Shown here piece after piece: positions 1 through 64,000 of a DNA stretch of 64,000 nucleotides. Positions within the stretch are counted from its first letter, which is position 1; every line of letters starts with the position of its first letter. The notes beneath the pieces are model-generated. The model was not told where the DNA came from. It was given only the letters and a program-made list of their open reading frames with translations, and searched no databases. The stretch is from Pelolinea sp. (GTDB lineage Bacteria > Chloroflexota > Anaerolineae > Anaerolineales > Anaerolineaceae). The position numbers and the translations under genes were made by a program. Location of the stretch: the NCBI GenBank assembly GCA_030692365.1, contig JAUYCC010000090.1, positions 1-64,000 on the forward strand, written 5' to 3'.

Positions 1-160
1 GAGGTTGTCTCAAAAGTCAAATTGTAAGAATATTAAGTAGTTAAAGTGGGGGCAAACCATAAGATTAGCGCAAATTTCTTCTTAATTTTTAAAAAAATTA
101 CCTGAAATTTCACCAAAAGTGGGAGAAAAAAAAAGGCTGACCACTTTTGGGACAGCCTCC
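1..160. repeat. Short element bounded by terminal inverted repeats (MITE or IS remnant)
   Basis: The first 17 bases (GAGGTTGTCTCAAAAGT) are nearly the reverse complement of 143-159 (15 of 17 match), so an imperfect inverted repeat delimits a roughly 160 bp AT-rich segment without a gene. Inside it, CCAAAAGTGG at 113-122 and CCACTTTTGG at 141-150 form a perfect 10-bp hairpin. The terminal sequence resembles ends I associate with IS1182-type elements, which is only a recollection. Because the left end coincides with the window edge, this could instead be the right end of a longer element. Confidence 0.5.
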
Positions 161-215
161 TACAATAAATTTGTGGGGCGCCTACGCCACTTATTTTTAG
201 CTTTCAAATGATTTA

Positions 216-285
216 AAGTGTCAATAAGCCCTTTTCTTATTGACACTTATGAATTAAAATGTCAACAACAGAATCATTGTTGACA
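216..285. promoter_or_regulatory. Twin palindromic operator upstream of the Fic gene
   Basis: Two perfect inverted repeats built on the same TGTCAAnAA half-site lie in tandem. AAGTGTCAATAAG (216-228) pairs with CTTATTGACACTT (236-248), and TGTCAACAA (260-268) pairs with TTGTTGACA (277-285). Their centres are about 40 bp apart, roughly four helical turns. A possible -10 (TAAAAT, 255-260) sits between them. The spacing and repetition suggest a dimeric repressor binding twice, plausibly the winged-helix C-terminus of the Fic protein itself. Confidence 0.6.
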
Positions 286-306
286 CACACTCAGGAAATA
301 TGTGAA

Positions 307-1452
307 ATGAATCCGAGAGACTTTCTAAGCCAGGCGGCAGGAAAACCGATTCGAACAAAGCAGGGGTATTGGGCATTTGTCCCAAATCCTTTGCCTCAGA
401 AGATTGAGATTGGTAATGAATTGGTGAAATTTTTGGGGGAAGCTGACCGCGCGATGGGAGAATTGAAGGGTTTAAGTGGCGCAATCTCCGATCCAGCTCT
501 GTTTATCAACCCCATTTTGCGACTGGAAGCGGTTATATCTTCACGTATTGAAGGAACCCGGGCCTCTCTTGAAGATTTATTCATTTATGAAGGAACCCAG
601 CTTTCTTTTTTTGAAACCGCAGGGGATGTGCGTGAAGTTCACAATTACATCCTTGCTTTGGAATATGGTATCCAGCGCATTAATACCCTGCCTGTCAGCA
701 ACCGGTTGATCAAAGAACTTCATGCGATTCTTTTAAATAATGCCAGAGGAGATTTTTGGTCACCGGGGGAATTCAGGACCAAACAAAACTGGATTGGATT
801 TCCCGGCAGCACTCTTGAAACCGCTTCCTTTGTTCCTCCTCCTCAGGTAGAGATGCTGGTTTGCCTGGGAGACCTGGAGAAATTCATCCACCAGCCATCC
901 AACTTACCTGCTTTGGTCAGGCTGGGAATGATCCATTGCCAATTTGAGGCCATTCATCCTTTCGCGGACGGCAATGGGCGCATCGGGAGGTTATTAAACT
1001 CATTGATAACCCTTGACTGGAAATTACAGCCACAGCCTCTTTTTCACATCAGCCCCTACTTTGAATCCCACCGCCAGGAATACTATGCCCGCCTGCTCGC
1101 GGTCAGCCAGAAAGGGGATTGGGCGGGTTGGCTTGGATTTTTCCTGCAAGGCGTAAGGGATACCTGCTTTAATACCGTAACCCGGATCCAAAACCTGCAG
1201 GCCGTCCACAGGGATTATCTGGGCAGGGTAAAAAGTGAACGCAATGCGGCGCGGCTGGCGAACGCGTTAACCTTAATTTTCTCAAAACCTATTATCTCCA
1301 CCGGGGAATTAAGCAAATCCCTTGAAATTCCTTATAAATCCGCCCAAAGGATTATTGGCAGCCTTACTCGGCTCAGCATCCTGCGGGAAATCACAGACCG
1401 CGCCAGAAACCGTTTATTTCAGGCCGACGATATTATTAATTCAATAAAATAA
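307..1452 (+). CDS. Fic family protein (AMP-transferase/regulator) with C-terminal winged helix
   Basis: This 381-aa protein has the full Fic core motif HPFADGNGRIGR near residues 216-227, the loop that binds ATP and carries the catalytic His in AMPylating Fic enzymes. An N-terminal SSRIEG (about residue 78) matches the (S/T)xxxE(G/N) inhibitory helix motif of class II Fic proteins, so activity is probably autoinhibited. The last ~70 residues look like a winged helix-turn-helix. An in-frame ATG at 259 exists, but it lies inside the operator repeats. The ATG at 307 has AGGAA nine bases upstream, so I prefer it. Substrate unknown. Similar monocistronic Fic-HTH genes are common in Chloroflexota and other phyla. 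Confidence 0.9.
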   Translation: MNPRDFLSQAAGKPIRTKQGYWAFVPNPLPQKIEIGNELVKFLGEADRAMGELKGLSGAISDPALFINPILRLEAVISSRIEGTRASLEDLFIYEGTQLSFFETAGDVREVHNYILALEYGIQRINTLPVSNRLIKELHAILLNNARGDFWSPGEFRTKQNWIGFPGSTLETASFVPPPQVEMLVCLGDLEKFIHQPSNLPALVRLGMIHCQFEAIHPFADGNGRIGRLLNSLITLDWKLQPQPLFHISPYFESHRQEYYARLLAVSQKGDWAGWLGFFLQGVRDTCFNTVTRIQNLQAVHRDYLGRVKSERNAARLANALTLIFSKPIISTGELSKSLEIPYKSAQRIIGSLTRLSILREITDRARNRLFQADDIINSIK

Positions 1453-1486
1453 TTTCTTCGCCAAATGCTATAATTCCCCCTCACAC

Positions 1487-1575
1487 GGAGAGGTGCCGGA
1501 GTGGTTGATCGGGGCGGTCTCGAAAACCGTTGTAGCCATTCATGGTTACCGAGGGTTCGAATCCCTCCCTCTCCG
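1487..1575 (+). tRNA. tRNA-Ser (anticodon CGA)
   Basis: An 89-nt cloverleaf with a long variable arm, as expected for class II tRNA-Ser. Acceptor GGAGAGG (1487-1493) pairs with CCTCTCC (1568-1574) and the discriminator is G1575. The anticodon stem GCGGT/ACCGT holds the loop CTCGAAA, giving anticodon CGA, which reads UCG. The T arm carries GGTTCGAATCC. CCA is not encoded. A consensus -10 (TATAAT, 1469-1474) lies just upstream. The restriction island begins directly behind this tRNA. Confidence 0.97.
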
Positions 1576-1594
1576 CTGATTTTTAGGGGGTTTT

Positions 1595-1631
1595 ATTCCA
1601 TTTTGGAATATTCCATTTAGGAATGTATCAT
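1595..1631 (+). promoter_or_regulatory. Promoter with tandem operator palindromes for the Xre-McrBC island
   Basis: Two abutting palindromes are visible: ATTCCA-TTT-TGGAAT (1595-1609) and ATTCC-ATTTA-GGAAT (1610-1624), with centres 15 bp apart. They overlap a plausible promoter: -35 TTGGAA (1603-1608), a 17-bp spacer and -10 TATCAT (1626-1631). The predicted start site falls at about 1638-1640, so the Xre message would be leaderless. The layout resembles the C-boxes that restriction controller proteins bind to autoregulate their own transcription. Confidence 0.6.
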
Positions 1632-1639
1632 TTCTTCAA

Positions 1640-1870
1640 ATGATGTCATCAAAAAAGAAAACAATACACAAAAATGAATATCATCTTTTAATTCACAAAT
1701 TAATTAACGCAAGAAAAGAAGCGGGGTTAACACAAAGTGATGTTTCTATCAAATTTAAATGTTCACAATCGTATATTTCTAAAATTGAAAATTGCCAAAT
1801 AAGAATTGACCCGATTCAATTAAAGACTTTTGCTGAACTTTATAAAATTGATGTCTTTGAGTTGATTTGA
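1640..1870 (+). CDS. Small Xre-family HTH regulator (controller-protein-like)
   Basis: This 76-aa protein is a single Xre/Cro-type five-helix domain: ARKEAGLTQSDVSIKF is the helix-2 region and CSQSYISKIENCQ the recognition helix with the conserved SxISKIE. Length and position, directly before the McrB/McrC pair and behind tandem palindromes, fit an autoregulatory controller of a restriction operon. The coding sequence is markedly AT-rich and lysine-rich like the next two genes, suggesting they were acquired together. A second ATG at 1643 could also start translation. Confidence 0.85.
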   Translation: MMSSKKKTIHKNEYHLLIHKLINARKEAGLTQSDVSIKFKCSQSYISKIENCQIRIDPIQLKTFAELYKIDVFELI

Positions 1871-1915
1871 GTAGGTACCTAAACTATTTCTATATTATCC
1901 TAAGGAGGAGAGTCG

Positions 1916-3310
1916 ATGGCTATTGAAGAGTTAATCGAATTTACAAAAGAGAAAATAAAAGAATTTGGGGGAAAAGAAGAAGAACCCAAGAATTATGTAT
2001 TCAGAAACAATACCAAGGTAAATGCGCTTGAAGAAGGCGGTGCTTATTTTGGATTTATTCATCCTGAAGAAGAACCTACTGGGGCTTACCACGATTTATG
2101 TATAGTTCTCTTTCCCGACGAATCTGATGGGGAAAATCCTTGGTTATTATGCCTTGGTATAGGTTCCTTAGGTTTTAAGAATGATTTTGAAATAGCTTCT
2201 TTACCAGGATTACGCAGGTCTTTTGAAGGAATTATAAGTAATAATGGTTTTTGCAAAACTGATTTAACAGATATTGACCAACCTCTTCCAAAAGAGTTTA
2301 TGGATAGAATTCCTCACCTTTCATCTTCCCTAAAAATGTACTCCAAATTACTTCCTGTCTGTGAAATTCTTGATGATCCCTTAAGTCTAAAAAGCAAAGA
2401 ACGAATCGCTGCCTTCCTTGCAATTTATGCAAAAGCGCGAGGATGGATTAAACCACGCCCAAAAAGATTATTGGAAAGCTATACTGCTGCAATAAAAGCA
2501 GTAAGAACTGAAGAAGATATTAATGATGAAGAAAAGTTGCTCAATTTAATCACAAGAAGAAAGTTCGTTATTCTCACTGGAGCTCCAGGAACAGGAAAAA
2601 CAAGGCTGGCCAAAATCGTTAGTACAAAACTAAATGCTGAATCGTTTTTTGTTCAATTTCATGCAGATACAGATTACTCAGATTTTATCTATGGGATCAT
2701 TCCAAATCTCGAAAAAGATACTCTTGGATATAAGGAAAAAATTGGAACATTTAGCAAAGCCTTGAAGTATGCAAAAGAAAATCCAAATCAGAAAGTCTTA
2801 CTCATTGTGGATGAAATTAATCGCGCAAATCTTTCAAATATTCTAGGTCCGATCTTTTACCTCTTTGAATATAGGTTAAATAAGACCGAAGCATCTGAGG
2901 AAATCGAGATTTACCCGGGGTTTAGAATAGACCGAATTCCTGAAAATTTCTTTATGATCGGCACAATGAACACAGCTGATAGAAGTCTTGCAGTCGTAGA
3001 TTTTGCCTTACGTAGAAGATTTGCTTGGTATGAATTAAAACCTAAACCTGTAAATAACGATGGCTTTTTTCTTGAAGATTTTCAAGAATTCCAGGAAATA
3101 TTTTTTTGGTATGCGAATAGTCAAGAACTTAATTTACAACCAGGACAAGGTTACTTTTTTGCAGATAACGAAGATGAATTCAAATTAAGGATTGAATATG
3201 AATTATTACCATTGATCAGGGAATATTTACAGGAGCAACTCCTCAAACCCGCACAGGAAGAATTTAATAATTATTTTTATCGTCGAATAGAGAAAAATAT
3301 TTTTTCATAA
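1916..3310 (+). CDS. mcrB: McrB-like AAA+ GTPase subunit of a type IV restriction system
   Basis: This 464-aa protein has an AAA+ motor in its C-terminal half. The P-loop GAPGTGKTR is at about residues 222-230, the Walker B VDEINRAN at about 297-304, and the McrB signature GTMNTADRS at about 349-357 is followed by the arginine-finger stretch ALRRRFAW. In McrBC the GTP-driven hexamer translocates modified DNA and activates the McrC nuclease. The ~200-residue N-terminus should be the DNA-reading domain; I do not recognise its fold. A strong AAGGAGGAG Shine-Dalgarno precedes the ATG. The stop codon directly abuts the start of the next gene. AT-rich composition suggests horizontal transfer. Confidence 0.9.
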   Translation: MAIEELIEFTKEKIKEFGGKEEEPKNYVFRNNTKVNALEEGGAYFGFIHPEEEPTGAYHDLCIVLFPDESDGENPWLLCLGIGSLGFKNDFEIASLPGLRRSFEGIISNNGFCKTDLTDIDQPLPKEFMDRIPHLSSSLKMYSKLLPVCEILDDPLSLKSKERIAAFLAIYAKARGWIKPRPKRLLESYTAAIKAVRTEEDINDEEKLLNLITRRKFVILTGAPGTGKTRLAKIVSTKLNAESFFVQFHADTDYSDFIYGIIPNLEKDTLGYKEKIGTFSKALKYAKENPNQKVLLIVDEINRANLSNILGPIFYLFEYRLNKTEASEEIEIYPGFRIDRIPENFFMIGTMNTADRSLAVVDFALRRRFAWYELKPKPVNNDGFFLEDFQEFQEIFFWYANSQELNLQPGQGYFFADNEDEFKLRIEYELLPLIREYLQEQLLKPAQEEFNNYFYRRIEKNIFS

Positions 3311-4687
3311 ATGGTCACCCCTTCAGTTTTTTGCTCAATTCCATGCTTAACTGAGAGATCCCGCTCATTCTCAGCTTCAGAATTGACCTCCAAGTGGTTT
3401 TCAAAGAAGGATAAAAGATATATAGATAGGACAGTTCAAGATTTTTTAAACTTGAATTCTTCATTATTAGATTTTATTGGAGTAACACCTATCGTAAGCG
3501 GATCGTTTAAAGATTTATCCTTGTCCTTTAGGTCAGGGAGTTTCATAGGGGCGATTCCATTAAAGTCTCCTGATGATGGGAAACCTTTTGCTGACTTTCT
3601 CGTTTATCCGAGGTACATAAATGAAGCAAAAGAAAACGTAAATGAATATATTGAAATCATCTACCTACTAGAAAAAGAGATTGACTTAGAGTTTAGAGAC
3701 TCAAGTAATCTTCTAACAAAAAACCAAGCTCGACCACCAATCTATTATGAATGCGTTAAATTTATTGATTTATTTTTAAAGGCAATTCAAGAAAATTGGG
3801 TTAGTTTCAATTCTTCTATTGAAATCAATAAATATCCTAGAAATCAAATATCTTGGAGGCAATACTTAAAAGATGAGTGGGATCCTATAAAAAAGCTTGA
3901 GTATCCTTGCCGAATAAATACTTTGAATAAATATCACAACGGGATGATGGAATTATTGTATGTCTACAACCTTTCAAAAAACCATGTATTAGATCACAAT
4001 ACGCCCATAATAATTCGAAAATCATCTATTAAGAAGTGTTTTGTTATTGATAATTACTTTTCCACATATAAACCATTACAAACAGATAAATTGGTTATTC
4101 ATAACTCTGATCCATATTTAATTAAACAAACCAAAGATCAAGCAAATAAAATTCTTGGATATGAATCTCAAGTAAATATAGCCTGGCGGGTAGATTTTAC
4201 GAATATATTTGAAAAATATATTCAATATATTTTTAATAACATTAGCCAGCGACTAGGATGGAAAACAAAGAATAATCCTAAATATAAAAGCTATTCGGAT
4301 AGTCGGCCAACATGGAGCTTGCAATATTTAGAACCTGATATTGTCATTTCAAAAGGTAAATATTCTGTGACAATTGATGCAAAATATAAGTCACATTATT
4401 ACAATATCGATTCTTCATCAGATAATTTGAAGCTCGAACATAGGAATGACCTTCATCAAATCACGGCTTATTGTGCATTTCAAATCAATCAAAAAAAGGT
4501 TGGATTTCTATGTTATCCTGCATCTTTCTTTGATTCAAAAAGAATGATTTTTAATAACAGCCAAGCTTTGACAGATGTGGTTATTTATTTATTTGGAATT
4601 CCAATTTCATCAACTAATATAAATGGGGTCATTGATAAAGTACAGAAACAGTTTATTGATATTGTAAATAAAGAAAAGCTCATTTGA
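3311..4687 (+). CDS. mcrC: McrC-like PD-(D/E)xK nuclease subunit
   Basis: This 458-aa protein starts on the base following the McrB stop, so the two are translationally coupled. The nuclease core is visible near the C-terminus: EPDIVIS (about residue 341) followed by VTIDAKYKSH (about 354-363) gives the D...(D/E)xK triad, and DLHQITAYC (about 380) is the helix typical of McrC/Mrr-type nucleases. The N-terminal 250 residues are divergent and contain the region expected to contact McrB. Together with the upstream genes it forms a compact modification-dependent (type IV) restriction module with its own regulator. Base composition is AT-rich, unlike the genes after 4746. Confidence 0.88.
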   Translation: MVTPSVFCSIPCLTERSRSFSASELTSKWFSKKDKRYIDRTVQDFLNLNSSLLDFIGVTPIVSGSFKDLSLSFRSGSFIGAIPLKSPDDGKPFADFLVYPRYINEAKENVNEYIEIIYLLEKEIDLEFRDSSNLLTKNQARPPIYYECVKFIDLFLKAIQENWVSFNSSIEINKYPRNQISWRQYLKDEWDPIKKLEYPCRINTLNKYHNGMMELLYVYNLSKNHVLDHNTPIIIRKSSIKKCFVIDNYFSTYKPLQTDKLVIHNSDPYLIKQTKDQANKILGYESQVNIAWRVDFTNIFEKYIQYIFNNISQRLGWKTKNNPKYKSYSDSRPTWSLQYLEPDIVISKGKYSVTIDAKYKSHYYNIDSSSDNLKLEHRNDLHQITAYCAFQINQKKVGFLCYPASFFDSKRMIFNNSQALTDVVIYLFGIPISSTNINGVIDKVQKQFIDIVNKEKLI

Positions 4688-4745
4688 AAAATAAAAATCT
4701 AAAATAAACCTATCTTATTTTTTCAAACTTTTTTCTCGTCCTATC

Positions 4746-5510
4746 CTACCTCGTCCCAAACTCCCCATACTCTCCCTTCATGTACCTTCTGTGATCCTCC
4801 TCCGGCCTGCCCGCCCTGCGGCGCGACATGGCAATGATGGCCGGGTTGACCACCGAAACCAGCGAGGCAATGGTCAGCCCCTTCTGGCGGCATTCATCAA
4901 TGGCTTTCGCCAGGTCCGTTTCCTCCACCCCGGCTTTTTTCATGCGCTCCAGCGCCCGCGCCCATTTGCCTTCACACCCCGGGAAAAGCGGTATCCCGGT
5001 CCGTTCGACAAACAGTTTTACCAGCCCATCCTCCCGGATGCCGCTGCCGCGGCTTTCATCTCCGCCATCTTCATCTTCCTTCTCATCTGTTTCCGCATCT
5101 GCGTCTGTATCTGCATCTGTATCTGTGTAACGATTCGTTACATTATCGTTACAGGGTTCGGAAGGAGCGTTTTTCCCTATCCGTATTGTTTCCCTGTGCC
5201 TGCGCACGCGCTCGGACATAGGGGTGGCGTCCTGTCGCTCCTTAAAATGCGTCACCAGCCAGCCGCCGTCCGCGCCGCGGCTGAGGACATTCAGCGCTTC
5301 CAGGTCCTCCATCTGCGCGTACAGCGCCACTTCATCCGCGCGCAGGCGCCAGGCCATATCCGCCAGCGGCGGCAGCGCGCCCCCACGGTTGCAGTCGCCC
5401 GCGATCAGAAAAAATTCAATGGCACGCCTGAAAAGCGTGTCCGGCAGGCGCCCCATCTTGGGGTCATCCAGAATTTCGTGATAAAGTTTGATCCAGTATT
5501 TGGAAGCCAT
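4746..5510 (-). CDS. Phage replisome-organizer/DnaD-like protein
   Basis: A 254-aa protein with three parts. Residues 1-105 are a winged-helix-like region beginning ASKYWIKLYHEILDDPK, resembling the N-terminus of phage replisome organizers. A low-complexity acidic linker follows (TDTDADTDADAETDE and onward, encoded by an ATCTGT/GCATCT microsatellite at about 5088-5130). The C-terminal 100 residues are helical and basic at the end. Such proteins load helicase at phage origins. No other phage gene is nearby, so this is probably a solitary prophage relic that has kept its frame. Family assignment is by resemblance only. Confidence 0.5.
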   Translation of the reverse strand: MASKYWIKLYHEILDDPKMGRLPDTLFRRAIEFFLIAGDCNRGGALPPLADMAWRLRADEVALYAQMEDLEALNVLSRGADGGWLVTHFKERQDATPMSERVRRHRETIRIGKNAPSEPCNDNVTNRYTDTDADTDADAETDEKEDEDGGDESRGSGIREDGLVKLFVERTGIPLFPGCEGKWARALERMKKAGVEETDLAKAIDECRQKGLTIASLVSVVNPAIIAMSRRRAGRPEEDHRRYMKGEYGEFGTR

Positions 5511-5760
5511 GGGTTTTCTTTCAGAAAGATCGGATAAGTAAATTAGGTTGGTTATGAAGAATTGCCAAATCCATCACAACATACCCGCAAACCGGCCAAA
5601 TTTCAACCTGTTAAAAAGTGAACCCTCTGTTAGCCACATGTCTGAACTAAAAGCCCGCCTGCTGGATCGCGTGAGGCGCGTTTAAAGAACTGAAGAGCGA
5701 GAAGATTAGGGCAAGGCTTAAGGCGTAGGATGGGTTGGCGCTATTCCAACTTCTAATCTG

Positions 5761-5800
5761 TCATTGCGAGGAGCGCGCAGCGCGACGCGGCAATCTCCGA
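5761..5800. repeat. Palindromic interspersed repeat (TCATTGCGAGGAGCG type)
   Basis: TCATTGCGAGGAGCG followed by GCGCAGCGCGACGCGGCAATC forms an imperfect palindrome with ATTGC (5763-5767) and GCAAT (5790-5794) at its ends and a GCGCG-rich core. Repeats of this look are scattered in intergenic regions of many environmental bacteria, including Chloroflexota. Only one copy is seen in this window. Confidence 0.55.
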
Positions 5801-5889
5801 AACCCTCTGCAAGAGTAGAGGGTTGAGGCACTTGCACAGAGCGTAGCCTCCTGAAAGGATTGCGCAGTATCCCCGCATGTCCAGAGTGT

Positions 5890-6157
5890 ACTTTGCGTGG
5901 GATGGGAGGGGGTTTATCAGCTCCTCCCCCGATGCGTTACGGGGGAGGAGCAGGAGGGGGAAAAACGACCTCCTCCCCTACGCCCCTCCTCTAAAGAAGA
6001 GGGGAAACAACCTTTTTTCCTCCCCCGACGCTTTTTGAAGCCCTTTGCAGAAGCAAAGGGCGGAAACACCCGACAACGGCGGCTTCAAGCCGCTGAAGGG
6101 AGGGTACCTGGGGGAGGCGCCCGCCCAGAGCGTTTTCTGCGTGGGGTGGGAGGGGGA
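5890..6157. repeat. GC-rich dispersed repeat, left copy flanking DUF559
   Basis: Multiple short inverted repeats (CTCCTCCCCC with GGGGGAGGAG; CCCCTCCTCTAAAGAAGAGGGG) are interleaved here. The segment at about 6111-6160 (GGGGGAGGCGCCCGCCCAGA and on) recurs with a few changes at about 6579-6631, on the far side of the DUF559 gene. The stop codon of that gene lies inside this repeat. Confidence 0.65.
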
Positions 6158-6514
6158 TTATGCTTCACATGCAATGCGGATCTTTTCTAAAACATCCGCT
6201 GTCCCGGAAATAACCTCAGTATTCAGAAACCTTAATATTCTATATCCTTTGGATACCAGGTTTTTCTCCCTTTCCTCATCATAAGTTTGATTATCAATAT
6301 GCGTCCCACCATCCACTTCGATAATTAATTTCTTTTCCGGGCAATAGAAATCCACAATAAACGGTTCAATTACATGTTGTCTGCGAAATTTCAAATTGTT
6401 GAGTTTCTTAACTGATAAGAATTGCTATAATTTCCGTTCAGCAGGAGTTGCCAGATTACGAAGTTCTCTTGCCCGTTGATGCACTTGTTGGTGGGATATA
6501 TGGTTGGTTGACAT
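6158..6514 (-). pseudogene. DUF559 (Vsr-like) endonuclease gene interrupted by an amber codon
   Basis: Reading from ATG at 6514, 29 codons give a normal DUF559 N-terminus (RARELRNLATPAERKL), then TAG at 6427-6425. The same frame continues without shift through QFLSVKKLNNLKFRRQH, FIVDFYCPEKKLIIEVDGGTH (conserved D, E and K/H of the Vsr-like nuclease core) to the stop at 6158-6160. Homologues have Trp after AERKL, so a single TGG-to-TAG change explains the break. A TTG at 6394 could restart a 78-aa fragment that still contains the catalytic core. The gene is embedded in GC-rich repeats. It could be a recent pseudogene, a readthrough gene or a sequencing error. Confidence 0.8.
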
Positions 6515-6544
6515 GTGATTATTCTATATCAATGGTATTTAACC

Positions 6545-6745
6545 TAAAAATTTAACTTTCCTCCCCTGATGCTGTTCGGGGGAGGCGCACCTGCCCAGAG
6601 CGTTTTATGCGTGGGGTAGGAGGGGGATAAATACCTCCTCCACCACGCTGGCGCTCTGTGCTATTGCGACTGGGAACCGTACCCGAAGGGTAAGCATCCT
6701 GTCAAGGATAGCCCTACGCCCCTCCTCTAAAGAGGGGGGATAGTA
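6545..6745. repeat. GC-rich dispersed repeat, right copy flanking DUF559
   Basis: This mirrors the left copy. GGGGGAGGCGCACCTGCCCA at about 6579 is followed by AGAGCGTTTTATGCGTGGGG and a CCCCTCCTCTAAAGAGGGG palindrome at about 6718-6738. Similar order in both copies suggests they are directly repeated units bracketing the nuclease gene. Confidence 0.6.
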
Positions 6746-6780
6746 ATTTTTATATTCAAAAGGTGCGCTTTCACCGCACC

Positions 6781-9075
6781 CTACATTCCATCCGCAAGCG
6801 CACAAACAGAATCAATTTTAAAGAAATTCAGTCCACATTCTGCCATTGTCCTTTGCCGGTTCCAGGCATGCATAGGCAGGCTGAGCTGCTCGCCCAGGTC
6901 AGAGCGCACGTGAACGCGCAGGTCTTCCTCCGCCACCCCAAAGGGCTGCAACAGGGCGGCCGCGGCGCGCAGCATCAGGTCTTCATAATAATCAAGATCC
7001 AGCGCGGCCGGGTCGGGCGTGGAGGGCAGGTTCCAGGCATGCACGCCGGGTTTGCCGAGCGTGAACAGCAGGCGGATGCGCTGCCCGGGTCGCGTGGGTT
7101 TGCCGGCCGCCAGCAGCTGCAAAGCGGCGCGCGCCCCCGGTGAGGGCACGCGGTAACCAACCGGTTCTTTGCTGAGTTTCTTACCCACCAGCAGGCTTTC
7201 CAGCGGCACGCGCCCGGCGCGCAAGTCGCGCAGATGCCCGCGCAGAATATCCAGCGCCGCGCTGATCTGCCCGCGCAAGACATCGGGGGTCTCGGCGCGC
7301 GCCAGGCAGCGCAGCATTTCACGCTGCGTATCGGCCACAAAGGGCGCCGAGTCGCGCCGGTGCAGGTCAATGCCACGCGCCTTCACGCTGTTGTCCTGAA
7401 AAACGCCAAAATAGCGGTTGGGCACTGGCAGGCGCTCATCCACGCGCGAAGGCAAAAAAGCCACCCAGTGGTACACGCCGTCCAGCGCCACTGGCAGCGA
7501 GGTGCGCGCGGCCACCTCCTCCAGCAAAGGCTGAAAATCCTGCGGCTGGCGGCAGCCGTCTTTCTTGACCCACAGCCCGTCCACATACATGTGCAGTATG
7601 TTGAAGCCCATCTCCTCGGCAACCTCTTTGGCGCGCAGCAGCGCCTCGCGCCCCCAGGTGGTCACCGCCTCATGCGCCTCAATGCGCCCGAAGCGCGCGT
7701 TCTTGTAACCCAGGTAGCCGAAGCAGGTCACCAGCAGCCACTTGTGCGCTTCGGAGCGTGCCTTGTCCATCCGCCGGCGCGGATCCCATACCGGCAGGCT
7801 GAGCGCGCGCTGCTTGAGCGCCACACGTTTCTTCAGCAACGGGCCCAGCGTGAGCGGCACCAGCCCGGGCGGATAATCGGAACTGCCCAGCCGGTCAGGG
7901 AAGGGCGTTTCGGGCGAGATGTTGCTACGCACCATGATGGAGGGATACATGGAGATGAAGTCGATCATGCCCACATCAAAGTGCAGCCCGGTGATGGGCT
8001 GATACACCAGCCCGCCCTGGTCAAAGCGGATCAGGTCGGCGGCAGTCTTGGGCCATTCAGCCTGCTGTTTGCGCCAGGGTACCAGAATATCGTTGCGCAG
8101 CGCGGTGGTGATCTGCATGGAGGAAATGCCCGTGCCGGGCGAGACGTGCGCGGCAGTCTGGATGGGCAGCGCGGTGATGCGCGCCGTCTCCAGCGCGCCT
8201 TCCAGGTCGTAGTCCTGCCACATCATGGCGTTGCGGCAGTCAATATGGCAGCGCCCGTAGAGCAGAATCTGCTGGCCGCGGTAGATGATCTGGCCGTAGG
8301 AGAAGTAACTGCCTTCTTTCTTGTGCATCACGCCGCGGTCGGGGTCGCGGTTGAGCGGCAGAGGCAGGTTGTGTTTCTGCGCCAGGTCCAGCAAGTAAGG
8401 CAGCAGCCAGGTGTCGCCGTTGGCCGTCAGCAGCAGGTCGGGGTCCAGGCGGGTGAGCAGCGCGCGCAGGTTGACCAGCAGCGGGCGCTCGTCTTCCAGC
8501 GAGAAGCGGTATTCATGCCCGTCGTGGCTGGCGATCAGCGCCCGCGGGTCGGCGTGCGCCGGGTCGCAGTCCGGCCGCAGCGCCAGCGCGCGCAACGGCG
8601 CTTTGGAGGGATCCAGGTCCCAGGGCGAATCCAGCACGCGCAGTTCCTGAATAAGCCCGCTCTCATCCGCGTGTACGTAACAGCGCGCCAGCGGAAAGGT
8701 GCCGTAACGCGCCGCGTGGCGCAGGCTGATGGCCAGGTCCGCGTCGTAATAATCAAGGCCGGGAAAGCGCTGCGTGATCTCATGGAAAAGCTGCGGCTGG
8801 CGCGCGGCATGCTGCAGTTCAATTTTCAGCACGGTCAGGGGTTCAGGCTGGAAAAGATCGTGTCGTTGGTCTTTGGCCAGGCGCGGCTGAAGCGGGTGGC
8901 GGCGCAGCCAGGCCCACAGGTCTTTCAGTTGGGCGCGTTCGCCGGCGGCATAGAAGGTTACCGGAAAATCCTGCCGCAGGCGGTGGCGCCCGCCGTCGTC
9001 GGCGATCAGCCACAGCGCCACGCCCCCGCGCTCATCTTCATAAAGGTCCAGCAGCCAGCCGGTCAGGTCAGCCAT
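6781..9075 (-). CDS. Family-B DNA polymerase with degenerate active sites (PolB2-like)
   Basis: This 764-aa protein is recognisable as family B by motif A DFISMYPSIM (about residue 370) and motif B KWLLVTCFGYLGYKNARFG (about 443-461). Motif C, normally YGDTDS, is YVDGLWV (about 496-502), so the second, metal-binding Asp is missing. The 3'-5' exonuclease motifs are also eroded: no DxE at Exo I, and the Exo II position reads TANGDTWLLPYL. Loss at both sites matches what is known of the archaeal PolB2 group and its bacterial relatives, some of which take part in damage tolerance. I start at ATG 9075, which overlaps the upstream stop by 8 bases; the ~50 residues before it in the open frame are Arg/Cys-rich and overlap the previous gene. 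Third gene of a three-gene operon. Confidence 0.9.
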   Translation of the reverse strand: MADLTGWLLDLYEDERGGVALWLIADDGGRHRLRQDFPVTFYAAGERAQLKDLWAWLRRHPLQPRLAKDQRHDLFQPEPLTVLKIELQHAARQPQLFHEITQRFPGLDYYDADLAISLRHAARYGTFPLARCYVHADESGLIQELRVLDSPWDLDPSKAPLRALALRPDCDPAHADPRALIASHDGHEYRFSLEDERPLLVNLRALLTRLDPDLLLTANGDTWLLPYLLDLAQKHNLPLPLNRDPDRGVMHKKEGSYFSYGQIIYRGQQILLYGRCHIDCRNAMMWQDYDLEGALETARITALPIQTAAHVSPGTGISSMQITTALRNDILVPWRKQQAEWPKTAADLIRFDQGGLVYQPITGLHFDVGMIDFISMYPSIMVRSNISPETPFPDRLGSSDYPPGLVPLTLGPLLKKRVALKQRALSLPVWDPRRRMDKARSEAHKWLLVTCFGYLGYKNARFGRIEAHEAVTTWGREALLRAKEVAEEMGFNILHMYVDGLWVKKDGCRQPQDFQPLLEEVAARTSLPVALDGVYHWVAFLPSRVDERLPVPNRYFGVFQDNSVKARGIDLHRRDSAPFVADTQREMLRCLARAETPDVLRGQISAALDILRGHLRDLRAGRVPLESLLVGKKLSKEPVGYRVPSPGARAALQLLAAGKPTRPGQRIRLLFTLGKPGVHAWNLPSTPDPAALDLDYYEDLMLRAAAALLQPFGVAEEDLRVHVRSDLGEQLSLPMHAWNRQRTMAECGLNFFKIDSVCALADGM

Positions 9076-9334
9076 GCAGCGCCCCGCGCAGTTCATCCAG
9101 TTCGCGGCACAGGCGCAAAACCTCTTTGTGCTGTTCCAGCAGCATGGAGAGCAGGAACGTCTCCATGGGCAGGGCGTGCGCCGCATAGGCCGCCGCCGAG
9201 AGGTGCTGCCGGGCAGATGCGAACAGGTCATCCAACGCCAGCTGGTCGGCGCGGCGCAGGGCGCGGCGGAAGCGCGCGAAGGCCTCCTGCTCCTGGATAA
9301 AGGCCTGGGTGATGGAAGGCAGGGTGCGTCCCAT
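9068..9334 (-). CDS. Small helical protein of the PolB2 operon
   Basis: An 88-aa, largely alpha-helical, charged protein (TQAFIQEQEAFARFRRALRR, then METFLLSMLLEQHKEVLRL). No recognised domain. Its ATG lies two bases after the stop of the RecA-like gene (TGAGCATG) and its own stop overlaps the polymerase start, so the three are translationally coupled. An AGGGAA Shine-Dalgarno precedes the ATG; a GTG at 9355 would add seven residues. Conserved position between a RecA-fold protein and a polymerase suggests a bridging or regulatory subunit, which is inference. Confidence 0.8.
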   Translation of the reverse strand: MGRTLPSITQAFIQEQEAFARFRRALRRADQLALDDLFASARQHLSAAAYAAHALPMETFLLSMLLEQHKEVLRLCRELDELRGALHG

Positions 9335-9336
9335 GC

Positions 9337-9882
9337 TCAGGTTCCCTGTTCCCACAGCGTGGGCACTTTAGGCACAGGCAGCGGTTCAAGCTGCCAGGCG
9401 CCTGAAGCGGCGCCGCGCAAGGCCTCCGCCAGCACAGCACGTTCGGCGCTAATGGGGGCGGGCGGTTTGGCGCTGACCACCACCGGGGCAATCTGGCTGA
9501 GCCTCTGGAGGTGCGGGATGCAGCCCGCCAGCAGGCGGCGGCTTTCATTCAGGTTCACGCTTTCGTCGTAGAAGGTGGCCAGCAGGTCAATCACCAGCAG
9601 CGGGCGCGGCTCGGCGGGCATCTCCGCTAGCATGGCCGCGGCCTGGTAGCAGGTGAAAGCCCGCGCCAGGCGGATGCGCGCCAAGGCAGAGGTCAGCTCG
9701 GGGCTGTAGCGGCGGATGGTGCGCGCCACCGGGTAAACATTAAAACGGTTGCCGCCGTCCAGCACGCGCAGCTCGCCGGTCAGCGCCAGTCTCGCCGCCA
9801 GCTCCAGCATCAGCTTCACGGCCGCGTGCGGCGCGGTGAGCACCAGCAGTTGATTGGAAAGGGGTAAAGTGAGTGCGTCCAT
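9337..9882 (-). CDS. RecA/RadA-fold protein lacking the Walker A motif
   Basis: A 181-aa single-domain RecA-like protein. Where intact relatives have GxxxxGKT after the first strand, this one reads LTAPHAAVKLMLELAARL, with no P-loop lysine. Other landmarks survive: RVLDGGNRFNVYPVAR (as in RadA/KaiC-type ATPases), RIRLARAFTCYQ, and a Walker B-like PLLVIDLLATFYDE. It therefore should not hydrolyse ATP and may be a structural RecA paralogue, comparable in role to ImuA in bacterial ImuA-ImuB-DnaE2 mutasomes. First gene of the PolB2 operon. Its ATG coincides with the predicted transcription start, so the message is probably leaderless. Confidence 0.82.
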   Translation of the reverse strand: MDALTLPLSNQLLVLTAPHAAVKLMLELAARLALTGELRVLDGGNRFNVYPVARTIRRYSPELTSALARIRLARAFTCYQAAAMLAEMPAEPRPLLVIDLLATFYDESVNLNESRRLLAGCIPHLQRLSQIAPVVVSAKPPAPISAERAVLAEALRGAASGAWQLEPLPVPKVPTLWEQGT

Positions 9883-9888
9883 GTTTTA

Positions 9889-9917
9889 ATAATAGAACAT
9901 TATTTCTATATTGTCAT
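9889..9917 (-). promoter_or_regulatory. Promoter and palindromic operator of the PolB2 operon
   Basis: On the minus strand: -35 ATGACA (9917-9912), a 17-bp spacer, -10 TATTAT (9894-9889). The spacer is occupied by the palindrome ATAGAA-N6-TTCTAT (9892-9909 on the plus strand, ATAGAACATTATTTCTAT). Six bases after the -10 comes the A of the ATG at 9882, predicting a leaderless mRNA. The same palindrome in the same position precedes the LuxR-type gene at 10591. Confidence 0.75.
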
Positions 9918-10007
9918 CCCCCACGCGGGGTTAAAGGGTTAGAAAAGGGGTGAATGGCGGGTTAGCCAGAAGTTGGGTGTAAAGGACGCATACCCGGCAG
10001 GCACAGG

Positions 10008-10196
10008 CTAAAGAATGGCGTGCGTGAGAACAATGCGCAGGCCGATTGCGATGAGCACCAGCCCGCCCAGCACTTCCACGCCCTTGCCGAAGCGTCTGTT
10101 CAGCCGGCTGCCGCCCAGCAGTCCGATAACGGAAACGATCAGTGATACTGCCCCGATCATCAGGCTGGCCGCGATTACGTTCACCTTGAGCAGCCA
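10008..10196 (-). pseudogene. mntP: C-terminal remnant of an MntP-type manganese efflux pump
   Basis: A 62-codon stretch in frame with TAG at 10010-10008 reads LLKVNVIAASLMIGAVSLI, then GLLGGSRLNRRFGKGVEVLG, then GLVLIAIGLRIVL. This is the last helix pair of the MntP (YebN) family, which normally has ~185 residues. It has no start and its 5' end runs into the 3' end of the LuxR-type gene: the same bases encode the end of that gene in another frame. A deletion has evidently fused the two loci. The remaining 100 bases to 9918 hold nothing I recognise. Confidence 0.7.
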
Positions 10197-10591
10197 CCCT
10201 CACCAGACCATACGCTCAGGTCCCATCCATCCAGCATCGCGCGCAGTTCGCGGCGGGAGCACAGGCCAAACTTACGCAAAATGTGACGCATATGCGTCTT
10301 GACCGTTTCGGGCGAAATCACCAGCCGCGCTGCAACCTGGCGGCCGGTCAAACCGGCGCACACCAGCGCGGCCACCTGTTTTTCGCGCGGTGAGAGCGCT
10401 TCCCAGTTTTGGTGGGCATGGTCCGCGCTGCGCTGCGATTCCAACGCCTGATTGATCAATGAAAAGATCACCTCGTCAGGCGTGCGCTTATCACGCTCCG
10501 CCAGCGATTCCACGCGTTGCAGCAAGTCCTCATGCTCCCGGCCAACAACCTTATGGCTGCTGTTCGTCTTTAAATACTGCCAAAGGGTCAT
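10181..10591 (-). CDS. LuxR-type HTH transcriptional regulator
   Basis: A 136-aa protein. Residues ~65-128 are a LuxR/GerE helix-turn-helix (LSPREKQVAALVCAGLTGRQ, then VISPETVKTHMRHILRKF). The ~60-residue N-terminus is helical with no response-regulator receiver. I start at ATG 10591, 7 bases after a consensus -10, which gives a leaderless message; the open frame upstream runs through the promoter. The C-terminal ~6 codons coincide with the junction to the mntP remnant and may not be original. It shares its operator with the PolB2 operon, so it is either a co-regulated gene or the regulator of both. Confidence 0.85.
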   Translation of the reverse strand: MTLWQYLKTNSSHKVVGREHEDLLQRVESLAERDKRTPDEVIFSLINQALESQRSADHAHQNWEALSPREKQVAALVCAGLTGRQVAARLVISPETVKTHMRHILRKFGLCSRRELRAMLDGWDLSVWSGEGGCSR

Positions 10592-10597
10592 ACCACC

Positions 10598-10625
10598 ATT
10601 ATATAGAACATAGTTTCTATTGTCA
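10598..10625 (-). promoter_or_regulatory. Consensus promoter with operator palindrome before the LuxR-type gene
   Basis: On the minus strand: -35 TTGACA (10625-10620), a 16-bp spacer, -10 TATAAT (10603-10598). The palindrome ATAGAACATAGTTTCTAT (10603-10620) fills the spacer, so a bound protein would block RNA polymerase. The core GAAAnnnnGTTC on the minus strand is one mismatch from the Gram-positive LexA box GAACnnnnGTTC. Confidence 0.8.
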
Positions 10626-10728
10626 AGCGCCAGAAAGCGACTTGGGGGCAACTCGGGATCAAACGAATCGTTACTGGATAGACACAATGGACACAATGGA
10701 CAAATTTCGCAATACTCGATTGACAAAT

Positions 10729-10756
10729 TTGACAATAAGAATTAACTAAATATAAT
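10729..10756 (+). promoter_or_regulatory. Consensus sigma-70 promoter for the small membrane protein
   Basis: -35 TTGACA (10729-10734), 16-bp spacer, -10 TATAAT (10751-10756). A second TTGACA lies at 10720-10725. Just upstream, ACACAATGG is repeated in tandem (10682-10699). Confidence 0.8.
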
Positions 10757-10782
10757 TATATTAAAGAATATTGGAGGACAAT

Positions 10783-10992
10783 ATGAGCGCTATATTTTTT
10801 CTTGTTGGTCTGGTGTTTTTAATTTCAGGTTTTTTATCTATTGCAAAAATTTCGGATATTGGATTAAATTTTGTTAGTAAAACCCAGATACATCTATTAC
10901 CATTTCTTAATACATTTCCTATTGTATGGGTTTACCTTATTCTTGGATTAATTCTTATTGTAATTGCAGGTGGGATATCCAGAAGAAGTTGA
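10783..10992 (+). CDS. Small two-helix membrane protein of unknown function
   Basis: A 69-aa protein with two hydrophobic segments (IFFLVGLVFLISGFLSIA and IVWVYLILGLILIVIAGG) joined by a short polar loop, ending in basic GISRRS, which places the C-terminus in the cytoplasm. A strong GGAGGA Shine-Dalgarno (10773-10778) and consensus promoter support a real gene. The ATG at 10783 is preferred over the in-frame TTG at 10771. No family recognised. Divergent from the LuxR-type gene. Confidence 0.7.
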   Translation: MSAIFFLVGLVFLISGFLSIAKISDIGLNFVSKTQIHLLPFLNTFPIVWVYLILGLILIVIAGGISRRS

Positions 10993-11136
10993 TAGATTTA
11001 AATTAAGAAATATATAAGAAGAACTTTTCATCATTAGGTTCTTTATAACCAGGAATCAACAGGCATACCCGATATGGGATACCTGAAGGTCTAAAATCGG
11101 CGAAATAAGATTCGGGTGGAAACTTGGCCGCCTAAA

Positions 11137-11400
11137 TTAATCACAGGCTTCGACTTTTTCAATCTCGGGGAAAAACTGCCTGAGTGTGCCTTCCACCCAC
11201 CCCTTGAGCGTGGCAGGCTGAAGCGGACATTCGGCGCACGCGCCACCCATCCTGACATATATCGTATTGCCTTCCACCGAACAGAACTCCACCCGCCCGC
11301 CGTGGTATTGCGCGATGTAGGCATCCAACTGCTCAATCAGGCCGCGAATTTTATCTTCGCGCGAATGGTCGTGGGTGTGTTCGTATTTGTCCAGCAACAT
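11137..11400 (-). CDS. NifU-like C-terminal domain protein (Fe-S scaffold)
   Basis: An 87-aa protein that is essentially a single NifU C-terminal (Nfu) domain: it has the GGRVEF strand and the GACAECPLQPATLKGWVE helix with the CxxC that binds an Fe-S cluster. The N-terminus is His/Asp-rich (YEHTHDHSRED). Such domains assemble and transfer clusters to apoproteins. ATG 11400 has AAGGCGG upstream; a TTG at 11406 is also in frame. It lies 45 bases after recO and may be co-transcribed with it. Confidence 0.88.
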   Translation of the reverse strand: MLLDKYEHTHDHSREDKIRGLIEQLDAYIAQYHGGRVEFCSVEGNTIYVRMGGACAECPLQPATLKGWVEGTLRQFFPEIEKVEACD

Positions 11401-11445
11401 GATCAACCGCCTTCTTTGTCATTGAACTAATTGTATAACACTCTT

Positions 11446-12222
11446 TCACACTGAGTTTTTACCCAAATGATTGATCTGATTCAGAAATTCGGGTGAATTC
11501 AGTTTTCTTTCGGTTATTGATGAAATATAAGTTCCTAATACCCTGTCAATTTCCCTTCCAGTATTTTCATCTACCTTAATTTCATCCAATCGTGAATATG
11601 CGCTGCGCTGAAAGTGGCGCAGGTATTTCAGCGTATTTTGCGAAACAGGAATAAGGCTGCCACCCAGCTTGGCACACTCAGGGCAAAGCACCCCACCCTG
11701 TTGGACGGAGAAAAACTGGTCTTGCGGCTGAATTTCTTTATGGCAGCCCACACAATGAAACAAATCCGGGCGAAAGCCGGTAAAATCCAGAAGCCTGAAT
11801 TCAAAATTCAGGATCGCGTTGAACGGGTCTTGGACAGAGTCAATCCGCTGAAGTGTCTCAGTGATCAAGTGAAAGATCGCGGGCTCAGGTTGCTCATCCC
11901 CGGTGAGGTGGTCTGCCAGTTCCAGAATATAAGCAGCTTTTGCCGTCTTTCGCAGGTCTTCCCGTATGTTGGGATAGCCCGCTTTGGTATCCGCCTGCGT
12001 GATAATCCAGAAAGATTGCCCTTTGGCAAGCACCAATGAGGTATAAGTGAACGGTTCAATATGCGCGGCTTTGCGCGAACGGATTTTTCGGGCACCTTTG
12101 GCAATCGCGCTGAGCTTTCCATGTTCCAGTGAAAACAGCCTGATCAGGCGGTCGGCTTCTCCAAAATCCTTATGCGTGATGATGACCGCTTCAACTTTTC
12201 TGATCCGCTCGGAAGTTTGCAT
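11446..12222 (-). CDS. recO: DNA repair protein RecO
   Basis: A 258-aa protein with the RecO layout: an N-terminal OB fold (KVEAVIITHKDFGEADRLIR and LSAIAKGARKIRS are characteristic), a helical middle, and a four-cysteine zinc site (CVGCH ... CPEC) at about residues 155-182. RecO, with RecR and RecF, loads RecA onto SSB-coated gaps. It is the last gene of glmU-cdd-recO; pairing of recO with cdd is common. No disrupted residues seen. Confidence 0.95.
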   Translation of the reverse strand: MQTSERIRKVEAVIITHKDFGEADRLIRLFSLEHGKLSAIAKGARKIRSRKAAHIEPFTYTSLVLAKGQSFWIITQADTKAGYPNIREDLRKTAKAAYILELADHLTGDEQPEPAIFHLITETLQRIDSVQDPFNAILNFEFRLLDFTGFRPDLFHCVGCHKEIQPQDQFFSVQQGGVLCPECAKLGGSLIPVSQNTLKYLRHFQRSAYSRLDEIKVDENTGREIDRVLGTYISSITERKLNSPEFLNQINHLGKNSV

Positions 12223-12234
12223 GAAATATCTTGA

Positions 12235-12639
12235 TTAAGTAAGGCTGTCCGCCCTGAATGCCCCCGGCAGCAGATCTGTGATTTTCTTCTCGGTCTTGAT
12301 AGTCTCATTTTCGTCCGCGATGATCACCAGCATCTCGGGGCTGAACTCCGCCATCACCTGACGGCAGGAGCCGCAGGGCATTCCGCCGTTCTTGGTAACC
12401 ACAGCGATAGCCTGAAACTCTTTCTCGCCGTTGGAAACGGCCTTGAAAATTGCTACGCGTTCGGCGCATATTGTCACCGGATACGCGGCGTTCTCAATAT
12501 TCACGCCATCATAAATACGTCCTGATTCGGTCAGAACCGCCGCGCCGACCTGGTACTTGGAGTAAGGCGCATACGACCACTTGCGAACCTGATTTGCTAT
12601 TCTGACAAGATCTACCTTCTGTTCCTGTTCCAGTTTCAT
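12235..12639 (-). CDS. cdd: Cytidine deaminase
   Basis: A 134-aa protein of the homotetrameric type. It has the catalytic zinc motifs CAERVAIFKA (His replaced by Cys, with the proton-shuttling Glu) and PCGSCRQV, and the N-terminal substrate motif APYSKYQVGAAV. It hydrolyses cytidine and deoxycytidine to uridines in pyrimidine salvage. Twelve bases separate it from recO and 23 from glmU, so it is in one operon. Confidence 0.96.
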   Translation of the reverse strand: MKLEQEQKVDLVRIANQVRKWSYAPYSKYQVGAAVLTESGRIYDGVNIENAAYPVTICAERVAIFKAVSNGEKEFQAIAVVTKNGGMPCGSCRQVMAEFSPEMLVIIADENETIKTEKKITDLLPGAFRADSLT

Positions 12640-12662
12640 TTTTCCCTTCCTGGAGAATAATG

Positions 12663-14024
12663 CTATTCCTGTTTTTTCTTTATGGGTTTGGCAGGCACAC
12701 CTACCACGATAGTTTCGTCTGGCACATCATGCGTCACCACCGCGCCTGCGCCGGTTTTGGCACCCTTGCCAATTTTTACAGGCGCCACCAGCATGGTGTC
12801 GCTGCCGATAAACGCGCCTTCGCCAATCTCGGTCTTGAATTTGTTTTCTCCGTCAAAATTGCAGGTGACCGTCCCCGCGCCAATGTTTACATTTGGGCCG
12901 ATCTCGGCATCACCAAGATAAGAGAAGTGCCCCATTTTGGTGCCCGGCCCCAAGTGCGAGTTTTTGACCTCGCCGAAGTTACCCATATGCACATGCTCAT
13001 CCAAGTGCGCTCCCTTGCGCAGGTGGCCAAATGGGCCCATATCCACATCATTTTCAAGCCGGGCGCTTTCCAGCATGGCAAACAGTATCCGGCAGCGGTT
13101 GCCGATTTGTGTGTTCTTAATCAGCACTGAAGGGCCAATTTCACAGCCTTCCCCAATGGTGGTGCCGCTTCGTAAATAGACCTCCGGATACAACACGGTA
13201 TCCCTGCCAATCGTGACCGAATCCTCAATATACACTTTTTCGGGGTCGATCATGGTTACACCTTCAAGCATCCACTTGGTATTTATCCGCTTCTGTAATG
13301 CCACGGAGGCTTCTGCCAAATGTACACGAGTGTTAATACCGATGGATTCATCCCGGTCTTCAACCTCAATGGAACCCACCGACAGCCCTTCATCATAAGC
13401 AATCTTGATCAGATCGGTCAGATAGTATTCCCCGACCGCTGATTTTTCAACCTTATCCAGCGAATTCCACAGCCACTCCGTGTCAAAGCAATAGGGGTTT
13501 GAATTTAATTCCCTGATTAGTTTCTGTTCGGTGTTTGCTTCCTTATCTTCTACAATGCGCATGATCCTTCCGGTATTATCACGCAGGACGCGCCCAAAAC
13601 CGCGCGGGTTATCTGCTATAACCGTCGATACTGTGAGCTTGCTGCCTGTTCTGAAATGTTCTTCAAGGAGCGCTGTGTAGGTTTCAGTGGTAATCAGCGG
13701 AAAATCTGAATTGGCTACAATGACCGCGTCGGATTTCCCCTTCAACATTTCTTTTGCGCAGCTAACTGCGTGCGCTGTCCCCAGTTGCAGATCCTGTAAA
13801 ACATAGCGGGCTTTATCCCCTAACTTGGTCTTTACTTCTTCCGCGCCGCTGCCCACCACTACCACCGGCGTCTCCGAGCAAAGGTCCTTAACCGCATCAA
13901 GGATATATTCCACCATGGGTTTTCCCAGCAATTCATGCAGAACTTTGGGTTTGGAAGACTTCATGCGCGTGCCCATGCCCGCCGCAAGGATCAGGACATC
14001 TATTTTTTTATCTTTTATGGTCAT
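12663..14024 (-). CDS. glmU: Bifunctional GlcNAc-1-P uridylyltransferase / GlcN-1-P acetyltransferase
   Basis: A 453-aa, full-length two-domain enzyme. The N-terminal Rossmann pyrophosphorylase shows LAAGMGTRMKSSKPKVLHEL, LQLGTAHAV and ADNPRGFGRV. The C-terminal left-handed beta-helix has many hexapeptides and the acetyltransferase motifs KNSHLGPGTKMGHFSYLGDA and GAGTVTCNFDG. It makes UDP-GlcNAc for peptidoglycan and other glycans. First gene of the glmU-cdd-recO operon. Start ATG 14024. Confidence 0.97.
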   Translation of the reverse strand: MTIKDKKIDVLILAAGMGTRMKSSKPKVLHELLGKPMVEYILDAVKDLCSETPVVVVGSGAEEVKTKLGDKARYVLQDLQLGTAHAVSCAKEMLKGKSDAVIVANSDFPLITTETYTALLEEHFRTGSKLTVSTVIADNPRGFGRVLRDNTGRIMRIVEDKEANTEQKLIRELNSNPYCFDTEWLWNSLDKVEKSAVGEYYLTDLIKIAYDEGLSVGSIEVEDRDESIGINTRVHLAEASVALQKRINTKWMLEGVTMIDPEKVYIEDSVTIGRDTVLYPEVYLRSGTTIGEGCEIGPSVLIKNTQIGNRCRILFAMLESARLENDVDMGPFGHLRKGAHLDEHVHMGNFGEVKNSHLGPGTKMGHFSYLGDAEIGPNVNIGAGTVTCNFDGENKFKTEIGEGAFIGSDTMLVAPVKIGKGAKTGAGAVVTHDVPDETIVVGVPAKPIKKKQE

Positions 14025-14171
14025 GGTTAAGGCTCACCTGTAAATAACTGATGTCTGGAAAAATGATTATAAGCGAATATCGATTTCCTTCGCCTCATCC
14101 TTAAGTGGTGTGTTTTTGATACTCATTAGGTTATTAAGCAGGTATTGGTGAATGATTGATGGGGGTAAAGG

Positions 14172-14242
14172 CTGGGGCGCTCGGAGTCGAACCAAGATCC
14201 ACGGATTCAAAGTCCGGTGTGCTGCCATTGCACCACGCCCCA
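14172..14242 (-). tRNA. tRNA-Gln (anticodon TTG)
   Basis: A 71-nt cloverleaf on the minus strand: acceptor TGGGGCG pairs with CGCCCCA, and the discriminator is G. The anticodon loop CTTTGAA gives TTG, and the T arm has GGTTCGACTCC. CCA is not fully encoded. It stands alone between glmU and the ABC transporter. Confidence 0.96.
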
Positions 14243-14309
14243 GTGATCCAAAAGAACGAACGGGTATGAATTTTAACATAAATTGTCTGATATGCCCTGC
14301 TCGATAAAA

Positions 14310-14338
14310 AAAGGTTTTACGTTTCCGTAAAACCTTTT
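14310..14338. terminator. Bidirectional intrinsic terminator
   Basis: AAAGGTTTTACG (14310-14321) and CGTAAAACCTTTTT (14326-14339) form a long stem with a TTTC loop, flanked by A-run and T-run on either side. It terminates the peptide ABC transporter operon on the minus strand. Confidence 0.85.
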
Positions 14339-14355
14339 TGCTAATCAGGCCATTA

Positions 14356-15405
14356 TTACGCGCCTTTGCCGCGCATTCGTGGGTCCATGATGTCACGTAA
14401 GGCGTCGCCTACCAGGTTCCACCCCAGCACAAAGAGCACCAGCGCGATACCTGGATACACCAGGATCCACCAGTACTTAGCGAGCTGTGGAATCCAGTTG
14501 CGCGCGAAACTGACCAATTGTCCCCAGTCCGCGTAACCAACCTCGGTACCGATACCCAGGAAGCTCAGGGCGGCAAAGCTGACCACAACCGTACCGATGT
14601 CCAGTGAAGCCACCACCAGGGTTGGATAAATGGCATTCGGAATGATATGTTTGAACATGATATTGCTGTCAGTGGCGCCGACAACCCGTGCGGCCATCAC
14701 ATAGTCGCGCTCTCTGACCGAAAGGATATCGCCACGGATAAGGCGCGTATAACCCATCCAGCCAAACACAACTAATGCGATGGTCGCCGGCCAAAGGCCC
14801 CGGCCAAGGATAGGCATCAAAATTGCAGATAGCGTCATGGCAGACAGGATAAAGGGGAAGGTCATAAATACTTCTGTGATGCGCATGATAACGGTATCTA
14901 TAATGCCGCCATAAAATCCTGCCATAGCGCCGATGATTATTCCCAGAAACAAGGTAAGGCCTTCAATGATGACGCCCACTTTTATCGCGGTTCGGGTTCC
15001 CCAAACCACGCCATAAAAAAGGTCCCACCCGCCGGCGGCAGTACCAAAGAAATGCACCCACTGGTCTTTGCCTGTCAAAGGTTTATACCAGAATGGCAAG
15101 TCCGGAGCTTTTTTATCCCAAAGGGCACCGGGGGCTTTAGGATATGGACTGAATCCATCCCGAAGGATTTTATAGGGGTCACGGGTATTTTCAAGCGGCG
15201 GGATGATAACTGGCGCGAAGATAGCCACCAGGACAAAAAACAATATTAAACCAAATCCGATAATTGACAGTGGATTGGTAAAAATGCCAATAATAATGTG
15301 CGCCAGCTCAGGCCCTAGTAGTTTTTCAAGCCGGCCGACCTTGCGTTCGGTGTATTCACCGATCAGGCCGCTGACCTGTGAATCAGTAACAACTAAATCT
15401 GCCAT
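14356..15405 (-). CDS. Oligopeptide/dipeptide ABC transporter permease (DppC/OppC family)
   Basis: A 349-aa membrane protein with a cytoplasmic N-terminus, an initial helix (IIGFGLILFFVLVAIFAPVII) and the DppC signature of further helices. The EAA loop (DYVMAARVVGATDSNIMFKH) binds the ATPases. The larger-than-usual ~90-residue segment after helix 1 (RDPYKILRDGFSPYPKAPGA onward) is extracytoplasmic. Last gene of a transporter operon, 12 bases after the partner permease. Confidence 0.92.
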   Translation of the reverse strand: MADLVVTDSQVSGLIGEYTERKVGRLEKLLGPELAHIIIGIFTNPLSIIGFGLILFFVLVAIFAPVIIPPLENTRDPYKILRDGFSPYPKAPGALWDKKAPDLPFWYKPLTGKDQWVHFFGTAAGGWDLFYGVVWGTRTAIKVGVIIEGLTLFLGIIIGAMAGFYGGIIDTVIMRITEVFMTFPFILSAMTLSAILMPILGRGLWPATIALVVFGWMGYTRLIRGDILSVRERDYVMAARVVGATDSNIMFKHIIPNAIYPTLVVASLDIGTVVVSFAALSFLGIGTEVGYADWGQLVSFARNWIPQLAKYWWILVYPGIALVLFVLGWNLVGDALRDIMDPRMRGKGA

Positions 15406-15417
15406 AGTTTATCCTTC

Positions 15418-16482
15418 CTACGAAAGCCGTACGCGCGGATCCAGGAAAGCGTAGGCAATATCCACGATCAGGTTTGAGAATAACAAGATAATACCGGATA
15501 CCAACACGAATGCCAGCACCGTAATAACATCTAACTGAACGGCAGCGGCGGCTCCGGCTGAACCGATACCCGGGAAATTGAAGATGGTTTCAGTAATTGT
15601 CACACCGCCCAACAAGCCAGCAATTGTTAAGCCTGCCATTGTTACAATGGGTATCAATGCGTTGGGGCGCGCGTGTTTGTTTATCACATCCTGGTTGCGC
15701 ACGCCTTTGGCACGCGCAGTGGTGATGTAATCCTGGTTGAGCGATTCCAGCATGGATGAGCGCATTACACGCAGGAATAGCGCCCAGTAAATATATGACA
15801 AGGTAATAACCGGCAGCACCATATGCCGAAGTGCATCCAGAAAAATATCAAATCGTCCGTTTAAAATGGAATCAATTGTGATGAATTTGGTATAACTTGT
15901 AAACCCTGGCCCATTAATTACCGCATTGTATACATCTGAGATCCTGCCCGGTGGGAACCAGCCGTTGTTTGCGTATAAAAGCATCAAAAGCAGTAAACCC
16001 AGGACAAACGAAGGGAATGAATACCCTAAAATACTGAATACACGAGCAACCTGGTCAATAAATTTATTATGATTAACTGCAGCAATAATTCCTAACCAAA
16101 CCCCTATGCCTATAACAGGCACAATAGAGAGCAGCACAAGTTCCACTGTAGCAGGGAAACGCCGCTGAAGCAAGTCGGCGACCGTTGTATTGCCAGAGCG
16201 TGAATATCCAAATTCACCCCGCATAATTCCGCCTGTTATTTCCCCTGTATCGACATCTCTTTTTCCGGTCAGCCAGTGCCAGTATTGGGTCAAAAAAGGA
16301 TCCTCCAGGCCGTAGCGCCGGATGATGGAGTCCATGACATGCTCATTTTTGGGAATATTTCGCACATACAACGCAGCGCGTTCCGCAGGGTCAAGCATTG
16401 AAAGCATACCGAAAATTAAGAGGGTTACTCCAATCAAAATTACGGGAATCAGAAGCAACCGGCGGATGATATATTGGGTCAT
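15418..16482 (-). CDS. Oligopeptide/dipeptide ABC transporter permease (DppB/OppB family)
   Basis: A 354-aa membrane protein beginning MTQYIIRRLLLIPVILIGVT, the typical DppB start, with six predicted helices and the EAA motif DYITTARAKGVRNQDVINKH. Residues ~90-100 carry the MRGEFGYSRSGN stretch seen in this family. It forms the heterodimeric channel with the downstream permease. Confidence 0.93.
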   Translation of the reverse strand: MTQYIIRRLLLIPVILIGVTLLIFGMLSMLDPAERAALYVRNIPKNEHVMDSIIRRYGLEDPFLTQYWHWLTGKRDVDTGEITGGIMRGEFGYSRSGNTTVADLLQRRFPATVELVLLSIVPVIGIGVWLGIIAAVNHNKFIDQVARVFSILGYSFPSFVLGLLLLMLLYANNGWFPPGRISDVYNAVINGPGFTSYTKFITIDSILNGRFDIFLDALRHMVLPVITLSYIYWALFLRVMRSSMLESLNQDYITTARAKGVRNQDVINKHARPNALIPIVTMAGLTIAGLLGGVTITETIFNFPGIGSAGAAAAVQLDVITVLAFVLVSGIILLFSNLIVDIAYAFLDPRVRLS

Positions 16483-16559
16483 TTAATTATCAAGCGTCCT
16501 TTCCTGTTCTGGGGAGCGCCGGTTGGCGCTCCCCAAATGGGTTGTTTTACCAAAGAGGA

Positions 16560-18797
16560 TTAGTCTTTGGAAAGTACATAGTACCAGCGGTTGGAGTACA
16601 TCGGGTTGGCGAACCAACCATTGACGTACAACGGTTCGTAGTGACGTTGCTTCTGGTTGAAAAGCATAATTGATGGCGCAACATCATGGTACTTGGTGTT
16701 GAATTCATCCTTGTAGAACTGGTCGCGCTTGGCGACATCAGTCATGACTACAGCTTTGCTGCAAATCGCGGAGAATTCTTTCCGCAATTCCTCCGGGAAT
16801 CTCTGCTTGAATGCATAGTATCCAGCGGAGAAAGTGTATGCCCAGTTGTGGGTATCATAGTAATCCGACTGCCATCCGATAATAAAGATGGGAAGTTTCT
16901 TGGCATTATTTGCTTGCAAGAAAGTTGGCCAAGGCAAACCCACAGTCTCAACTACGTACTGTTCGCCGGCTTCCTGCAAACCAGCCTGCATCACTTCCGC
17001 AATGGTCTGGCGCATGGTATTGCCTGTATTGTAGATAGCCGAAACTCTGAAACCAACCTCACTTAGAGGTTTGGATTCGCAGGCATCCGCAGTAGCTTTT
17101 GCGGCAGCAGCGGCTTCATCAGCTTTTGCCTGCTCAGCCTTCAATTCATCCAGGGTCGCGGGGGCTTCTGCGCCTTCAGTGACAGGCTCGGTGGGTTCCA
17201 CGTATGCGGCTACAGCGTCGGCAGCGGCTTTCGCGGTGGTCTCAGCGAAAACAGCCTCTGCATCGGTTTCGGTGCAGGTGGTCCAGGTGGACGCGGCCAG
17301 TTCCGCTTTGCATTTTTCAATATCAAAGGTGTACTGCGGGGCATTCTCGTCATAACCAGACATACCTGGCAGCATCAGGACTGTAGCGCGGGTGCCTTCG
17401 CCGAGGAGGACATCTTTCAAATAGGTATCGTAATCAAAGCAGTAGTTGAACGCGCGGCGGACAGCGGCATCCGAGAAGAAGGTCGCCGGAATGCCATCGC
17501 CATCCAGTTTGCCGGAGCCCATAAAGGAGTTACCACCTTCTGTAGTAATTTTAAATTGAAGACCAACATCGGTTCTATTTTGTGGAACTTCAATATCTGT
17601 AATTTTTCGGAGGGGTTTACCGGCAATAGCGGCGGCTAACGGTTCACCAGCCAGCCATTGTGCGTAGGTGCCCTGCTCACCAACCAGTTCATCCACAATC
17701 GGCCAGTCCTCGGTTGAGCCAACAACCACATTGTCGGCATCGCCAGCCTGCGCCATCGCCAGGCGGGTGCTGAATTCATCCACCTGTTTGATGATAACGG
17801 TTTTGATAGCGGGAGCGCCAACCGGAGCGCCTTCCCACATTGGTTCGGTGTTCCAGTAGCTCTCGTTGGCTTTCAGAACCAACTCTTCGCCAGCGGTCCA
17901 GTGGTCGAGCATATAAGGGCCGGTGCCCATAACGCTCTTGCCCAGGGCAGTTGCGTTGAATTCTTCCGAGGTCCAGCCGTAGAAAGGAGCCCAGGAATCG
18001 CAGTTACCATCCCAGCCGCCATTGGCAGATACCCAGGCTTTGCTCTGGACACCACCCCAACCGCCACCCGCCAGGGTGGGGATGAAAGGCGCCCAGGGTT
18101 GTGCAAGTTTTATGGTCACGGTGCTGGCAGCTTCATCAGCTACAACACGTGACTTCAGGTCTTCGCAGACGGCTTTCAGGACTGCTGCGTCATATTTACC
18201 AAGCGTTTCGCGGTCGTCATAAGCGGTCGCGTCGGTGTAGCCATTCAGGATGGCTTCCGGATCGGCCAGGTCAACGCTGTTGGCTTTCGCATCTACAACT
18301 TCGGAGATGTCAGACAGTCCAGCGCCGTACAGGGGCTCAACCAGCATCCATTGCGGGGAGTTGGTGCCGCCAGCCAGGATGTTGCGCCAGAAAGTGAAGG
18401 CAACATCTTCAACGGTCATGGGGGTGCCATCATGGAACACCACGCCCTGGCGGATCTTGAAGGTGTAGGTTTTACCGTCCGCTGAGATGCCGCCATTTTC
18501 CGCCGAAGGAACTTCGGTGGCAATCATGGGGACGAAATCAACCGCGGAATCCTTCTTGTAGAAGATCAGGTTATCGAGAACGTTCTGAAGGATTTCACCG
18601 CCGGATGTTTCGTAGGTCAGGGACGGGTCAAGGGTTTCGGGCTCACCAAAGGTGGCTTCTACCCAGGTTGTCGGGTCTTTCGATGTTGCCGCGGCGGCTG
18701 CCGGGGCGGCTGCCGGGGCAGCTGCGGGTCCACAGGAAACTGCGAGCATCGCGAAGACCGTGATGACAGAAAATACTGCAAAAAATTTAGTACGCAT
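16560..18797 (-). CDS. Family 5 peptide-binding lipoprotein with an Ala-rich insertion
   Basis: A 745-aa extracytoplasmic solute-binding protein. Signal peptide with lipobox LAVSC, then an Ala/Pro linker. The body has SBP_bac_5 landmarks (EPETLDPSLTYETSGGEILQ, YTFKIRQGVVFHDGTPMTVE). Odd feature: residues ~500-578 form an Ala/Glu/Lys-rich, probably coiled-coil insertion (DELKAEQAKADEAAAAAKAT) flanked by cysteines, next to a domain boundary. Family members are usually 500-620 aa. TTGGAGGAGCAAG precedes the ATG. It lies between the ATPases and the permeases and is the likely dedicated binding protein. Confidence 0.92.
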   Translation of the reverse strand: MRTKFFAVFSVITVFAMLAVSCGPAAAPAAAPAAAAATSKDPTTWVEATFGEPETLDPSLTYETSGGEILQNVLDNLIFYKKDSAVDFVPMIATEVPSAENGGISADGKTYTFKIRQGVVFHDGTPMTVEDVAFTFWRNILAGGTNSPQWMLVEPLYGAGLSDISEVVDAKANSVDLADPEAILNGYTDATAYDDRETLGKYDAAVLKAVCEDLKSRVVADEAASTVTIKLAQPWAPFIPTLAGGGWGGVQSKAWVSANGGWDGNCDSWAPFYGWTSEEFNATALGKSVMGTGPYMLDHWTAGEELVLKANESYWNTEPMWEGAPVGAPAIKTVIIKQVDEFSTRLAMAQAGDADNVVVGSTEDWPIVDELVGEQGTYAQWLAGEPLAAAIAGKPLRKITDIEVPQNRTDVGLQFKITTEGGNSFMGSGKLDGDGIPATFFSDAAVRRAFNYCFDYDTYLKDVLLGEGTRATVLMLPGMSGYDENAPQYTFDIEKCKAELAASTWTTCTETDAEAVFAETTAKAAADAVAAYVEPTEPVTEGAEAPATLDELKAEQAKADEAAAAAKATADACESKPLSEVGFRVSAIYNTGNTMRQTIAEVMQAGLQEAGEQYVVETVGLPWPTFLQANNAKKLPIFIIGWQSDYYDTHNWAYTFSAGYYAFKQRFPEELRKEFSAICSKAVVMTDVAKRDQFYKDEFNTKYHDVAPSIMLFNQKQRHYEPLYVNGWFANPMYSNRWYYVLSKD

Positions 18798-18874
18798 CTT
18801 GCTCCTCCAATTAGGTTTTTTTATCTTCTTTCTTCCTTTAAATCAAACATCACTATACGCATCGCTTCGACACA

Positions 18875-19879
18875 TCACCTCCTCTTAAGTGTCTTACTAT
18901 TATACCAATAGTGGCATGCCACAAAGTGATCAGGCTCCACTTCCTTCCATTCCGGCCGTTGATCCGCACAGAGCTGCTGCGCTAACGGGCAGCGGGTGCG
19001 GAAATGGCAGCCGGAGGGTGGATTAATCGGTGAAGGCACATCGCCTTCCAAAATGATCCGTTCACGTTTCTCTTCAACAAACGGGTCAGGAATAGGTACT
19101 GCGGATAACAGACCGATGGTGTAGGGGTGAAGCGGATTATCATAAAGAGCCTTGCGATCGGCTAGTTCTACCAGAACACCCAGGTACATCACAATAACAC
19201 GTGTGCTGATATGGCGCACCATTGACAGGTCATGCGCGATGAAAACGTAGGTCAGCCCCAGCTCTTTCTGCAAATCTTCGAGCAGGTTCACCACCTGTGC
19301 CTGAATAGAAACATCCAGCGCTGAGATGGGTTCATCACAGACGATCAGGTCCGGTTTAAGTGAAATCGCGCGCGCAACGCCAATACGCTGCCGCTGTCCG
19401 CCCGAGAATTCATGCGGGTAACGGTCCACATAAGCGGGGTTCAATCCCACCATGGTAAGCAGTTGTTTGACTCTTTCGCGGATTTCATTTCCTCTGGCTA
19501 AACCATGAACCACAAGCGGTTCGCCAACAATTTGCTCTACCGTCATGCGCGGATTCAGCGACGCGTAAGGATCCTGGAATATCATCTGGATCCTGCGCCG
19601 CATCAGGCGCAATTCTTCACCGCGTAATTTGGTCAGGTCTTTTCCCTCAAAAAAAACATGGCCTTCGGTAGCTTTATATAGCTGCAGGATGGTTCGCCCC
19701 GTTGTTGTCTTGCCGCAGCCCGATTCTCCTACAAGACCCAGGGTTTCCCCTTTGCGGACCTCAAAGCTGATATCATCCACCGCATGCACATACCCAACCG
19801 TGCGCTGGATGACTCCACGCTTGATCGGGAAATACATCTTTAGATTTTCAACCTTCAGGATGGGATCATTGGTTGTCAT
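18875..19879 (-). CDS. Oligopeptide ABC transporter ATP-binding protein (OppF family)
   Basis: A 334-aa ABC ATPase: Walker [10 protein letters not shown], signature [14 protein letters not shown], Walker [13 protein letters not shown], and the C-terminal oligo_HPY region with cysteines ([14 protein letters not shown]) typical of Opp/Dpp ATPases that bind an Fe-S or metal site. The ATG at 19879 overlaps the upstream stop (ATGA); the open frame extends further upstream but over the preceding gene. Pairs with OppD as heterodimer. Confidence 0.94.
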
Positions 19880-20865
19880 TGGCGCACCTCTCCGGTTCTG
19901 GTATTCACCCAGCAGGCTGCTTTGTGGTCTTTCCCAACCGGTAGAAGCGGCGGATTCTCCTGCAGGCATTTTTCCATGCGGTAGGTACAGCGTGACACAA
20001 ACGGGCAAAACTTTGGAATTTTAAACAGGACTGGCGGTACGCCTTCTATTGAAATAAGGCGCTTCTTTTCTTCCATATCCAAACGCGGCAGGCTGCGCAG
20101 CAGGCCAAGCGTGTAAGGATGTTCCGGTGACTGGTAAATATCCTTGACCTTTGACTCTTCAACCACATAGCCGGCGTACATGACATTGACTCTTTCTGCC
20201 AGGCCAGCTACCACACCCAAGTCGTGCGTAATCCAGATAATCGCCATACCCAACTCATCGCGCAGGCTCTTGACCAGTTCAATGATCTGTGCCTGAATGG
20301 TCACATCCAAAGCTGTTGTGGGTTCGTCTGCGATCAAAACCTGCGGCGAGCATGAAAGCGCCATGGCAATCATTGCGCGCTGGCGCATGCCGCCCGAAAA
20401 TTGATGCGGATAATCTTTCAATCGGTCCGCGGCATTGGGGATCTGAACCATATTGAGCAATTCAACCGCGCGGTCCCAGGCCTGTTGTTTGTTCATCCCC
20501 AGATGTATTTCCAATGGTTCCATCAATTGGCGGCCAATGGTAAGCACCGGATTAAATGAAGTCATGGGATCCTGGAACACAAAACCAATCTGTGCGCCGC
20601 GCACATGGCGCAGTTCCTCGGGGGATAATTTTAATAAGTCCTTGCCTTGAAAATCAACGCTGCCTGAAATAATTTCACCGGGCGGCATTGGGATCAGGCG
20701 CAGGATAGAAAGTACTGAAACGGTTTTCCCGCATCCGCTTTCACCTACAATGCCCAGGGTTTCGCCTTCATTCAATTTAAATGAAACGCCATTTACTGCG
20801 TGAACAACACCTTCTCTAGTGCGAAATCTTGTTTCAAGGTTTTTTACACTTAATAATTCAGCCAT
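19876..20865 (-). CDS. Oligopeptide ABC transporter ATP-binding protein (OppD family)
   Basis: A 329-aa ABC ATPase with Walker [10 protein letters not shown], signature [15 protein letters not shown], Walker [12 protein letters not shown] and H-loop WITHDLG. It ends with the cysteine-containing oligo_HPY tail ([16 protein letters not shown]). It is the first cytoplasmic component of the transporter; its gene overlaps the OppF gene by 4 bases. Confidence 0.94.
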
Positions 20866-21029
20866 GCACTTTTACCATTTTCCTGGGAGTTGAGTTGCGC
20901 AGGTAGGCAAAAATAACCTGCACGACCCGGTTATAATTGTACGATTTTACAACAGTTAAAAATCACTGTCAAATCACCCAAATATTCCCTTAGTAGTAAT
21001 AATTGTTTAATTGATTTTATAACAAAAAA

Positions 21030-22955
21030 TTAACACCCGCCATTGGCATTAATACCCTCAATTGCAGAAAAAAGACTCGCTTCGTTTTGACTTCCGCCTG
21101 GGATACATAAGTTATCTCGAATTAAATAACCTTCCGGAAAATGGAATAACGGGATAAAAGGCAAGTCATTAGACAAAATCTGCAATAGTCCACTGCCGGT
21201 CAGTTGTAATAACTCACTATCCAAACCTGTCGTTTTCATGCGCTCACACTCGGAATCATAGGCCGGGTTTGAATATCCATAAAAATTCGTGCCGCCTGTT
21301 AGGTCGCCCAGCCAGTAATTTGCAGACGAGGGTATTTCTTTGGTTTCAAAATAACCGCATTTAAATTCAGAACCGGTTTTCCAGGGCAGTAATGCCATAT
21401 CAAACTTGCGGCCAAAAATAATTCCTTCTGGACCTGGCTGGAAAAGTTCATCCGAGGACATCTGGGACACATTGACTTTGATTCCGCAGGCTTTTAGGTC
21501 TGCGGCAATCTTGTTGGCTATCTCTCCCTGCAAGCCTGCCGTCGAACTCAGCAAAGATACTTCCAGGGGCGTGCCAAAGGCTATTCGCGCGTTCCCGCCA
21601 TGAGCCCGGGGAGTCTCATGGTTTTGGTCCAGGTCTCTCCATCCCGCGGCTTCAAGCAGTGCAATGGCAGCGGTTGGATCATAGGAATACTGATTCAAGG
21701 CTAACCCCGCGAGCAGCGCATTACCAGAGGATAAGTACGAGTTTGATACTCCCACCAAGTCTTTAACCAAGTCATTAGCGATAGCCTGCCGGTCAATACA
21801 CGTTGCAAATGCCTGGCGGGTGCGCACATCGCCAAAAATGTCAGGCCTGTCACCACCGTAAGGATAATAATTGTCATCGTAGGAAAACGGTGTGATGCCG
21901 ATTGCCAATATTTCCAACCTGTCAGATTCACGGGATATTAATTTATATCCTGAACCCTCCAGACTGGTCTTGATGGTTCCCATGCTGGCGATATCCAGCG
22001 CGGAATCCGACACAATGCCACATTGGTCTTTGAAACTTTGAACTCCATTTTGGCTATCAACCGAACCAAGAAATTTGAAATTGAGAATATCAAAGTAGGG
22101 TAACCCTTCGCCAGCCCTGAAATAGGATGGGTTCTTAACCAGGCGAAGGCTTTCACCTTCCGTCCAGTTTTCAATCATATAAGGTCCCCAACCAATCGGG
22201 GTATGGTTGACTGCTTCAGATGTCAGCAGTTCACTCGCGTTGTACTTCCCCCAGGCATGTTCCGGCAAGGGTATCCAGAAATAGGTTTCGAACTTGCCAG
22301 TCACAAGTCCAGGTTTGCCGACCCACTGGACGGTCAAATCATCAGTGGCTGTATAGGTAGCAGTCTGGTCGATACTGTGCTTACCTGTGGGTGTTGCAGG
22401 ATCAGAAGCGACATTGAAAGAATAAACCGAATCGGATGCTGTCAGTGGCTGGCCGTCGGACCAGGTCAGTCCGGATTTAAGTTTAAAAGTTGCGGTAAGC
22501 TGGTCCATCTGGATAGAAGTGGTCCCGTCCCAGGTTATCGCGCAGGTTGGGTTGGTGCAGCCAGTCGGAAAGACCTGCACGCCAGCCTGCAGCGAGACCA
22601 GGTTGCCAGTGGTGTTGATCACTTCGTCACCAGCGTTTACACCGACAGGAGAAAAGTAAGCGCTGCTGTCTGCCAGATTGGGAATCTTTTCCAGGATGAC
22701 AGGAACAGGATTACCATTTATGCTATCGATCGGACCATCATAAATAGCTTGCATCACATCCCGCGCAGCCATTGAAGTCGCCAGATATGGATAAAGCGAT
22801 TCAGGTTCGCTTCCCAGACAAATGGTTAATTCTTTTAGAGGTAGCGGGGTTGGTGTTGGCGGAATGGGTGTAGCGGTCGGCGGTACGGGATTAATCACCT
22901 GGCATGCCCCTAAGGCGATAGCCATTAAAATATAAATGATTGCAGTTTTCTTCAT
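21030..22955 (-). CDS. Second family 5 peptide-binding lipoprotein
   Basis: A 641-aa lipoprotein starting MKKTAIIYILMAIALGACQ, lipobox LGAC, then a Thr/Pro linker (PPTATPIPPTPTPLPLK). SBP_bac_5 features include TICLGSEPESLYPYLATSMA and LKSGLTWSDGQPLTASDSV. It differs clearly from the downstream binding protein and lacks the Ala-rich insertion. It sits 164 bases upstream of oppD, so the operon would supply one channel with two receptors of different specificity. I start at ATG 22955; the upstream extension lacks a signal peptide at its N-terminus. Confidence 0.92.
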   Translation of the reverse strand: MKKTAIIYILMAIALGACQVINPVPPTATPIPPTPTPLPLKELTICLGSEPESLYPYLATSMAARDVMQAIYDGPIDSINGNPVPVILEKIPNLADSSAYFSPVGVNAGDEVINTTGNLVSLQAGVQVFPTGCTNPTCAITWDGTTSIQMDQLTATFKLKSGLTWSDGQPLTASDSVYSFNVASDPATPTGKHSIDQTATYTATDDLTVQWVGKPGLVTGKFETYFWIPLPEHAWGKYNASELLTSEAVNHTPIGWGPYMIENWTEGESLRLVKNPSYFRAGEGLPYFDILNFKFLGSVDSQNGVQSFKDQCGIVSDSALDIASMGTIKTSLEGSGYKLISRESDRLEILAIGITPFSYDDNYYPYGGDRPDIFGDVRTRQAFATCIDRQAIANDLVKDLVGVSNSYLSSGNALLAGLALNQYSYDPTAAIALLEAAGWRDLDQNHETPRAHGGNARIAFGTPLEVSLLSSTAGLQGEIANKIAADLKACGIKVNVSQMSSDELFQPGPEGIIFGRKFDMALLPWKTGSEFKCGYFETKEIPSSANYWLGDLTGGTNFYGYSNPAYDSECERMKTTGLDSELLQLTGSGLLQILSNDLPFIPLFHFPEGYLIRDNLCIPGGSQNEASLFSAIEGINANGGC

Positions 22956-23013
22956 TATTTTATGAATGCTCCAAAATTGATAGGATGAATTATAAGAGGT
23001 ACTACTGTGTAGG

Positions 23014-23925
23014 TCAGCTATCACCCAAGCGCAGTCTTACATAAGATTCATAGCGCTGAGGATTGACTTTCCCTGACTCAACAGCTTTCTTAACCGCACA
23101 ACCGGGTTCGCTGATATGGCTGCAATTGCTGAACTGGCAGTCCGTCACCAAATCACGCAATTCCGGAAAGTATCCGTCCAGTTCTTCCGGCTGGGTATCC
23201 CACAATGAAAGGGTCCGCAGACCAGGCATATCAGCTACAAAACCGCCATCATCCAAAGGCAACAGTTCGCGCACCACTGTGGTGTGCCTGCCTTTTTGGG
23301 TGAATTCTTTTACTGTGCCTATTTTTAATCCCAGTTTCGGTTGGATCCGGTTTAGCAGGCTGGATTTTCCCACACCCGAAGGACCTGATAAGGCGCTTAC
23401 TTTCCCAATAAGTACCCGTTTCAGTTCATCAATTCCTGTTTCTTCCTTTGCCGAAGTGAAAATGACCCTGTAGCCCAATTCGGGGTAAACAGAAAATAAA
23501 GCTTTCGCGGCATCCTGCCCAATCAAGTCCGTTTTATTGGCAACCACAATCACCGGGATCTGCTGCTTTTCAGTGATTACCAAAAAACGGTCGAGCATGC
23601 GAAAACTGGGAGCCGGACTGGCGCAGGCAAAGACCAGCACTACCTGGTCAGGGTTGGCCAGCATTATCTGCTTAAATTCGCCTCTGGCGGTGGGCGCCAT
23701 TCGGAAAAATTCCTTTTCGCGCGGCAGGATGGACTCTATAACACCACTGCCATCCGGCAAGACGCTGATTGTAACCTTATCCCCAACCGCAACCAATGAG
23801 GTGTTCAGGCGTTCCTCCTTCAGCCGCCCTCGCATCTGGCAGGTCACTTCGCCTGATGGAGTGCGGACAGTATAGAAACCTGATCGGGAGCGAATAATTA
23901 CGCCGTGGTTTTTTTCTTGGCTCAT
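23014..23925 (-). CDS. rsgA: Ribosome small-subunit-dependent GTPase A
   Basis: A 303-aa circularly permuted GTPase. An N-terminal OB fold precedes the G motifs in permuted order: NKTD (G4), SGPSGVGKSSLLN (G1), GRHTTV (G2), DMPGLR (G3). It ends in a zinc knuckle (CQFSNCSHISEPGCAVKKAV). RsgA checks late 30S subunit maturation. The ATG overlaps the PBP stop by 4 bases (ATGA). Confidence 0.96.
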   Translation of the reverse strand: MSQEKNHGVIIRSRSGFYTVRTPSGEVTCQMRGRLKEERLNTSLVAVGDKVTISVLPDGSGVIESILPREKEFFRMAPTARGEFKQIMLANPDQVVLVFACASPAPSFRMLDRFLVITEKQQIPVIVVANKTDLIGQDAAKALFSVYPELGYRVIFTSAKEETGIDELKRVLIGKVSALSGPSGVGKSSLLNRIQPKLGLKIGTVKEFTQKGRHTTVVRELLPLDDGGFVADMPGLRTLSLWDTQPEELDGYFPELRDLVTDCQFSNCSHISEPGCAVKKAVESGKVNPQRYESYVRLRLGDS

Positions 23926-26165
23926 CCGGAAGGTGTAGGCGTTGACTGGACCTGCCCGGGAACGCTCGGCGCTGACGATGACCCGGATTGTCCTTCCACT
24001 GTTGGCGGAACCTCAGGTGTTGGCGTGCGTGTGACGTTGAAATCCGATTCCCATGGATATAACTTCTGCGGTTCACCGAAGTAATAGGTTTCGATAACGC
24101 GTCGAAAGATTGGTGCGGCAATCTCGGAGCCTTGACCAGCGTTTTCCACGATGACTGTTACCGCGATATCAGGTCGGTCAGTGCGGGGAGTGCTGGTAAA
24201 TCCGGTAAACCAGGCATGCGCATCCCCTAACGGGTTTTCCGCGGTACCTGTCTTGCCATAGATCGGAATTCCGAGATCACCTAACGGAATATGGGCGGTG
24301 CCTGTCTTGGAGCGCACCACAGCGCGCATCCCGGTGCGAATGGCTTCCAAAGTTGCTTCTGAAACAGGCAATGTTCCATTAGATTCAGGCACGAAAGTAA
24401 CTACATTTTCACCCGAAGCGTTGGTGATACCTTCGATTATTTGAGGGCGGTAGAGCGTTCCGCCATTGGCTATTGCAGCAGTGAAGCGTGCCACCTGCAA
24501 CGGCGTAACCAGCATGTTGCCCTGCCCAATGCCTTGCTGAACAGCATCACCATCCGATTTGGGGTCAACGATCTGACCTTCATTCTCGGCGACCTGCTCA
24601 ATACCGGTTGCGGAGCCCAATCCAAATCCGCGCGACATATCCGAAAGATAAGTTGCGCCCTTTTGCCGGAAGAGGTCCAAACCGATATGATAGAACCACG
24701 GGTTGCAGGAGCGCATCAACCCTTGTACCAGGGTAAGAGTGCCGCTTGGTGGCAATTCCTTATCCACCGTCCAGTCTTTAAATCGTTCACCCGGCAATTC
24801 TTCAAAGTAGGAACTACAATAATAGGTAGTTTCCGGGGTGTATAAATTGCTTTCCAACGCCGCTGCCATACCAATAATCTTGAATATTGAACCGGCCGGG
24901 TAAGATCCCTGCGACGCCCTGTTCAAAAGCCGCTGCTGGCCGTCATTCAGCATGCCAGCCAACTGTTCAGCGGAATTGCGGTTATCAGGTTCAAACAGGT
25001 TGGGATCAAAACCGGGCGATGAAGCCATTGCGAGCACTCTGCCGGTTTCAACTTCCATTACTACAATAGCGCCCTTGAATCCAAGCAGGGCTTTCTGCGC
25101 TTCAATCTGCAGATTCTTGTCAATCGTAGTTGTGATATTCTGGGGCGGGCGCGGGTCAGCCTGATTTAGGCGCGAAATAATCTGGTTATTGGCATCCGCA
25201 ACATACAGGGAAGCTGCTGCTTTTCCCGCCAGCGCATCTTCAGCATATTTTTCTAACCCTGCCTGGCCAACGTCCTCATTCCCGAAATATCCTTTCAGCC
25301 TGAATTCATCCACCTGTTCTTCAGGGATAGGCTGCACATAACCCAACGCCTGCGGTGCTATACCGCCGTTGTAATAATAGCGGGAAGTGAATTCGCTTAA
25401 CTGCAATCCGCCCAAAGTGGATAACACATTCCAGTTAGCCTGCACCTCCGCTTCGGATGCTTCTCCAACCGGCACATACCAGTTTGTCAGGCGGATATCT
25501 GCATACGATTCTTGAATGGCTTCGGTTGTTCGGCCGGTCAGTTTGGAGAGTTGGTTAAGTAATATGCCTTCTTTTCCATCTTCAATTTGATTAGGAATAA
25601 TGGCCAGAGCATAAGCTGTGGTCTGGTCAGCGATCGGTTCTCCGTTCCGGTCATAAATAGCGCCGCGGGGCGCGCCGGTTGATTCCACCTGCAAGCGGTT
25701 CCCGCCAGCCAGTTCAGGCATCACTAATCCGCGATCCCAGCTTACTTTCCACGCGCCTTTTTCGAGCACCATGGGCATATCTATTTCTCTTTCAAATGAT
25801 CCAAAAATACCGGTCGTGAAAGATGCTGAGTATTTGGCTGTTGCTGAATCCGGATTGGTGGTACTTGAAATGAATTCGGTTTTCAGCGATTGCAGGTTCA
25901 TATTCACTGCAGTCTCTTTATAGAAAGAAGAAAAATCTTCAGCTGACACAGTCTGCTGCGAAGCGCTGGAAAGCTGCTGGTACATCGCGTCATAATTCTC
26001 GCTTTCCCAGGCACTAAGAAAGGCTCGCGCGGTGTCATCCACTTTCGGCGCAGAGGCGACTTTAATTTGTGGCGTGGGTAGTGCATTCGTTGGCAATTTG
26101 CCTCCGCACGCAGTCGCAGCAATTGAAATAATTACAAGCCAAAATAGGGCGTTTCTAAATTTCAT
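23922..26165 (-). CDS. Class B penicillin-binding protein with NTF2-like N-terminus, lipoprotein
   Basis: A 747-aa transpeptidase. N-terminal hydrophobic segment with a lipobox-like ATAC, an NTF2-like MecA_N domain (about 45-160), the PBP dimerisation domain (VESTGAPRGAIYDRNG), then the transpeptidase with SxxK (SYPAGSIFKI, about residue 425), SxN (RSCNPW) and KTG (YGKTGTAE, about 637). A Pro/Ser/Thr-rich tail ends the protein. The MecA_N architecture is typical of Firmicutes PBP2a-like and Chloroflexota PBPs. I prefer ATG 26165, which has TTGGAG upstream, over the TTG at 26195. In operon maf-pbp-rsgA. Confidence 0.93.
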   Translation of the reverse strand: MKFRNALFWLVIISIAATACGGKLPTNALPTPQIKVASAPKVDDTARAFLSAWESENYDAMYQQLSSASQQTVSAEDFSSFYKETAVNMNLQSLKTEFISSTTNPDSATAKYSASFTTGIFGSFEREIDMPMVLEKGAWKVSWDRGLVMPELAGGNRLQVESTGAPRGAIYDRNGEPIADQTTAYALAIIPNQIEDGKEGILLNQLSKLTGRTTEAIQESYADIRLTNWYVPVGEASEAEVQANWNVLSTLGGLQLSEFTSRYYYNGGIAPQALGYVQPIPEEQVDEFRLKGYFGNEDVGQAGLEKYAEDALAGKAAASLYVADANNQIISRLNQADPRPPQNITTTIDKNLQIEAQKALLGFKGAIVVMEVETGRVLAMASSPGFDPNLFEPDNRNSAEQLAGMLNDGQQRLLNRASQGSYPAGSIFKIIGMAAALESNLYTPETTYYCSSYFEELPGERFKDWTVDKELPPSGTLTLVQGLMRSCNPWFYHIGLDLFRQKGATYLSDMSRGFGLGSATGIEQVAENEGQIVDPKSDGDAVQQGIGQGNMLVTPLQVARFTAAIANGGTLYRPQIIEGITNASGENVVTFVPESNGTLPVSEATLEAIRTGMRAVVRSKTGTAHIPLGDLGIPIYGKTGTAENPLGDAHAWFTGFTSTPRTDRPDIAVTVIVENAGQGSEIAAPIFRRVIETYYFGEPQKLYPWESDFNVTRTPTPEVPPTVEGQSGSSSAPSVPGQVQSTPTPSG

Positions 26166-26187
26166 TTTATGATTCTCCAACACTTTC

Positions 26188-26856
26188 TCAACCAATATCC
26201 TCGCCAGCTATGACCCGGCTGGTGATGGGACATTGATATTCTAATTTCTTTTGGCAAATAGAAGGCCAATCTGTCCAATCGTAATTCTGGTTAAGTCGGA
26301 GCTGCCTTTCCAGATGGCACAGGGGCATTCCCATTACACTCGCGATACAACCTCTAAAATCTTTTGCCGGGTGAAATTCAGGATTCTGGATCGCATAGGC
26401 GCCCGCTTTGTCCAAGGGGTCGCCGCTTTCGATATATCTCTGGATTTCCTCATCGGAATAATTTCGCATTTTGACTTGTGATTTACAAAGGTCTTGCTGG
26501 ACAATCCTTGAGTCAGTATGCCTTATCGCTATGGCTGTCATAACCCAATGCTCCCCTGCTCTCATTGAAACCAGCATCTCAAAGGCATGCTGTGAGTCTT
26601 TGGGTTTGCCCAGGATTTTTCCATCCAGCGCCACGATAGTATCCGCCGAGATGATGAAACCACAAGCAGATGCTTTTCCCAGTTTTACCCTGGATTTCAA
26701 TTCCGCGATTCTTCTAACATATTGCTCGGCAGTCTCCATTTCAAGCATGAATTCATCCACATTTGAAGAGACTTTTTCAAGATGCCAAGCTGCCCAGGTC
26801 AAAATTTCACGCCGGCGGGGAGAATTGGAAGCTAACCAAAACTTGCTCTGGTTCAT
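26188..26856 (-). CDS. maf: Maf family nucleoside triphosphate pyrophosphatase
   Basis: A 222-aa protein with the Maf start LASNSPRRREILTW, the catalytic ISADTIVALDGKILGKPKD and DKAGAYAIQ. Maf proteins hydrolyse modified or canonical dTTP/UTP/CTP to monophosphates and act in house-cleaning and septum control. The C-terminal ~40 residues extend beyond the usual 190-200-aa family length. First gene of the maf-pbp-rsgA group. Confidence 0.94.
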   Translation of the reverse strand: MNQSKFWLASNSPRRREILTWAAWHLEKVSSNVDEFMLEMETAEQYVRRIAELKSRVKLGKASACGFIISADTIVALDGKILGKPKDSQHAFEMLVSMRAGEHWVMTAIAIRHTDSRIVQQDLCKSQVKMRNYSDEEIQRYIESGDPLDKAGAYAIQNPEFHPAKDFRGCIASVMGMPLCHLERQLRLNQNYDWTDWPSICQKKLEYQCPITSRVIAGEDIG

Positions 26857-26898
26857 TGTTCATGGATTCTAACATAGCGCAGAAAGGCATTTTACTGC

Positions 26899-27942
26899 TT
26901 AATCGCGCCAGTCTACAAGCACACCCGAGTAGTGGTCCTTGTCATTCAACAAACCAAAATAAGCGTTTTGCATTTCTTCGGGCTTTATCACGTGGCTGAT
27001 CAGCTCATTAACCTTTAAATTTCCCTCACAGATCAGATTCCACAGCATTTGGAGATTGGACTGAATGCTGTGGGTAATTCCGACTCCCGGATAGGGCTGC
27101 AGACGCCACTCAAAAGCGCCGAGCATTTGCAAGCATTTCATGTGGACAGGTCTGAGAACCTCGGTCAGATTACCCTCCACAGCTGCCCGTGGAGTACCGA
27201 GGAGGACAATTTTTCCATAGGTCGCAGTACTTTTTACGCAGGTGCTTATCACTGCGCTACTTCCTACCGCGTCCACCGTGATATCCGCGCCCTTGCCGTC
27301 AGTCATTTCCATCACTACTTTGGCCTGTTCTTGAGGAGAAACACCAATAACCTCTCCAATCCCCACTTCCCTGGCTTTCTCACAGCGCATCGGGATGGTA
27401 TCAAATGCGATCACATGCGCCCCCATTGTCTGGTAGAGCTGGGCAACCAGGTTGCCCACCATTCCCAATCCAAAGATGGCAACCGTATCTCCCAACCGCA
27501 CACCTGAAATTTGAAGCGCGGTCAGGGCTACCAATCCCATGCGCGATGCTGTGATGGTTTGGCTGTCGAGGTTTCCATCTTCCTTAAATGCGGAAAGTTG
27601 CGGCGCAGTACCAGTGTGATCCATAGGAAAAATCTGAAGCGAAGCATGATTCCCAAAACAGAAAACCCTGTCGCCTTCTTTAAACCTGGTTTCCTGGCTG
27701 CCCGCAGCCACAATTTTCCCTGATAATCCATAACCTGGCCTCCAGGGATAAGCATTCCAGGCTCCTTTTTGATATACCCCGGGTGAAAGTGCGCAAAAAC
27801 CCGCCAGTTCCGTTCCAGCGCTGACTATGCTGTAATTCGCCCGCACCAGCAGCTCATTGGGCGACAATAATTCCGGGTTAAGCTCTTCTGTCCGTATCTC
27901 GCATTTTTCTTTTTCAGGTATCACAGCGAATTTCGCGTTCAT
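26899..27942 (-). CDS. Zinc-type alcohol/polyol dehydrogenase-like protein
   Basis: A 347-aa MDR protein with GroES-like N-terminus (SPNELLVRANYSIVSAGTEL, PWRPGYGLSGKIVAAG) and NAD(P)-binding Rossmann motif (FGLGMVGNLVAQL). Sequence style matches the SAGTEL group (BchC-like / sorbitol dehydrogenase-like), where catalytic-zinc ligands are often altered: the usual GHE is GYG here. Substrate unknown. ATG 27942 with GGGAGA upstream is preferred over TTG 27957. Divergent from the acyltransferase gene. Confidence 0.85.
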   Translation of the reverse strand: MNAKFAVIPEKEKCEIRTEELNPELLSPNELLVRANYSIVSAGTELAGFCALSPGVYQKGAWNAYPWRPGYGLSGKIVAAGSQETRFKEGDRVFCFGNHASLQIFPMDHTGTAPQLSAFKEDGNLDSQTITASRMGLVALTALQISGVRLGDTVAIFGLGMVGNLVAQLYQTMGAHVIAFDTIPMRCEKAREVGIGEVIGVSPQEQAKVVMEMTDGKGADITVDAVGSSAVISTCVKSTATYGKIVLLGTPRAAVEGNLTEVLRPVHMKCLQMLGAFEWRLQPYPGVGITHSIQSNLQMLWNLICEGNLKVNELISHVIKPEEMQNAYFGLLNDKDHYSGVLVDWRD

Positions 27943-28027
27943 AATATTTTCTCCCAACCAATCATTAATTCTAAGACAATTAAAATAAACAATAATCTTG
28001 CAGCGTGTATAATCCTGCCTTGAAATT

Positions 28028-29041
28028 ATGGAAATTAAACTTCATCGTGATTTTTCTGAAATTGAACAATCCCAGTGGGATACGCTGCTGTCACAGAGTG
28101 TGACAGATGTTCCATTCTTAAAATATGGATACCTCTGCCATTGGTGGGAATTCAGGGGCGGTGGGGAATGGCCGCAGGATGCTCAATTATGTATTCTTTC
28201 GGGCTGGGACGGTGGGGAATTAAAAGGCATTGCGCCCCTTTTCAGCATAAAACAAAATGGGCATGAAAAAGTTTATTTATTGGGCAGCATTGAAATCTCC
28301 GATTACCTGGATTTCATCGCCCGTTCTGATAACATGGAAGAATTCATCAAATCTTCCCTGGAATACTTAAGCAAAAACACAGATCGCGCTATATCTTCTA
28401 TGACCCTGGTCAATATTCCAGATCGGTCACTAACCAATGAACTACTGCAGAAATTTGCCCCGGAATTCGGTTGGACTGTTAAGGTTGAAAATGCCTATCA
28501 CACTCCCGCCATACCGCTTGCCGGGGACTGGGAATCATATCTGGCCGGGATTGACAAAAAACAGCGCCACGAAATCCGCCGCAAACTGCGCCGCGCAGAT
28601 GAAAGCGCTGAAGTGAAATGGTATTTTGCCAACGATCCAAAAACCCTGGACGCGGAAATTAATGCCTTTTTCGACTTAATGGTTCTGGATGAGGATAAGA
28701 ATAAATTCCTGACATCCCAAATGCGCGATCAAATGCGCGCCATCATTCATTGGGCATTCGAAGCGGGTTATTTACAGCTTTCTTTCCTAACCATTGACGG
28801 CTATAAAGCGGCTTGCTACCTGTGCTTCGATTACAACGGGCATATCCTGGTGTATAACTCCGGCTTTGATTATCGCTTCAACCAGTACTCACCTGGCTGG
28901 GTGCTGCTTGGTTACCTCATCCAACATGCGATTGAAAACAAGAAAACGTATTTTGATTTCATGCGCGGCGATGAAGAATACAAATATCGCTTCGGCGCGG
29001 CTGATAGATTTGTAACACGGGCAGAGCTCAAGAAAGCCTGA
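28028..29041 (+). CDS. FemX/BioF2-like acyltransferase (GNAT fold)
   Basis: A 337-aa protein of the Fem/CelD-like double-GNAT type: ...SYLAGIDKKQRHEIRRKLRR is the conserved junction of BioF2-like domains, and FDFMRGDEEYKYRFGA the C-terminal signature. Relatives transfer aminoacyl or acyl groups to cell-wall or polysaccharide acceptors; the substrate here is unknown. A TATAAT at 28008-28013 suggests a very short leader before the ATG. Confidence 0.85.
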   Translation: MEIKLHRDFSEIEQSQWDTLLSQSVTDVPFLKYGYLCHWWEFRGGGEWPQDAQLCILSGWDGGELKGIAPLFSIKQNGHEKVYLLGSIEISDYLDFIARSDNMEEFIKSSLEYLSKNTDRAISSMTLVNIPDRSLTNELLQKFAPEFGWTVKVENAYHTPAIPLAGDWESYLAGIDKKQRHEIRRKLRRADESAEVKWYFANDPKTLDAEINAFFDLMVLDEDKNKFLTSQMRDQMRAIIHWAFEAGYLQLSFLTIDGYKAACYLCFDYNGHILVYNSGFDYRFNQYSPGWVLLGYLIQHAIENKKTYFDFMRGDEEYKYRFGAADRFVTRAELKKA

Positions 29042-29044
29042 CCT

Positions 29045-30514
29045 TTAGAATCCCGCATCCCCCCAAACTCTCATTAACCGGTAATAAAAAGCGGCCATAC
29101 CCGCTAAAGTTTCCTGGCTGATACGCTCGTTGATCCCGTGCACGCCTTTTTGTTCTTCAGGCTTGATGAAGTAAGGTGAAAACTTAAAGATGTTCGCGCA
29201 GATCGGCTGGTAATGGCGCGAGTCAGTTGCGGCAAGGAATGTAAATGGGGCTGTGGGAACATTATTAAAAGTCTGCCTAACAACCAGTTCCAACGTCCGG
29301 TAAGCGGGAGTATCGGTTGACGATATGGCTGAGGCTTCCATTCCGCCAGTCTGGGGATCCACTTCCATTTTTAAGCGCGGGTCGTTAACCACTTTGCAGA
29401 AATGCGCGAACGCGTCTTCTATCGTATCGCCCGACATAAGGCGCAGGTTGACTTTGGCGGTTGCAGAGGACGGGAGCACATTATCCTTGATTCCGCCTTC
29501 GATCATGGTAGCCGCGTTGGTCGTATGCAGCAGCGCTGCAGTTTCTGGATTTCCCGCGAGCTTCCTTATCATCAGTCCTTTTAATAGCCACGAATTTGCC
29601 ACCACAAACTGCAGGCTGAACGGCAGCATATAACCGATGCTTTTTAATGTGGGAAGGAAATGGTTAAGGCGCGATGGCATTGGGTTGTCATCCATGAGCG
29701 CGATGGCGCGGGAGATGATACCGATGGCGGTCTGCCGTGGAGGTCGGGATGAGTGCCCGGGCTTGCCCTCCGCTGACAGTTTCATGGTCAGGTAGCCTTT
29801 TTCTGCATTACCAATGAAAGCGATGGGAGAATTTGCGACCGAAAGAGACCCAAGCGACATAATGCCGCCCTCATCCAACACTGCGGCCAGTTGCATACCC
29901 TTCGCTTTAAGGTGTTCCACTATTTTCAATGAACCTTTAAAGCCCATGATCTCTTCATCATGTCCAAAGGCCAGATAAATAGTCCGCTGCGGTTGGTAAC
30001 CTTCTTTAAGCAAAGCCTCAACCGATTCAAGCAAGCTGACCATTATCCCCTTCATATCCAGCGCGCCGCGGCCCCATATATACCCTTCCCGGATCTCTCC
30101 TCCAAAAGGATCTGTCTTCCATTCCTTACGGGTAGCTTCATCCACCGGTACAACATCCATATGCGTGTTGAGCAGCACCGGTTTCAGATGACTGTCTGAG
30201 CCAGTCCAGGTGTAGAGCAGGCTGTAATCATTGATTACCGTCCGGGTAAGCTTTTCATTGATCTGCGGAAAAGTTTTGGTTATCCAGTCATGTAATTCAA
30301 GGAAGGGCTTGCGATCTTCGAGGCTCATCTCCATTTTTGAAATTGTCTTGATCTGGATCGCCTGTGACAGATGCTGGGAAACCAGAGTGCTATCAATTGA
30401 AGCTTTAGGGGCAGGTTCAACCTCATCCGGCACGCGCTGCAGCTTTAGCGTGCGAAAAAGCATCCAGGCGATGAGGAATATCAGTAAAGCAATGGGGACA
30501 AGGATCAGATTCAT
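29045..30514 (-). CDS. M20 family metallopeptidase, membrane-anchored
   Basis: A 489-aa protein. An N-terminal helix (LILVPIALLIFLIAWMLF) is followed by the M20 fold with the zinc-site motifs LNTHMDVVPVD, WGRGALDMKG, GHDEEIMGFKGS and a terminal GVHGINERIS. It resembles carboxypeptidase S/PM20D1, which hydrolyse or form N-acyl amino acids. It converges on the acyltransferase gene with only 3 bases between. Confidence 0.93.
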   Translation of the reverse strand: MNLILVPIALLIFLIAWMLFRTLKLQRVPDEVEPAPKASIDSTLVSQHLSQAIQIKTISKMEMSLEDRKPFLELHDWITKTFPQINEKLTRTVINDYSLLYTWTGSDSHLKPVLLNTHMDVVPVDEATRKEWKTDPFGGEIREGYIWGRGALDMKGIMVSLLESVEALLKEGYQPQRTIYLAFGHDEEIMGFKGSLKIVEHLKAKGMQLAAVLDEGGIMSLGSLSVANSPIAFIGNAEKGYLTMKLSAEGKPGHSSRPPRQTAIGIISRAIALMDDNPMPSRLNHFLPTLKSIGYMLPFSLQFVVANSWLLKGLMIRKLAGNPETAALLHTTNAATMIEGGIKDNVLPSSATAKVNLRLMSGDTIEDAFAHFCKVVNDPRLKMEVDPQTGGMEASAISSTDTPAYRTLELVVRQTFNNVPTAPFTFLAATDSRHYQPICANIFKFSPYFIKPEEQKGVHGINERISQETLAGMAAFYYRLMRVWGDAGF

Positions 30515-30572
30515 GGTAGTTTGCGGTCCTTTTTATAGAAATACAATTCCGCCAATTATAAACGCCTTAAAG

Positions 30573-30600
30573 CAAACACCCGCCGTTTGGCGGGTGTTTG
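30573..30600. terminator. Strong hairpin, probable terminator
   Basis: CAAACACCCGCC (30573-30584) and GGCGGGTGTTTG (30589-30600) form a perfect 12-bp stem with loop GTTT. It lies between the broken gene ending at 30619 and the start of the M20 gene, both on the minus strand, and so would end the upstream message. The T tract on the minus side is weak (GCTTTAA). Confidence 0.65.
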
Positions 30601-30618
30601 ATAATTATTTTTTATTCT

Positions 30619-31125
30619 TTACTTCTTCATCATGGAGGTCAACGCGCTCAGCAACGCAGAGGTAACAACCTCGCCGGATTGTCCGCGGTAAGGTGCCTGA
30701 GCCATGGTGCTGCCTGACATTAATGCGCCGGTCAGCGCTTCGACATCAGATTTTCCGTTCTGTTTGGCGGCCATATAATTCATCCCTGCGCCGAGCAAAT
30801 CAGTAAGATCAAGCCCCTGCCCTGTTCCGCCGCTGCTGGCGCCAGTATTACCTGTGCCACCCAGCAACTGCCCTACCAGCGAACCGAGCATATCGCCGCC
30901 GGCAGCCTGGCCAGCCTGCTGGCTTGGCTGTTAGGCAGAGCCCATTAGCGATTGAATAATGGTCATAATGGTGCCTGCGTTCAAGTCTTTACCCAGCACC
31001 TGTTTGGCAGCCTGTTCCAGGCCGTTGGCATATACTGTGCCTGAGCCGCTCCCGGTTTTGCTGCGCAGCAGCTGCGCCGCGTATTCCAATTGATCTGCCG
31101 GATCAGCAGTTTTCTTTACTTTCAT
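30619..31125 (-). pseudogene. Gln/Gly-rich hypothetical protein interrupted by an in-frame TAA
   Basis: From ATG 31125, 64 codons end in IQSLMGSA then TAA at 30933-30931. The same frame stays open for QPSQQAGQAAGGDMLGSLVG and on to 30619. Without the stop this is one 168-aa protein: a basic helical N-terminus, a Gln/Gly/Ala linker, and a C-terminal domain (GLDLTDLLGAGMNYMAAKQN). The stop falls in a Gln-rich linker and CAA-to-TAA is a single transition. Alternatively two separate polypeptides are made, the second from ATG 30891. No family recognised. Confidence 0.6.
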
Positions 31126-31337
31126 TGCCTGGGTAATTACATGAAAATCTCAACCATATTATCCCAATGGTCGTGATTATAGGTGTCTGCCTGGTTTAAT
31201 GAAGTCTGATTTTCTTTGACCGATTCGTACACCTGTTTAAAAAGTGGTAATAAATTGAATTGGCTGTCTGCTATTGTTCACTTCTTATTTTTGAATTTAT
31301 TATTGCATAATCTGCTCTTAAAAGTGTAAATTTAATA

Positions 31338-32096
31338 TTAATTTTCTGCCTCCCAGACTTGATAAAGTCCCAGGCTGCCTTCTTTTCCATCTGAGTAAAA
31401 ACATTCCATTACCCTGAATCCTGAACCCGCTGCCAGCGCTGATAATTCATCTTCCTTAAAGACATGCACATACCTTAATCCGCCCGACTGCTGTTCAGCT
31501 TTATTTTCCGCGCGCCAATCCATGAGCACATCCCCTGCGTCCAGTTCACTTTCATTTATTCCCACAAGGTCCCAAGGTTGGATGCGCAGCATGAGCCTGG
31601 GGCTGTTCTCAACCTGCCATACTGATAGGTAAAGCTTTTTATCCTTACCCAACAACCCGGCAATGGTAGCGCACAGCTTCTGTCGCTGCTCTTCGCCAGG
31701 AATATGGTGCAGCACCGCGAAGCTCAGTGCTCCGTCCCAATTAATTCTTTCAAAGGGGATATGCCAACCATCGCTCATGAGATCAGCGGTCGTAAATTTA
31801 ACTTCAAGGTTTTTCGGTTTTTGAACTTCAAGAATTTCATTTTTGGCTTCAGCGATGAGGTTCGGGCTGAAATCAATCCCGTAATACATTCCACGCCTTT
31901 CCTGACGCATCCATTCCGCAGCCAGCGCTCCGCTGCCGCAGCCGATATCCAGCCAGTTCCCCTGTCCCGGAATTTCCTGCAGGACCTTTCTGATTCCGGG
32001 CTGAATGCGCCTGCGGGTGGAAGCGAAAGAACGTGAGAAGGTCTGATAGAATTCCTGATTAATGCGGTGAAGTTTGGCGATCGTTTCCGGTTTCAT
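31338..32096 (-). CDS. Class I SAM-dependent methyltransferase
   Basis: A 252-aa methyltransferase with motif I WLDIGCGSGALAAEW, the acidic strand-2 end YYGIDFSPNLI and motif IV WDGALSFAVLHHIPG. The N-terminus (LHRINQEFYQTFSRSFASTR) is shared with tRNA-uridine methyltransferases of the Trm9/ALKBH8 type. It is divergent from an Elp3-like gene; in eukaryotes Trm9 finishes the Elongator modification, so a tRNA wobble role is a reasonable inference. Confidence 0.85.
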   Translation of the reverse strand: MKPETIAKLHRINQEFYQTFSRSFASTRRRIQPGIRKVLQEIPGQGNWLDIGCGSGALAAEWMRQERRGMYYGIDFSPNLIAEAKNEILEVQKPKNLEVKFTTADLMSDGWHIPFERINWDGALSFAVLHHIPGEEQRQKLCATIAGLLGKDKKLYLSVWQVENSPRLMLRIQPWDLVGINESELDAGDVLMDWRAENKAEQQSGGLRYVHVFKEDELSALAAGSGFRVMECFYSDGKEGSLGLYQVWEAEN

Positions 32097-32145
32097 CTCC
32101 GTTGATTATAGCGTTTGAAGCAAACCCTGCAGAAATTTTTTGATT

Positions 32146-33777
32146 ATGGAAAACCGAATGAAACGCTGGCAAAATTCACGCCAGTATTCCGATGAACAGC
32201 TTGAAATCGCGAGGATCGTCCTGGCGAAAATCCACGCGGGCGAACCCACCCTGAAAACAATCCGCTCCCATCCCCTGCCCCACGGTGGTTATGTTGCCAA
32301 ACACATTCTGGTAAGCGTTTATCACCAGCAGGTTCGTGATGGTTTAATAGCGGAAGACCCGGCCTTATTGGCTTGCATCCGCATGAAACCCATGCGCTCG
32401 CTTTCAGGTGTCTCCATCGTAACCGTTCTGACCGAACCGCACCCCTGTCCGGGAGAATGCCTGTTCTGTCCGGATGACAAGAATTTACCAAAGTCTTACC
32501 TCAAAGAAGAACCCGGCGCAGCGCGCGCATGGCAAAACCATTTTGATCCTTGCCTTCAGGTCAACTCGCGCCTCGAATCTTATAACGCTACCGGCCACCC
32601 AACCGATAAAATTGAACTGCTCATCCTGGGCGGTTCCTGGTCCGCTTACCCGCCAGATTACCACACCTGGTTTATCAAACGATGCTTTGACGCCATGAAT
32701 GGCGCAGATTCCGCTACACTGGAAGAAGCACAAGTGTTTAATGAAACCGCCCACAGACGCAATGTCGGATTGGTGGTTGAAACTCGGCCGGATATGGTTA
32801 CGCCTGCTGAATTGGCCGAAATGCGCCGTCTGGGGGTGACCAAGGTACAAATGGGGGCACAGAGTTTTGACGATGATATTCTCCTCCGCAATTGCCGCGG
32901 GCATTCTGTTGAGGATACATTAAAAGCGACAGCGTTGCTCAGGGCGGCTGGTTTTAAGATTGTGCTGCACTGGATGCCCAACCTGCTGGGCGCTACACCT
33001 GAATCTGATCGGAAGGATTTCATGCGCATGTGGGCTGGAGGGTTTTGCCCGGATGAACTTAAGATTTACCCCACACAATTGGTGAAAGAAGCGCCATTGT
33101 ACGATTTTTGGAAGCAGGGAAGCTATCATCCCTATTCAACCAATGACCTTGTCCAACTCATCGCGGATATCAAACCAACAATTCCTGAATACTGCCGTGT
33201 CAATCGCGTTGTGCGCGATATCCCATCGGACTATATCGTCGAGGGCAGCAAGCGCTCCAGCCTGCGACAGGATGTGCACGTCGAACTTGCCAGGCGCTGC
33301 CAGCGCTGCCGCTGCGTGCGCTGCCGCGAGATCAGAGACCAGGCTGTTGACACTGGATCTTTGCAATTAAAGGATTTTGTTTACCATCCTGCAGATGCCG
33401 AAGAACACCTTATCAGTTATTCCACACCGGATGACCGTCTGGCTGGATATTTGCGCCTTTCCCTGCCAGCAGCTGCTCCGATGAAAGACAGAATAGACGT
33501 GAGAAATCATCTGTACGCTCTGATACCAGAGCTTAACGGAGCCGCATTGATCCGTGAGGTTCATATCTATGGCCAATCGCTTGAGGTCGGAACCGACCTG
33601 CCCGGCGCCGCCCAGCACAGCGGCTTGGGTACTTCACTTTTGGAAAAGGCTGAAGAATATGCAAAACAGGCAGGTTTTAAGAGCCTGGTGGTTATCGCTG
33701 CTGTCGGCACGCGCTTGTATTATGAAAAACGCGGGTTTAAACGCTCCACGCTTTACATGACCAAAGAGATCAGGTAA
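32146..33777 (+). CDS. Elp3-like tRNA uridine(34) acetyltransferase / radical SAM enzyme
   Basis: A 543-aa two-domain protein. The radical SAM part has CPGECLFC (about residues 102-109, CxxxCxxC) and KVQMGAQSFDDDIL. A cysteine cluster (RRCQRCRCVRCREI) separates it from a C-terminal GNAT domain (GLGTSLLEKAEEYAKQAG). Elp3 makes cm5U34 in tRNA anticodons. I start at ATG 32146. The length and motif order equal those of bacterial/archaeal Elp3. Confidence 0.95.
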   Translation: MENRMKRWQNSRQYSDEQLEIARIVLAKIHAGEPTLKTIRSHPLPHGGYVAKHILVSVYHQQVRDGLIAEDPALLACIRMKPMRSLSGVSIVTVLTEPHPCPGECLFCPDDKNLPKSYLKEEPGAARAWQNHFDPCLQVNSRLESYNATGHPTDKIELLILGGSWSAYPPDYHTWFIKRCFDAMNGADSATLEEAQVFNETAHRRNVGLVVETRPDMVTPAELAEMRRLGVTKVQMGAQSFDDDILLRNCRGHSVEDTLKATALLRAAGFKIVLHWMPNLLGATPESDRKDFMRMWAGGFCPDELKIYPTQLVKEAPLYDFWKQGSYHPYSTNDLVQLIADIKPTIPEYCRVNRVVRDIPSDYIVEGSKRSSLRQDVHVELARRCQRCRCVRCREIRDQAVDTGSLQLKDFVYHPADAEEHLISYSTPDDRLAGYLRLSLPAAAPMKDRIDVRNHLYALIPELNGAALIREVHIYGQSLEVGTDLPGAAQHSGLGTSLLEKAEEYAKQAGFKSLVVIAAVGTRLYYEKRGFKRSTLYMTKEIR

Positions 33778-33812
33778 AACCCCATAATTCAATTTTTGAG
33801 ACCAATTTAATA

Positions 33813-34586
33813 ATGCCCACCTGCGCTGACCTTTTTTATCGGTTCTATAACGGGAAATCAGAGGGTTTTGTCTTTCCTGTTATCCTGCTGCACGGCGCGG
33901 GCGGTTCGCTCATGGGCTGGCCTTCCAACCTGCGTCGTTTGCCCGGACAGCGTGTGTTCGCGCTCGACCTGCCCGGCCATGGCCACTCTGCATCGCCAGC
34001 CTGCCGCAGTATGCGCAGTATGGTGCGCTGTCTGCACCAGTTCATCACTGAGATGGGTTTTTACCACGTCTTGCTGGTTGGGTATTCTTTGGGCGGGGCT
34101 CTCGCTCTCAGCTACGCCAACGCCTATCCGGATCAGATCATTGGGCTGGTGACCATCAGCTGCGGCGATCGGTTTAATATGCCGCAGGAATTATTGGGTG
34201 TTTTGCGCAAACCGGCTGATACCCGCAAAGCCATTGAAGTCTTCAGCAAGGCTGCGTTCCATCTTGCTTTTCCTCAGGCAGAGCGCAGGGCAATCCTCGC
34301 ACCCATGTCAAAAATTGAATCGGGTGTACTGCTTGCGGATCTTACGATAGCGGCGGATTTTTGCTTTGATTCTCAACCCTTTCTATCACAAATTTCATCA
34401 TTGATCATCGGCGGTTCAAACGATCTGATTACGCCGCCTGCCAGTTTGCGCCGATTAGGCCGTTACCTTCAAAAATCACCAGTGTCAGTTATTGAAGGAG
34501 CAGGGCACATGATGATATATGAAAAAAACGAGGAACTCAGAAATAAAGTTTCTGCGTTCCTCGGTAAGGTCAATAAACCCGGTTAG
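33813..34586 (+). CDS. Alpha/beta hydrolase
   Basis: A 257-aa alpha/beta-hydrolase: oxyanion motif LLHGAGGSLMGW, nucleophile elbow GYSLGG (about residues 90-95), acid region GSNDLITPP and catalytic His in EGAGHMMIYEK. Substrate unknown. Its last 20 codons carry, on the opposite strand, the rpoD terminator. Confidence 0.9.
   Translation: MPTCADLFYRFYNGKSEGFVFPVILLHGAGGSLMGWPSNLRRLPGQRVFALDLPGHGHSASPACRSMRSMVRCLHQFITEMGFYHVLLVGYSLGGALALSYANAYPDQIIGLVTISCGDRFNMPQELLGVLRKPADTRKAIEVFSKAAFHLAFPQAERRAILAPMSKIESGVLLADLTIAADFCFDSQPFLSQISSLIIGGSNDLITPPASLRRLGRYLQKSPVSVIEGAGHMMIYEKNEELRNKVSAFLGKVNKPG
34522..34562 (-). terminator. rpoD terminator embedded in the convergent hydrolase gene
   Basis: On the minus strand GAGGAAC-G-CAGAAA, a short loop, then TTTCTG-A-GTTCCTC (34562-34530) are followed by seven Ts (34528-34522). 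This is a textbook intrinsic terminator for the rpoD message, placed inside the 3' coding region of the hydrolase gene. Confidence 0.85.
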
Positions 34587-34592
34587 GGAATT

Positions 34593-35780
34593 TTATAAAT
34601 ACTCTCTCAACTGGCCTGAGCGGCGCGGGTGGCGCAGCCTGCGCAATGCTTTGGTTTCAATCTGGCGGATACGTTCGCGCGTAAGGCCGAACTTTCTGCC
34701 CACCTCTTCCAGGGTATAAAAGCGCCCGTTCTCCAGTCCAAACCGCAGGCGCAAGATACGCGCTTCGCGGAAAGGCAGCGATTCGAGGATCTCATCAATC
34801 TTTTCACTCAGCAGCTTGGTATAAACGCTCTGGCTGGGGGTAGGAATGTCTTTATCTTCCACGAAGTCTCCCAGTTCAGACTCTCCCTCGTCGTCATTGA
34901 TTGGGGTCTCCAAAGAAAGCGGCAGCCATGATACTCTGATCATCCAATCCACTTTTTGTTTGGGGGTGTCCATCAGTTCAGCCAGCTCCTCAATGGTGGG
35001 TTCGCGCCCCAGTTTCTGCTCCAGCAAATGGATGGATTTGTACATCACGCGGATGCGATCCACCATATGCACCGGTACCCGGATGGTGCGCCCCTGGTCT
35101 GCGATTGAACGCGTTATCGTCTGGCGGATCCACCACGTGGCGTAAGTGGAAAACCTGAATCCGCGGCGGTAATCGAACTTCTCAACCGCTTTCATCAAAC
35201 CCAGGTTGCCTTCCTGAATCAGGTCAAGGAATGGCACACCGCGGCTATTGTAGCGTTTGGCCACGCTGACCACCAGGCGGGTATTGGCTTTGATCAGGTG
35301 CTCCCTCGCCAGCAGCCCATCTTCTTCAACAGCTTCCAGCCGTAGCCTTTCATCAACCGGGCAGGCGCTGCCCTGTATGATCAGCTGCTCACGGGCTGCC
35401 CTGCCGGCTTCATAGCGTTTTGCCAGCGAAACTTCTTCTTCCCTATTAAGCAGTGGAACCTTTGACATTTCCCGCAGGTAAAGGCTGATGGTGTCATCTG
35501 AAGGAACACGCGTGAAACTGGCCGCGGGATCCATATCTGTATTGGAATCCGAAAAATCCTCAAGCGGTTCCTCGCTTTCCTCTTCTTCGGGATAGATAAC
35601 ATCCACACCCTGTTCTGTCAGTACCCCCACCAGTTCATCCAATACTTCATTATCTGTACCGCTTGCCGGGATGACTTCTTCCAGGTCGCCCATCGTCAGG
35701 TGGCCTTGCAGATCAGCCTTTTCAAGCAGCAAGTCCAGTAGCGGGTCGTTTGTATTATTTTCCGGATTGGCTGCTTTCAA
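34593..35780 (-). CDS. rpoD: Primary RNA polymerase sigma factor (sigma-70, RpoD/SigA type)
   Basis: A 395-aa sigma factor. It has region 1.1-like acidic sequences, region 1.2 (DTISLYLREMSKVPLLNREE), region 2 (HLIKANTRLVVSVAKRY, FRFSTYATWWIRQTITRSIA), region 3 and region 4 (RILRLRFGLENG, FGLTRERIRQIETKALRRL). Region 2.4 matches recognition of TATAAT, consistent with the -10 boxes seen across the window. The start is TTG 35780, six bases after GGGAGG. It is 10 bases downstream of the DUF177 gene and shares its promoter. Confidence 0.95.
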   Translation of the reverse strand: MKAANPENNTNDPLLDLLLEKADLQGHLTMGDLEEVIPASGTDNEVLDELVGVLTEQGVDVIYPEEEESEEPLEDFSDSNTDMDPAASFTRVPSDDTISLYLREMSKVPLLNREEEVSLAKRYEAGRAAREQLIIQGSACPVDERLRLEAVEEDGLLAREHLIKANTRLVVSVAKRYNSRGVPFLDLIQEGNLGLMKAVEKFDYRRGFRFSTYATWWIRQTITRSIADQGRTIRVPVHMVDRIRVMYKSIHLLEQKLGREPTIEELAELMDTPKQKVDWMIRVSWLPLSLETPINDDEGESELGDFVEDKDIPTPSQSVYTKLLSEKIDEILESLPFREARILRLRFGLENGRFYTLEEVGRKFGLTRERIRQIETKALRRLRHPRRSGQLREYL

Positions 35781-35790
35781 GTGTTCCTCC

Positions 35791-36315
35791 CTAATTTCCT
35801 AATAGCTCTTTCGGATTTAACTCCGATAGCGTTTGTTCACTGCTGCGGCGGGGGTGCGGATGGCCGCAATCCTTTTCGTTAAGGTTCTGGCCGCAGACAG
35901 TGCAAAGGCCTTTGCAATCCGGTCGGCAGATCGGGTTATAAGGCATTTCCAGCATCAGATATTCGCGGATGAGCGGTTCAAAATCAATATTGCCGTCTTC
36001 GGGGATAATCTGCTCTTCCTCAGAAAGAGGCCGGTTTTCAAATGTGAAAATCTCTTCAAATTCGGTATGAAGATTTTGCTCAATGGATTTCAGGCAGAGG
36101 CTGCATTCGGCATCGATTTTGGCGTTAATATCTACCAGCGAGCGAATGCCGTTTTGCGTCCGGGCTAGTGAGATCACTCCTTGAAAATCTTCAACAGGAT
36201 ATTCGTTTTCAAGGGAGTAGCTTTCAAATTCAAGCGGGATTTCGCGAAGGGCGCCAACGGGTTGATTAATAAGAAAACCAATGTTAATTCGGAAAGGTCG
36301 TTGGGTAGGATTCAC
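35791..36315 (-). CDS. DUF177 (YceD-like) protein
   Basis: A 174-aa protein with the YceD core (CSLCLKSIEQNLHTEFEEIF, acidic NIDFEPLIREYLMLEMPY) and a C-terminal four-cysteine motif (CRPDCKGLCTVCG). DUF177 proteins have been linked to 23S rRNA synthesis and are usually next to rpmF; here the next gene is rpoD. The open frame extends to 36372 but crosses the promoter, so I use GTG 36315. Confidence 0.88.
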   Translation of the reverse strand: MNPTQRPFRINIGFLINQPVGALREIPLEFESYSLENEYPVEDFQGVISLARTQNGIRSLVDINAKIDAECSLCLKSIEQNLHTEFEEIFTFENRPLSEEEQIIPEDGNIDFEPLIREYLMLEMPYNPICRPDCKGLCTVCGQNLNEKDCGHPHPRRSSEQTLSELNPKELLGN

Positions 36316-36348
36316 GATAATTCCAGTAAAATTAGTGGAGTTTGTCAG

Positions 36349-36377
36349 ATTATAGCATACGGGGTAACCCAAGTCAA
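36349..36377 (-). promoter_or_regulatory. Consensus promoter of the DUF177-rpoD operon
   Basis: On the minus strand: -35 TTGACT (36377-36372), 17-bp spacer, -10 TATAAT (36354-36349) preceded by TATGC. It lies about 30 bases upstream of the GTG start and is the natural housekeeping promoter for rpoD. Confidence 0.88.
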
Positions 36378-36415
36378 GTTTTATTAATAAAATTCATAAT
36401 AATTAACAATCCTGG

Positions 36416-37015
36416 ATGAAAAAATTACTTATCGCCACCAATAACCCGGGTAAGGTGTTAGAAATCTCGGACCTTCTAAAAAGCCTGCCGATACAACTTG
36501 TAACGCCGAATGATCTGGGAATTGACCTGGATGTAGATGAAACAGGCGGAACATATGATGAAAACGCGCGCTTGAAAGCGGCGGCTTTTATGAAGTCCAG
36601 CAGGCTCGCGTCACTGGCTGATGACACTGGCCTGGATGTGGATGCGCTGGACGGCGCGCCCGGTTTGCGCTCCAAGCGCTACGCGCCCGAACCGTGCGCC
36701 ACAAACGCAGACCGCAGAAAGCTGCTGCTTAAGAATTTGGGAAATTATCCACGCCCATGGTCAGCCCGCTTTGTCTGCTCGGTGGCGCTGGCACTGCCAG
36801 ACGGCCGTATGCAAGTCGCGGAGGGCGCCTGCGAAGGGGAGATTATCCCGGAGGAACGGGGCACGCAAGGTTTCGGATATGACAGCATCTTCTATTTTAG
36901 AGAGCTCAGAAAAACTATGGGCGAACTGGACCTGGCTGAAAAGAACCGCATCAGCCACCGCGCCAGAGCCGTCAATAATATTCTTTTTGCTGTTGAAAAT
37001 TATCTAAAAGAGTGA
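36416..37015 (+). CDS. rdgB: XTP/dITP diphosphatase (RdgB/HAM1 family)
   Basis: A 199-aa protein with LLIATNNPGKVLEISDLL at the N-terminus, the catalytic LADDTGLDVDALDGAPGLRS, and ERGTQGFGYDSIFYF. It removes deaminated purine nucleotides from the pool. Full length for the family. Divergent from DUF177. Confidence 0.96.
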   Translation: MKKLLIATNNPGKVLEISDLLKSLPIQLVTPNDLGIDLDVDETGGTYDENARLKAAAFMKSSRLASLADDTGLDVDALDGAPGLRSKRYAPEPCATNADRRKLLLKNLGNYPRPWSARFVCSVALALPDGRMQVAEGACEGEIIPEERGTQGFGYDSIFYFRELRKTMGELDLAEKNRISHRARAVNNILFAVENYLKE

Positions 37016-37750
37016 TCAGGCAGCGATTGTCTGCCTTTTTGCCAGCCAATCCTTGATGACAAAGGGCAGATAGAGCAGCAGGAACATCACCAAACCCATG
37101 GCTTCCATGTAAAGGATGTACCAGGGCCAGGCCGGTAACGCATCCAGAACTGTCGGTCCGACTGGCTTGTGGGCGACAAACATATAGTTGGAACCGATGA
37201 GATGGTTGATCCCGAACACCACAATCAGGTATAGGTTGGAAATAACCGCCACGCGTAACACCGATTTCCAGGTCGGGCGCATCCCTTCAACTATGGTCAT
37301 ATAGATCACGGAAGTGACCAACAGGCCATGCGAAATGTAGGTCTGGAAGAAGCGGAAGTGGGGAAAGCCGTAAATGCCGATGTCCGGCGTCAGCAGTGCC
37401 TGCAGCGCGCCGCCGATGCCCATCAGGTAAGCGAATTCATAGATGCGATAATTATTCTTTATGAGCATGAATCCAGCCAGCCAGATCAACACAGAACAGG
37501 CGTGCAGCGGCAGGTGTTCCTGGATGCTCCAGGTGCCGTGCACGATATTCCATAAATGCCAGGAGGATTCATTCACCCACAGGATGATCGCCATGGTCAG
37601 GCGCAATTTGCGCCGGACGGACTCGTCTTTGTTGCGGTAGCGCAGAAGGTAAATATTCAAAAGAAAGATAGTAATCAGCGCGCCGATGTGCGCCGCGTCA
37701 AAAAATGCGAATGGTTTGCCGGCATAGTTGTAACCAAAGAATGAGTCCAT
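37016..37750 (-). CDS. TIGR02206 family integral membrane protein (YwaF-like)
   Basis: A 244-aa protein with six or seven hydrophobic segments and the family features LPLHACSVLIWLAGF, PDIGIYGFPHFRFFQTYISH and GSNYMFVAHKP. Function unknown. It converges directly on rdgB (stops adjacent). Confidence 0.85.
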   Translation of the reverse strand: MDSFFGYNYAGKPFAFFDAAHIGALITIFLLNIYLLRYRNKDESVRRKLRLTMAIILWVNESSWHLWNIVHGTWSIQEHLPLHACSVLIWLAGFMLIKNNYRIYEFAYLMGIGGALQALLTPDIGIYGFPHFRFFQTYISHGLLVTSVIYMTIVEGMRPTWKSVLRVAVISNLYLIVVFGINHLIGSNYMFVAHKPVGPTVLDALPAWPWYILYMEAMGLVMFLLLYLPFVIKDWLAKRQTIAA

Positions 37751-37832
37751 TGCATCCTCGTTGAGAATAATGATGAATTAATTAACCCGCATAACCAAAA
37801 TAGGTTTGAAATACAATCAAGAATATATAGGA

Positions 37833-39143
37833 TTATTTTAATCCTTCCATCCGCTTTTTAACCTCTTTTTCTCGGCCTTCTTCAGATGGCTCATAAAACT
37901 TCTGACCTTTTACCTCATCTGGCAGGTAATGCTGCTCAACCCAGTGTCCGGGAAAATTATGCGGATATTTGTATTCCTGCCCGTGCCCAAACCCCTTGGC
38001 GTCGCGGTTGGCATCCATCAGGTGAATCGGTACAGGCTTTGCGCCTTGTTCTTCAATCAGTTTTGCGGCTTTGAAATAACCCGTGGCTGAATTGGACTTA
38101 GGAGCGGTGGCGCAGTATAACGTTGCTTCCACAATGGGGTAGATGCCTTCAGGCAAGCCTACGTATTCAAAAGCGTATGCCGCCGCTGAAGCCACCTGTA
38201 GCGCCTGCGGGTCTGCCAGCCCTATATCCTCGCCTGCCAGGATGAGCAGCCGGCGCAATATAAAGCGCGGCTCTTCGCCCGCCTTGAGCATCTTGGCCAG
38301 CCAGTAAAGCGCCGCGTCTGGGTCAGAGCCGCGCACTGATTTAATAAAGGCCGAAATGGTGTCGTAATGCTCGTCCATGTTCTTGTCGTAATGCACCGCG
38401 CGCTGCTGGATGGAATCCTGCGCGGATTGCAAATCAATGCGCACTGTGCCATCCTCTTCCGGACGGGTTGATTCCACCGCCAGTTCCAATGCGTTCAGCA
38501 GCGAACGCGCGTCGCCATTGGACATGCCAATCAGGTGCTGCCGGGCTTCATCGGTCAATTCAACCTTGCGATTTCCATAACCGCGTTCTTCATCCTTTAG
38601 CGTACGGTCAAGGATCTCGCCCAGTGCAATTTCATCAAGCGGCTTGAGGGTAAAGATGCGCGAGCGCGAGACGAGCGCCGGAATGACATCGAAATAGGGG
38701 TTTTGGGTGGTGGCGCCGATCAGGATGATCAATCCGGTTTCAATGCTGGGCAGCAGCGCGTCCTGTTGGGCTTTGTTCCAGCGGTGCACCTCATCCACAA
38801 ACAGGATAGTGCGTTTGTTTTGCATGCGCCGCCGCTCGCGTGCTTCATCAATCACCTCGCGCAGTTCGCTCTTGCCAGCCATAACGGCCGACATGGTGGA
38901 AAAATAGGATTTGCTGTAATTGGCGATCAGCCTGGCCAGGGTAGTCTTGCCCGCGCCGGGCGGCCCCCACAGTATGATGGATGAGAACAGCCTATCCGCT
39001 TCTACCGCGCGCCGAAGCAGGCGGCCTTCACCGATGATATCCTCCTGCCCGACGAACTCATCCAGGGTGCGCGGGCGCATGCGCGCGGCCAGTGGCGCTT
39101 CCCGTTTTATGTTCTCCTGCATGGCATGGTCAAACAGGTCCAT
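37833..39143 (-). CDS. rarA: Replication-associated recombination protein A (RarA/MgsA)
   Basis: A 436-aa AAA+ clamp-loader-like ATPase: PRTLDEFVGQEDIIGEG, Walker A WGPPGAGKTTLARLI, Walker B LFVDEVHRWNKAQQDALLP, sensor 1 LIGATTQNPYFDV, and the C-terminal MgsA tetramerisation region (NFPGHWVEQHYLPDE). It acts at stalled forks and interacts with SSB. A GAGAGG sequence precedes the ATG. Confidence 0.96.
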   Translation of the reverse strand: MDLFDHAMQENIKREAPLAARMRPRTLDEFVGQEDIIGEGRLLRRAVEADRLFSSIILWGPPGAGKTTLARLIANYSKSYFSTMSAVMAGKSELREVIDEARERRRMQNKRTILFVDEVHRWNKAQQDALLPSIETGLIILIGATTQNPYFDVIPALVSRSRIFTLKPLDEIALGEILDRTLKDEERGYGNRKVELTDEARQHLIGMSNGDARSLLNALELAVESTRPEEDGTVRIDLQSAQDSIQQRAVHYDKNMDEHYDTISAFIKSVRGSDPDAALYWLAKMLKAGEEPRFILRRLLILAGEDIGLADPQALQVASAAAYAFEYVGLPEGIYPIVEATLYCATAPKSNSATGYFKAAKLIEEQGAKPVPIHLMDANRDAKGFGHGQEYKYPHNFPGHWVEQHYLPDEVKGQKFYEPSEEGREKEVKKRMEGLK

Positions 39144-39177
39144 CCTATCCTCTCTTTCTGGCTATCCAACTTACTCA

Positions 39178-39199
39178 ATAGAACGCTTGTCCAATTATA
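39178..39199 (-). promoter_or_regulatory. Candidate -10 and half-operator upstream of rarA
   Basis: On the minus strand TATAAT at 39199-39194 is followed at once by TTGGACAAGCGTTCTAT. On the plus strand the latter reads ATAGAAC-GCTT-GTCC, sharing ATAGAAC with the two operators at 9892 and 10603. No clear -35. Weaker than the other sites and possibly coincidental. Confidence 0.35.
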
Positions 39200-39282
39200 T
39201 CAGCCGGTTTTATCGGTGCTAACGTTATACTAACATATAGGTAAAATTGTTTTGCTCAAATATCAATTGGGTTGGAGGAACT

Positions 39283-40352
39283 ATCAAACAAAATACCACT
39301 AAACCAATATTCCAAGCGCTTTTTGCCGCACTATTGTTTGGAGTATCTGCTCCTCTATCCAAGTTGCTATTAGATGAAATCGCTCCTATCCCCTTGGCAG
39401 CTTTGTTATATCTTGGCAGCGGAATTGGATCATTGGGCTTACTGATTACTCTAAAGCAAAAAAGTAATAGCCTGATTTTGCGTCCAAAATTTAAATTATC
39501 AGATTTCCCCTGGCTAATAGGCGCAATTGCCGCTGGCGGGGTTGCAGCTCCAATTGTTCTGCTTTTTGGTCTGCGTCAAACACCTGCCTCGACTGCATCT
39601 GTATTACTTAATTTTGAATCGGTTGCAACCGCACTTATCGCATTTTTTGCGTTTAAAGAACCAATCAGCCACTGTATTCTTGCTGCTATTTCAATTATTA
39701 CCCTGGCAGGCATTCTCTTGTCCTGGACAACCGGGCAATGGGTAGTGTCAGTAGGTGCGTTGGGTATCATTAGCGCATGCTTTCTGTGGGGGATGGATAA
39801 TAATTTCACGCGCAAAATTTCTGAAAATGATCCCCGTTTTATTGTTACTATCAAAGGGTTAGCGTCAGGTAGTTTTTCATTGCTTCTCGGATTATTTCTC
39901 AGAATTTCTCTGCCAAGTATTTCTAATATCTTGATAGCTTTAGCACTAGGATCTGTCAGTTATGGCCTTAGCATCCAGTTTTTATACTGGCAATGCGCAA
40001 TTTGGGCGCAGCTCGAACAAGCGCTATCTTCGGAATCGCGCCTATTTTTGGCCTTATCTTATCCATAATCATTCTTGGAGAAAAACCTCAAACTCTTTTT
40101 TGGATTGCACTTCCAATGATGCTGATTAGTGCATGGTTAATGATCACGGAAAATCATGAGCACAACCATATTCATGAAGCCGTTAGCCACATCCATGGGC
40201 ACCATCATCCTGATATCCACCACAATCATCCTCACTTAGATAGTGAGCTTATCCTAAATAGAAATCATTCTCATTTTCATGACCACAGTAAATTGGAACA
40301 CACTCACGACCATACACCCGATTCTCTACACCTCCACAAACACACTGATTAA
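39283..40352 (+). pseudogene. EamA/DMT transporter with His-rich tail, start lost and frameshifted
   Basis: The frame reads KQNTTKPIFQALFAALLFG, ten-helix EamA style, up to LSIQFLYW. One base is missing near 39990 (TGGCAATG where TGGGCAATG restores the frame), after which MRNLGAARTSAIFGIAPIFG and the last helix follow. The tail holds about 20 His (HIHGHHHPDIHHNHPH, HTHDHTP). At the expected start, behind GGAGGA (39274-39279), the codon is ATC instead of ATG (39283); a TTG at 39247 is the only other start. EamA proteins with this tail are suspected metal-related transporters. Either a pseudogene or assembly error at the frameshift. Confidence 0.8.
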
Positions 40353-40434
40353 TTGATCACATTGTTAGTATTTAATACATTTTGCTATTGCTTATTTGTG
40401 GATTGTTGTGATCCTTTTGTTTTACAATTAACGG

Positions 40435-40725
40435 GTGGAAATTTCAGTTACAGAACTCCATCCCTTAGTACGCGCTCTAATTATCGCGATGCTTATCTCT
40501 GTTCCCATCCTGCTGGTGATTCTGCGGCGCTTACCGGATATCCGCGAAATATTAAGGCACCCAAACCGTGGTGAGGGAGTGACACGAGACGCTCGCTGGC
40601 CATTTAATATCGGCAGCGGCAAAGATGTGTCCATCTGTCCAAAATGCTTCCGCCAAAACCCGCCGGATTATAAATTTTGCGGTTTCTGCGGCTCTGAAAT
40701 GACTGTTCCAAAAAAGGAGAATTAA
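40435..40725 (+). CDS. Membrane-anchored zinc-ribbon protein
   Basis: A 96-aa protein with one N-terminal helix (LIIAMLISVPILLVIL) and a C-terminal zinc ribbon (CPKCFRQNPPDYKFCGFCG). Start is GTG 40435; TACAAT at 40423-40428 places transcription at or near that codon. Function unknown. First of a tight four-gene run. Confidence 0.7.
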   Translation: MEISVTELHPLVRALIIAMLISVPILLVILRRLPDIREILRHPNRGEGVTRDARWPFNIGSGKDVSICPKCFRQNPPDYKFCGFCGSEMTVPKKEN

Positions 40726-40726
40726 T

Positions 40727-41032
40727 ATGAGAGCCCCTATCTGGTTATTACTCACTCCCGCTGTCTGTCTTGGAGTTGTTGCACTCACTTCTTTTGTAAT
40801 TTTTATGGCGCTGCGGCGCGGCACGCAGACTATCAGCCAGCACCTTCAGGCTGAAGCTGATACCGCTACCGATTCTTATGAGAATACTGAGGTAGATTCG
40901 CGTTGGGCGCACGCGGACCTTACCGAAAAAGACCAGCCAAATGTCGTCATTGAAATCGCTGCCTGCCCGGCCTGCGGCGGGGAGAATCCGTTGGGCGCAG
41001 TCGCCTGCGGATATTGCGGGAGGAAATTATGA
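40727..41032 (+). CDS. Membrane-anchored zinc-ribbon protein
   Basis: A 101-aa protein: one helix (LLTPAVCLGVVALTSFVIFM), an acidic linker, and a zinc ribbon CPACGGENPLGAVACGYCG. Same layout as the preceding gene, from which it is one base away, suggesting a cognate pair. Overlaps the VOC gene start by 4 bases. Confidence 0.75.
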   Translation: MRAPIWLLLTPAVCLGVVALTSFVIFMALRRGTQTISQHLQAEADTATDSYENTEVDSRWAHADLTEKDQPNVVIEIAACPACGGENPLGAVACGYCGRKL

Positions 41033-41388
41033 TCACTAAATTCGCAACCGTAACTTTATGGGTCGATGATTTCAATAATGCTATCAAGTTTTATCGCGAC
41101 GTTCTGGGGCTGGAGCTGCTTACTAAACCCGGTGATATGCTGCACTTCAAGGTAGGCGATAGTATTTTGGTTCTGGCTAAAGGCAAGTTCACCCAACCAT
41201 CGGACGCCTTTCCGCCCGAGTTTCCCCAGCTTGCCCTGGCGGTGGATGACCTGGACAGGATGGCAGCTCACCTGCAAAACCTGCAAGTCGAGCTGGAAAC
41301 TAATATCCAGGAGCGGCGCGATTCCTGCTGGATCAAGCTGCGCGATCCGGACGGCAACCTGATCGAGCTGGTTGAAGTAAAACCTTAA
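41029..41388 (+). CDS. VOC-fold (glyoxalase/bleomycin-resistance type) protein
   Basis: A 119-aa protein with two beta-alpha-beta-beta-beta modules. FATVTLWVDDFNNAIKFYRD and IKLRDPDGNLIELVEV are characteristic of the superfamily; the C-terminal Glu is a likely metal ligand. Reaction unknown. ATG 41029 overlaps the preceding stop and has GAGGAA upstream. Confidence 0.88.
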   Translation: MITKFATVTLWVDDFNNAIKFYRDVLGLELLTKPGDMLHFKVGDSILVLAKGKFTQPSDAFPPEFPQLALAVDDLDRMAAHLQNLQVELETNIQERRDSCWIKLRDPDGNLIELVEVKP

Positions 41389-41411
41389 AAATCTGATATA
41401 AAGAGGAAACG

Positions 41412-41672
41412 ATGCCAAGAACTTTAAAAGAATTTTTCCCTGAAAAAGATTACGCCGGCAGGCTGGCGCTTGGATTGGTGCTGTTAGTCGCCGGCCAGTT
41501 AATGACCTTCTATAACGGCGTGGTCTATTCAGTCCTGCGTTGGGTCTTCTTCATTGTTGCGGTCGTCAATTACGGGATGATCCTTTACCTTTATCAGCGC
41601 CAGAAGCAGGAAAAGATTAACGCCAGGGAAGCGGACTCAAAACCATCCGAAACTCCTGAACCAAAAAAGTGA
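41412..41672 (+). CDS. Small two-helix membrane protein
   Basis: An 86-aa protein with two hydrophobic segments (LALGLVLLVAGQLMTF and VLRWVFFIVAVVNYGMILYL) and a charged C-terminal tail. Preceded by AGAGGAAACG. Last gene of the zinc-ribbon/VOC run. No family recognised. Confidence 0.7.
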   Translation: MPRTLKEFFPEKDYAGRLALGLVLLVAGQLMTFYNGVVYSVLRWVFFIVAVVNYGMILYLYQRQKQEKINAREADSKPSETPEPKK

Positions 41673-41693
41673 CCTGTTCTTCTTACATGAAAT

Positions 41694-41721
41694 CTCCTGC
41701 ATAGCGACAGGAGGTTTTTTT
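41694..41721 (+). terminator. Intrinsic terminator
   Basis: CTCCTG (41694-41699) pairs with CAGGAG (41708-41713) and is followed by G and seven Ts. It closes the 40435-41672 operon. Confidence 0.85.
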
Positions 41722-41830
41722 AGTTATTAAGTTTTTATGCATCCTTTTTCCCCAACCTGCGTATATGGAAGAAGAAAAATATCAAGATAGATCAACAAAT
41801 TACAAAGTGAAGAAATCACGAGGTGAAGAG

Positions 41831-42127
41831 ATGAAACACAACACTATTAAGATTACAGCCCTGATTTTGGCCGTGTCTATTTTGGCGCTGGCCGGCTGCG
41901 CGCAAGGACCTTACGAAAAACGGGATGAATCCGTCAGCGGGTTCAACAATATCTCATTTGAGACTTTCGGTGAAGTTCTCATTACACAGGGCAGCGCGGT
42001 GGTCTGGGTGGAAAACAATCTCGATGTAAATGTCTCGGGTGTGGGTTCGGTAACCTACTTCGGCGACCCCGAGGTGACCCAGAACATCAGCGGCCTGGGT
42101 TCAGTCAACAGCAAGGGCAAACATTAA
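41831..42127 (+). pseudogene. GIN-domain (DUF2807) lipoprotein with a large internal deletion
   Basis: A 98-aa open frame. It starts as a normal lipoprotein (MKHNTIKITALILAVSILAL, lipobox LAGC) and GIN domain (VSGFNNISFETFGEVLITQG), then jumps to what is normally the last 45 residues (SAVVWVENNLDVNVSGVGSV, QNISGLGSVNS). Intact relatives have about 100 more residues of beta-helix repeats between these parts. The deletion kept the frame, so a short product may still be exported. The ATG at 41831 has GAGGTGAAGAG upstream. Confidence 0.7.
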
Positions 42128-42146
42128 AGGCTCCTCCCTCTATTTT

Positions 42147-42180
42147 GGAAGCCGGTCTGCTTACGCCGGCTTCCTTTATT
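42147..42180. terminator. Intrinsic terminator between convergent genes
   Basis: GGAAGCCGG (42147-42155) pairs with CCGGCTTCC (42166-42174), followed by TTTATTT. It serves the GIN-domain gene and may also stop the convergent TolB-like transcript. Confidence 0.8.
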
Positions 42181-42194
42181 TAATACAGGGATTG

Positions 42195-43130
42195 CTACTG
42201 CGACCAAGTGAGCCCGGCGTATTTATAAAAACCGCTGGTGACCCGGTATGAGGTTTCTGATGACAACTCATAAACATTCACCTGGCTGCCCTCACCGGTA
42301 TCAAGAATATATGCAATATACTTTCCATCCGGCGACCAGACAGTTGAGTGGACAGTGCCCGAGAAGTCCGTCAATTGCTTCTCCACGCCCGTTGCCAGTT
42401 CAATTTGAAAAAGCTGGAAATGGAGTCCGCGCCTTGAGATAAAAGCTAATCGCGTGCCATCTGGCGACCAAACCGGCGCGGCTTCGTAATCGGTGTTGCT
42501 GGTTACCTGCTTTGCTTCACTGCCGTCCGCGTTCATAAGAAAGATCTCAAAATCGCCGTCGCGGTCTGAGACAAACGCTAACCGCTTACCGTCTGGCGAC
42601 CAGGCCGGCTGGGTATCCTGCGAGTCTTCTTCAGTCAGCCGGACAGGTTCACCACCTTCCGGTGGAATGACAAAAATATCATTGTCCCCATAGGATTCCG
42701 ATTGGTACGCTATCAGGGTCCCGTCCGGTGAAAAGCGCGGTTCGGTTTCATCCACTGAATTATCAAAAACCAGAATGGGACTCCCGGAAGGCAGATTGAT
42801 CGTAAACAGGTCATATGTATCGCGCCTGTCGGAGGAAAATACCATCCGTAAACCATCCCTGGAAAAATCAGGCGCGATATCGGCGTTCAGATTTTGCGTA
42901 ATCTGATACAGCTTTCCGGTACCGGCTTCAATGTAATACAGGTCAAACATCACATCCTCACTCACCTGTGCAGCAAACGCAATCTTGCCTGTGCCTTGTG
43001 TAAACTCCTTGAAAGCAAGAAGTTCGGCTGAGAGCCCTGTAGAAGGTCGCCCATTACAGGCTGATGTAAGCCATAACAAGGTCAATAAGGTAATCGTTCC
43101 GGCTTTTTGACTGATCTTGCAGTTTTTCAT
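42195..43130 (-). CDS. TolB-like WD40/PD40-repeat lipoprotein
   Basis: A 311-aa lipoprotein (signal peptide with lipobox LTSAC). At least five PD40 repeats are visible, each with the xxSPDGxxxAFxSxRxG pattern (FSRDGLRMVFSSDRRDTYDL, WSPDGKRLAFVSDRDGDFEI, WSPDGTRLAFISRRG, WSPDGKYIAYI), forming a beta-propeller. TolB-like propellers bind proteins in the envelope; no Tol/Pal genes are nearby, so the partner is unknown. ATG 43130 has ACGGAG upstream. Confidence 0.9.
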   Translation of the reverse strand: MKNCKISQKAGTITLLTLLWLTSACNGRPSTGLSAELLAFKEFTQGTGKIAFAAQVSEDVMFDLYYIEAGTGKLYQITQNLNADIAPDFSRDGLRMVFSSDRRDTYDLFTINLPSGSPILVFDNSVDETEPRFSPDGTLIAYQSESYGDNDIFVIPPEGGEPVRLTEEDSQDTQPAWSPDGKRLAFVSDRDGDFEIFLMNADGSEAKQVTSNTDYEAAPVWSPDGTRLAFISRRGLHFQLFQIELATGVEKQLTDFSGTVHSTVWSPDGKYIAYILDTGEGSQVNVYELSSETSYRVTSGFYKYAGLTWSQ

Positions 43131-43261
43131 CTGAACTCCGTTCATTAGACTGTGTTGATTTAATGATACCTGATTCAGGTCAGGTTTGTGATTAACTCAA
43201 TTGGCATCATAGATTTTTTCTTATATTATTAGTAGGTTAAATATACAGTAAATCAATTCAC

Positions 43262-43453
43262 TCAGGCAATATTCATTTTACTATTTTTATGAATCATTGG
43301 TTTATAGGAGAGAAAAACATAACGATATAGCTGCACTTCCAAAAATTGTGAAATTCCGGTGCCGGACATCGCCAGTTTTTCCACGTGCGCGCCTTTCTGT
43401 CCGCATTTGGAACATACAAACTTTTCTGCCAGCATTTGATTAACGGTTGACAT
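43262..43453 (-). CDS. Short zinc-ribbon-like protein with one CxxC
   Basis: A 63-aa protein with a CSKCGQKGAHVEKLAMSGTG start like a family of small zinc-ribbon proteins, but the second CxxC expected near residue 50 is absent and the tail is unrelated (SYKPMIHKNSKMNIA). Good AGGAG Shine-Dalgarno. Either a truncated gene or a dimer sharing zinc ligands. Confidence 0.6.
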   Translation of the reverse strand: MSTVNQMLAEKFVCSKCGQKGAHVEKLAMSGTGISQFLEVQLYRYVFLSYKPMIHKNSKMNIA

Positions 43454-43622
43454 TATTTCTCCTGTTTCTTGATTATTTAATTATCATGGTAATTACGCAA
43501 TTGACAGTAAATAGTTTTTAGTTTTCTTGCATAAAAGTTTTAGGTCACAAGCAAACTTCAATCAACCCTGGAATATATTATGATTAACAGTGTCTCACTC
43601 TTATTCTTGACCGGAGGCTAAA

Positions 43623-43850
43623 ATGGCTTTTGAACTATTGAATGGCAGCCTGAAAATTGATGTCTTTTTCGAAAAAAATGATAAAGAATATGAAGATAAT
43701 ATCTGTGTGTGCCTGGAGGAATACGGTCCCGAAGACGAGAGAATTTTTTACGCCGATGAAACCAATTTATTTATTACCGCAGAAGAAGCACGAAAGCTGG
43801 CTGAAATGCTGATTGAAGCCGCCGAGCGCAGCAGCCAGAGCAGCCGATGA
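43623..43850 (+). CDS. Small acidic hypothetical protein
   Basis: A 75-aa acidic protein ending in a helix (TAEEARKLAEMLIEAAERSS). CCGGAGG precedes the ATG. Overlaps the next gene by 4 bases, indicating coupling. No family recognised. Confidence 0.75.
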   Translation: MAFELLNGSLKIDVFFEKNDKEYEDNICVCLEEYGPEDERIFYADETNLFITAEEARKLAEMLIEAAERSSQSSR

Positions 43851-44296
43851 CCATTCGCAAGGGCTTCTGGAAGTCCAAAAAACTGACAGATCTGTCACCC
43901 GAAGAGTGGGAAGCGCTGTGCGACGGTTGCGGCATCTGCTGCCTGTATAAAGTTGAGTACGAAGATACCGGCGAGGTAGAACTGACCAACATCGTCTGCC
44001 GTTTTCTGGATTTGGATTGCATCCGCTGCCAATTGTATGGCGATCGCATAAGCGCCATGCCAACCTGCATCAAGCTCACGCCGTCAAAGGTTGAATCGCT
44101 GAAATGGCTGCCGGAAACCTGCGCTTATCTCCTCATCTTTCGTGGCCAGCCGTTGCCCGATTGGCACCCCCTGGAGAGCGGTAATCTGCAATCCATTCAT
44201 GACGCAGGTATTTCGGTCAAAGGAAAGGTGATCCGCGAAATCGATGCCGATATGGACCGGCTGGAAGATTACATCATTTCCAGCGACGAGGAATAA
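43847..44296 (+). CDS. YcgN-like cysteine-cluster protein (UPF0260)
   Basis: A 149-aa protein with CDGCGICCLYKVE, the CxxCxxCC cluster of the UPF0260/YkgJ superfamily, plus later Cys (CRFLDLDCIRCQLY). Likely binds a metal or Fe-S cluster; cellular role unknown. Length matches the family. Confidence 0.9.
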   Translation: MTIRKGFWKSKKLTDLSPEEWEALCDGCGICCLYKVEYEDTGEVELTNIVCRFLDLDCIRCQLYGDRISAMPTCIKLTPSKVESLKWLPETCAYLLIFRGQPLPDWHPLESGNLQSIHDAGISVKGKVIREIDADMDRLEDYIISSDEE

Positions 44297-44423
44297 ACTT
44301 GAATTCAACTAGTAAGTGCAACCGACTCTAAAAAGTATACTTCGGAGGGTGTTCTAAAGTCAAGGCATTTCCTGGGCCGGTTATTCAATCGTTCAGTAAC
44401 GAAAAGCAGGCCTTCCTGGGAAA

Positions 44424-44486
44424 TCAAAATAATTCATGTTTCTTCGGGATGTACTGGCGGATCAAGCCATTGGTATTCCTTTGATT
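44424..44486 (-). mobile_element. IS30-family transposase C-terminal remnant
   Basis: On the minus strand, NQRNTNGLIRQYIPKKHELF and a TGA stop (44426-44424) match the end of IS30-type transposases (NxNTNGLIRQYFPK). Upstream of this the frame is lost within 30 bases and no complete terminal repeat is evident in 44297-44555. It marks an old insertion next to the Abi-type gene. Confidence 0.6.
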
Positions 44487-44555
44487 AAACATTGTTTAAA
44501 TCAGAAAGGTTTTTTTGGAAGTAGAACCCTAATTCTAACTAAGAACTTGAATCAT

Positions 44556-45440
44556 CTAGAACGGAATATCGGTATCTTTTATGCAAATATCATCCAAATA
44601 TGTGATATATGCTGCTATCAAACTTAATACTAATTCAGCTTCACTAGGAGAAATTCTATTGCCTTTTGTAGATGCATGAGCAACACCTTGGCTACTTCCT
44701 CTAATAGAATGTATTTTAATCATACTTCCAATTATTGGTCCTGGTATTTTTCCATCGTCATTTCCTTGGATTTTCCTTATTGCTTTATCAAAATCATTTG
44801 AAGCAGGAACAGAGAAAAGTATTTCTAGGCTCGCTTCAAACGAACATATTGCTTCTTTTATACAATTCTCAAAATCAGCTTGAGGTAATTTGTTAAAGAA
44901 ATTTAACGCTTTTTTATAATGTTTTCTTACTTGGTCTAGTTCTGGATTATCAAGCACTTTATTAGCTTGATTGATTAATTTTAAGGTCTGATATTTATAT
45001 CTCCTCGAAAACATACCATCAATGAATTCAAACCCTAAATTCTCTTCAGTTATGATTAAATTAATTTCATCAGAAAAATATTTTTTTACTACTTCTAAAG
45101 AAACATGATATTCCTCATTAGAATCATAAACACTTGAGAGGAATTTTTCATATGTCCGTTCAATAAAAGATAATACTGATACCCAATCTAATTTGTAAAG
45201 CATATTACTTATCTTGTTAATAAAACCTTTTTGGTCCTCGCCCTCAAAATCATCCTTTGTAACCCTACCAATACGTCTCAACTCTATCAAAACTGATTCT
45301 TCATCCCATATATATCTTTTATTCACCAAGTCTAGAAAAAGATATGCGACAGCAATCCTTGCTTTTTTTGGAAAATCATCATAGATTAACTTCTCTATCG
45401 GAATATTCAACCTATTAGTTATTGATTTTTCCTTATTCAT
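44556..45440 (-). CDS. Abi-type protein (AbiJ-like / HEPN-like C-terminus)
   Basis: A 294-aa AT-rich protein. The N-terminus is helical (IPIEKLIYDDFPKKARIAVA); the C-terminus (GSMIKIHSIRGSSQGVAHAS, then ISPSEAELVLSLIAAYITYL) matches the abortive-infection C-terminal domain. ATG 45440 overlaps the restriction-methylase stop by 8 bases, so they form one transcription unit. Probable phage-defence effector or accessory; the exact class is uncertain. Confidence 0.7.
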   Translation of the reverse strand: MNKEKSITNRLNIPIEKLIYDDFPKKARIAVAYLFLDLVNKRYIWDEESVLIELRRIGRVTKDDFEGEDQKGFINKISNMLYKLDWVSVLSFIERTYEKFLSSVYDSNEEYHVSLEVVKKYFSDEINLIITEENLGFEFIDGMFSRRYKYQTLKLINQANKVLDNPELDQVRKHYKKALNFFNKLPQADFENCIKEAICSFEASLEILFSVPASNDFDKAIRKIQGNDDGKIPGPIIGSMIKIHSIRGSSQGVAHASTKGNRISPSEAELVLSLIAAYITYLDDICIKDTDIPF

Positions 45441-48400
45441 CTGATTTATCTTCCACAATCCCAATCTCTTCTTTTGATAATCCATATAATTGATAAACTA
45501 ATTGATCAATTTGTTGGTCGGTAGTATCTATTTCTCGCTTAAGATTCTCCTTTTCTTGTGGGGTTCGTGAATGTTGTTTGTGCAGCAATAGCATGCGTTT
45601 TGCCAGTAAGACTATTCGATCATGCTGGGATTTTTCTTCAGGGTTAGAAAAGTTTATTGTCCGAATTGGAAATGGTCTTAGGTATTCGGTTTTAAATGTG
45701 AAGTAACCTCCTCTGAGGGTATACCCTGTTGTTTTTATAAAGAACCACAATATTTTAGAATTCAGGATGCCTAAATAATAAAGATAGTTTTCTTTTATTG
45801 AATCTTTAAAAATAAAACTGTAAACTTTTGTTGTGTGATAATTAATTGCTTTTTCATCTAATGTTAATTGGCACCCGAGAGCAATTTCGGGTGTCATTAT
45901 TTTCACTGCATCAAATTCTGTCAAGTTTTTTGGGTAAATATATGCGTAGAATTTTTCTCCTCGCATCTTACCTTTTTCCCTTTTTGAAAGCTCATTTTTG
46001 TTTAAAAGTAAATAATCCCAACCTTTAGGATATTTTGTTCTCAAATAATCCTGAGGCATTAATATTGCCTTACCATTTTCAACAATGTAAGGAAAGATTA
46101 CTACATTCTTTGCTTCAACTGGCTCATATCGATGAACATCTTTCCCCATCAAGAACGGTTTTACTAATCCTTTTTCTATTTCAACTTCCTTATTTAAAGC
46201 ATTTGAATAACATAATACCGACTCATCAAACCATTTTATTATCTTTAAAACATAAATCTTATCCGCGCTTGTCTGTAAACCGACAAATATTTTTCGTGTA
46301 ATATCAGATAGCCTTAATGGGTTAGAACATAATTTTGATAATACAATGTCTTGGCCATTTGCAGAAAAATTCCATTCAGTGTCACTCTCAGTTGGTTGTT
46401 TAAGTAAAACTTCGCGGTAATTATTATTTGGCAATTTATTTCTAATTGCATTAAAAAGATTATTTACACTGCTTATCGTATCAATAGAAATAAACCTGAA
46501 TTTTTCTAATGGCGTTTTTGACAAAAACAATAAGCATGTGTAAGTTGTCGCTTTTTTAAATATTTGGTTTGAACCAAAATGAACAATTTCAACAAGTGCA
46601 CGTAACTTTGTTAGTATCAAACGGATAGGTTTAGCAAATTGTGCCTGAAAAAACTTATGTGGCAAAATAAACCCCAGCTTGCCATGTTTATTTAATAAAC
46701 TTAAACCTTTTTCAACAAAGACCACATAAATATCATAATTACCCTTGCTGGCAGCTTTATATTTTTGTTTATAAAATTCCACTTCCTGAGGTGACCATTC
46801 CTTGAGTGCCTGAATGCGGATATATGGGGGATTACCAATCACAACATCAAACCCGTCTGCGCCCTTAAATACCAAGTCAAATTCTGTTTTCCAATTAAAG
46901 GCATTCACCCGGAATCGCTCCTCCTCATCCAGGAGGCTTAATTGCTTATCTTCATAATAATCAGGTCCTATCAAGGTGTTGCCACATTTAATATTCCCTC
47001 CCAGATCTGGTAAAGCCCGCTTTTGCCAAAAAGCCATCTGTCGTCCTAACGTTTGTTCACTTTCACCTTCCAGAACCTTTAGCAGTAGAGATAGTTTGGT
47101 AACTTCTACTGCTTGTGGGTCAATATCCACGCCAAAGATGTGAGTTAAAAGGATTTGTTTTCGCTCAGCGGTTGTAAGTTTCCATTCTTCACCAGCTGCC
47201 TGATATAGCATGGGTTCCTTCCCTTTGGCATGTTGCTCAGCCCCCTGTGCAATATACCCATCACGGTACCAATCCATTAGATATTGGTATGCGCCTATTA
47301 AGAATGAGCCGGACCCACAGGCAGGGTCTAATACACGTATAGGCTGCCCCTTGCCTGTTCCCATATCGCCCGGTTGTTTGTCCTTTAATAACTCACCGAT
47401 CGTGTTTTTGACAATGTAATCTACAATAAATGTGGGCGTGTAATAAACACCGCCAGCTTTTCGCACTTCTGGCTTTTCTTCCACTATCGCGCGATGTCCA
47501 GGGGTTAAGCGGATTACTTTTCCAAGGAACTGTTCATATACCTGACCGAGAATATCAGCGGGTAACACCGAGAATTCATAAGGGCTGTCCGGATAATAAA
47601 GCCCTCCAATGATTTCCTTGAGTATTTTGTCATCAATCTGTAAGACAGATGTGATCGTATCGGGTAGATCATTTTGACCTTTCTCATCATTGAAATGGAA
47701 TAATCCTGAGTTGTAACGTTCGTCAGCATTCTTGAAGAGAATTAGCATGCGCGCGTATGTGTCTCCACCGTTGAGCAGTGACTGTAAAGAACCTATCGGT
47801 TCAATACCGCGATCCTCGCAAATACGCAGGAAAATGATGCGGTCAATAATCATCTGCACGGCGTAATTTAACTCCCGGTTGGTTAATGATTGATTTCGCA
47901 GGGCTATGTTATGCGCTAATAAATCTCGCCACGATTCTATCTCCTGCAGGAAGGCATCATCAACCTCTGCTGTGCCTCTTTTACCTTTTGAAGATTCCAC
48001 AAAACGGTCGAAGGAACCTTTAAGAATCGCATCACGAGAAAAGACCTCCCTTATTTCATCCCATTTTTCCAGATAATCCTTGAAAGAGTAGATCTGGATT
48101 CTCCCTGTAGACGCCTTGTCACTTTTATCCGGTTTCTGGCGGCAGTCATAAACCGCAAATTCCTCAAAATCAGTCAAAATCGACAGTGGCAATTTGGCAG
48201 ACCAGGCATAACGTCGCAACTGATAGGCCGGATGGATATCCTCCCTTACATTTACAGCCGGTTTTTTTGCTTCGACAAAGAACTTACGTAAACCGCCGAT
48301 TCGGAATGCGTAATCAGGCGCTTTTGATGTGCCGCCTACACGAATAGCATCCTCATGAATGACTTCTTTATATGCTTCCGCCCAATCATTTTTATTCAGG

Positions 48401-48540
48401 ATATCCCAACCAAGTGCTTCAAAGAACGGGTCAAGGAATTCTCTTCGGAGCTGGGTTTCATTGTAGGCTCCACTGATGTAAGAATCGTACTGTTCTTCAA
48501 AACGTCGGACAAGGGTTTGTATATTTTCCGGTGCTGGCAT
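45433..48540 (-). CDS. Type IIG restriction-modification enzyme (fused nuclease, N6-adenine methylase, specificity domain)
   Basis: A 1035-aa single-chain enzyme. Residues ~20-110 contain a PD-(D/E)xK nuclease (KAPDYAFRIGG ... FVEAKKPAV). The Eco57I-like methylase follows with motif I DPACGSGSFLIGAYQYL (about 403) and motif IV VIGNPPYIRIQ (about 563). The C-terminal third is a TaqI-like target-recognition domain. A GGGGAATT precedes the ATG. Everything needed is present; the recognition site cannot be predicted here. AT-rich C-terminal half relative to its N-terminus. Confidence 0.93.
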   Translation of the reverse strand: MPAPENIQTLVRRFEEQYDSYISGAYNETQLRREFLDPFFEALGWDILNKNDWAEAYKEVIHEDAIRVGGTSKAPDYAFRIGGLRKFFVEAKKPAVNVREDIHPAYQLRRYAWSAKLPLSILTDFEEFAVYDCRQKPDKSDKASTGRIQIYSFKDYLEKWDEIREVFSRDAILKGSFDRFVESSKGKRGTAEVDDAFLQEIESWRDLLAHNIALRNQSLTNRELNYAVQMIIDRIIFLRICEDRGIEPIGSLQSLLNGGDTYARMLILFKNADERYNSGLFHFNDEKGQNDLPDTITSVLQIDDKILKEIIGGLYYPDSPYEFSVLPADILGQVYEQFLGKVIRLTPGHRAIVEEKPEVRKAGGVYYTPTFIVDYIVKNTIGELLKDKQPGDMGTGKGQPIRVLDPACGSGSFLIGAYQYLMDWYRDGYIAQGAEQHAKGKEPMLYQAAGEEWKLTTAERKQILLTHIFGVDIDPQAVEVTKLSLLLKVLEGESEQTLGRQMAFWQKRALPDLGGNIKCGNTLIGPDYYEDKQLSLLDEEERFRVNAFNWKTEFDLVFKGADGFDVVIGNPPYIRIQALKEWSPQEVEFYKQKYKAASKGNYDIYVVFVEKGLSLLNKHGKLGFILPHKFFQAQFAKPIRLILTKLRALVEIVHFGSNQIFKKATTYTCLLFLSKTPLEKFRFISIDTISSVNNLFNAIRNKLPNNNYREVLLKQPTESDTEWNFSANGQDIVLSKLCSNPLRLSDITRKIFVGLQTSADKIYVLKIIKWFDESVLCYSNALNKEVEIEKGLVKPFLMGKDVHRYEPVEAKNVVIFPYIVENGKAILMPQDYLRTKYPKGWDYLLLNKNELSKREKGKMRGEKFYAYIYPKNLTEFDAVKIMTPEIALGCQLTLDEKAINYHTTKVYSFIFKDSIKENYLYYLGILNSKILWFFIKTTGYTLRGGYFTFKTEYLRPFPIRTINFSNPEEKSQHDRIVLLAKRMLLLHKQHSRTPQEKENLKREIDTTDQQIDQLVYQLYGLSKEEIGIVEDKSDE

Positions 48541-48592
48541 AATTCCCCTTATTTCTTGTAGGGTAAATTTAAATATACACTATTTAATATTA

Positions 48593-48626
48593 AACTGCCC
48601 GCGTTCCCACACGGGCAGTTCTTTTT
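48593..48626 (-). terminator. Intrinsic terminator after the P5C dehydrogenase gene
   Basis: AACTGCCCG (48593-48601) pairs with CGGGCAGTT (48612-48620). T-rich on both sides, so it may act in both directions; the gene using it on the minus strand ends at 48639. Confidence 0.8.
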
Positions 48627-48638
48627 AAACAGATGGAA

Positions 48639-50228
48639 TTAACTTTTCTGTATCAGCGTTTGAATCTGCTCATGCATGTAGAGCTGCACGTAATAGAGCC
48701 CGCCCGCGTTCTTGCCGCTTGAGCCAGAACCTTTCCATCCGCCGAATGGTTGGAAGCCTGGCCAGGCGCCGGTGGTGGCGCCCTGCGGCCGGTTGGCATA
48801 GGTTACGCCCGCGCGGATGTTTTCAAAGAACCACTGGGCTTCATCCAGTGAGCCGTAAAAGCCAGCCGTCAGTCCGTAGCCCACATCGTTTGCGTACCCC
48901 ATTGCCTCTTCCAGAGTCTCAACCTGGGTCAGGGTGGTGATGGGTACGAACATTTCCTGTTTCCACAGGCGGTGGTCCATCGGCAGGTCAACAACAATGG
49001 TGGGGGCGCAGAAGTAGCCCTTATCAAAATCGCCATCGGTCAGGATTTTCCCACCAGTCAAAAACCGCCCACCTGCTTCATTGATTTCCTTTATATAGGC
49101 TTGGAAGTCGGCGTATGAATTCTTATTAACCACCGGTCCTAGGTAAACACTCCGATCAGTCGGGTCACCGATGGCCAGTTTGTTGGTCAGCTCAACCACG
49201 CGTGAGAGGATTTTCTGGTAAACCGGACGTTCAATGTATACTCGCGAACAGGCGGAGCATTTCTGCCCCTGCAGGCCAAAGGCCGAGCGTACGATGCCTA
49301 AAGCGGCTTCCTCGATATCCGCGTTTTTGGAGACGATAGCGGGATTTTTGCCGCCCAACTCCAAGATGGTCGGCCGCACATAGGAGCCCTGCGCAAAGCT
49401 GCGATAGATGCCCATACCCACATCAAAGGAACCGGTGAAGGTAATGCCATCCACATCGGGGTTATCAATCAGCGCCTGGCCAAGGGTTCGCCCGGGTCCG
49501 GTGACGTAATTGACCACTCCGTCCGGCAGTCCTGCGTCGCGGAAACAATCCGCCAGCAGGCGCGAAGTCCAGGGGGTATCGGAAGCGGGCTTAATAACAA
49601 TGGTGTTGCCTGCCGCCAATGCTGCGCCGGCAGGGCCGCCCGTCAGCGCTGCAGGGAAGTTGAAGGGGCTTACTATCAGCCACACGCCGTATGGGCGCAG
49701 GACAGAATAGTTGACCGCTTTAAAGCCCTGCAGCGGGTCTTCGCCCATCTTTTTGATAAAACCGGAATTGGCGTTAATTTGGTCACATGCATAGCGGATC
49801 AGGTCAGCCGCTTCAGCGGCATCGCTCAGCGCTTCCATGCGGTTCTTGCCGACTTCAAGCGCTATGACAGCACCGAATTCATAAATGCGCTCATCTATCA
49901 GGTCGGCAGCCTTGCGCAGCAGCGCCAGCCGCTCCTGCCATGAGCATCCGCTCCAGGCGGGGAAAGCCGCGCGGGCAGCAGCAATCGCGTCTGCCGCGTC
50001 ATGTTCATCACCCTGCTGAAAGACGCCCAATACCCAATCGGTATTGATCGGGCTGCGATCCTCAAAGGTAGCTTTTGCTTTGCGTTCCTTGCCGCCAATG
50101 AGCATGGTATGTTCCTTGCCAAGGTTCGCTTTGACCTTGGTCAATGCATCTTCAAAACGGGTATGAAGTTCTTCCGGCGGGTTGAACATGGTAGCGTAGG
50201 TCAGCTTGAAGGCTGTTTCTTTTGGCAT
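48639..50228 (-). CDS. pruA: L-glutamate gamma-semialdehyde dehydrogenase (1-pyrroline-5-carboxylate dehydrogenase)
   Basis: A 529-aa aldehyde dehydrogenase. It has the catalytic Cys in FGLQGQKCSACSRVYIE, the general base Glu in LELGGKNPAIV, NAD-binding FTGSFDVGMGIY, and the RocA-type N-terminus (NPPEELHTRFEDALTKVKAN). It oxidises P5C/glutamate semialdehyde to glutamate in proline and arginine breakdown. No proline dehydrogenase gene is in the window. Confidence 0.95.
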   Translation of the reverse strand: MPKETAFKLTYATMFNPPEELHTRFEDALTKVKANLGKEHTMLIGGKERKAKATFEDRSPINTDWVLGVFQQGDEHDAADAIAAARAAFPAWSGCSWQERLALLRKAADLIDERIYEFGAVIALEVGKNRMEALSDAAEAADLIRYACDQINANSGFIKKMGEDPLQGFKAVNYSVLRPYGVWLIVSPFNFPAALTGGPAGAALAAGNTIVIKPASDTPWTSRLLADCFRDAGLPDGVVNYVTGPGRTLGQALIDNPDVDGITFTGSFDVGMGIYRSFAQGSYVRPTILELGGKNPAIVSKNADIEEAALGIVRSAFGLQGQKCSACSRVYIERPVYQKILSRVVELTNKLAIGDPTDRSVYLGPVVNKNSYADFQAYIKEINEAGGRFLTGGKILTDGDFDKGYFCAPTIVVDLPMDHRLWKQEMFVPITTLTQVETLEEAMGYANDVGYGLTAGFYGSLDEAQWFFENIRAGVTYANRPQGATTGAWPGFQPFGGWKGSGSSGKNAGGLYYVQLYMHEQIQTLIQKS

Positions 50229-50365
50229 AAAAAACTCCTGTATTTTGATTCTTTCGCATTAAAAGTATATCCGAGCGGAGAATCCCCGTCAAAAGACATC
50301 CATCCATAAGCACGCCAACAATTATCAGCAAATTACAGTTAAAAGCCAATTAGAATTGGTCGGAT

Positions 50366-50983
50366 ATGCATCATCTATTATTGATCCGCCATGGCACTAC
50401 CGAAGCGATTGAAAAGCACCTCATGCAAGGCTCAACCGACAGCCCGCTAAGCAACCAGGGGCGGGAAGAAGCGCGGCGAACCGCCATGGAGCTGAGTACC
50501 ATACGGTTCAAGGCTGCCTTTTCCAGCCCGATGGGCCGCGCCCTGGAAACCGCCAGAATTCTCGCCAGCGCTCAACCTGGTTTAGAGATCATTCAGTTGG
50601 GTGACCTGCACGAGATGGATTTCGGTTTTTACGAACACAAGCCCTATTTCGCTTCTCCGGATGAGGTCCCGCACGGATTAAGGCGCCTGAGCCTTTTAGC
50701 AAAAATTTTGCTCGCCCAGGCAACCGGAGAAACTCTCATCCACGTCAGCCAGCGGGCTTCCAAAAGTTGGGAACAGATATCCGCCGTGGTACCTGAAGGC
50801 GTTATACTGATTGTGTCCCATGGTGTGCTGTTGAATTATTTATTGAAATTACTTCTACCCGAAACCATCTTTGAAACCATCAAACCGGCCAGTTTGCGCC
50901 CCTGCAGCATCACCGAATTGGAAGTCCCCTCACCAGGAAAAGCAAAAATATTACGCATTAATAACACATCTCACCTGAAATAA
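50366..50983 (+). CDS. Histidine phosphatase family protein (1 of 3)
   Basis: A 205-aa phosphoglycerate-mutase-like phosphatase with catalytic LIRHGTTEAIEK and VSHGVLLNYLL. The C-terminus ends in ...NNTSHLK, a motif shared with the other two copies. It heads a run of alternating phosphatase genes. Substrate unknown. Confidence 0.9.
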   Translation: MHHLLLIRHGTTEAIEKHLMQGSTDSPLSNQGREEARRTAMELSTIRFKAAFSSPMGRALETARILASAQPGLEIIQLGDLHEMDFGFYEHKPYFASPDEVPHGLRRLSLLAKILLAQATGETLIHVSQRASKSWEQISAVVPEGVILIVSHGVLLNYLLKLLLPETIFETIKPASLRPCSITELEVPSPGKAKILRINNTSHLK

Positions 50984-51064
50984 TTCTTAATTTTTAAATT
51001 AATAGTAGAATTGCCCTGTTTGCCACCCCACCGGTGGTGAAATTTATTTTTTAAATGGAGTGAG

Positions 51065-51688
51065 ATGACGACTTTTATTCTCGTGCGCCACGGTTACACA
51101 GACTGGATTGAAAAAGAAATCCTGCATGGCATTTCAGACCGGCCCCTGAGCGAATTTGGCCTGGAGCAGGCGGATGCAACCGCCAAATTTTTGCATAACA
51201 CCAAAATAGACCGGATGTATTCCAGCCCATTGATACGTGCAATGCAAACGGCAGAAAAAATTGGGGAGACAACAGGGGCTAAACCTGAACCAGTGGCTGA
51301 CCTGCGCGAAGAAAATTATGGCTGGCTGGAAGGCAAACGCGACTGGTGGCCAACAGTCAAAGATCGCAAGTCACTTATCCCGTTTTATATTTTCACCCGG
51401 GTCAGCATCAGTACATTGACTGGCGAACCTTTCTGGCAATTCAGGCAGCGAGTGGTGAATGCCTGGCGCAAGATAAAAGAGGAAAACTCTTCCGGCACTA
51501 TTGCAATTGTTGCCCATTCAGGCGTGCTGCGAACGATACTCACCCATGAATTTGGTGGTACCCGTTTTGACACAGAGAAATATTCACTCACCGCCTGCAG
51601 CGTGAGCCGCATTGAGGTCAACGGGAATAGCCCGCATATCATCTCCCTTAACGAGAATTCCCACCTGCCGGGTGATAACCACTTATGA
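51065..51688 (+). CDS. Histidine phosphatase family protein (2 of 3)
   Basis: A 207-aa phosphatase with LVRHGYTDWIEKEILHG, the SSPLIRAMQTAEKIG helix, and VAHSGVLRTIL. It ends ...NENSHLPG. Overlaps the HAD gene by 4 bases. About half its positions match the third copy by eye, so they are likely duplicates. Confidence 0.9.
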   Translation: MTTFILVRHGYTDWIEKEILHGISDRPLSEFGLEQADATAKFLHNTKIDRMYSSPLIRAMQTAEKIGETTGAKPEPVADLREENYGWLEGKRDWWPTVKDRKSLIPFYIFTRVSISTLTGEPFWQFRQRVVNAWRKIKEENSSGTIAIVAHSGVLRTILTHEFGGTRFDTEKYSLTACSVSRIEVNGNSPHIISLNENSHLPGDNHL

Positions 51689-52293
51689 GCATTAAGGCGC
51701 TAATCTGGGACCTTGAAGGCGTTCTGCTTGTATCACCTGATAAAAATATCAAGACGTCGCTGGCCAAACGGCTTAATGTGCCAGTTGAAGCGATCGGAGA
51801 TGTTTTTCACAGCCTATTCAACGACCGGGTAGATATCGGCGAATTTAAACAGCGGGATTTTTGGTTATATACCCTGGATGCGCTGGGGCTGCCAAGTGAG
51901 AGGCTTCCGGAACTGGAATCGTTTTTCCAGGAGGATTTCTTTATAGACCAGGATATGCTGGAGAGGATCCGCCAATACCGCAAGAAATTCAAAACCGCCA
52001 TGCTTTCAAACTACTCTGAAGTTCTGCGCCCCATGCTTGAAACCTGCTGGAATGTGGACGGCGCTTTCGATGAGATCATCATTTCCTGGGAAGTAAAAAT
52101 GATCAAGCCCGATCCGGCAATTTTTGACCTTACTCTTGGAAAACTTAATGTCGCAAAAGACGAAGCGGTTCTCATCGATGACCGCATCGTTAATATCCGA
52201 GGAGCAGAAAAGTACGGTCTGCACACCGTACATTTCAGGAATAAACAGCAAGGCCTGAATGACCTTGAAGAAATCATAGCCCGTTATGGATAG
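51685..52293 (+). CDS. HAD-like hydrolase (1 of 2)
   Basis: A 202-aa HAD-IA protein: motif I WDLEGVLL (second Asp replaced by Glu), motif II LSNYSE, motif III KMIKPDP and motif IV LIDDRIVNIRGAE. Translationally coupled to the preceding histidine phosphatase. Possibly a sugar-phosphate or nucleotide phosphatase. Confidence 0.88.
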   Translation: MSIKALIWDLEGVLLVSPDKNIKTSLAKRLNVPVEAIGDVFHSLFNDRVDIGEFKQRDFWLYTLDALGLPSERLPELESFFQEDFFIDQDMLERIRQYRKKFKTAMLSNYSEVLRPMLETCWNVDGAFDEIIISWEVKMIKPDPAIFDLTLGKLNVAKDEAVLIDDRIVNIRGAEKYGLHTVHFRNKQQGLNDLEEIIARYG

Positions 52294-52365
52294 CCTTCTC
52301 ATGGGATTGGTGTTTAATGTGTAGAATGGCAAAAGATTTCGTCACGCAATTATAGGGAGACTGTA

Positions 52366-53001
52366 TTGAAAACATTTATTCTCGTTCGGCATGGCACCAC
52401 CGATTGGGTAGACCGCCATATTTTGCACGGCATTACCGATATTCCGCTTAATGACAACGGCTTAAGGCAGGCACGCGAGGTGGCAGAGGCAATAAAGTCA
52501 ATCTCCGCCAGCCATTTATATTCCAGCCCGCTGACACGCTGCATGCAGACCGCGCAAGCCATTGCCGCCCAGGTGAAATTGGAACCTATCCCCCTGGATG
52601 GGCTAAAAGAACTCAATTTTGGCTGGCTTGAAGGAAAGCCGTTCAGGGATTATTCAGCCCAGAACTTCAGCCCGTTGGTTCGCTTCTTTGACCAATACCA
52701 ACATCTTTTCATCCGCATGATCAGCGGCGAATCCATCAGCCACATGCGCCGCAGGGTACTGGCGGCCTGGCAGCGTATTCTGGACGAAAACATGGGTGAG
52801 ATTTCTATTGTTGTCGGCCATTCAGCGGTTTTTAACAACATACTTATCCACCACTTTGGCAAAAACTTCCCCAAAGGGATGCACTATTATTCAATGCAGC
52901 CCTGCAGCATCGGTGAAATCGAGATCAATGATGCCGGCCAGGCGCGCCTGGTGCGCATGGATGATATTTCACATCTAAGCGATACAAATAATGGCAATTA
53001 A
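52366..53001 (+). CDS. Histidine phosphatase family protein (3 of 3)
   Basis: A 211-aa phosphatase (LVRHGTTDWVDRHILHG, YSSPLTRCMQTAQAI, VVGHSAVFNNIL) ending ...DDISHLSDTNNGN. Overlaps the next HAD gene by 11 bases, repeating the phosphatase-HAD unit upstream. Confidence 0.9.
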   Translation: MKTFILVRHGTTDWVDRHILHGITDIPLNDNGLRQAREVAEAIKSISASHLYSSPLTRCMQTAQAIAAQVKLEPIPLDGLKELNFGWLEGKPFRDYSAQNFSPLVRFFDQYQHLFIRMISGESISHMRRRVLAAWQRILDENMGEISIVVGHSAVFNNILIHHFGKNFPKGMHYYSMQPCSIGEIEINDAGQARLVRMDDISHLSDTNNGN

Positions 53002-53599
53002 AGCGGTTATCTTTGACCTGGCGGGCGTGGTCCTGTTCCCCATATGCGGCACATTCAACAGCCTTTTGGCTGAACGCCTGAGAGTACCGGTCGAAGGGGT
53101 TGACCGAGTGATGAATGATCACACGAATGACCTGTGGGACATCAACAAGATCAGTGATGATGAATTTTATGACCATCTTCTGACGGAGCTAAACCAGCCG
53201 TTGGAAAAGAAAGCCATTATCAGGAAATTTGTAATTGACGACTTTTACGTTGACCAGGAAATGCTTACGCTTATCCGCGAATTGCGCAAGTCCTACACCA
53301 CCGCCCTGCTCACCAATTTTCCCGCCCATATGCACGATTTCATGCAGCGTTCATGGAAGGTGGATGGCGCGTTTGATCACATCATTGCGTCCGCGGATGT
53401 GAAGCTGATCAAACCTGACCCGCGCATCTATCACCTTACAATCAACCGGATCGGCTGCCTGGCGAATGAGGCGGTGTTCATAGATGACCGCAAGAATAAT
53501 GTGGAAGCAGCAAACGCTATGGGAATTAAGGGGATTCATTTTATTAGCAAAGCAAAGACGATTGCAGATTTAAGCCGGGTATTAAAATCCAGCCGCTAA
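52991..53599 (+). CDS. HAD-like hydrolase (2 of 2)
   Basis: A 202-aa HAD-IA protein of exactly the same length as the first copy. Motif I is FDLAGVVL, so the second catalytic Asp is replaced by Ala. Motif II LTNFPAH, motif III KLIKPDP, motif IV FIDDRKNNVEAA. The changed motif I may limit it to a narrow substrate range. Confidence 0.88.
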   Translation: MAIKAVIFDLAGVVLFPICGTFNSLLAERLRVPVEGVDRVMNDHTNDLWDINKISDDEFYDHLLTELNQPLEKKAIIRKFVIDDFYVDQEMLTLIRELRKSYTTALLTNFPAHMHDFMQRSWKVDGAFDHIIASADVKLIKPDPRIYHLTINRIGCLANEAVFIDDRKNNVEAANAMGIKGIHFISKAKTIADLSRVLKSSR

Positions 53600-54801
53600 T
53601 TTGATCTCTTCATTATCAACTGGATAAAAGAACTATATTCTTTCTTTACACCTGAAATCTCCGCCCTGTTGCGAATCATCTCATAGTTTTTCTTCAGCGC
53701 GCTTAAACGTAAGCTCTCATCAGTCACAGCCTTGATCATCGCATTCGCTGCCTGCTGCGGATCGCGCGGATCAACCAGCAAGCCATTAACCCCGTTGGTC
53801 AGCCACTCCCGCAGCGAGGCGATATCACCCACCACCGGAAAACATCCGCAAGCAAGGGCTTCCAGAAATGTGTTGGGCGTGCCGTCATGACTGGAAAGCG
53901 ATACATAAATCTGCGCGCGAGAGTAAAGCCGCCAGAGCTGCTCCTGCGGCAGGTAGGGCAGCAGGAGCACATGTTCCCCAAGCTTTAAATCCTCCACCCA
54001 GCGTTCCGCCTGGGGCTGACCTTGCATGGCAGTGCACACAAAAAAAGCGCCGGGGATTTTTTCCAGGACCAGTGGAAGGCTTTTGAAGAATACGTCCTGG
54101 TGAACGCTGCCCGGGCGGAACCCGCGTGGATTGACAATGATCGTCCTGTCTTCCGGAAGCAAAAACGGAAGCGCTTTTTCCTCCAGGACATTTCTCATTG
54201 CTTCCAAATCCAGGCCGCCATTGCCGGGTACCACCAGCGAAGGAATATCTTCCCTCAAACCCCATTCTCTGGCCAGAGCAATATCACGTGAAGCATCAGC
54301 CAGCAAGCCATCCGCGCGTTTCAGAGAACGGCAGGTGTTTAAAGCCATCAGCGGCGAGGTATGCGCGTGAAAGGTCAGGTCATTCCCCCAAATAGACACT
54401 ATTAATGGAATAGAAAGGGGAGTACTTTCTGCCAGCATCCCTTCAAAGGGAATACGCAGGGCATGCACCACATCGGGTTTCAATTCATCCACGATTTTGG
54501 CGAATGGCTTTTTATACCGCCCCAACAACAGAGGTGCAAGAATTGCGCGCATGGATAAAAACAGCGACCTGAAGCGGCTGATCGCCTGTCTTTTCCATCC
54601 GTCCTTACCGCCCGCGATCTTCACCTGCCAGCCCCCCAACGCGGAAAACCCGACCGGCAGTACGCCTGCCAGTTCGGCACCGGCGACCTTGTCACAAGGA
54701 AAGGTGGAAACCAGTGAAACGCGCCAGAGAAGGCCGTTGACCATTTTTATCCAGCTTTGCGTGATCGGGCTGCGGCCGTCCGCGACTATCAGGATATGCA
54801 T
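53596..54801 (-). CDS. Glycosyltransferase family 4-like protein
   Basis: A 401-aa GT-B glycosyltransferase (HILIVADGRSPITQSWIKMV at the N-terminus; ALACGCFPVVGDIASLREWL as the donor-binding EX7E-type region). Its ATG shares one base with the stop of the preceding glycosyltransferase gene. Likely acts on a lipid- or cell-surface-linked acceptor. Last gene of the sbcDC operon; it converges on the HAD gene with a 4-base overlap. Confidence 0.88.
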   Translation of the reverse strand: MHILIVADGRSPITQSWIKMVNGLLWRVSLVSTFPCDKVAGAELAGVLPVGFSALGGWQVKIAGGKDGWKRQAISRFRSLFLSMRAILAPLLLGRYKKPFAKIVDELKPDVVHALRIPFEGMLAESTPLSIPLIVSIWGNDLTFHAHTSPLMALNTCRSLKRADGLLADASRDIALAREWGLREDIPSLVVPGNGGLDLEAMRNVLEEKALPFLLPEDRTIIVNPRGFRPGSVHQDVFFKSLPLVLEKIPGAFFVCTAMQGQPQAERWVEDLKLGEHVLLLPYLPQEQLWRLYSRAQIYVSLSSHDGTPNTFLEALACGCFPVVGDIASLREWLTNGVNGLLVDPRDPQQAANAMIKAVTDESLRLSALKKNYEMIRNRAEISGVKKEYSSFIQLIMKRSN

Positions 54802-55910
54802 CAGTCCTCCGTCACCTTGCGGATGGCGCACGCGAAGGCACCCACCATATTTTCCAGGTTAACCTCATGGCTGACGATGCGGTAAGAAGCGGCGCCCATC
54901 GAACGCAGCCGTGGAAGGTCGCCCAGCGCGTCTTTCATCAACCGGCTCAACCCTTCGGCGCTTAACCCTGTGAGTGTCCAGCCGTTCTCATCCCGCACCA
55001 GGTCCGATTGAGTGCCATCAGATTCGCCGACGATCACCGGCAGGCCAAATGACATCGCCTGCTGGACCGCCAGCCCGCCGGTGCCCGGCAGCACGAAAAG
55101 GTCAGCCTCGCGATATATTTTTTCAAGGTCAGATCCATGCTGCGCGCCGGTAAACCGGGCCTCCGGATAAACTTCTTTGGACAGCGCCTCCAGCCTGCTG
55201 CGCTCAGGGCCGTCACCCACTATTACCAGAGCAGGCTGCAATTCAACCGGCAGCATTGAACAGGCATGAAGCAGCGTATCCACGCGTTTACGCGCCTGCA
55301 TCCGACCAACAAACACTACGTTGGGTTTGTCATTCCGGAAGCTGGACTGCCGTTCTGGCAGGGGCTGAACAGGTTTGGGCGCCACCGCGTTGGGCGCGCA
55401 AAAGATCAGGTCGGGCGGAAATCCGAGCGCGGCATACTCCTCCGCGCCCTGCTGGCTGTAGGTTACCAGCGCGTCAAAGCGGCTGACAAACCGCTCACGT
55501 AAATTCATATGCATTTTCGAAAACAAACCCGATGGACGAGGCGACCCAAGCCCCCAGCCGATGACCTTACCGCCGCGCGCTTTCATCCAATTCAAGGCCA
55601 CGCCGGAACGCAGATAGCGTGGGTTAGCTTCCATAATAAGCACATCCGGCTTCCAATCGCGCAGCCAATTCAGAATTCCAACCTGCCAGCAGAGGTAAGC
55701 CATGCTGTCAAACAGGTGGATATTCTTTCCCGGATAGAATTTCGCGGTCGCGGGTCGGGCACCAAAATCCAACGCCTCACTGCGTCGCGGCTCACCCGCG
55801 AAAACGCTCAGCCCTTGTTCGCATTCCACGGCTAATGCGTCAAAAAAGGGAATTCGGTATGAAGGCAAAACACGCTGCTGAATTGCGATCCGTTTTCGGA
55901 TTTCTGCCAT
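54801..55910 (-). CDS. Glycosyltransferase family 4 protein
   Basis: A 369-aa GT4 enzyme with RIAIQQRVLPSYRIPFFDAL at the start and PNVVFVGRMQARKRVDTLL, then EADLFVLPGTGGLAVQQAMS near the donor site. The ATG overlaps the sbcC stop by one base (TAATG), so it is co-translated with the DNA-repair genes. Confidence 0.88.
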   Translation of the reverse strand: MAEIRKRIAIQQRVLPSYRIPFFDALAVECEQGLSVFAGEPRRSEALDFGARPATAKFYPGKNIHLFDSMAYLCWQVGILNWLRDWKPDVLIMEANPRYLRSGVALNWMKARGGKVIGWGLGSPRPSGLFSKMHMNLRERFVSRFDALVTYSQQGAEEYAALGFPPDLIFCAPNAVAPKPVQPLPERQSSFRNDKPNVVFVGRMQARKRVDTLLHACSMLPVELQPALVIVGDGPERSRLEALSKEVYPEARFTGAQHGSDLEKIYREADLFVLPGTGGLAVQQAMSFGLPVIVGESDGTQSDLVRDENGWTLTGLSAEGLSRLMKDALGDLPRLRSMGAASYRIVSHEVNLENMVGAFACAIRKVTED

Positions 55911-58471
55911 TAGGGAATCACCTCCACACGCGATCCGCTCTCGGTCTTGATCACCTCAATTCGTGAGGGAAACGCGTCTTTGAGTTCTTCCAGATGGGTG
56001 ATCACCAATATTTTAGCAAAATTACGGCTGACCAAATTGATTGCTTCAATTAATCGCTGACGGCCGTCCGCGTCCTGGCTGCCAAAGCCTTCATCGATTA
56101 CCAGGGTACGCAGCCGCGCCCCTGCCCTGCCTGCCAGCACGCGTGATAACGCCAGCCGGATGGCAAAATTGATCCGGAAGGCTTCACCGCCTGAAAAAAG
56201 TTCATATTCCCTGCGGCCGGAGGAATCGGAGATGAGGATATCCAGCGTGGGTTTCTTGTCGTCGCGGTTTTTATCCTTGTATTCCTTTTCAGTCTCAAAG
56301 CTCAATGACATCCGGCCGTCGCTCAAACGGTCCAGGATTTCGTTGGCCTGCGATTCAATCTCGGGCAGCGCCTGCTCAATTAACAAAGCCGGTATTCCGT
56401 CTTTGCCGAAAGCGATTTCAAGCAGTTTCAGGCGCGCGATTTGGCGGTTGAAGTCTTCAATCTTCGCGCCCAATTCCGCTTTTCTCTTGCGCTGCGCTTC
56501 AAGAACAGCCACCATCTGCTGGGCGGCGCCTGTTTCACGCCGCAGCTTGTTTTCTTCTTCTTTTTGTCTGTCAAGCTCCGCCTGAAGCGCCGGCAAGTCG
56601 GGCAGCGCTTCTTTTTGTGCTGACAGCTTCTTTTGCAGGTCAGTGAATACTACCGTCTGGGAACTGATTTCTTCCTCAGCGCCAGTTTTACTATCCGCCA
56701 GCGTTTTAAGTTCACGCCGTAATCCTTCAACCACGGTGCGTGCCTTTTCAAGAGAATGGTATTCCGTTTCGCTGGCGCGCGCGCTTAGTTCAGCTTTTCG
56801 GGTGACCTCATGGGCGGCAGCGTCGTAACCGCTGGCCTTAATCGTCTCGTCCAGGAGCCTGATCTTTTCCCGCTCTTCAGCAGAAAAGGCTTCCTGTGAA
56901 ATCATATTTCCCAGATTGATCAGGCGCGGATAACCCGTCTCTTTCCATTGTGTAATGCTTGTTTCTATAAGCTCAACCTGGGCGCTCAAAGCGCCCAAAG
57001 CTTTTTGTTCAGCCGGTAACTTTTCGCGTAAAGTCTTCAATTCTGCCATGCGCTGGTCAATGGTTTTGATTTCATGCGTAACAGCGGTGCCTTCTGAAGT
57101 CTTCGTGTTTATCAAGTTAGCCAATAGGGCAAGTTCACTTTCCAATGCCACCCGCATTTCTTCCCGGTGAGATTCCGTCAGCGCTTGTCCGCACAGAGGG
57201 CAGGTGCTGCCTGTGGTGGATGCGAGTTTTTCGCGGCGTTCTTCAATTTCTTCTTTTTTGGCCTTCAGTTGCTTATATTCAGCGGTCAGTTCAGCATGCC
57301 GATTCTGGGCTGTGGATCGTTTGTCTTCAAGGTCGGATAGTTCCCGCAACCGGGTTTCCACTTCATCATGGTGCGCTGCCATTGCCTGTAATTGCGATCG
57401 CAGACCAGGCAGCCGGGTTTCAGCATCGGTAATATCCTTTTGCGTAATCTGCAGCCCCTGCAGTTCCTGTTTCAGGCGCGCGACTTCGGCCTGGATATGC
57501 GCATCCAGCGCCGCGCGTTGGCTCTGCTGCACATGGTAGCTGGCAGCCAGGTTGTTCCAGCGCTCCAGTTCACAGCGCAGGGCTTCCCATCCATGGTATG
57601 CCTTCTCAATCTGCCCAGCCCGCCCGATCAGTTTTTCGTGCGCTTCCAGCTCATTGGTGCGTGCAGTCATGCTTTCATTAGTGGCAGCCAGTCGTTCACG
57701 TGCGCCATCAATTTGCTTTTCCAGTAATGAAAGCTTCTCGCCCTCCAGCCGCAGTTCCTGAGTCAGCTGCTGTGCGCTGTTCCAATGGGATTCCAGTTCA
57801 CCGCGGAGCGCGGAAGTCTTCTCAAGCGCCGTGGTCAGCAGTCTGAGCTTTTCTGTCCGCTCAACTTCCTCGTCCAGTTCGGCAATTACTTCATCCATCC
57901 ACACGCGCAGGTTCTTGACCTCATTGGCAGCATTGCGCCGGCGAAGGGTGGCTTCTTCCCGGTAGGCTTCCCAAATTTCAAGTCCCAGAATGCTGCTGAG
58001 GATCTCTTTGCGCCGCGCGGGCGCCTGCTGGGTGAACATATCGGCCTTGCCCTGCAGGAAAAAAGAGGCATTAATAAAGGTATCGTAATCCAGCCGCAGC
58101 ACATCACGGATGCGATCTTCGGTCGAACGCAGCCCTGCCTCTGTCAGTGGTTTCCAGCCGCCATCTTCCATACGGATCTGAAATTCAAGCAGCGCCCCCT
58201 TGCCGCGCGGTTTTTCCCGCTGCACACGATAGCGGTTATCTTCATAATCAAATTCAAGCACCACCAGGCAGGATTCAGCTGCGTCATTGATCAGCGCGTC
58301 ATCGTTACGGCGCGCCTTGCCGAACAAAACCCAGGTGATCGCGTCTAACAATGATGATTTTCCCGCGCCGTTGGCACCGGATATACAGGCGACCTCGATT
58401 GGTGACAGGTCAATGGTGACCGGTTCTTTATAGGACAAGAATCCCTGAAGTTTCAATGAGACCGGTATCAC
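55910..58471 (-). CDS. sbcC: SbcC/Rad50-like ATPase of the SbcCD nuclease complex
   Basis: An 853-aa SMC-like protein: Walker A SGANGAGKSSLLDAI (about residue 32), long coiled coils, a zinc hook CPLCGQAL (about 425), ABC signature ELFSGGEAFRINFA (about 757) and Walker B TLVIDEGFGSQD (about 792). With SbcD it opens hairpins and trims blocked double-strand ends. The ATG overlaps the sbcD stop (ATGA). Confidence 0.95.
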   Translation of the reverse strand: MIPVSLKLQGFLSYKEPVTIDLSPIEVACISGANGAGKSSLLDAITWVLFGKARRNDDALINDAAESCLVVLEFDYEDNRYRVQREKPRGKGALLEFQIRMEDGGWKPLTEAGLRSTEDRIRDVLRLDYDTFINASFFLQGKADMFTQQAPARRKEILSSILGLEIWEAYREEATLRRRNAANEVKNLRVWMDEVIAELDEEVERTEKLRLLTTALEKTSALRGELESHWNSAQQLTQELRLEGEKLSLLEKQIDGARERLAATNESMTARTNELEAHEKLIGRAGQIEKAYHGWEALRCELERWNNLAASYHVQQSQRAALDAHIQAEVARLKQELQGLQITQKDITDAETRLPGLRSQLQAMAAHHDEVETRLRELSDLEDKRSTAQNRHAELTAEYKQLKAKKEEIEERREKLASTTGSTCPLCGQALTESHREEMRVALESELALLANLINTKTSEGTAVTHEIKTIDQRMAELKTLREKLPAEQKALGALSAQVELIETSITQWKETGYPRLINLGNMISQEAFSAEEREKIRLLDETIKASGYDAAAHEVTRKAELSARASETEYHSLEKARTVVEGLRRELKTLADSKTGAEEEISSQTVVFTDLQKKLSAQKEALPDLPALQAELDRQKEEENKLRRETGAAQQMVAVLEAQRKRKAELGAKIEDFNRQIARLKLLEIAFGKDGIPALLIEQALPEIESQANEILDRLSDGRMSLSFETEKEYKDKNRDDKKPTLDILISDSSGRREYELFSGGEAFRINFAIRLALSRVLAGRAGARLRTLVIDEGFGSQDADGRQRLIEAINLVSRNFAKILVITHLEELKDAFPSRIEVIKTESGSRVEVIP

Positions 58472-59727
58472 AGCAGTAACTCCTCTTCACCACTCACGCT
58501 GCCCATGTCAACCGCATGGATGATCTCACCAGCCAATACATCCAATGCTTCCACAGTCTCATCCGCTGGCGGTATTGATTTCCAATAAAGGTCAAGCAGT
58601 TCCACAGGCTTAAGCGACGCGATGGATTTACCTCCCGCAAGCCGCAGGCGGACCTGGACGCGCGGCCGGCGGATGAAATGAAATTCAAAAGCCTCCTCGG
58701 CCGCTCGGCGAATCGCCGGCTCATCTATCAGCGCCTCCCAGTCGCGCGGGTACACAGCCACCAAGCGCAGGATTGCATCCTTCAATTCCCGCGCATTCGG
58801 CAGAGCCGCCAAAAGCTGCTCCTGAACTTTATCCCCATTGGTCAGTTCCACAGCCCGGTCAATGAATTTTCTGCCCGGCAGATCATATTGTTTGAAAATT
58901 GTCTTATTGCGCTCCACTTCCGCGATGACGTAGGTTTTTCGGTCATCCACCTCGCCAAAATCCACCCGCTCGATGGATCCCGGGTAAATGACCGGGTGAT
59001 GGCCGCCCTCGTTCAGGTTTTGGGCTTTATGGATATGCCCCAATGCCACATAGTCCAGGCGCTCATCTCGCACCAGTGACCCCGCCAGCACCACATCCCG
59101 CCCCAGCATCACACTGCGTTCGTTGCCGTAGCTCGCGCCCTGCACCGAGACATGGCTGGTCAGGATGGCAGGCAAATTTGGCTCTAGGCTGTCCATCAGG
59201 TCTTCAATAACGCGGGTCAGACTGGCTTCCATCTGCTCGTTGATATCCTCTGAATCCGTGGCTTCATCTTCAAAAGCAGCCGCAAGCCCGGAACGGTTTA
59301 GCCATGGGATGCCGATCACCTGCACCGGGAGCCCGTTTAGTCGATCAGGTCCCAGAAGATCTGGCTTGCTGATGACATGAATATTGGGAACCTGCAGCGT
59401 TTCAAATTCCTGCAGGGTGTGGGCGCGACCGGCGGCGGGAGAGACATCATGGTTGCCAACCACCATCAGCGTTTGGATGCCCGCAACGGAAAGGCGCATC
59501 ATACGCTTCCCCCATTCGCGCTGGTAAGTGGGCGCGGGGGACCGGTCGCGGTAGGCATCGCCCGCGAATATGACCAAATCCACTTTTTCAGAAATTGCCG
59601 CGTCCACAATGGTATCCAGTGATTTAAGAAAATCCAACACCCGCAAAGGCAAACCGCTTTCCGCGTCCCGCCGTCCCTGGCGAGCAAGGTCAATGTGAGC
59701 ATCCGCAAAGTGAAGCAGTTTAATCAT
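58468..59727 (-). CDS. sbcD: SbcD/Mre11-like exonuclease
   Basis: A 419-aa metallophosphoesterase: LHFADAHIDLARQGRR, IFAGDAYRDRSPAPTYQ, VVGNHDVSPAAG, ILTSHVSVQGA and ALGHIHKAQNL make up the five nuclease motifs. It provides the Mn-dependent nuclease of SbcCD. First gene of an overlapping four-gene operon (sbcD-sbcC-GT-GT). Confidence 0.95.
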   Translation of the reverse strand: MIKLLHFADAHIDLARQGRRDAESGLPLRVLDFLKSLDTIVDAAISEKVDLVIFAGDAYRDRSPAPTYQREWGKRMMRLSVAGIQTLMVVGNHDVSPAAGRAHTLQEFETLQVPNIHVISKPDLLGPDRLNGLPVQVIGIPWLNRSGLAAAFEDEATDSEDINEQMEASLTRVIEDLMDSLEPNLPAILTSHVSVQGASYGNERSVMLGRDVVLAGSLVRDERLDYVALGHIHKAQNLNEGGHHPVIYPGSIERVDFGEVDDRKTYVIAEVERNKTIFKQYDLPGRKFIDRAVELTNGDKVQEQLLAALPNARELKDAILRLVAVYPRDWEALIDEPAIRRAAEEAFEFHFIRRPRVQVRLRLAGGKSIASLKPVELLDLYWKSIPPADETVEALDVLAGEIIHAVDMGSVSGEEELLL

Positions 59728-60154
59728 TAATAATCCTGTGTCCCTTTAGATTAAGTCCCTGACTATCATTTCTAATTTTACACGCAGGAGTCTGACAAAA
59801 CTCTTATCCGGTTTAGATGATTTTCTGAAAAAAAACCACACTGGACGAATGAAACCATAATAATGGCAGATATTTCACGGAAAGCGATTGACCAGGTTAA
59901 GGACACCATCAAGAAAATTGCCTGCTGCCAGTTTCCCCCCTCCCGCGCCCGACGCCCATCAGTGGGGTTCATCCCTGTTCCATATGAAAAGCGCCCGCGC
60001 TCACCCCGCGAGGCGGAGAAGAAATAGTTACGAAAGACCGTTAGCTGAGCCTGTCGAAGCCAACAATTTCATTCCTCTTTCCGAGTTCGGTCCCCTCACC
60101 CCGCCTCTCCCGGTTATGGGGAGAGGAGTTTATAGTGTTTATCTGTGGTTACGC
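59728..60154. other. Intergenic region with possible short ORF and repeat fragments
   Basis: A 54-codon ORF at 59863-60027 (MADISRKAIDQVKDTIKKIA at its start) opens like a real gene but ends in Arg/Pro-rich sequence without a family, and may be a remnant. GTTAGCTGAGCCTGTCGAAG at about 60040 and CTCACCCCGCCTCTCCCGGT at about 60097, with its GGGGAGAGGAG partner, look like dispersed repeats. Nothing else is supported before the btu promoter. Confidence 0.45.
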
Positions 60155-60183
60155 TTGACATCCGTGCCAATCATCTGTACAAT
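60155..60183 (+). promoter_or_regulatory. Consensus promoter of the B12-importer operon
   Basis: -35 TTGACA (60155-60160), 17-bp spacer, -10 TACAAT (60178-60183). The predicted start at about 60190 places the whole riboswitch in the leader. Confidence 0.88.
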
Positions 60184-60199
60184 AACCTCAAATCAATCT

Positions 60200-60375
60200 G
60201 CCGCTCTGGTGCCCGCACCCCCGGATGGGAGGGCTCAAAGGCGAAGCCGGTGACCCGCAAGGGAAGTCCGGCGCTGTCCCGCAACTGTAAGGAGGTTAAT
60301 CTCCAAGCCAGGACGCCCGCCAGAAACGGCATTATCACCGCCCTCGCGGACAGGAGGTGGAGTATGCCCGAAAAA
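60200..60375 (+). promoter_or_regulatory. Cobalamin riboswitch
   Basis: The leader holds the conserved adenosylcobalamin-aptamer blocks in order: CTGGTGCCCGC (about 60205), GTGACCCGCAAGGGAAGTCC (60250-60269), CGGCGCTGTCCCGCAACTGT (60269-60288) and the B12 box AAGCCAGGACGCCCGCC (60305-60321). A terminator follows directly, so binding of cobalamin should stop transcription of the importer. Ends are approximate. Confidence 0.93.
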
Positions 60376-60386
60376 ACTTGAGCAAT

Positions 60387-60413
60387 CCCCTGACCGGAAG
60401 GCAGGGGTTTTTA
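60387..60413 (+). terminator. Riboswitch expression-platform terminator
   Basis: CCCCTGACC, loop GGAA, GGCAGGGG then TTTTTATTT (60387-60416) form an intrinsic terminator between aptamer and btuF start, 50 bases before the ATG. Confidence 0.85.
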
Positions 60414-60462
60414 TTTAACCCTGTCTGAATGCATTTACTAATTAATATATAGCAGAGGATTC

Positions 60463-61383
60463 ATGAAAAAAAGATTTGCACAAGTAATGCTTGTTCTACT
60501 GGTAGGGTTGCTCCCGGTCAGCTGCGGTCCAACCAAAGCCCAGTCAGGCCCCATCACCCTCATCGACGGACTGGACAGGCAGGTCAGTCTGGACACGCCT
60601 GCCAAAAAAATCGTATCCCTGTCACCGCCCATCACCGAAATGCTGTTCGCGGTGGGCGCCGGGGAGCAGGTCACCGGCCGCGATACCTTCTCGGATTACC
60701 CCGAAAGCGCCAAGGCGCTGCCGGACATCGGCGGCAGTTATGGAAAATATAACCTCGAAACCATCGTCAGCCTGGCGCCCGACCTGGTGATCGCGGGTGC
60801 GATCAATACCCCTGAACTGGTCCAATCACTCGAAGACGTGGGGCTTAAAGTCTATTACCTTGCCAACCCCTCAAACCTGGATGGCACCTTCACGGCGCTC
60901 CAGACACTTGGAGCTCTCAGCGGCCATGCCAAAGAAGCAGACAAGCTGGTCAAAGATTTACGCTCTCGCGTGGACGCGGTGAAAGCTTCCCTGAAAGATG
61001 TTGCGATTAAACCAACCGTGTACTACGAACTGGACGCGACCGACCCGGCAAAGCCCTATACGCCCGGACCTGGCACGTTCTATACCGCACTGATTGAAGC
61101 CGCCGGCGGCGTAAACATCGGCGCTTCGTTATCCGGCGAATGGGCACAGATCGGGTTGGAAGCACTGCTCACTACTGACCCTGACCTCATCCTGCTGGGT
61201 GACGCCATGTGGGGTATCACACCAGATTCCGTCGCACAGCGCCCCGGCTGGGACGCGCTGACCGCTGTTAAGGAAGGGCGGGTGCTGCCCTTTGATGACA
61301 ATCTCATCGCCCGCATCGGCCCGCGCCAGGTGGACGGCCTGGAAGCGCTGGCCAGAGTTCTGCACCCCGAAGCCTTTAAATAA
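60463..61383 (+). CDS. btuF: Cobalamin ABC transporter substrate-binding lipoprotein (BtuF-like)
   Basis: A 306-aa periplasmic-binding-type protein with signal peptide and lipobox PVSC. Features: ITLIDGLDRQVSLDTPAKKI, IVSLSPPITEMLFAVGAGEQ and DLVIAGAINTPELVQ, typical of class III binding proteins for B12, haem and siderophores. The cobalamin riboswitch upstream makes B12 or a cobinamide the likely ligand. Starts the btuFCD-like operon. Confidence 0.9.
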   Translation: MKKRFAQVMLVLLVGLLPVSCGPTKAQSGPITLIDGLDRQVSLDTPAKKIVSLSPPITEMLFAVGAGEQVTGRDTFSDYPESAKALPDIGGSYGKYNLETIVSLAPDLVIAGAINTPELVQSLEDVGLKVYYLANPSNLDGTFTALQTLGALSGHAKEADKLVKDLRSRVDAVKASLKDVAIKPTVYYELDATDPAKPYTPGPGTFYTALIEAAGGVNIGASLSGEWAQIGLEALLTTDPDLILLGDAMWGITPDSVAQRPGWDALTAVKEGRVLPFDDNLIARIGPRQVDGLEALARVLHPEAFK

Positions 61384-61386
61384 ATC

Positions 61387-62412
61387 ATGTCAAAATTTGC
61401 CCGCCCCCTGGTGTTAACCTTTGCTATCCTGCTGGTGGCTGTGCTGCTCAGCATCGGGGTGGGCAGCGTTTTCATCCCTTTTAAAACTATCCTCAACACC
61501 CTGTGGGACGCTCTGCGCGGGCTTCAACCAGCAACACTGGAGGCTGAAAAACTGCGCGTTATCCTGTTCACTCTGCGCCTGCCGCGAACGCTGCTGATGG
61601 CGTTCACCGGGGCGGCTCTGGCTGGCAGTGGCGCCGCGTACCAGGGGCTGTTCCGCAATCCGCTGGCTGACCCATACCTGATCGGCGCGGCCTCCGGCGC
61701 GGGATTGGGCGCGGTTGTATCCCTCTCTTCCAAATGGCCGTCCAGCGTGCTTGGCTTTCTGGCAGTACCGCTGACCGCCTTCATTGGCGCCCTGTTGACC
61801 GTCTTTACGGTTTACACGCTGGCAAAGGTCGGCAAGACCCTGCCTGTTACTAACCTAATTTTGGCCGGTGTGGCAGTATCCTCTTTTGCTACAGCCTTAA
61901 CCTCTTTCCTGATGATTAACTCGAGCGGCGAGCTGCGCCGCTCACTGGTGTGGCTTTTGGGCGGCTCCAACCTGGCTGGCTGGAAGCCACTGATCGGCCA
62001 GTTACCCTATGTCCTCATTGGCCTTGCCGCGCTGCTGGCCATGTCTTACCAGCTGAATGTGCTGCAGCTTGGAGATGAACAGGCGCAGCAATTAGGTGTG
62101 AACGTATCCCGCAGCAGGACGATTATTATCCTGGCAGCCACACTCGTCACCGCGGCCGCGGTGGCATTCACGGGCATCATCGGGTTCGTCGGGCTGGTGG
62201 TGCCGCACATCATACGGCGCTTGTGGGGTGGTGACGCGCGCCGCCTGATGCCTCTCTCTATCTTGGGTGGAGCAGCCTTTCTGCTGCTGGCAGACATCCT
62301 GGCGCGCACACTGATGGCGCCACAGGAACTACCGGTGGGTATCATCACAGCCCTGGCCGGCGCGCCCTTCTTCCTGGTTATCCTGCGCCAATCGCGGCGG
62401 GAGGTGTGGTAA
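61387..62412 (+). CDS. btuC: Cobalamin ABC transporter permease (BtuC/FecCD family)
   Basis: A 341-aa FecCD-family permease with about ten helices: RLPRTLLMAFTGAALAGSGA, QGLFRNPLADPYLIGAASGA, and the cytoplasmic FIGFVGLVVPHIIRRLWGGD-like segment (GIIGFVGLVVPHIIRRLWGG) that meets the ATPase. Three bases after btuF, three before the ATPase gene. Confidence 0.94.
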   Translation: MSKFARPLVLTFAILLVAVLLSIGVGSVFIPFKTILNTLWDALRGLQPATLEAEKLRVILFTLRLPRTLLMAFTGAALAGSGAAYQGLFRNPLADPYLIGAASGAGLGAVVSLSSKWPSSVLGFLAVPLTAFIGALLTVFTVYTLAKVGKTLPVTNLILAGVAVSSFATALTSFLMINSSGELRRSLVWLLGGSNLAGWKPLIGQLPYVLIGLAALLAMSYQLNVLQLGDEQAQQLGVNVSRSRTIIILAATLVTAAAVAFTGIIGFVGLVVPHIIRRLWGGDARRLMPLSILGGAAFLLLADILARTLMAPQELPVGIITALAGAPFFLVILRQSRREVW

Positions 62413-62415
62413 GCC

Positions 62416-63186
62416 ATGCTGCTTAGAGTAAACCTCCAAAAAGCGGGATATGCCAACAAGGTTGTGCTCAGGGATATTCGCTTCGAGCTGCCCGCCGGCC
62501 GCATTCTGGCGCTCATCGGCCCCAATGGGTCAGGCAAGACAACGCTCATCCGCGCGCTCAGCGGGGTGCTGCCGGTGGTTGAAGGTGAGCTGCACATCAA
62601 TGGCACTGACCTTGCCAGCGCGAACCAGCAGGAACGCGCCCGCCTTCTGGCAGTGGTGCCTCAGTCCACCTATATTCCGCCAACTTTCACTGTAGATGAG
62701 GTAGTGATGATGGGGCGTACACCCTACATCAACTGGCTGGGCAGTACTTCTCAAAAGGATAAAGAGGTCATCGGGAGAGCCATGGCATTGACCGATGTCA
62801 CGCGCTTTAAGGGGCGCTTGTGTGGAGAGCTTTCCGCCGGTGAGCGCCAGCGCGTCATTCTGGCGCGCGCCCTGGCGCAGGATACGCCTGTTCTGCTGAT
62901 GGATGAACCCACCTCACACCTCGACCTGCGCTACCAGATTGAATTTCTGGAACTGTCAGTTTCGCTGGCTTATGAACAGAACAAAACTGTGTTAATCGCG
63001 CTGCATGACCTGAACCTGGCGGCGCGTTTTGGGGATGAGGTGCTGGCGATGAAAGACGGCACCACCGCGGCACTGGGAAAAACGGAGGATATTCTTGAAC
63101 CAGCTACCATTGAACGCATTTACGGGCTGCCGGTGGATGTATTTAAGTCGCCGGACAAGCGCAGAACCGTCGTGATCCCGTCCTGA
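62416..63186 (+). CDS. btuD: Cobalamin ABC transporter ATP-binding protein (BtuD-like)
   Basis: A 256-aa ABC ATPase: Walker A GPNGSGKTTLIRAL, Q-loop VVPQSTYIPP, signature LSAGERQRVILARAL, Walker B LLMDEPTSHLD, H-loop IALHDLNLAARF. Its stop at 63184-63186 lies at the very junction with a tRNA-Arg 3' fragment, so the last few codons may have been changed by an integration event. Confidence 0.93.
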   Translation: MLLRVNLQKAGYANKVVLRDIRFELPAGRILALIGPNGSGKTTLIRALSGVLPVVEGELHINGTDLASANQQERARLLAVVPQSTYIPPTFTVDEVVMMGRTPYINWLGSTSQKDKEVIGRAMALTDVTRFKGRLCGELSAGERQRVILARALAQDTPVLLMDEPTSHLDLRYQIEFLELSVSLAYEQNKTVLIALHDLNLAARFGDEVLAMKDGTTAALGKTEDILEPATIERIYGLPVDVFKSPDKRRTVVIPS

Positions 63187-63233
63187 GTGCCTGACTTCGA
63201 ATCAGAAAGTTGTGGGTTCGAATCCCACCGAGG
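63185..63233 (+). pseudogene. 3' half of a tRNA-Arg (anticodon TCG): likely integration scar
   Basis: The sequence runs from the end of a D arm (GAGTGC) through the anticodon stem-loop CTGACTTCGAATCAG (anticodon TCG), the variable region AAAGTT, a perfect T arm GTGGGTTCGAATCCCAC, and a 3' acceptor strand CGAGGGC with G discriminator. The 5' acceptor strand and D stem are missing: btuD occupies that place. There is no stable full cloverleaf. Such 3' tRNA halves are typical of attachment sites left by tRNA-targeting integrases. Confidence 0.8.
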
Positions 63234-63236
63234 GCG

Positions 63237-63529
63237 CAAAATTTGTCCTCATATTTTTGATTTATTCCCACATTTGGTTGTAATTTTATCTTTGAGGGAT
63301 CTCTTGGTTTCTGCAGGCACAATCGAGTACGCTCGGATACAAATGTTTATTTTTTCCTACTGATTTTTATCTATTTTATGAATTGCAGCAATCATTACCG
63401 TTGCAACGACTCTATCTTTCGTTTCATCTTAATCTTTTTCCTTTTTGTGGCTGGACTAATTTTTAATCACTAATAAGACTTTCAATCATTAAGGATAGAG
63501 AAATACTTGATCAGAGAAGATTAACTTGG
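63237..63529. other. AT-rich stretch without a gene
   Basis: About 290 bases of low-GC sequence between the tRNA fragment and the convergent membrane gene. I see no ORF with a start and Shine-Dalgarno, no clear promoter and no terminal repeats. Its composition contrasts with the btu genes, consistent with a boundary between old and imported DNA. Confidence 0.5.
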
Positions 63530-64000
63530 TCATCGTGCTTTCTTTTTCCAATAACAATATAAAACATATCCGATAGAGGACAGCGCCAATAATGCTAAAG
63601 GCAACAGAGGGGTGCTATAACGGGGAGCATATGATGTGGGGCGAACAAAAATATAAGCTAAAAACAAACCTGCAATGATAAAGGCAAAGCGCATATCTTT
63701 TCGACGTAGTATAGATACCTTAAAAAGCGGTGTTATAAGGGCTGAAAGGGTACCTGCGCAAAGAGGAATAGCTAATAATAGATTATCCAATAAGCTATGT
63801 TTTATTAGGTCTTTCGAGCGGCCGCCCAAAAGTATGTCAGACCAGCCATCAAATATGGAATTTATCCCGGTATGATGGGTATCACTGGCACTTAGAAGAA
63901 AATTCGGATTATTAGTTCTATATAAAAAGTAGAGAGAAAATAAAGGCAGCATGAGCGCAAAACCATACCCCACTATTAATTTCCAGCGCGAAAGGCAAAT
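63530..64000 (-). CDS. Integral membrane protein, possibly a glycosyltransferase, C-terminal part
   Basis: The open frame runs from the stop at 63530 to the window edge without a convincing start (GTG 63973 is possible, but the frame stays open upstream). It contains at least three hydrophobic segments (FALMLPLFSLYFLY, LLLAIPLCAGTLSALITPLF, FAFIIAGLFLAYIFV) and a terminal helix (LLPLALLALSSIGYVLYCYW) followed by basic WKKKAR. The segment FVRPTSYAPRYSTPLLPLAL resembles the end of GT39/ArnT-type polyprenyl-phosphate-sugar transferases. Partial. Confidence 0.6.
   Translation of the reverse strand: MCLSRWKLIVGYGFALMLPLFSLYFLYRTNNPNFLLSASDTHHTGINSIFDGWSDILLGGRSKDLIKHSLLDNLLLAIPLCAGTLSALITPLFKVSILRRKDMRFAFIIAGLFLAYIFVRPTSYAPRYSTPLLPLALLALSSIGYVLYCYWKKKAR

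Follow-up and report, generated by a model that had tools for sequence, protein, structure and literature searches.

PolB2 mutasomes have been described in bacteria and archaea (Timinskas et al. 2025, PMC11791011), and the sole bacterial PolB2 operon order reported in that study is iRadA-PPB2-PolB2. The published models of the PolB2 complex are heteropentameric, MGRT is the arm motif of PPB2, and a beta-clamp motif is present in PolB2 or iRadA in a fraction of the members (PMC11791011). In PolB2, the YxDTD of motif C becomes HxxxD, whose second Asp coordinates metal (PMC8764526). Sulfolobus Dpo2, an archaeal PolB2 of the HxxxD type without exonuclease motifs, is a robust polymerase, as active as the replicase, and serves as an extender (PMC8764526).

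The locus that we analyzed lies in a 64-kb stretch of DNA from Pelolinea sp., hereafter the window, in which three closely spaced genes are arranged in the order iRadA-PPB2-PolB2 on the minus strand, across 9882..6781. The first (9882..9337) encodes iRadA, an inactive RadA/Rad51 homologue of 181 aa in which the P-loop is absent; the second (9334..9068) encodes PPB2, a small partner protein of 88 aa with an N-terminal MGRT arm; and the third (9075..6781), which overlaps the PPB2 gene by 8 nt, encodes PolB2, a family-B, translesion-type polymerase of 764 aa that begins with MADLTGW and carries EQLSLPM at its C-terminus. The polymerase start at 9231 given in the ORF list was rejected as too early because homologues begin at the equivalent of MADLTGW and the 52 extra residues overlap PPB2 in another frame. 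The initial annotation was correct in proposing a PolB2-like mutasome, a type of system that is already described for bacteria and archaea (PMC11791011). We consider it very probable that 9882..6781 is a bacterial PolB2 mutasome operon with a catalytically competent PolB2 and SOS control through a LexA-type box; to judge from the sequence, the locus is a probable SOS-controlled translesion polymerase.

iRadA matched no Pfam family. Its predicted model (pLDDT 92.7) retrieved RAD51, DMC1, and RadA chains in Foldseek, and a profile of the iRadA family found RadA (7.7e-7). The P-loop position is occupied in the window by LTAPHAAVKLML, and a GKT P-loop, which had been named beforehand as evidence against a degenerate complex, was absent from every iRadA homologue compared. 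The protein is a RadA/Rad51 homologue that lacks both the ATPase motifs and the N-terminal domain, the combination by which this PolB2 mutasome component is recognized, and its ATPase site looks dead. The earlier description of a RecA-fold protein without a P-loop was therefore sound, the fold being of the Rad51/RadA type by model, and so was that of a small helical protein, which proved to be of the PPB2 type and helical by homology. PPB2 begins with MGRT, a start that is nearly invariant among relatives, and has PHROG matches.

The assignment of the third protein to family B was borne out by its match to PF00136 (2.6e-23). Against NCBIfam type B polymerase models, it reached 4.6e-108, under that model's cut-off, while a profile built from 30 sequences retrieved archaeal family-B polymerases from the PDB (5mdn, 7.7e-74) and the AlphaFold model (pLDDT 87.7) matched KOD polymerase and its kin. 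Motif C reads LHMYVDGLW in the window, an H-x-Y-V-D pattern, and H-M-Y-V-D aligns with Y-G-D-T-D in the columns of both active-type PolB from that phylum (DTDG) and the solved polymerase 5mdn (YGDTDS). In this alignment, Tyr occupies the position of the first Asp, and the second, metal-binding Asp is D499, a change of YxDTD with the second Asp kept that fits the HxxxD signature. The initial reading of YVDGLW in place of YGDTDS was mis-registered, the surviving Asp having been taken for the first. Among homologues, D499, D372 of motif A, and K445 of motif B are invariant and H495 is nearly so; retention of the second Asp, which had been named beforehand as fatal to the degenerate-complex idea, overturns the notion of an inactive polymerase and leaves that of a mutasome untouched.

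Unlike ImuB, PolB2 most likely provides the catalytic activity, because D372, K445, and D499 are kept and archaeal PolB2 of the HxxxD type is active. Since HxxxD is the signature of active archaeal extenders, the signs of inactivity are confined to the exonuclease and the RadA ATPase; of the "two degenerate enzymes" first proposed, the RadA-like protein stands as ATPase-dead by sequence, and the polymerase, with its three retained residues, falls away. An ImuA-ImuB-DnaE2-like arrangement, in which the RadA-like protein and the polymerase would both be dead scaffolds for another polymerase, could appeal to the lost ATPase site and the altered motif C, but it is very unlikely in view of the invariant motif A, B, and C residues and of the activity of archaeal homologues with the same motif (PMC8764526). 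The operon encodes a family-B polymerase and neither a Y-family ImuB nor a C-family DnaE2 subunit.

The claim of eroded exonuclease motifs was upheld: the exonuclease domain PF03104 scored under its cut-off and, in comparison with 5mdn, Leu stands in place of the ExoII Asp and the ExoIII region could not be aligned. By sequence, the 3'-5' exonuclease of PolB2 looks inactivated. The C-terminal EQLSLPM fits a loose beta-clamp pattern; the iRadA tail of the window, VPTLW, is a poor clamp motif that does not match such a pattern. Loose beta-clamp patterns were found in 23 of 38 iRadA tails and 9 of 38 PolB2 tails, with both present in seven loci.

PolB2 was found in 29 of the 41 genomes of the sample of relatives (the window's own counted), and the triplet sought in relatives, iRadA, PPB2, and PolB2, was recognizable, with the gene order of the window, in all 37 related loci examined. 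A fusion of iRadA and PPB2 is clear in one locus (L039/L080), and in L088, the iRadA frame ends in a PPB2-like tail. For pairs more than 72% identical, dN/dS (NG86) was mostly 0.05-0.3 in all three genes, the two exceptions at 0.5-0.6 involving a dS of only 0.03 in one case and G+C-rich short genes in the other; the nearest homologues of the window PolB2, 54-60% identical, are too distant for a sound dN/dS on its own branch. At highly conserved columns, the window copy showed mismatches of 0/10, 0/12, and 4/128 in the three genes. The three genes are under purifying selection, and the family values lie far below the value near 1 that had been named as incompatible with a degenerate complex.

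A decaying pseudogene operon left by lateral transfer would account for a G+C content of 65% against 46% in the flanks and for the truncated mntP that adjoins the operon. The three open frames, the mismatch counts, and the low family dN/dS reduce the probability of such decay to almost nothing, as the initial annotation had argued from the open frames against plain pseudogenes. Moreover, the PolB2 tree groups the window with sequences of the same genus (G002 and G003, support 100/99), and the operons of most relatives are likewise richer in G+C than their flanks (L054-L090), the difference reaching 19 points in the window. On the strength of the same tree we rejected a recent acquisition from another genus, to which the difference in G+C and the incomplete mntP had pointed. 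As the window PolB2 and its G002 and G003 counterparts are joined in it, the operon probably goes back a long way in the genus and was moved in one of the lines; a move within the genome is possible.

The mntP C-terminal remnant (10193..10020, minus strand; 58 codons with 69-71% identity to the intact gene in same-genus genomes) stands between the genes for iRadA and a GerE-type protein and is a neighbor that lies outside the mutasome. In the same genus, the order glmU-cdd-recO-nifU-box-GerE is found, with an intact mntP farther on, downstream of GerE, in G002 and G003; in same-genus genomes with that order, PolB2 is elsewhere or was not found. On the other side of the operon, 1916-4687 holds an AAA_5-type ATPase gene followed by a gene for a 458-aa protein without family match, a layout like that of a McrB-McrC restriction pair, and its best PADLOC match was a type II restriction enzyme model.

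The operon also has mobile carriers. Leptospira phages (with LE1-type names) carry the full iRadA-PPB2-PolB2 set (L048:4183-7259 and L049:4081-7349) and keep both MGRT and the HxxxD motif C; read from these sequences, the triplet is a phage-borne mutasome. All three genes are also carried by a Halorubrum plasmid, a scan of viral contigs with PPB2 gave no match, one of genome contigs with PolB2 gave no usable match, and our literature search found no paper on the Leptospira phage polymerase. These phage triplets, together with the phage-type replication initiation protein encoded at 4746-5510, would suit a phage or mobile-element polymerase sitting on an island in place of a host repair system. 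We regard this origin as highly improbable: the same-genus sequences cluster, the operon, together with LexA-type boxes, is common on the chromosomal contigs of relatives, and the phage and plasmid copies likewise retain all three mutasome genes. The initiation protein near the operon was identified through phrog_3926 (9.3e-9).

Upstream of iRadA, a palindrome near TAGAACANNTGTTCTA recurs in many loci. In the window, it takes the form of a LexA-type box, TAGAAATAATGTTCTA (9893..9908, minus strand), that sits within the spacer and -10 element of a putative sigma70-like iRadA promoter, ATGACA-17-TATTAT (9889..9917, minus strand). Only 6 nt lie between the end of this promoter and the iRadA ATG, and the transcript is possibly leaderless. 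With a matrix from which it had been left out, the box scored 21.0, higher than any other site in the 64 kb; peak scores in 30 simulated windows were 10.0-17.2. The second best site (18.1) was another LexA-type box, TAGAAACTATGTTCTA (10604..10619, minus strand), directly 5' of the GerE-type gene. Across loci, an upstream LexA-type box was present in 33 of 38, and boxes of at least 16 bits numbered 38 in 49 kb of upstream sequence versus 2 in 510 kb elsewhere; about 15 of those 38 were training sites of the matrix, the remainder, mostly before GerE genes, lying outside the training set. The genome has one LexA, whose gene is preceded by two lower-scoring boxes of this type (13.0 and 12.1 bits), and the identification of the palindrome as a LexA box is well supported by these sequences. 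A genome-wide search with the exact pattern AGAACNNNNGTTCT returned two further perfect sites (L096:2859 and L097:2867, on contigs C74 and C56), which are candidates for operators of other SOS genes.

The gene behind the second box (10181..10591, minus strand) encodes a GerE/LuxR-type HTH protein of 136 aa (GerE, 6.2e-16). In 22 of 38 loci, a GerE-type gene with the orientation of the operon lies directly upstream of it, and there the box usually precedes the GerE-type gene. In some genomes, among them one (G001) in which PolB2 was not found, the GerE family profile also found extra copies at a distance from PolB2, and all five such copies that were fetched had a box of 18-24 bits just upstream, none of them in the matrix training. 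Remote copies thus carry boxes too, so that the HTH gene is linked to the box, whereas its tie to the operon is only loose. The simplest guess is that the GerE-type protein may be a second regulator, forming a second layer of control. More tentatively, a two-tier SOS circuit could operate in the phylum, in which LexA would control both the operon and the HTH protein with its C-terminal WDFSxW tail, the latter acting as a specific activator or as a fourth mutasome partner; we hold this to be conceivable but rather doubtful. The main text of PMC11791011 makes no mention of LuxR, HTH, or helix-turn-helix, and the available portion of PMC7544198 none of PolB2, RadA, LuxR, or Leptospira.

From published homologues we infer complex formation, extender activity, induction by damage, and mutagenesis. 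Upon DNA damage, LexA would leave the promoter-overlapping box, and iRadA, PPB2, and PolB2 would be produced together. The proofreading-deficient but catalytically competent PolB2 would be held by an iRadA scaffold without an ATP site and by a PPB2 trimer whose MGRT arm points towards the PolB2 active site, and the complex would be anchored on the beta clamp, in this case probably by the QLSLP motif at the C-terminus of PolB2. Such a mutasome could take over once a different polymerase has inserted a base and elongate primer termini that are mismatched or distorted by a lesion; a single Y-family polymerase is encoded in the genome, on another contig. The outcome would be damage tolerance at the price of mutation, and the box-controlled regulator upstream may add its own layer of control.

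In comparison with known systems, the locus agrees with the PolB2 mutasome (PMC11791011) in the order of its genes, the missing P-loop, the MGRT arm, the loss of the first DxD Asp, the dead exonuclease, and the link to LexA in bacteria; the clamp motif of PolB2 or iRadA may have a counterpart here in the PolB2 tail EQLSLPM, which fits a loose pattern. That study reported lexA genes nearby, whereas the window has a LexA-type operator in the operon promoter and a conserved, small GerE-type regulator gene beside the operon, both of which are new. A well-conserved bacterial lineage is thereby added to PolB2 mutasomes, its operon is placed behind a LexA-type operator, the reading of the polymerase as dead is corrected on the basis of its retained motifs, and bacterial versions are offered in which a role of the complex as the mutagenic polymerase of the cell can be tested. 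Sulfolobus Dpo2 (PMC8764526, PMC7390963) likewise has an HxxxD motif C, no exonuclease motifs, and a damage-linked operon, but it is archaeal, has Ile at the position of the first Asp, where the window has Tyr, and works with PCNA rather than the beta clamp. ImuA-ImuB-DnaE2 is also an error-prone polymerase made up of several proteins, one of them RecA-like, and linked to SOS; its polymerase families are unrelated, however, and ImuB is an inactive PolY homologue, whereas PolB2 is most likely catalytic. Finally, E. coli Pol V (UmuD'2C-RecA) similarly combines a polymerase, a RecA-family protein, and a small subunit with an N-terminal arm (PMC11791011), but its polymerase is of the Y family, its RecA is active, and its small subunit is unrelated to PPB2.
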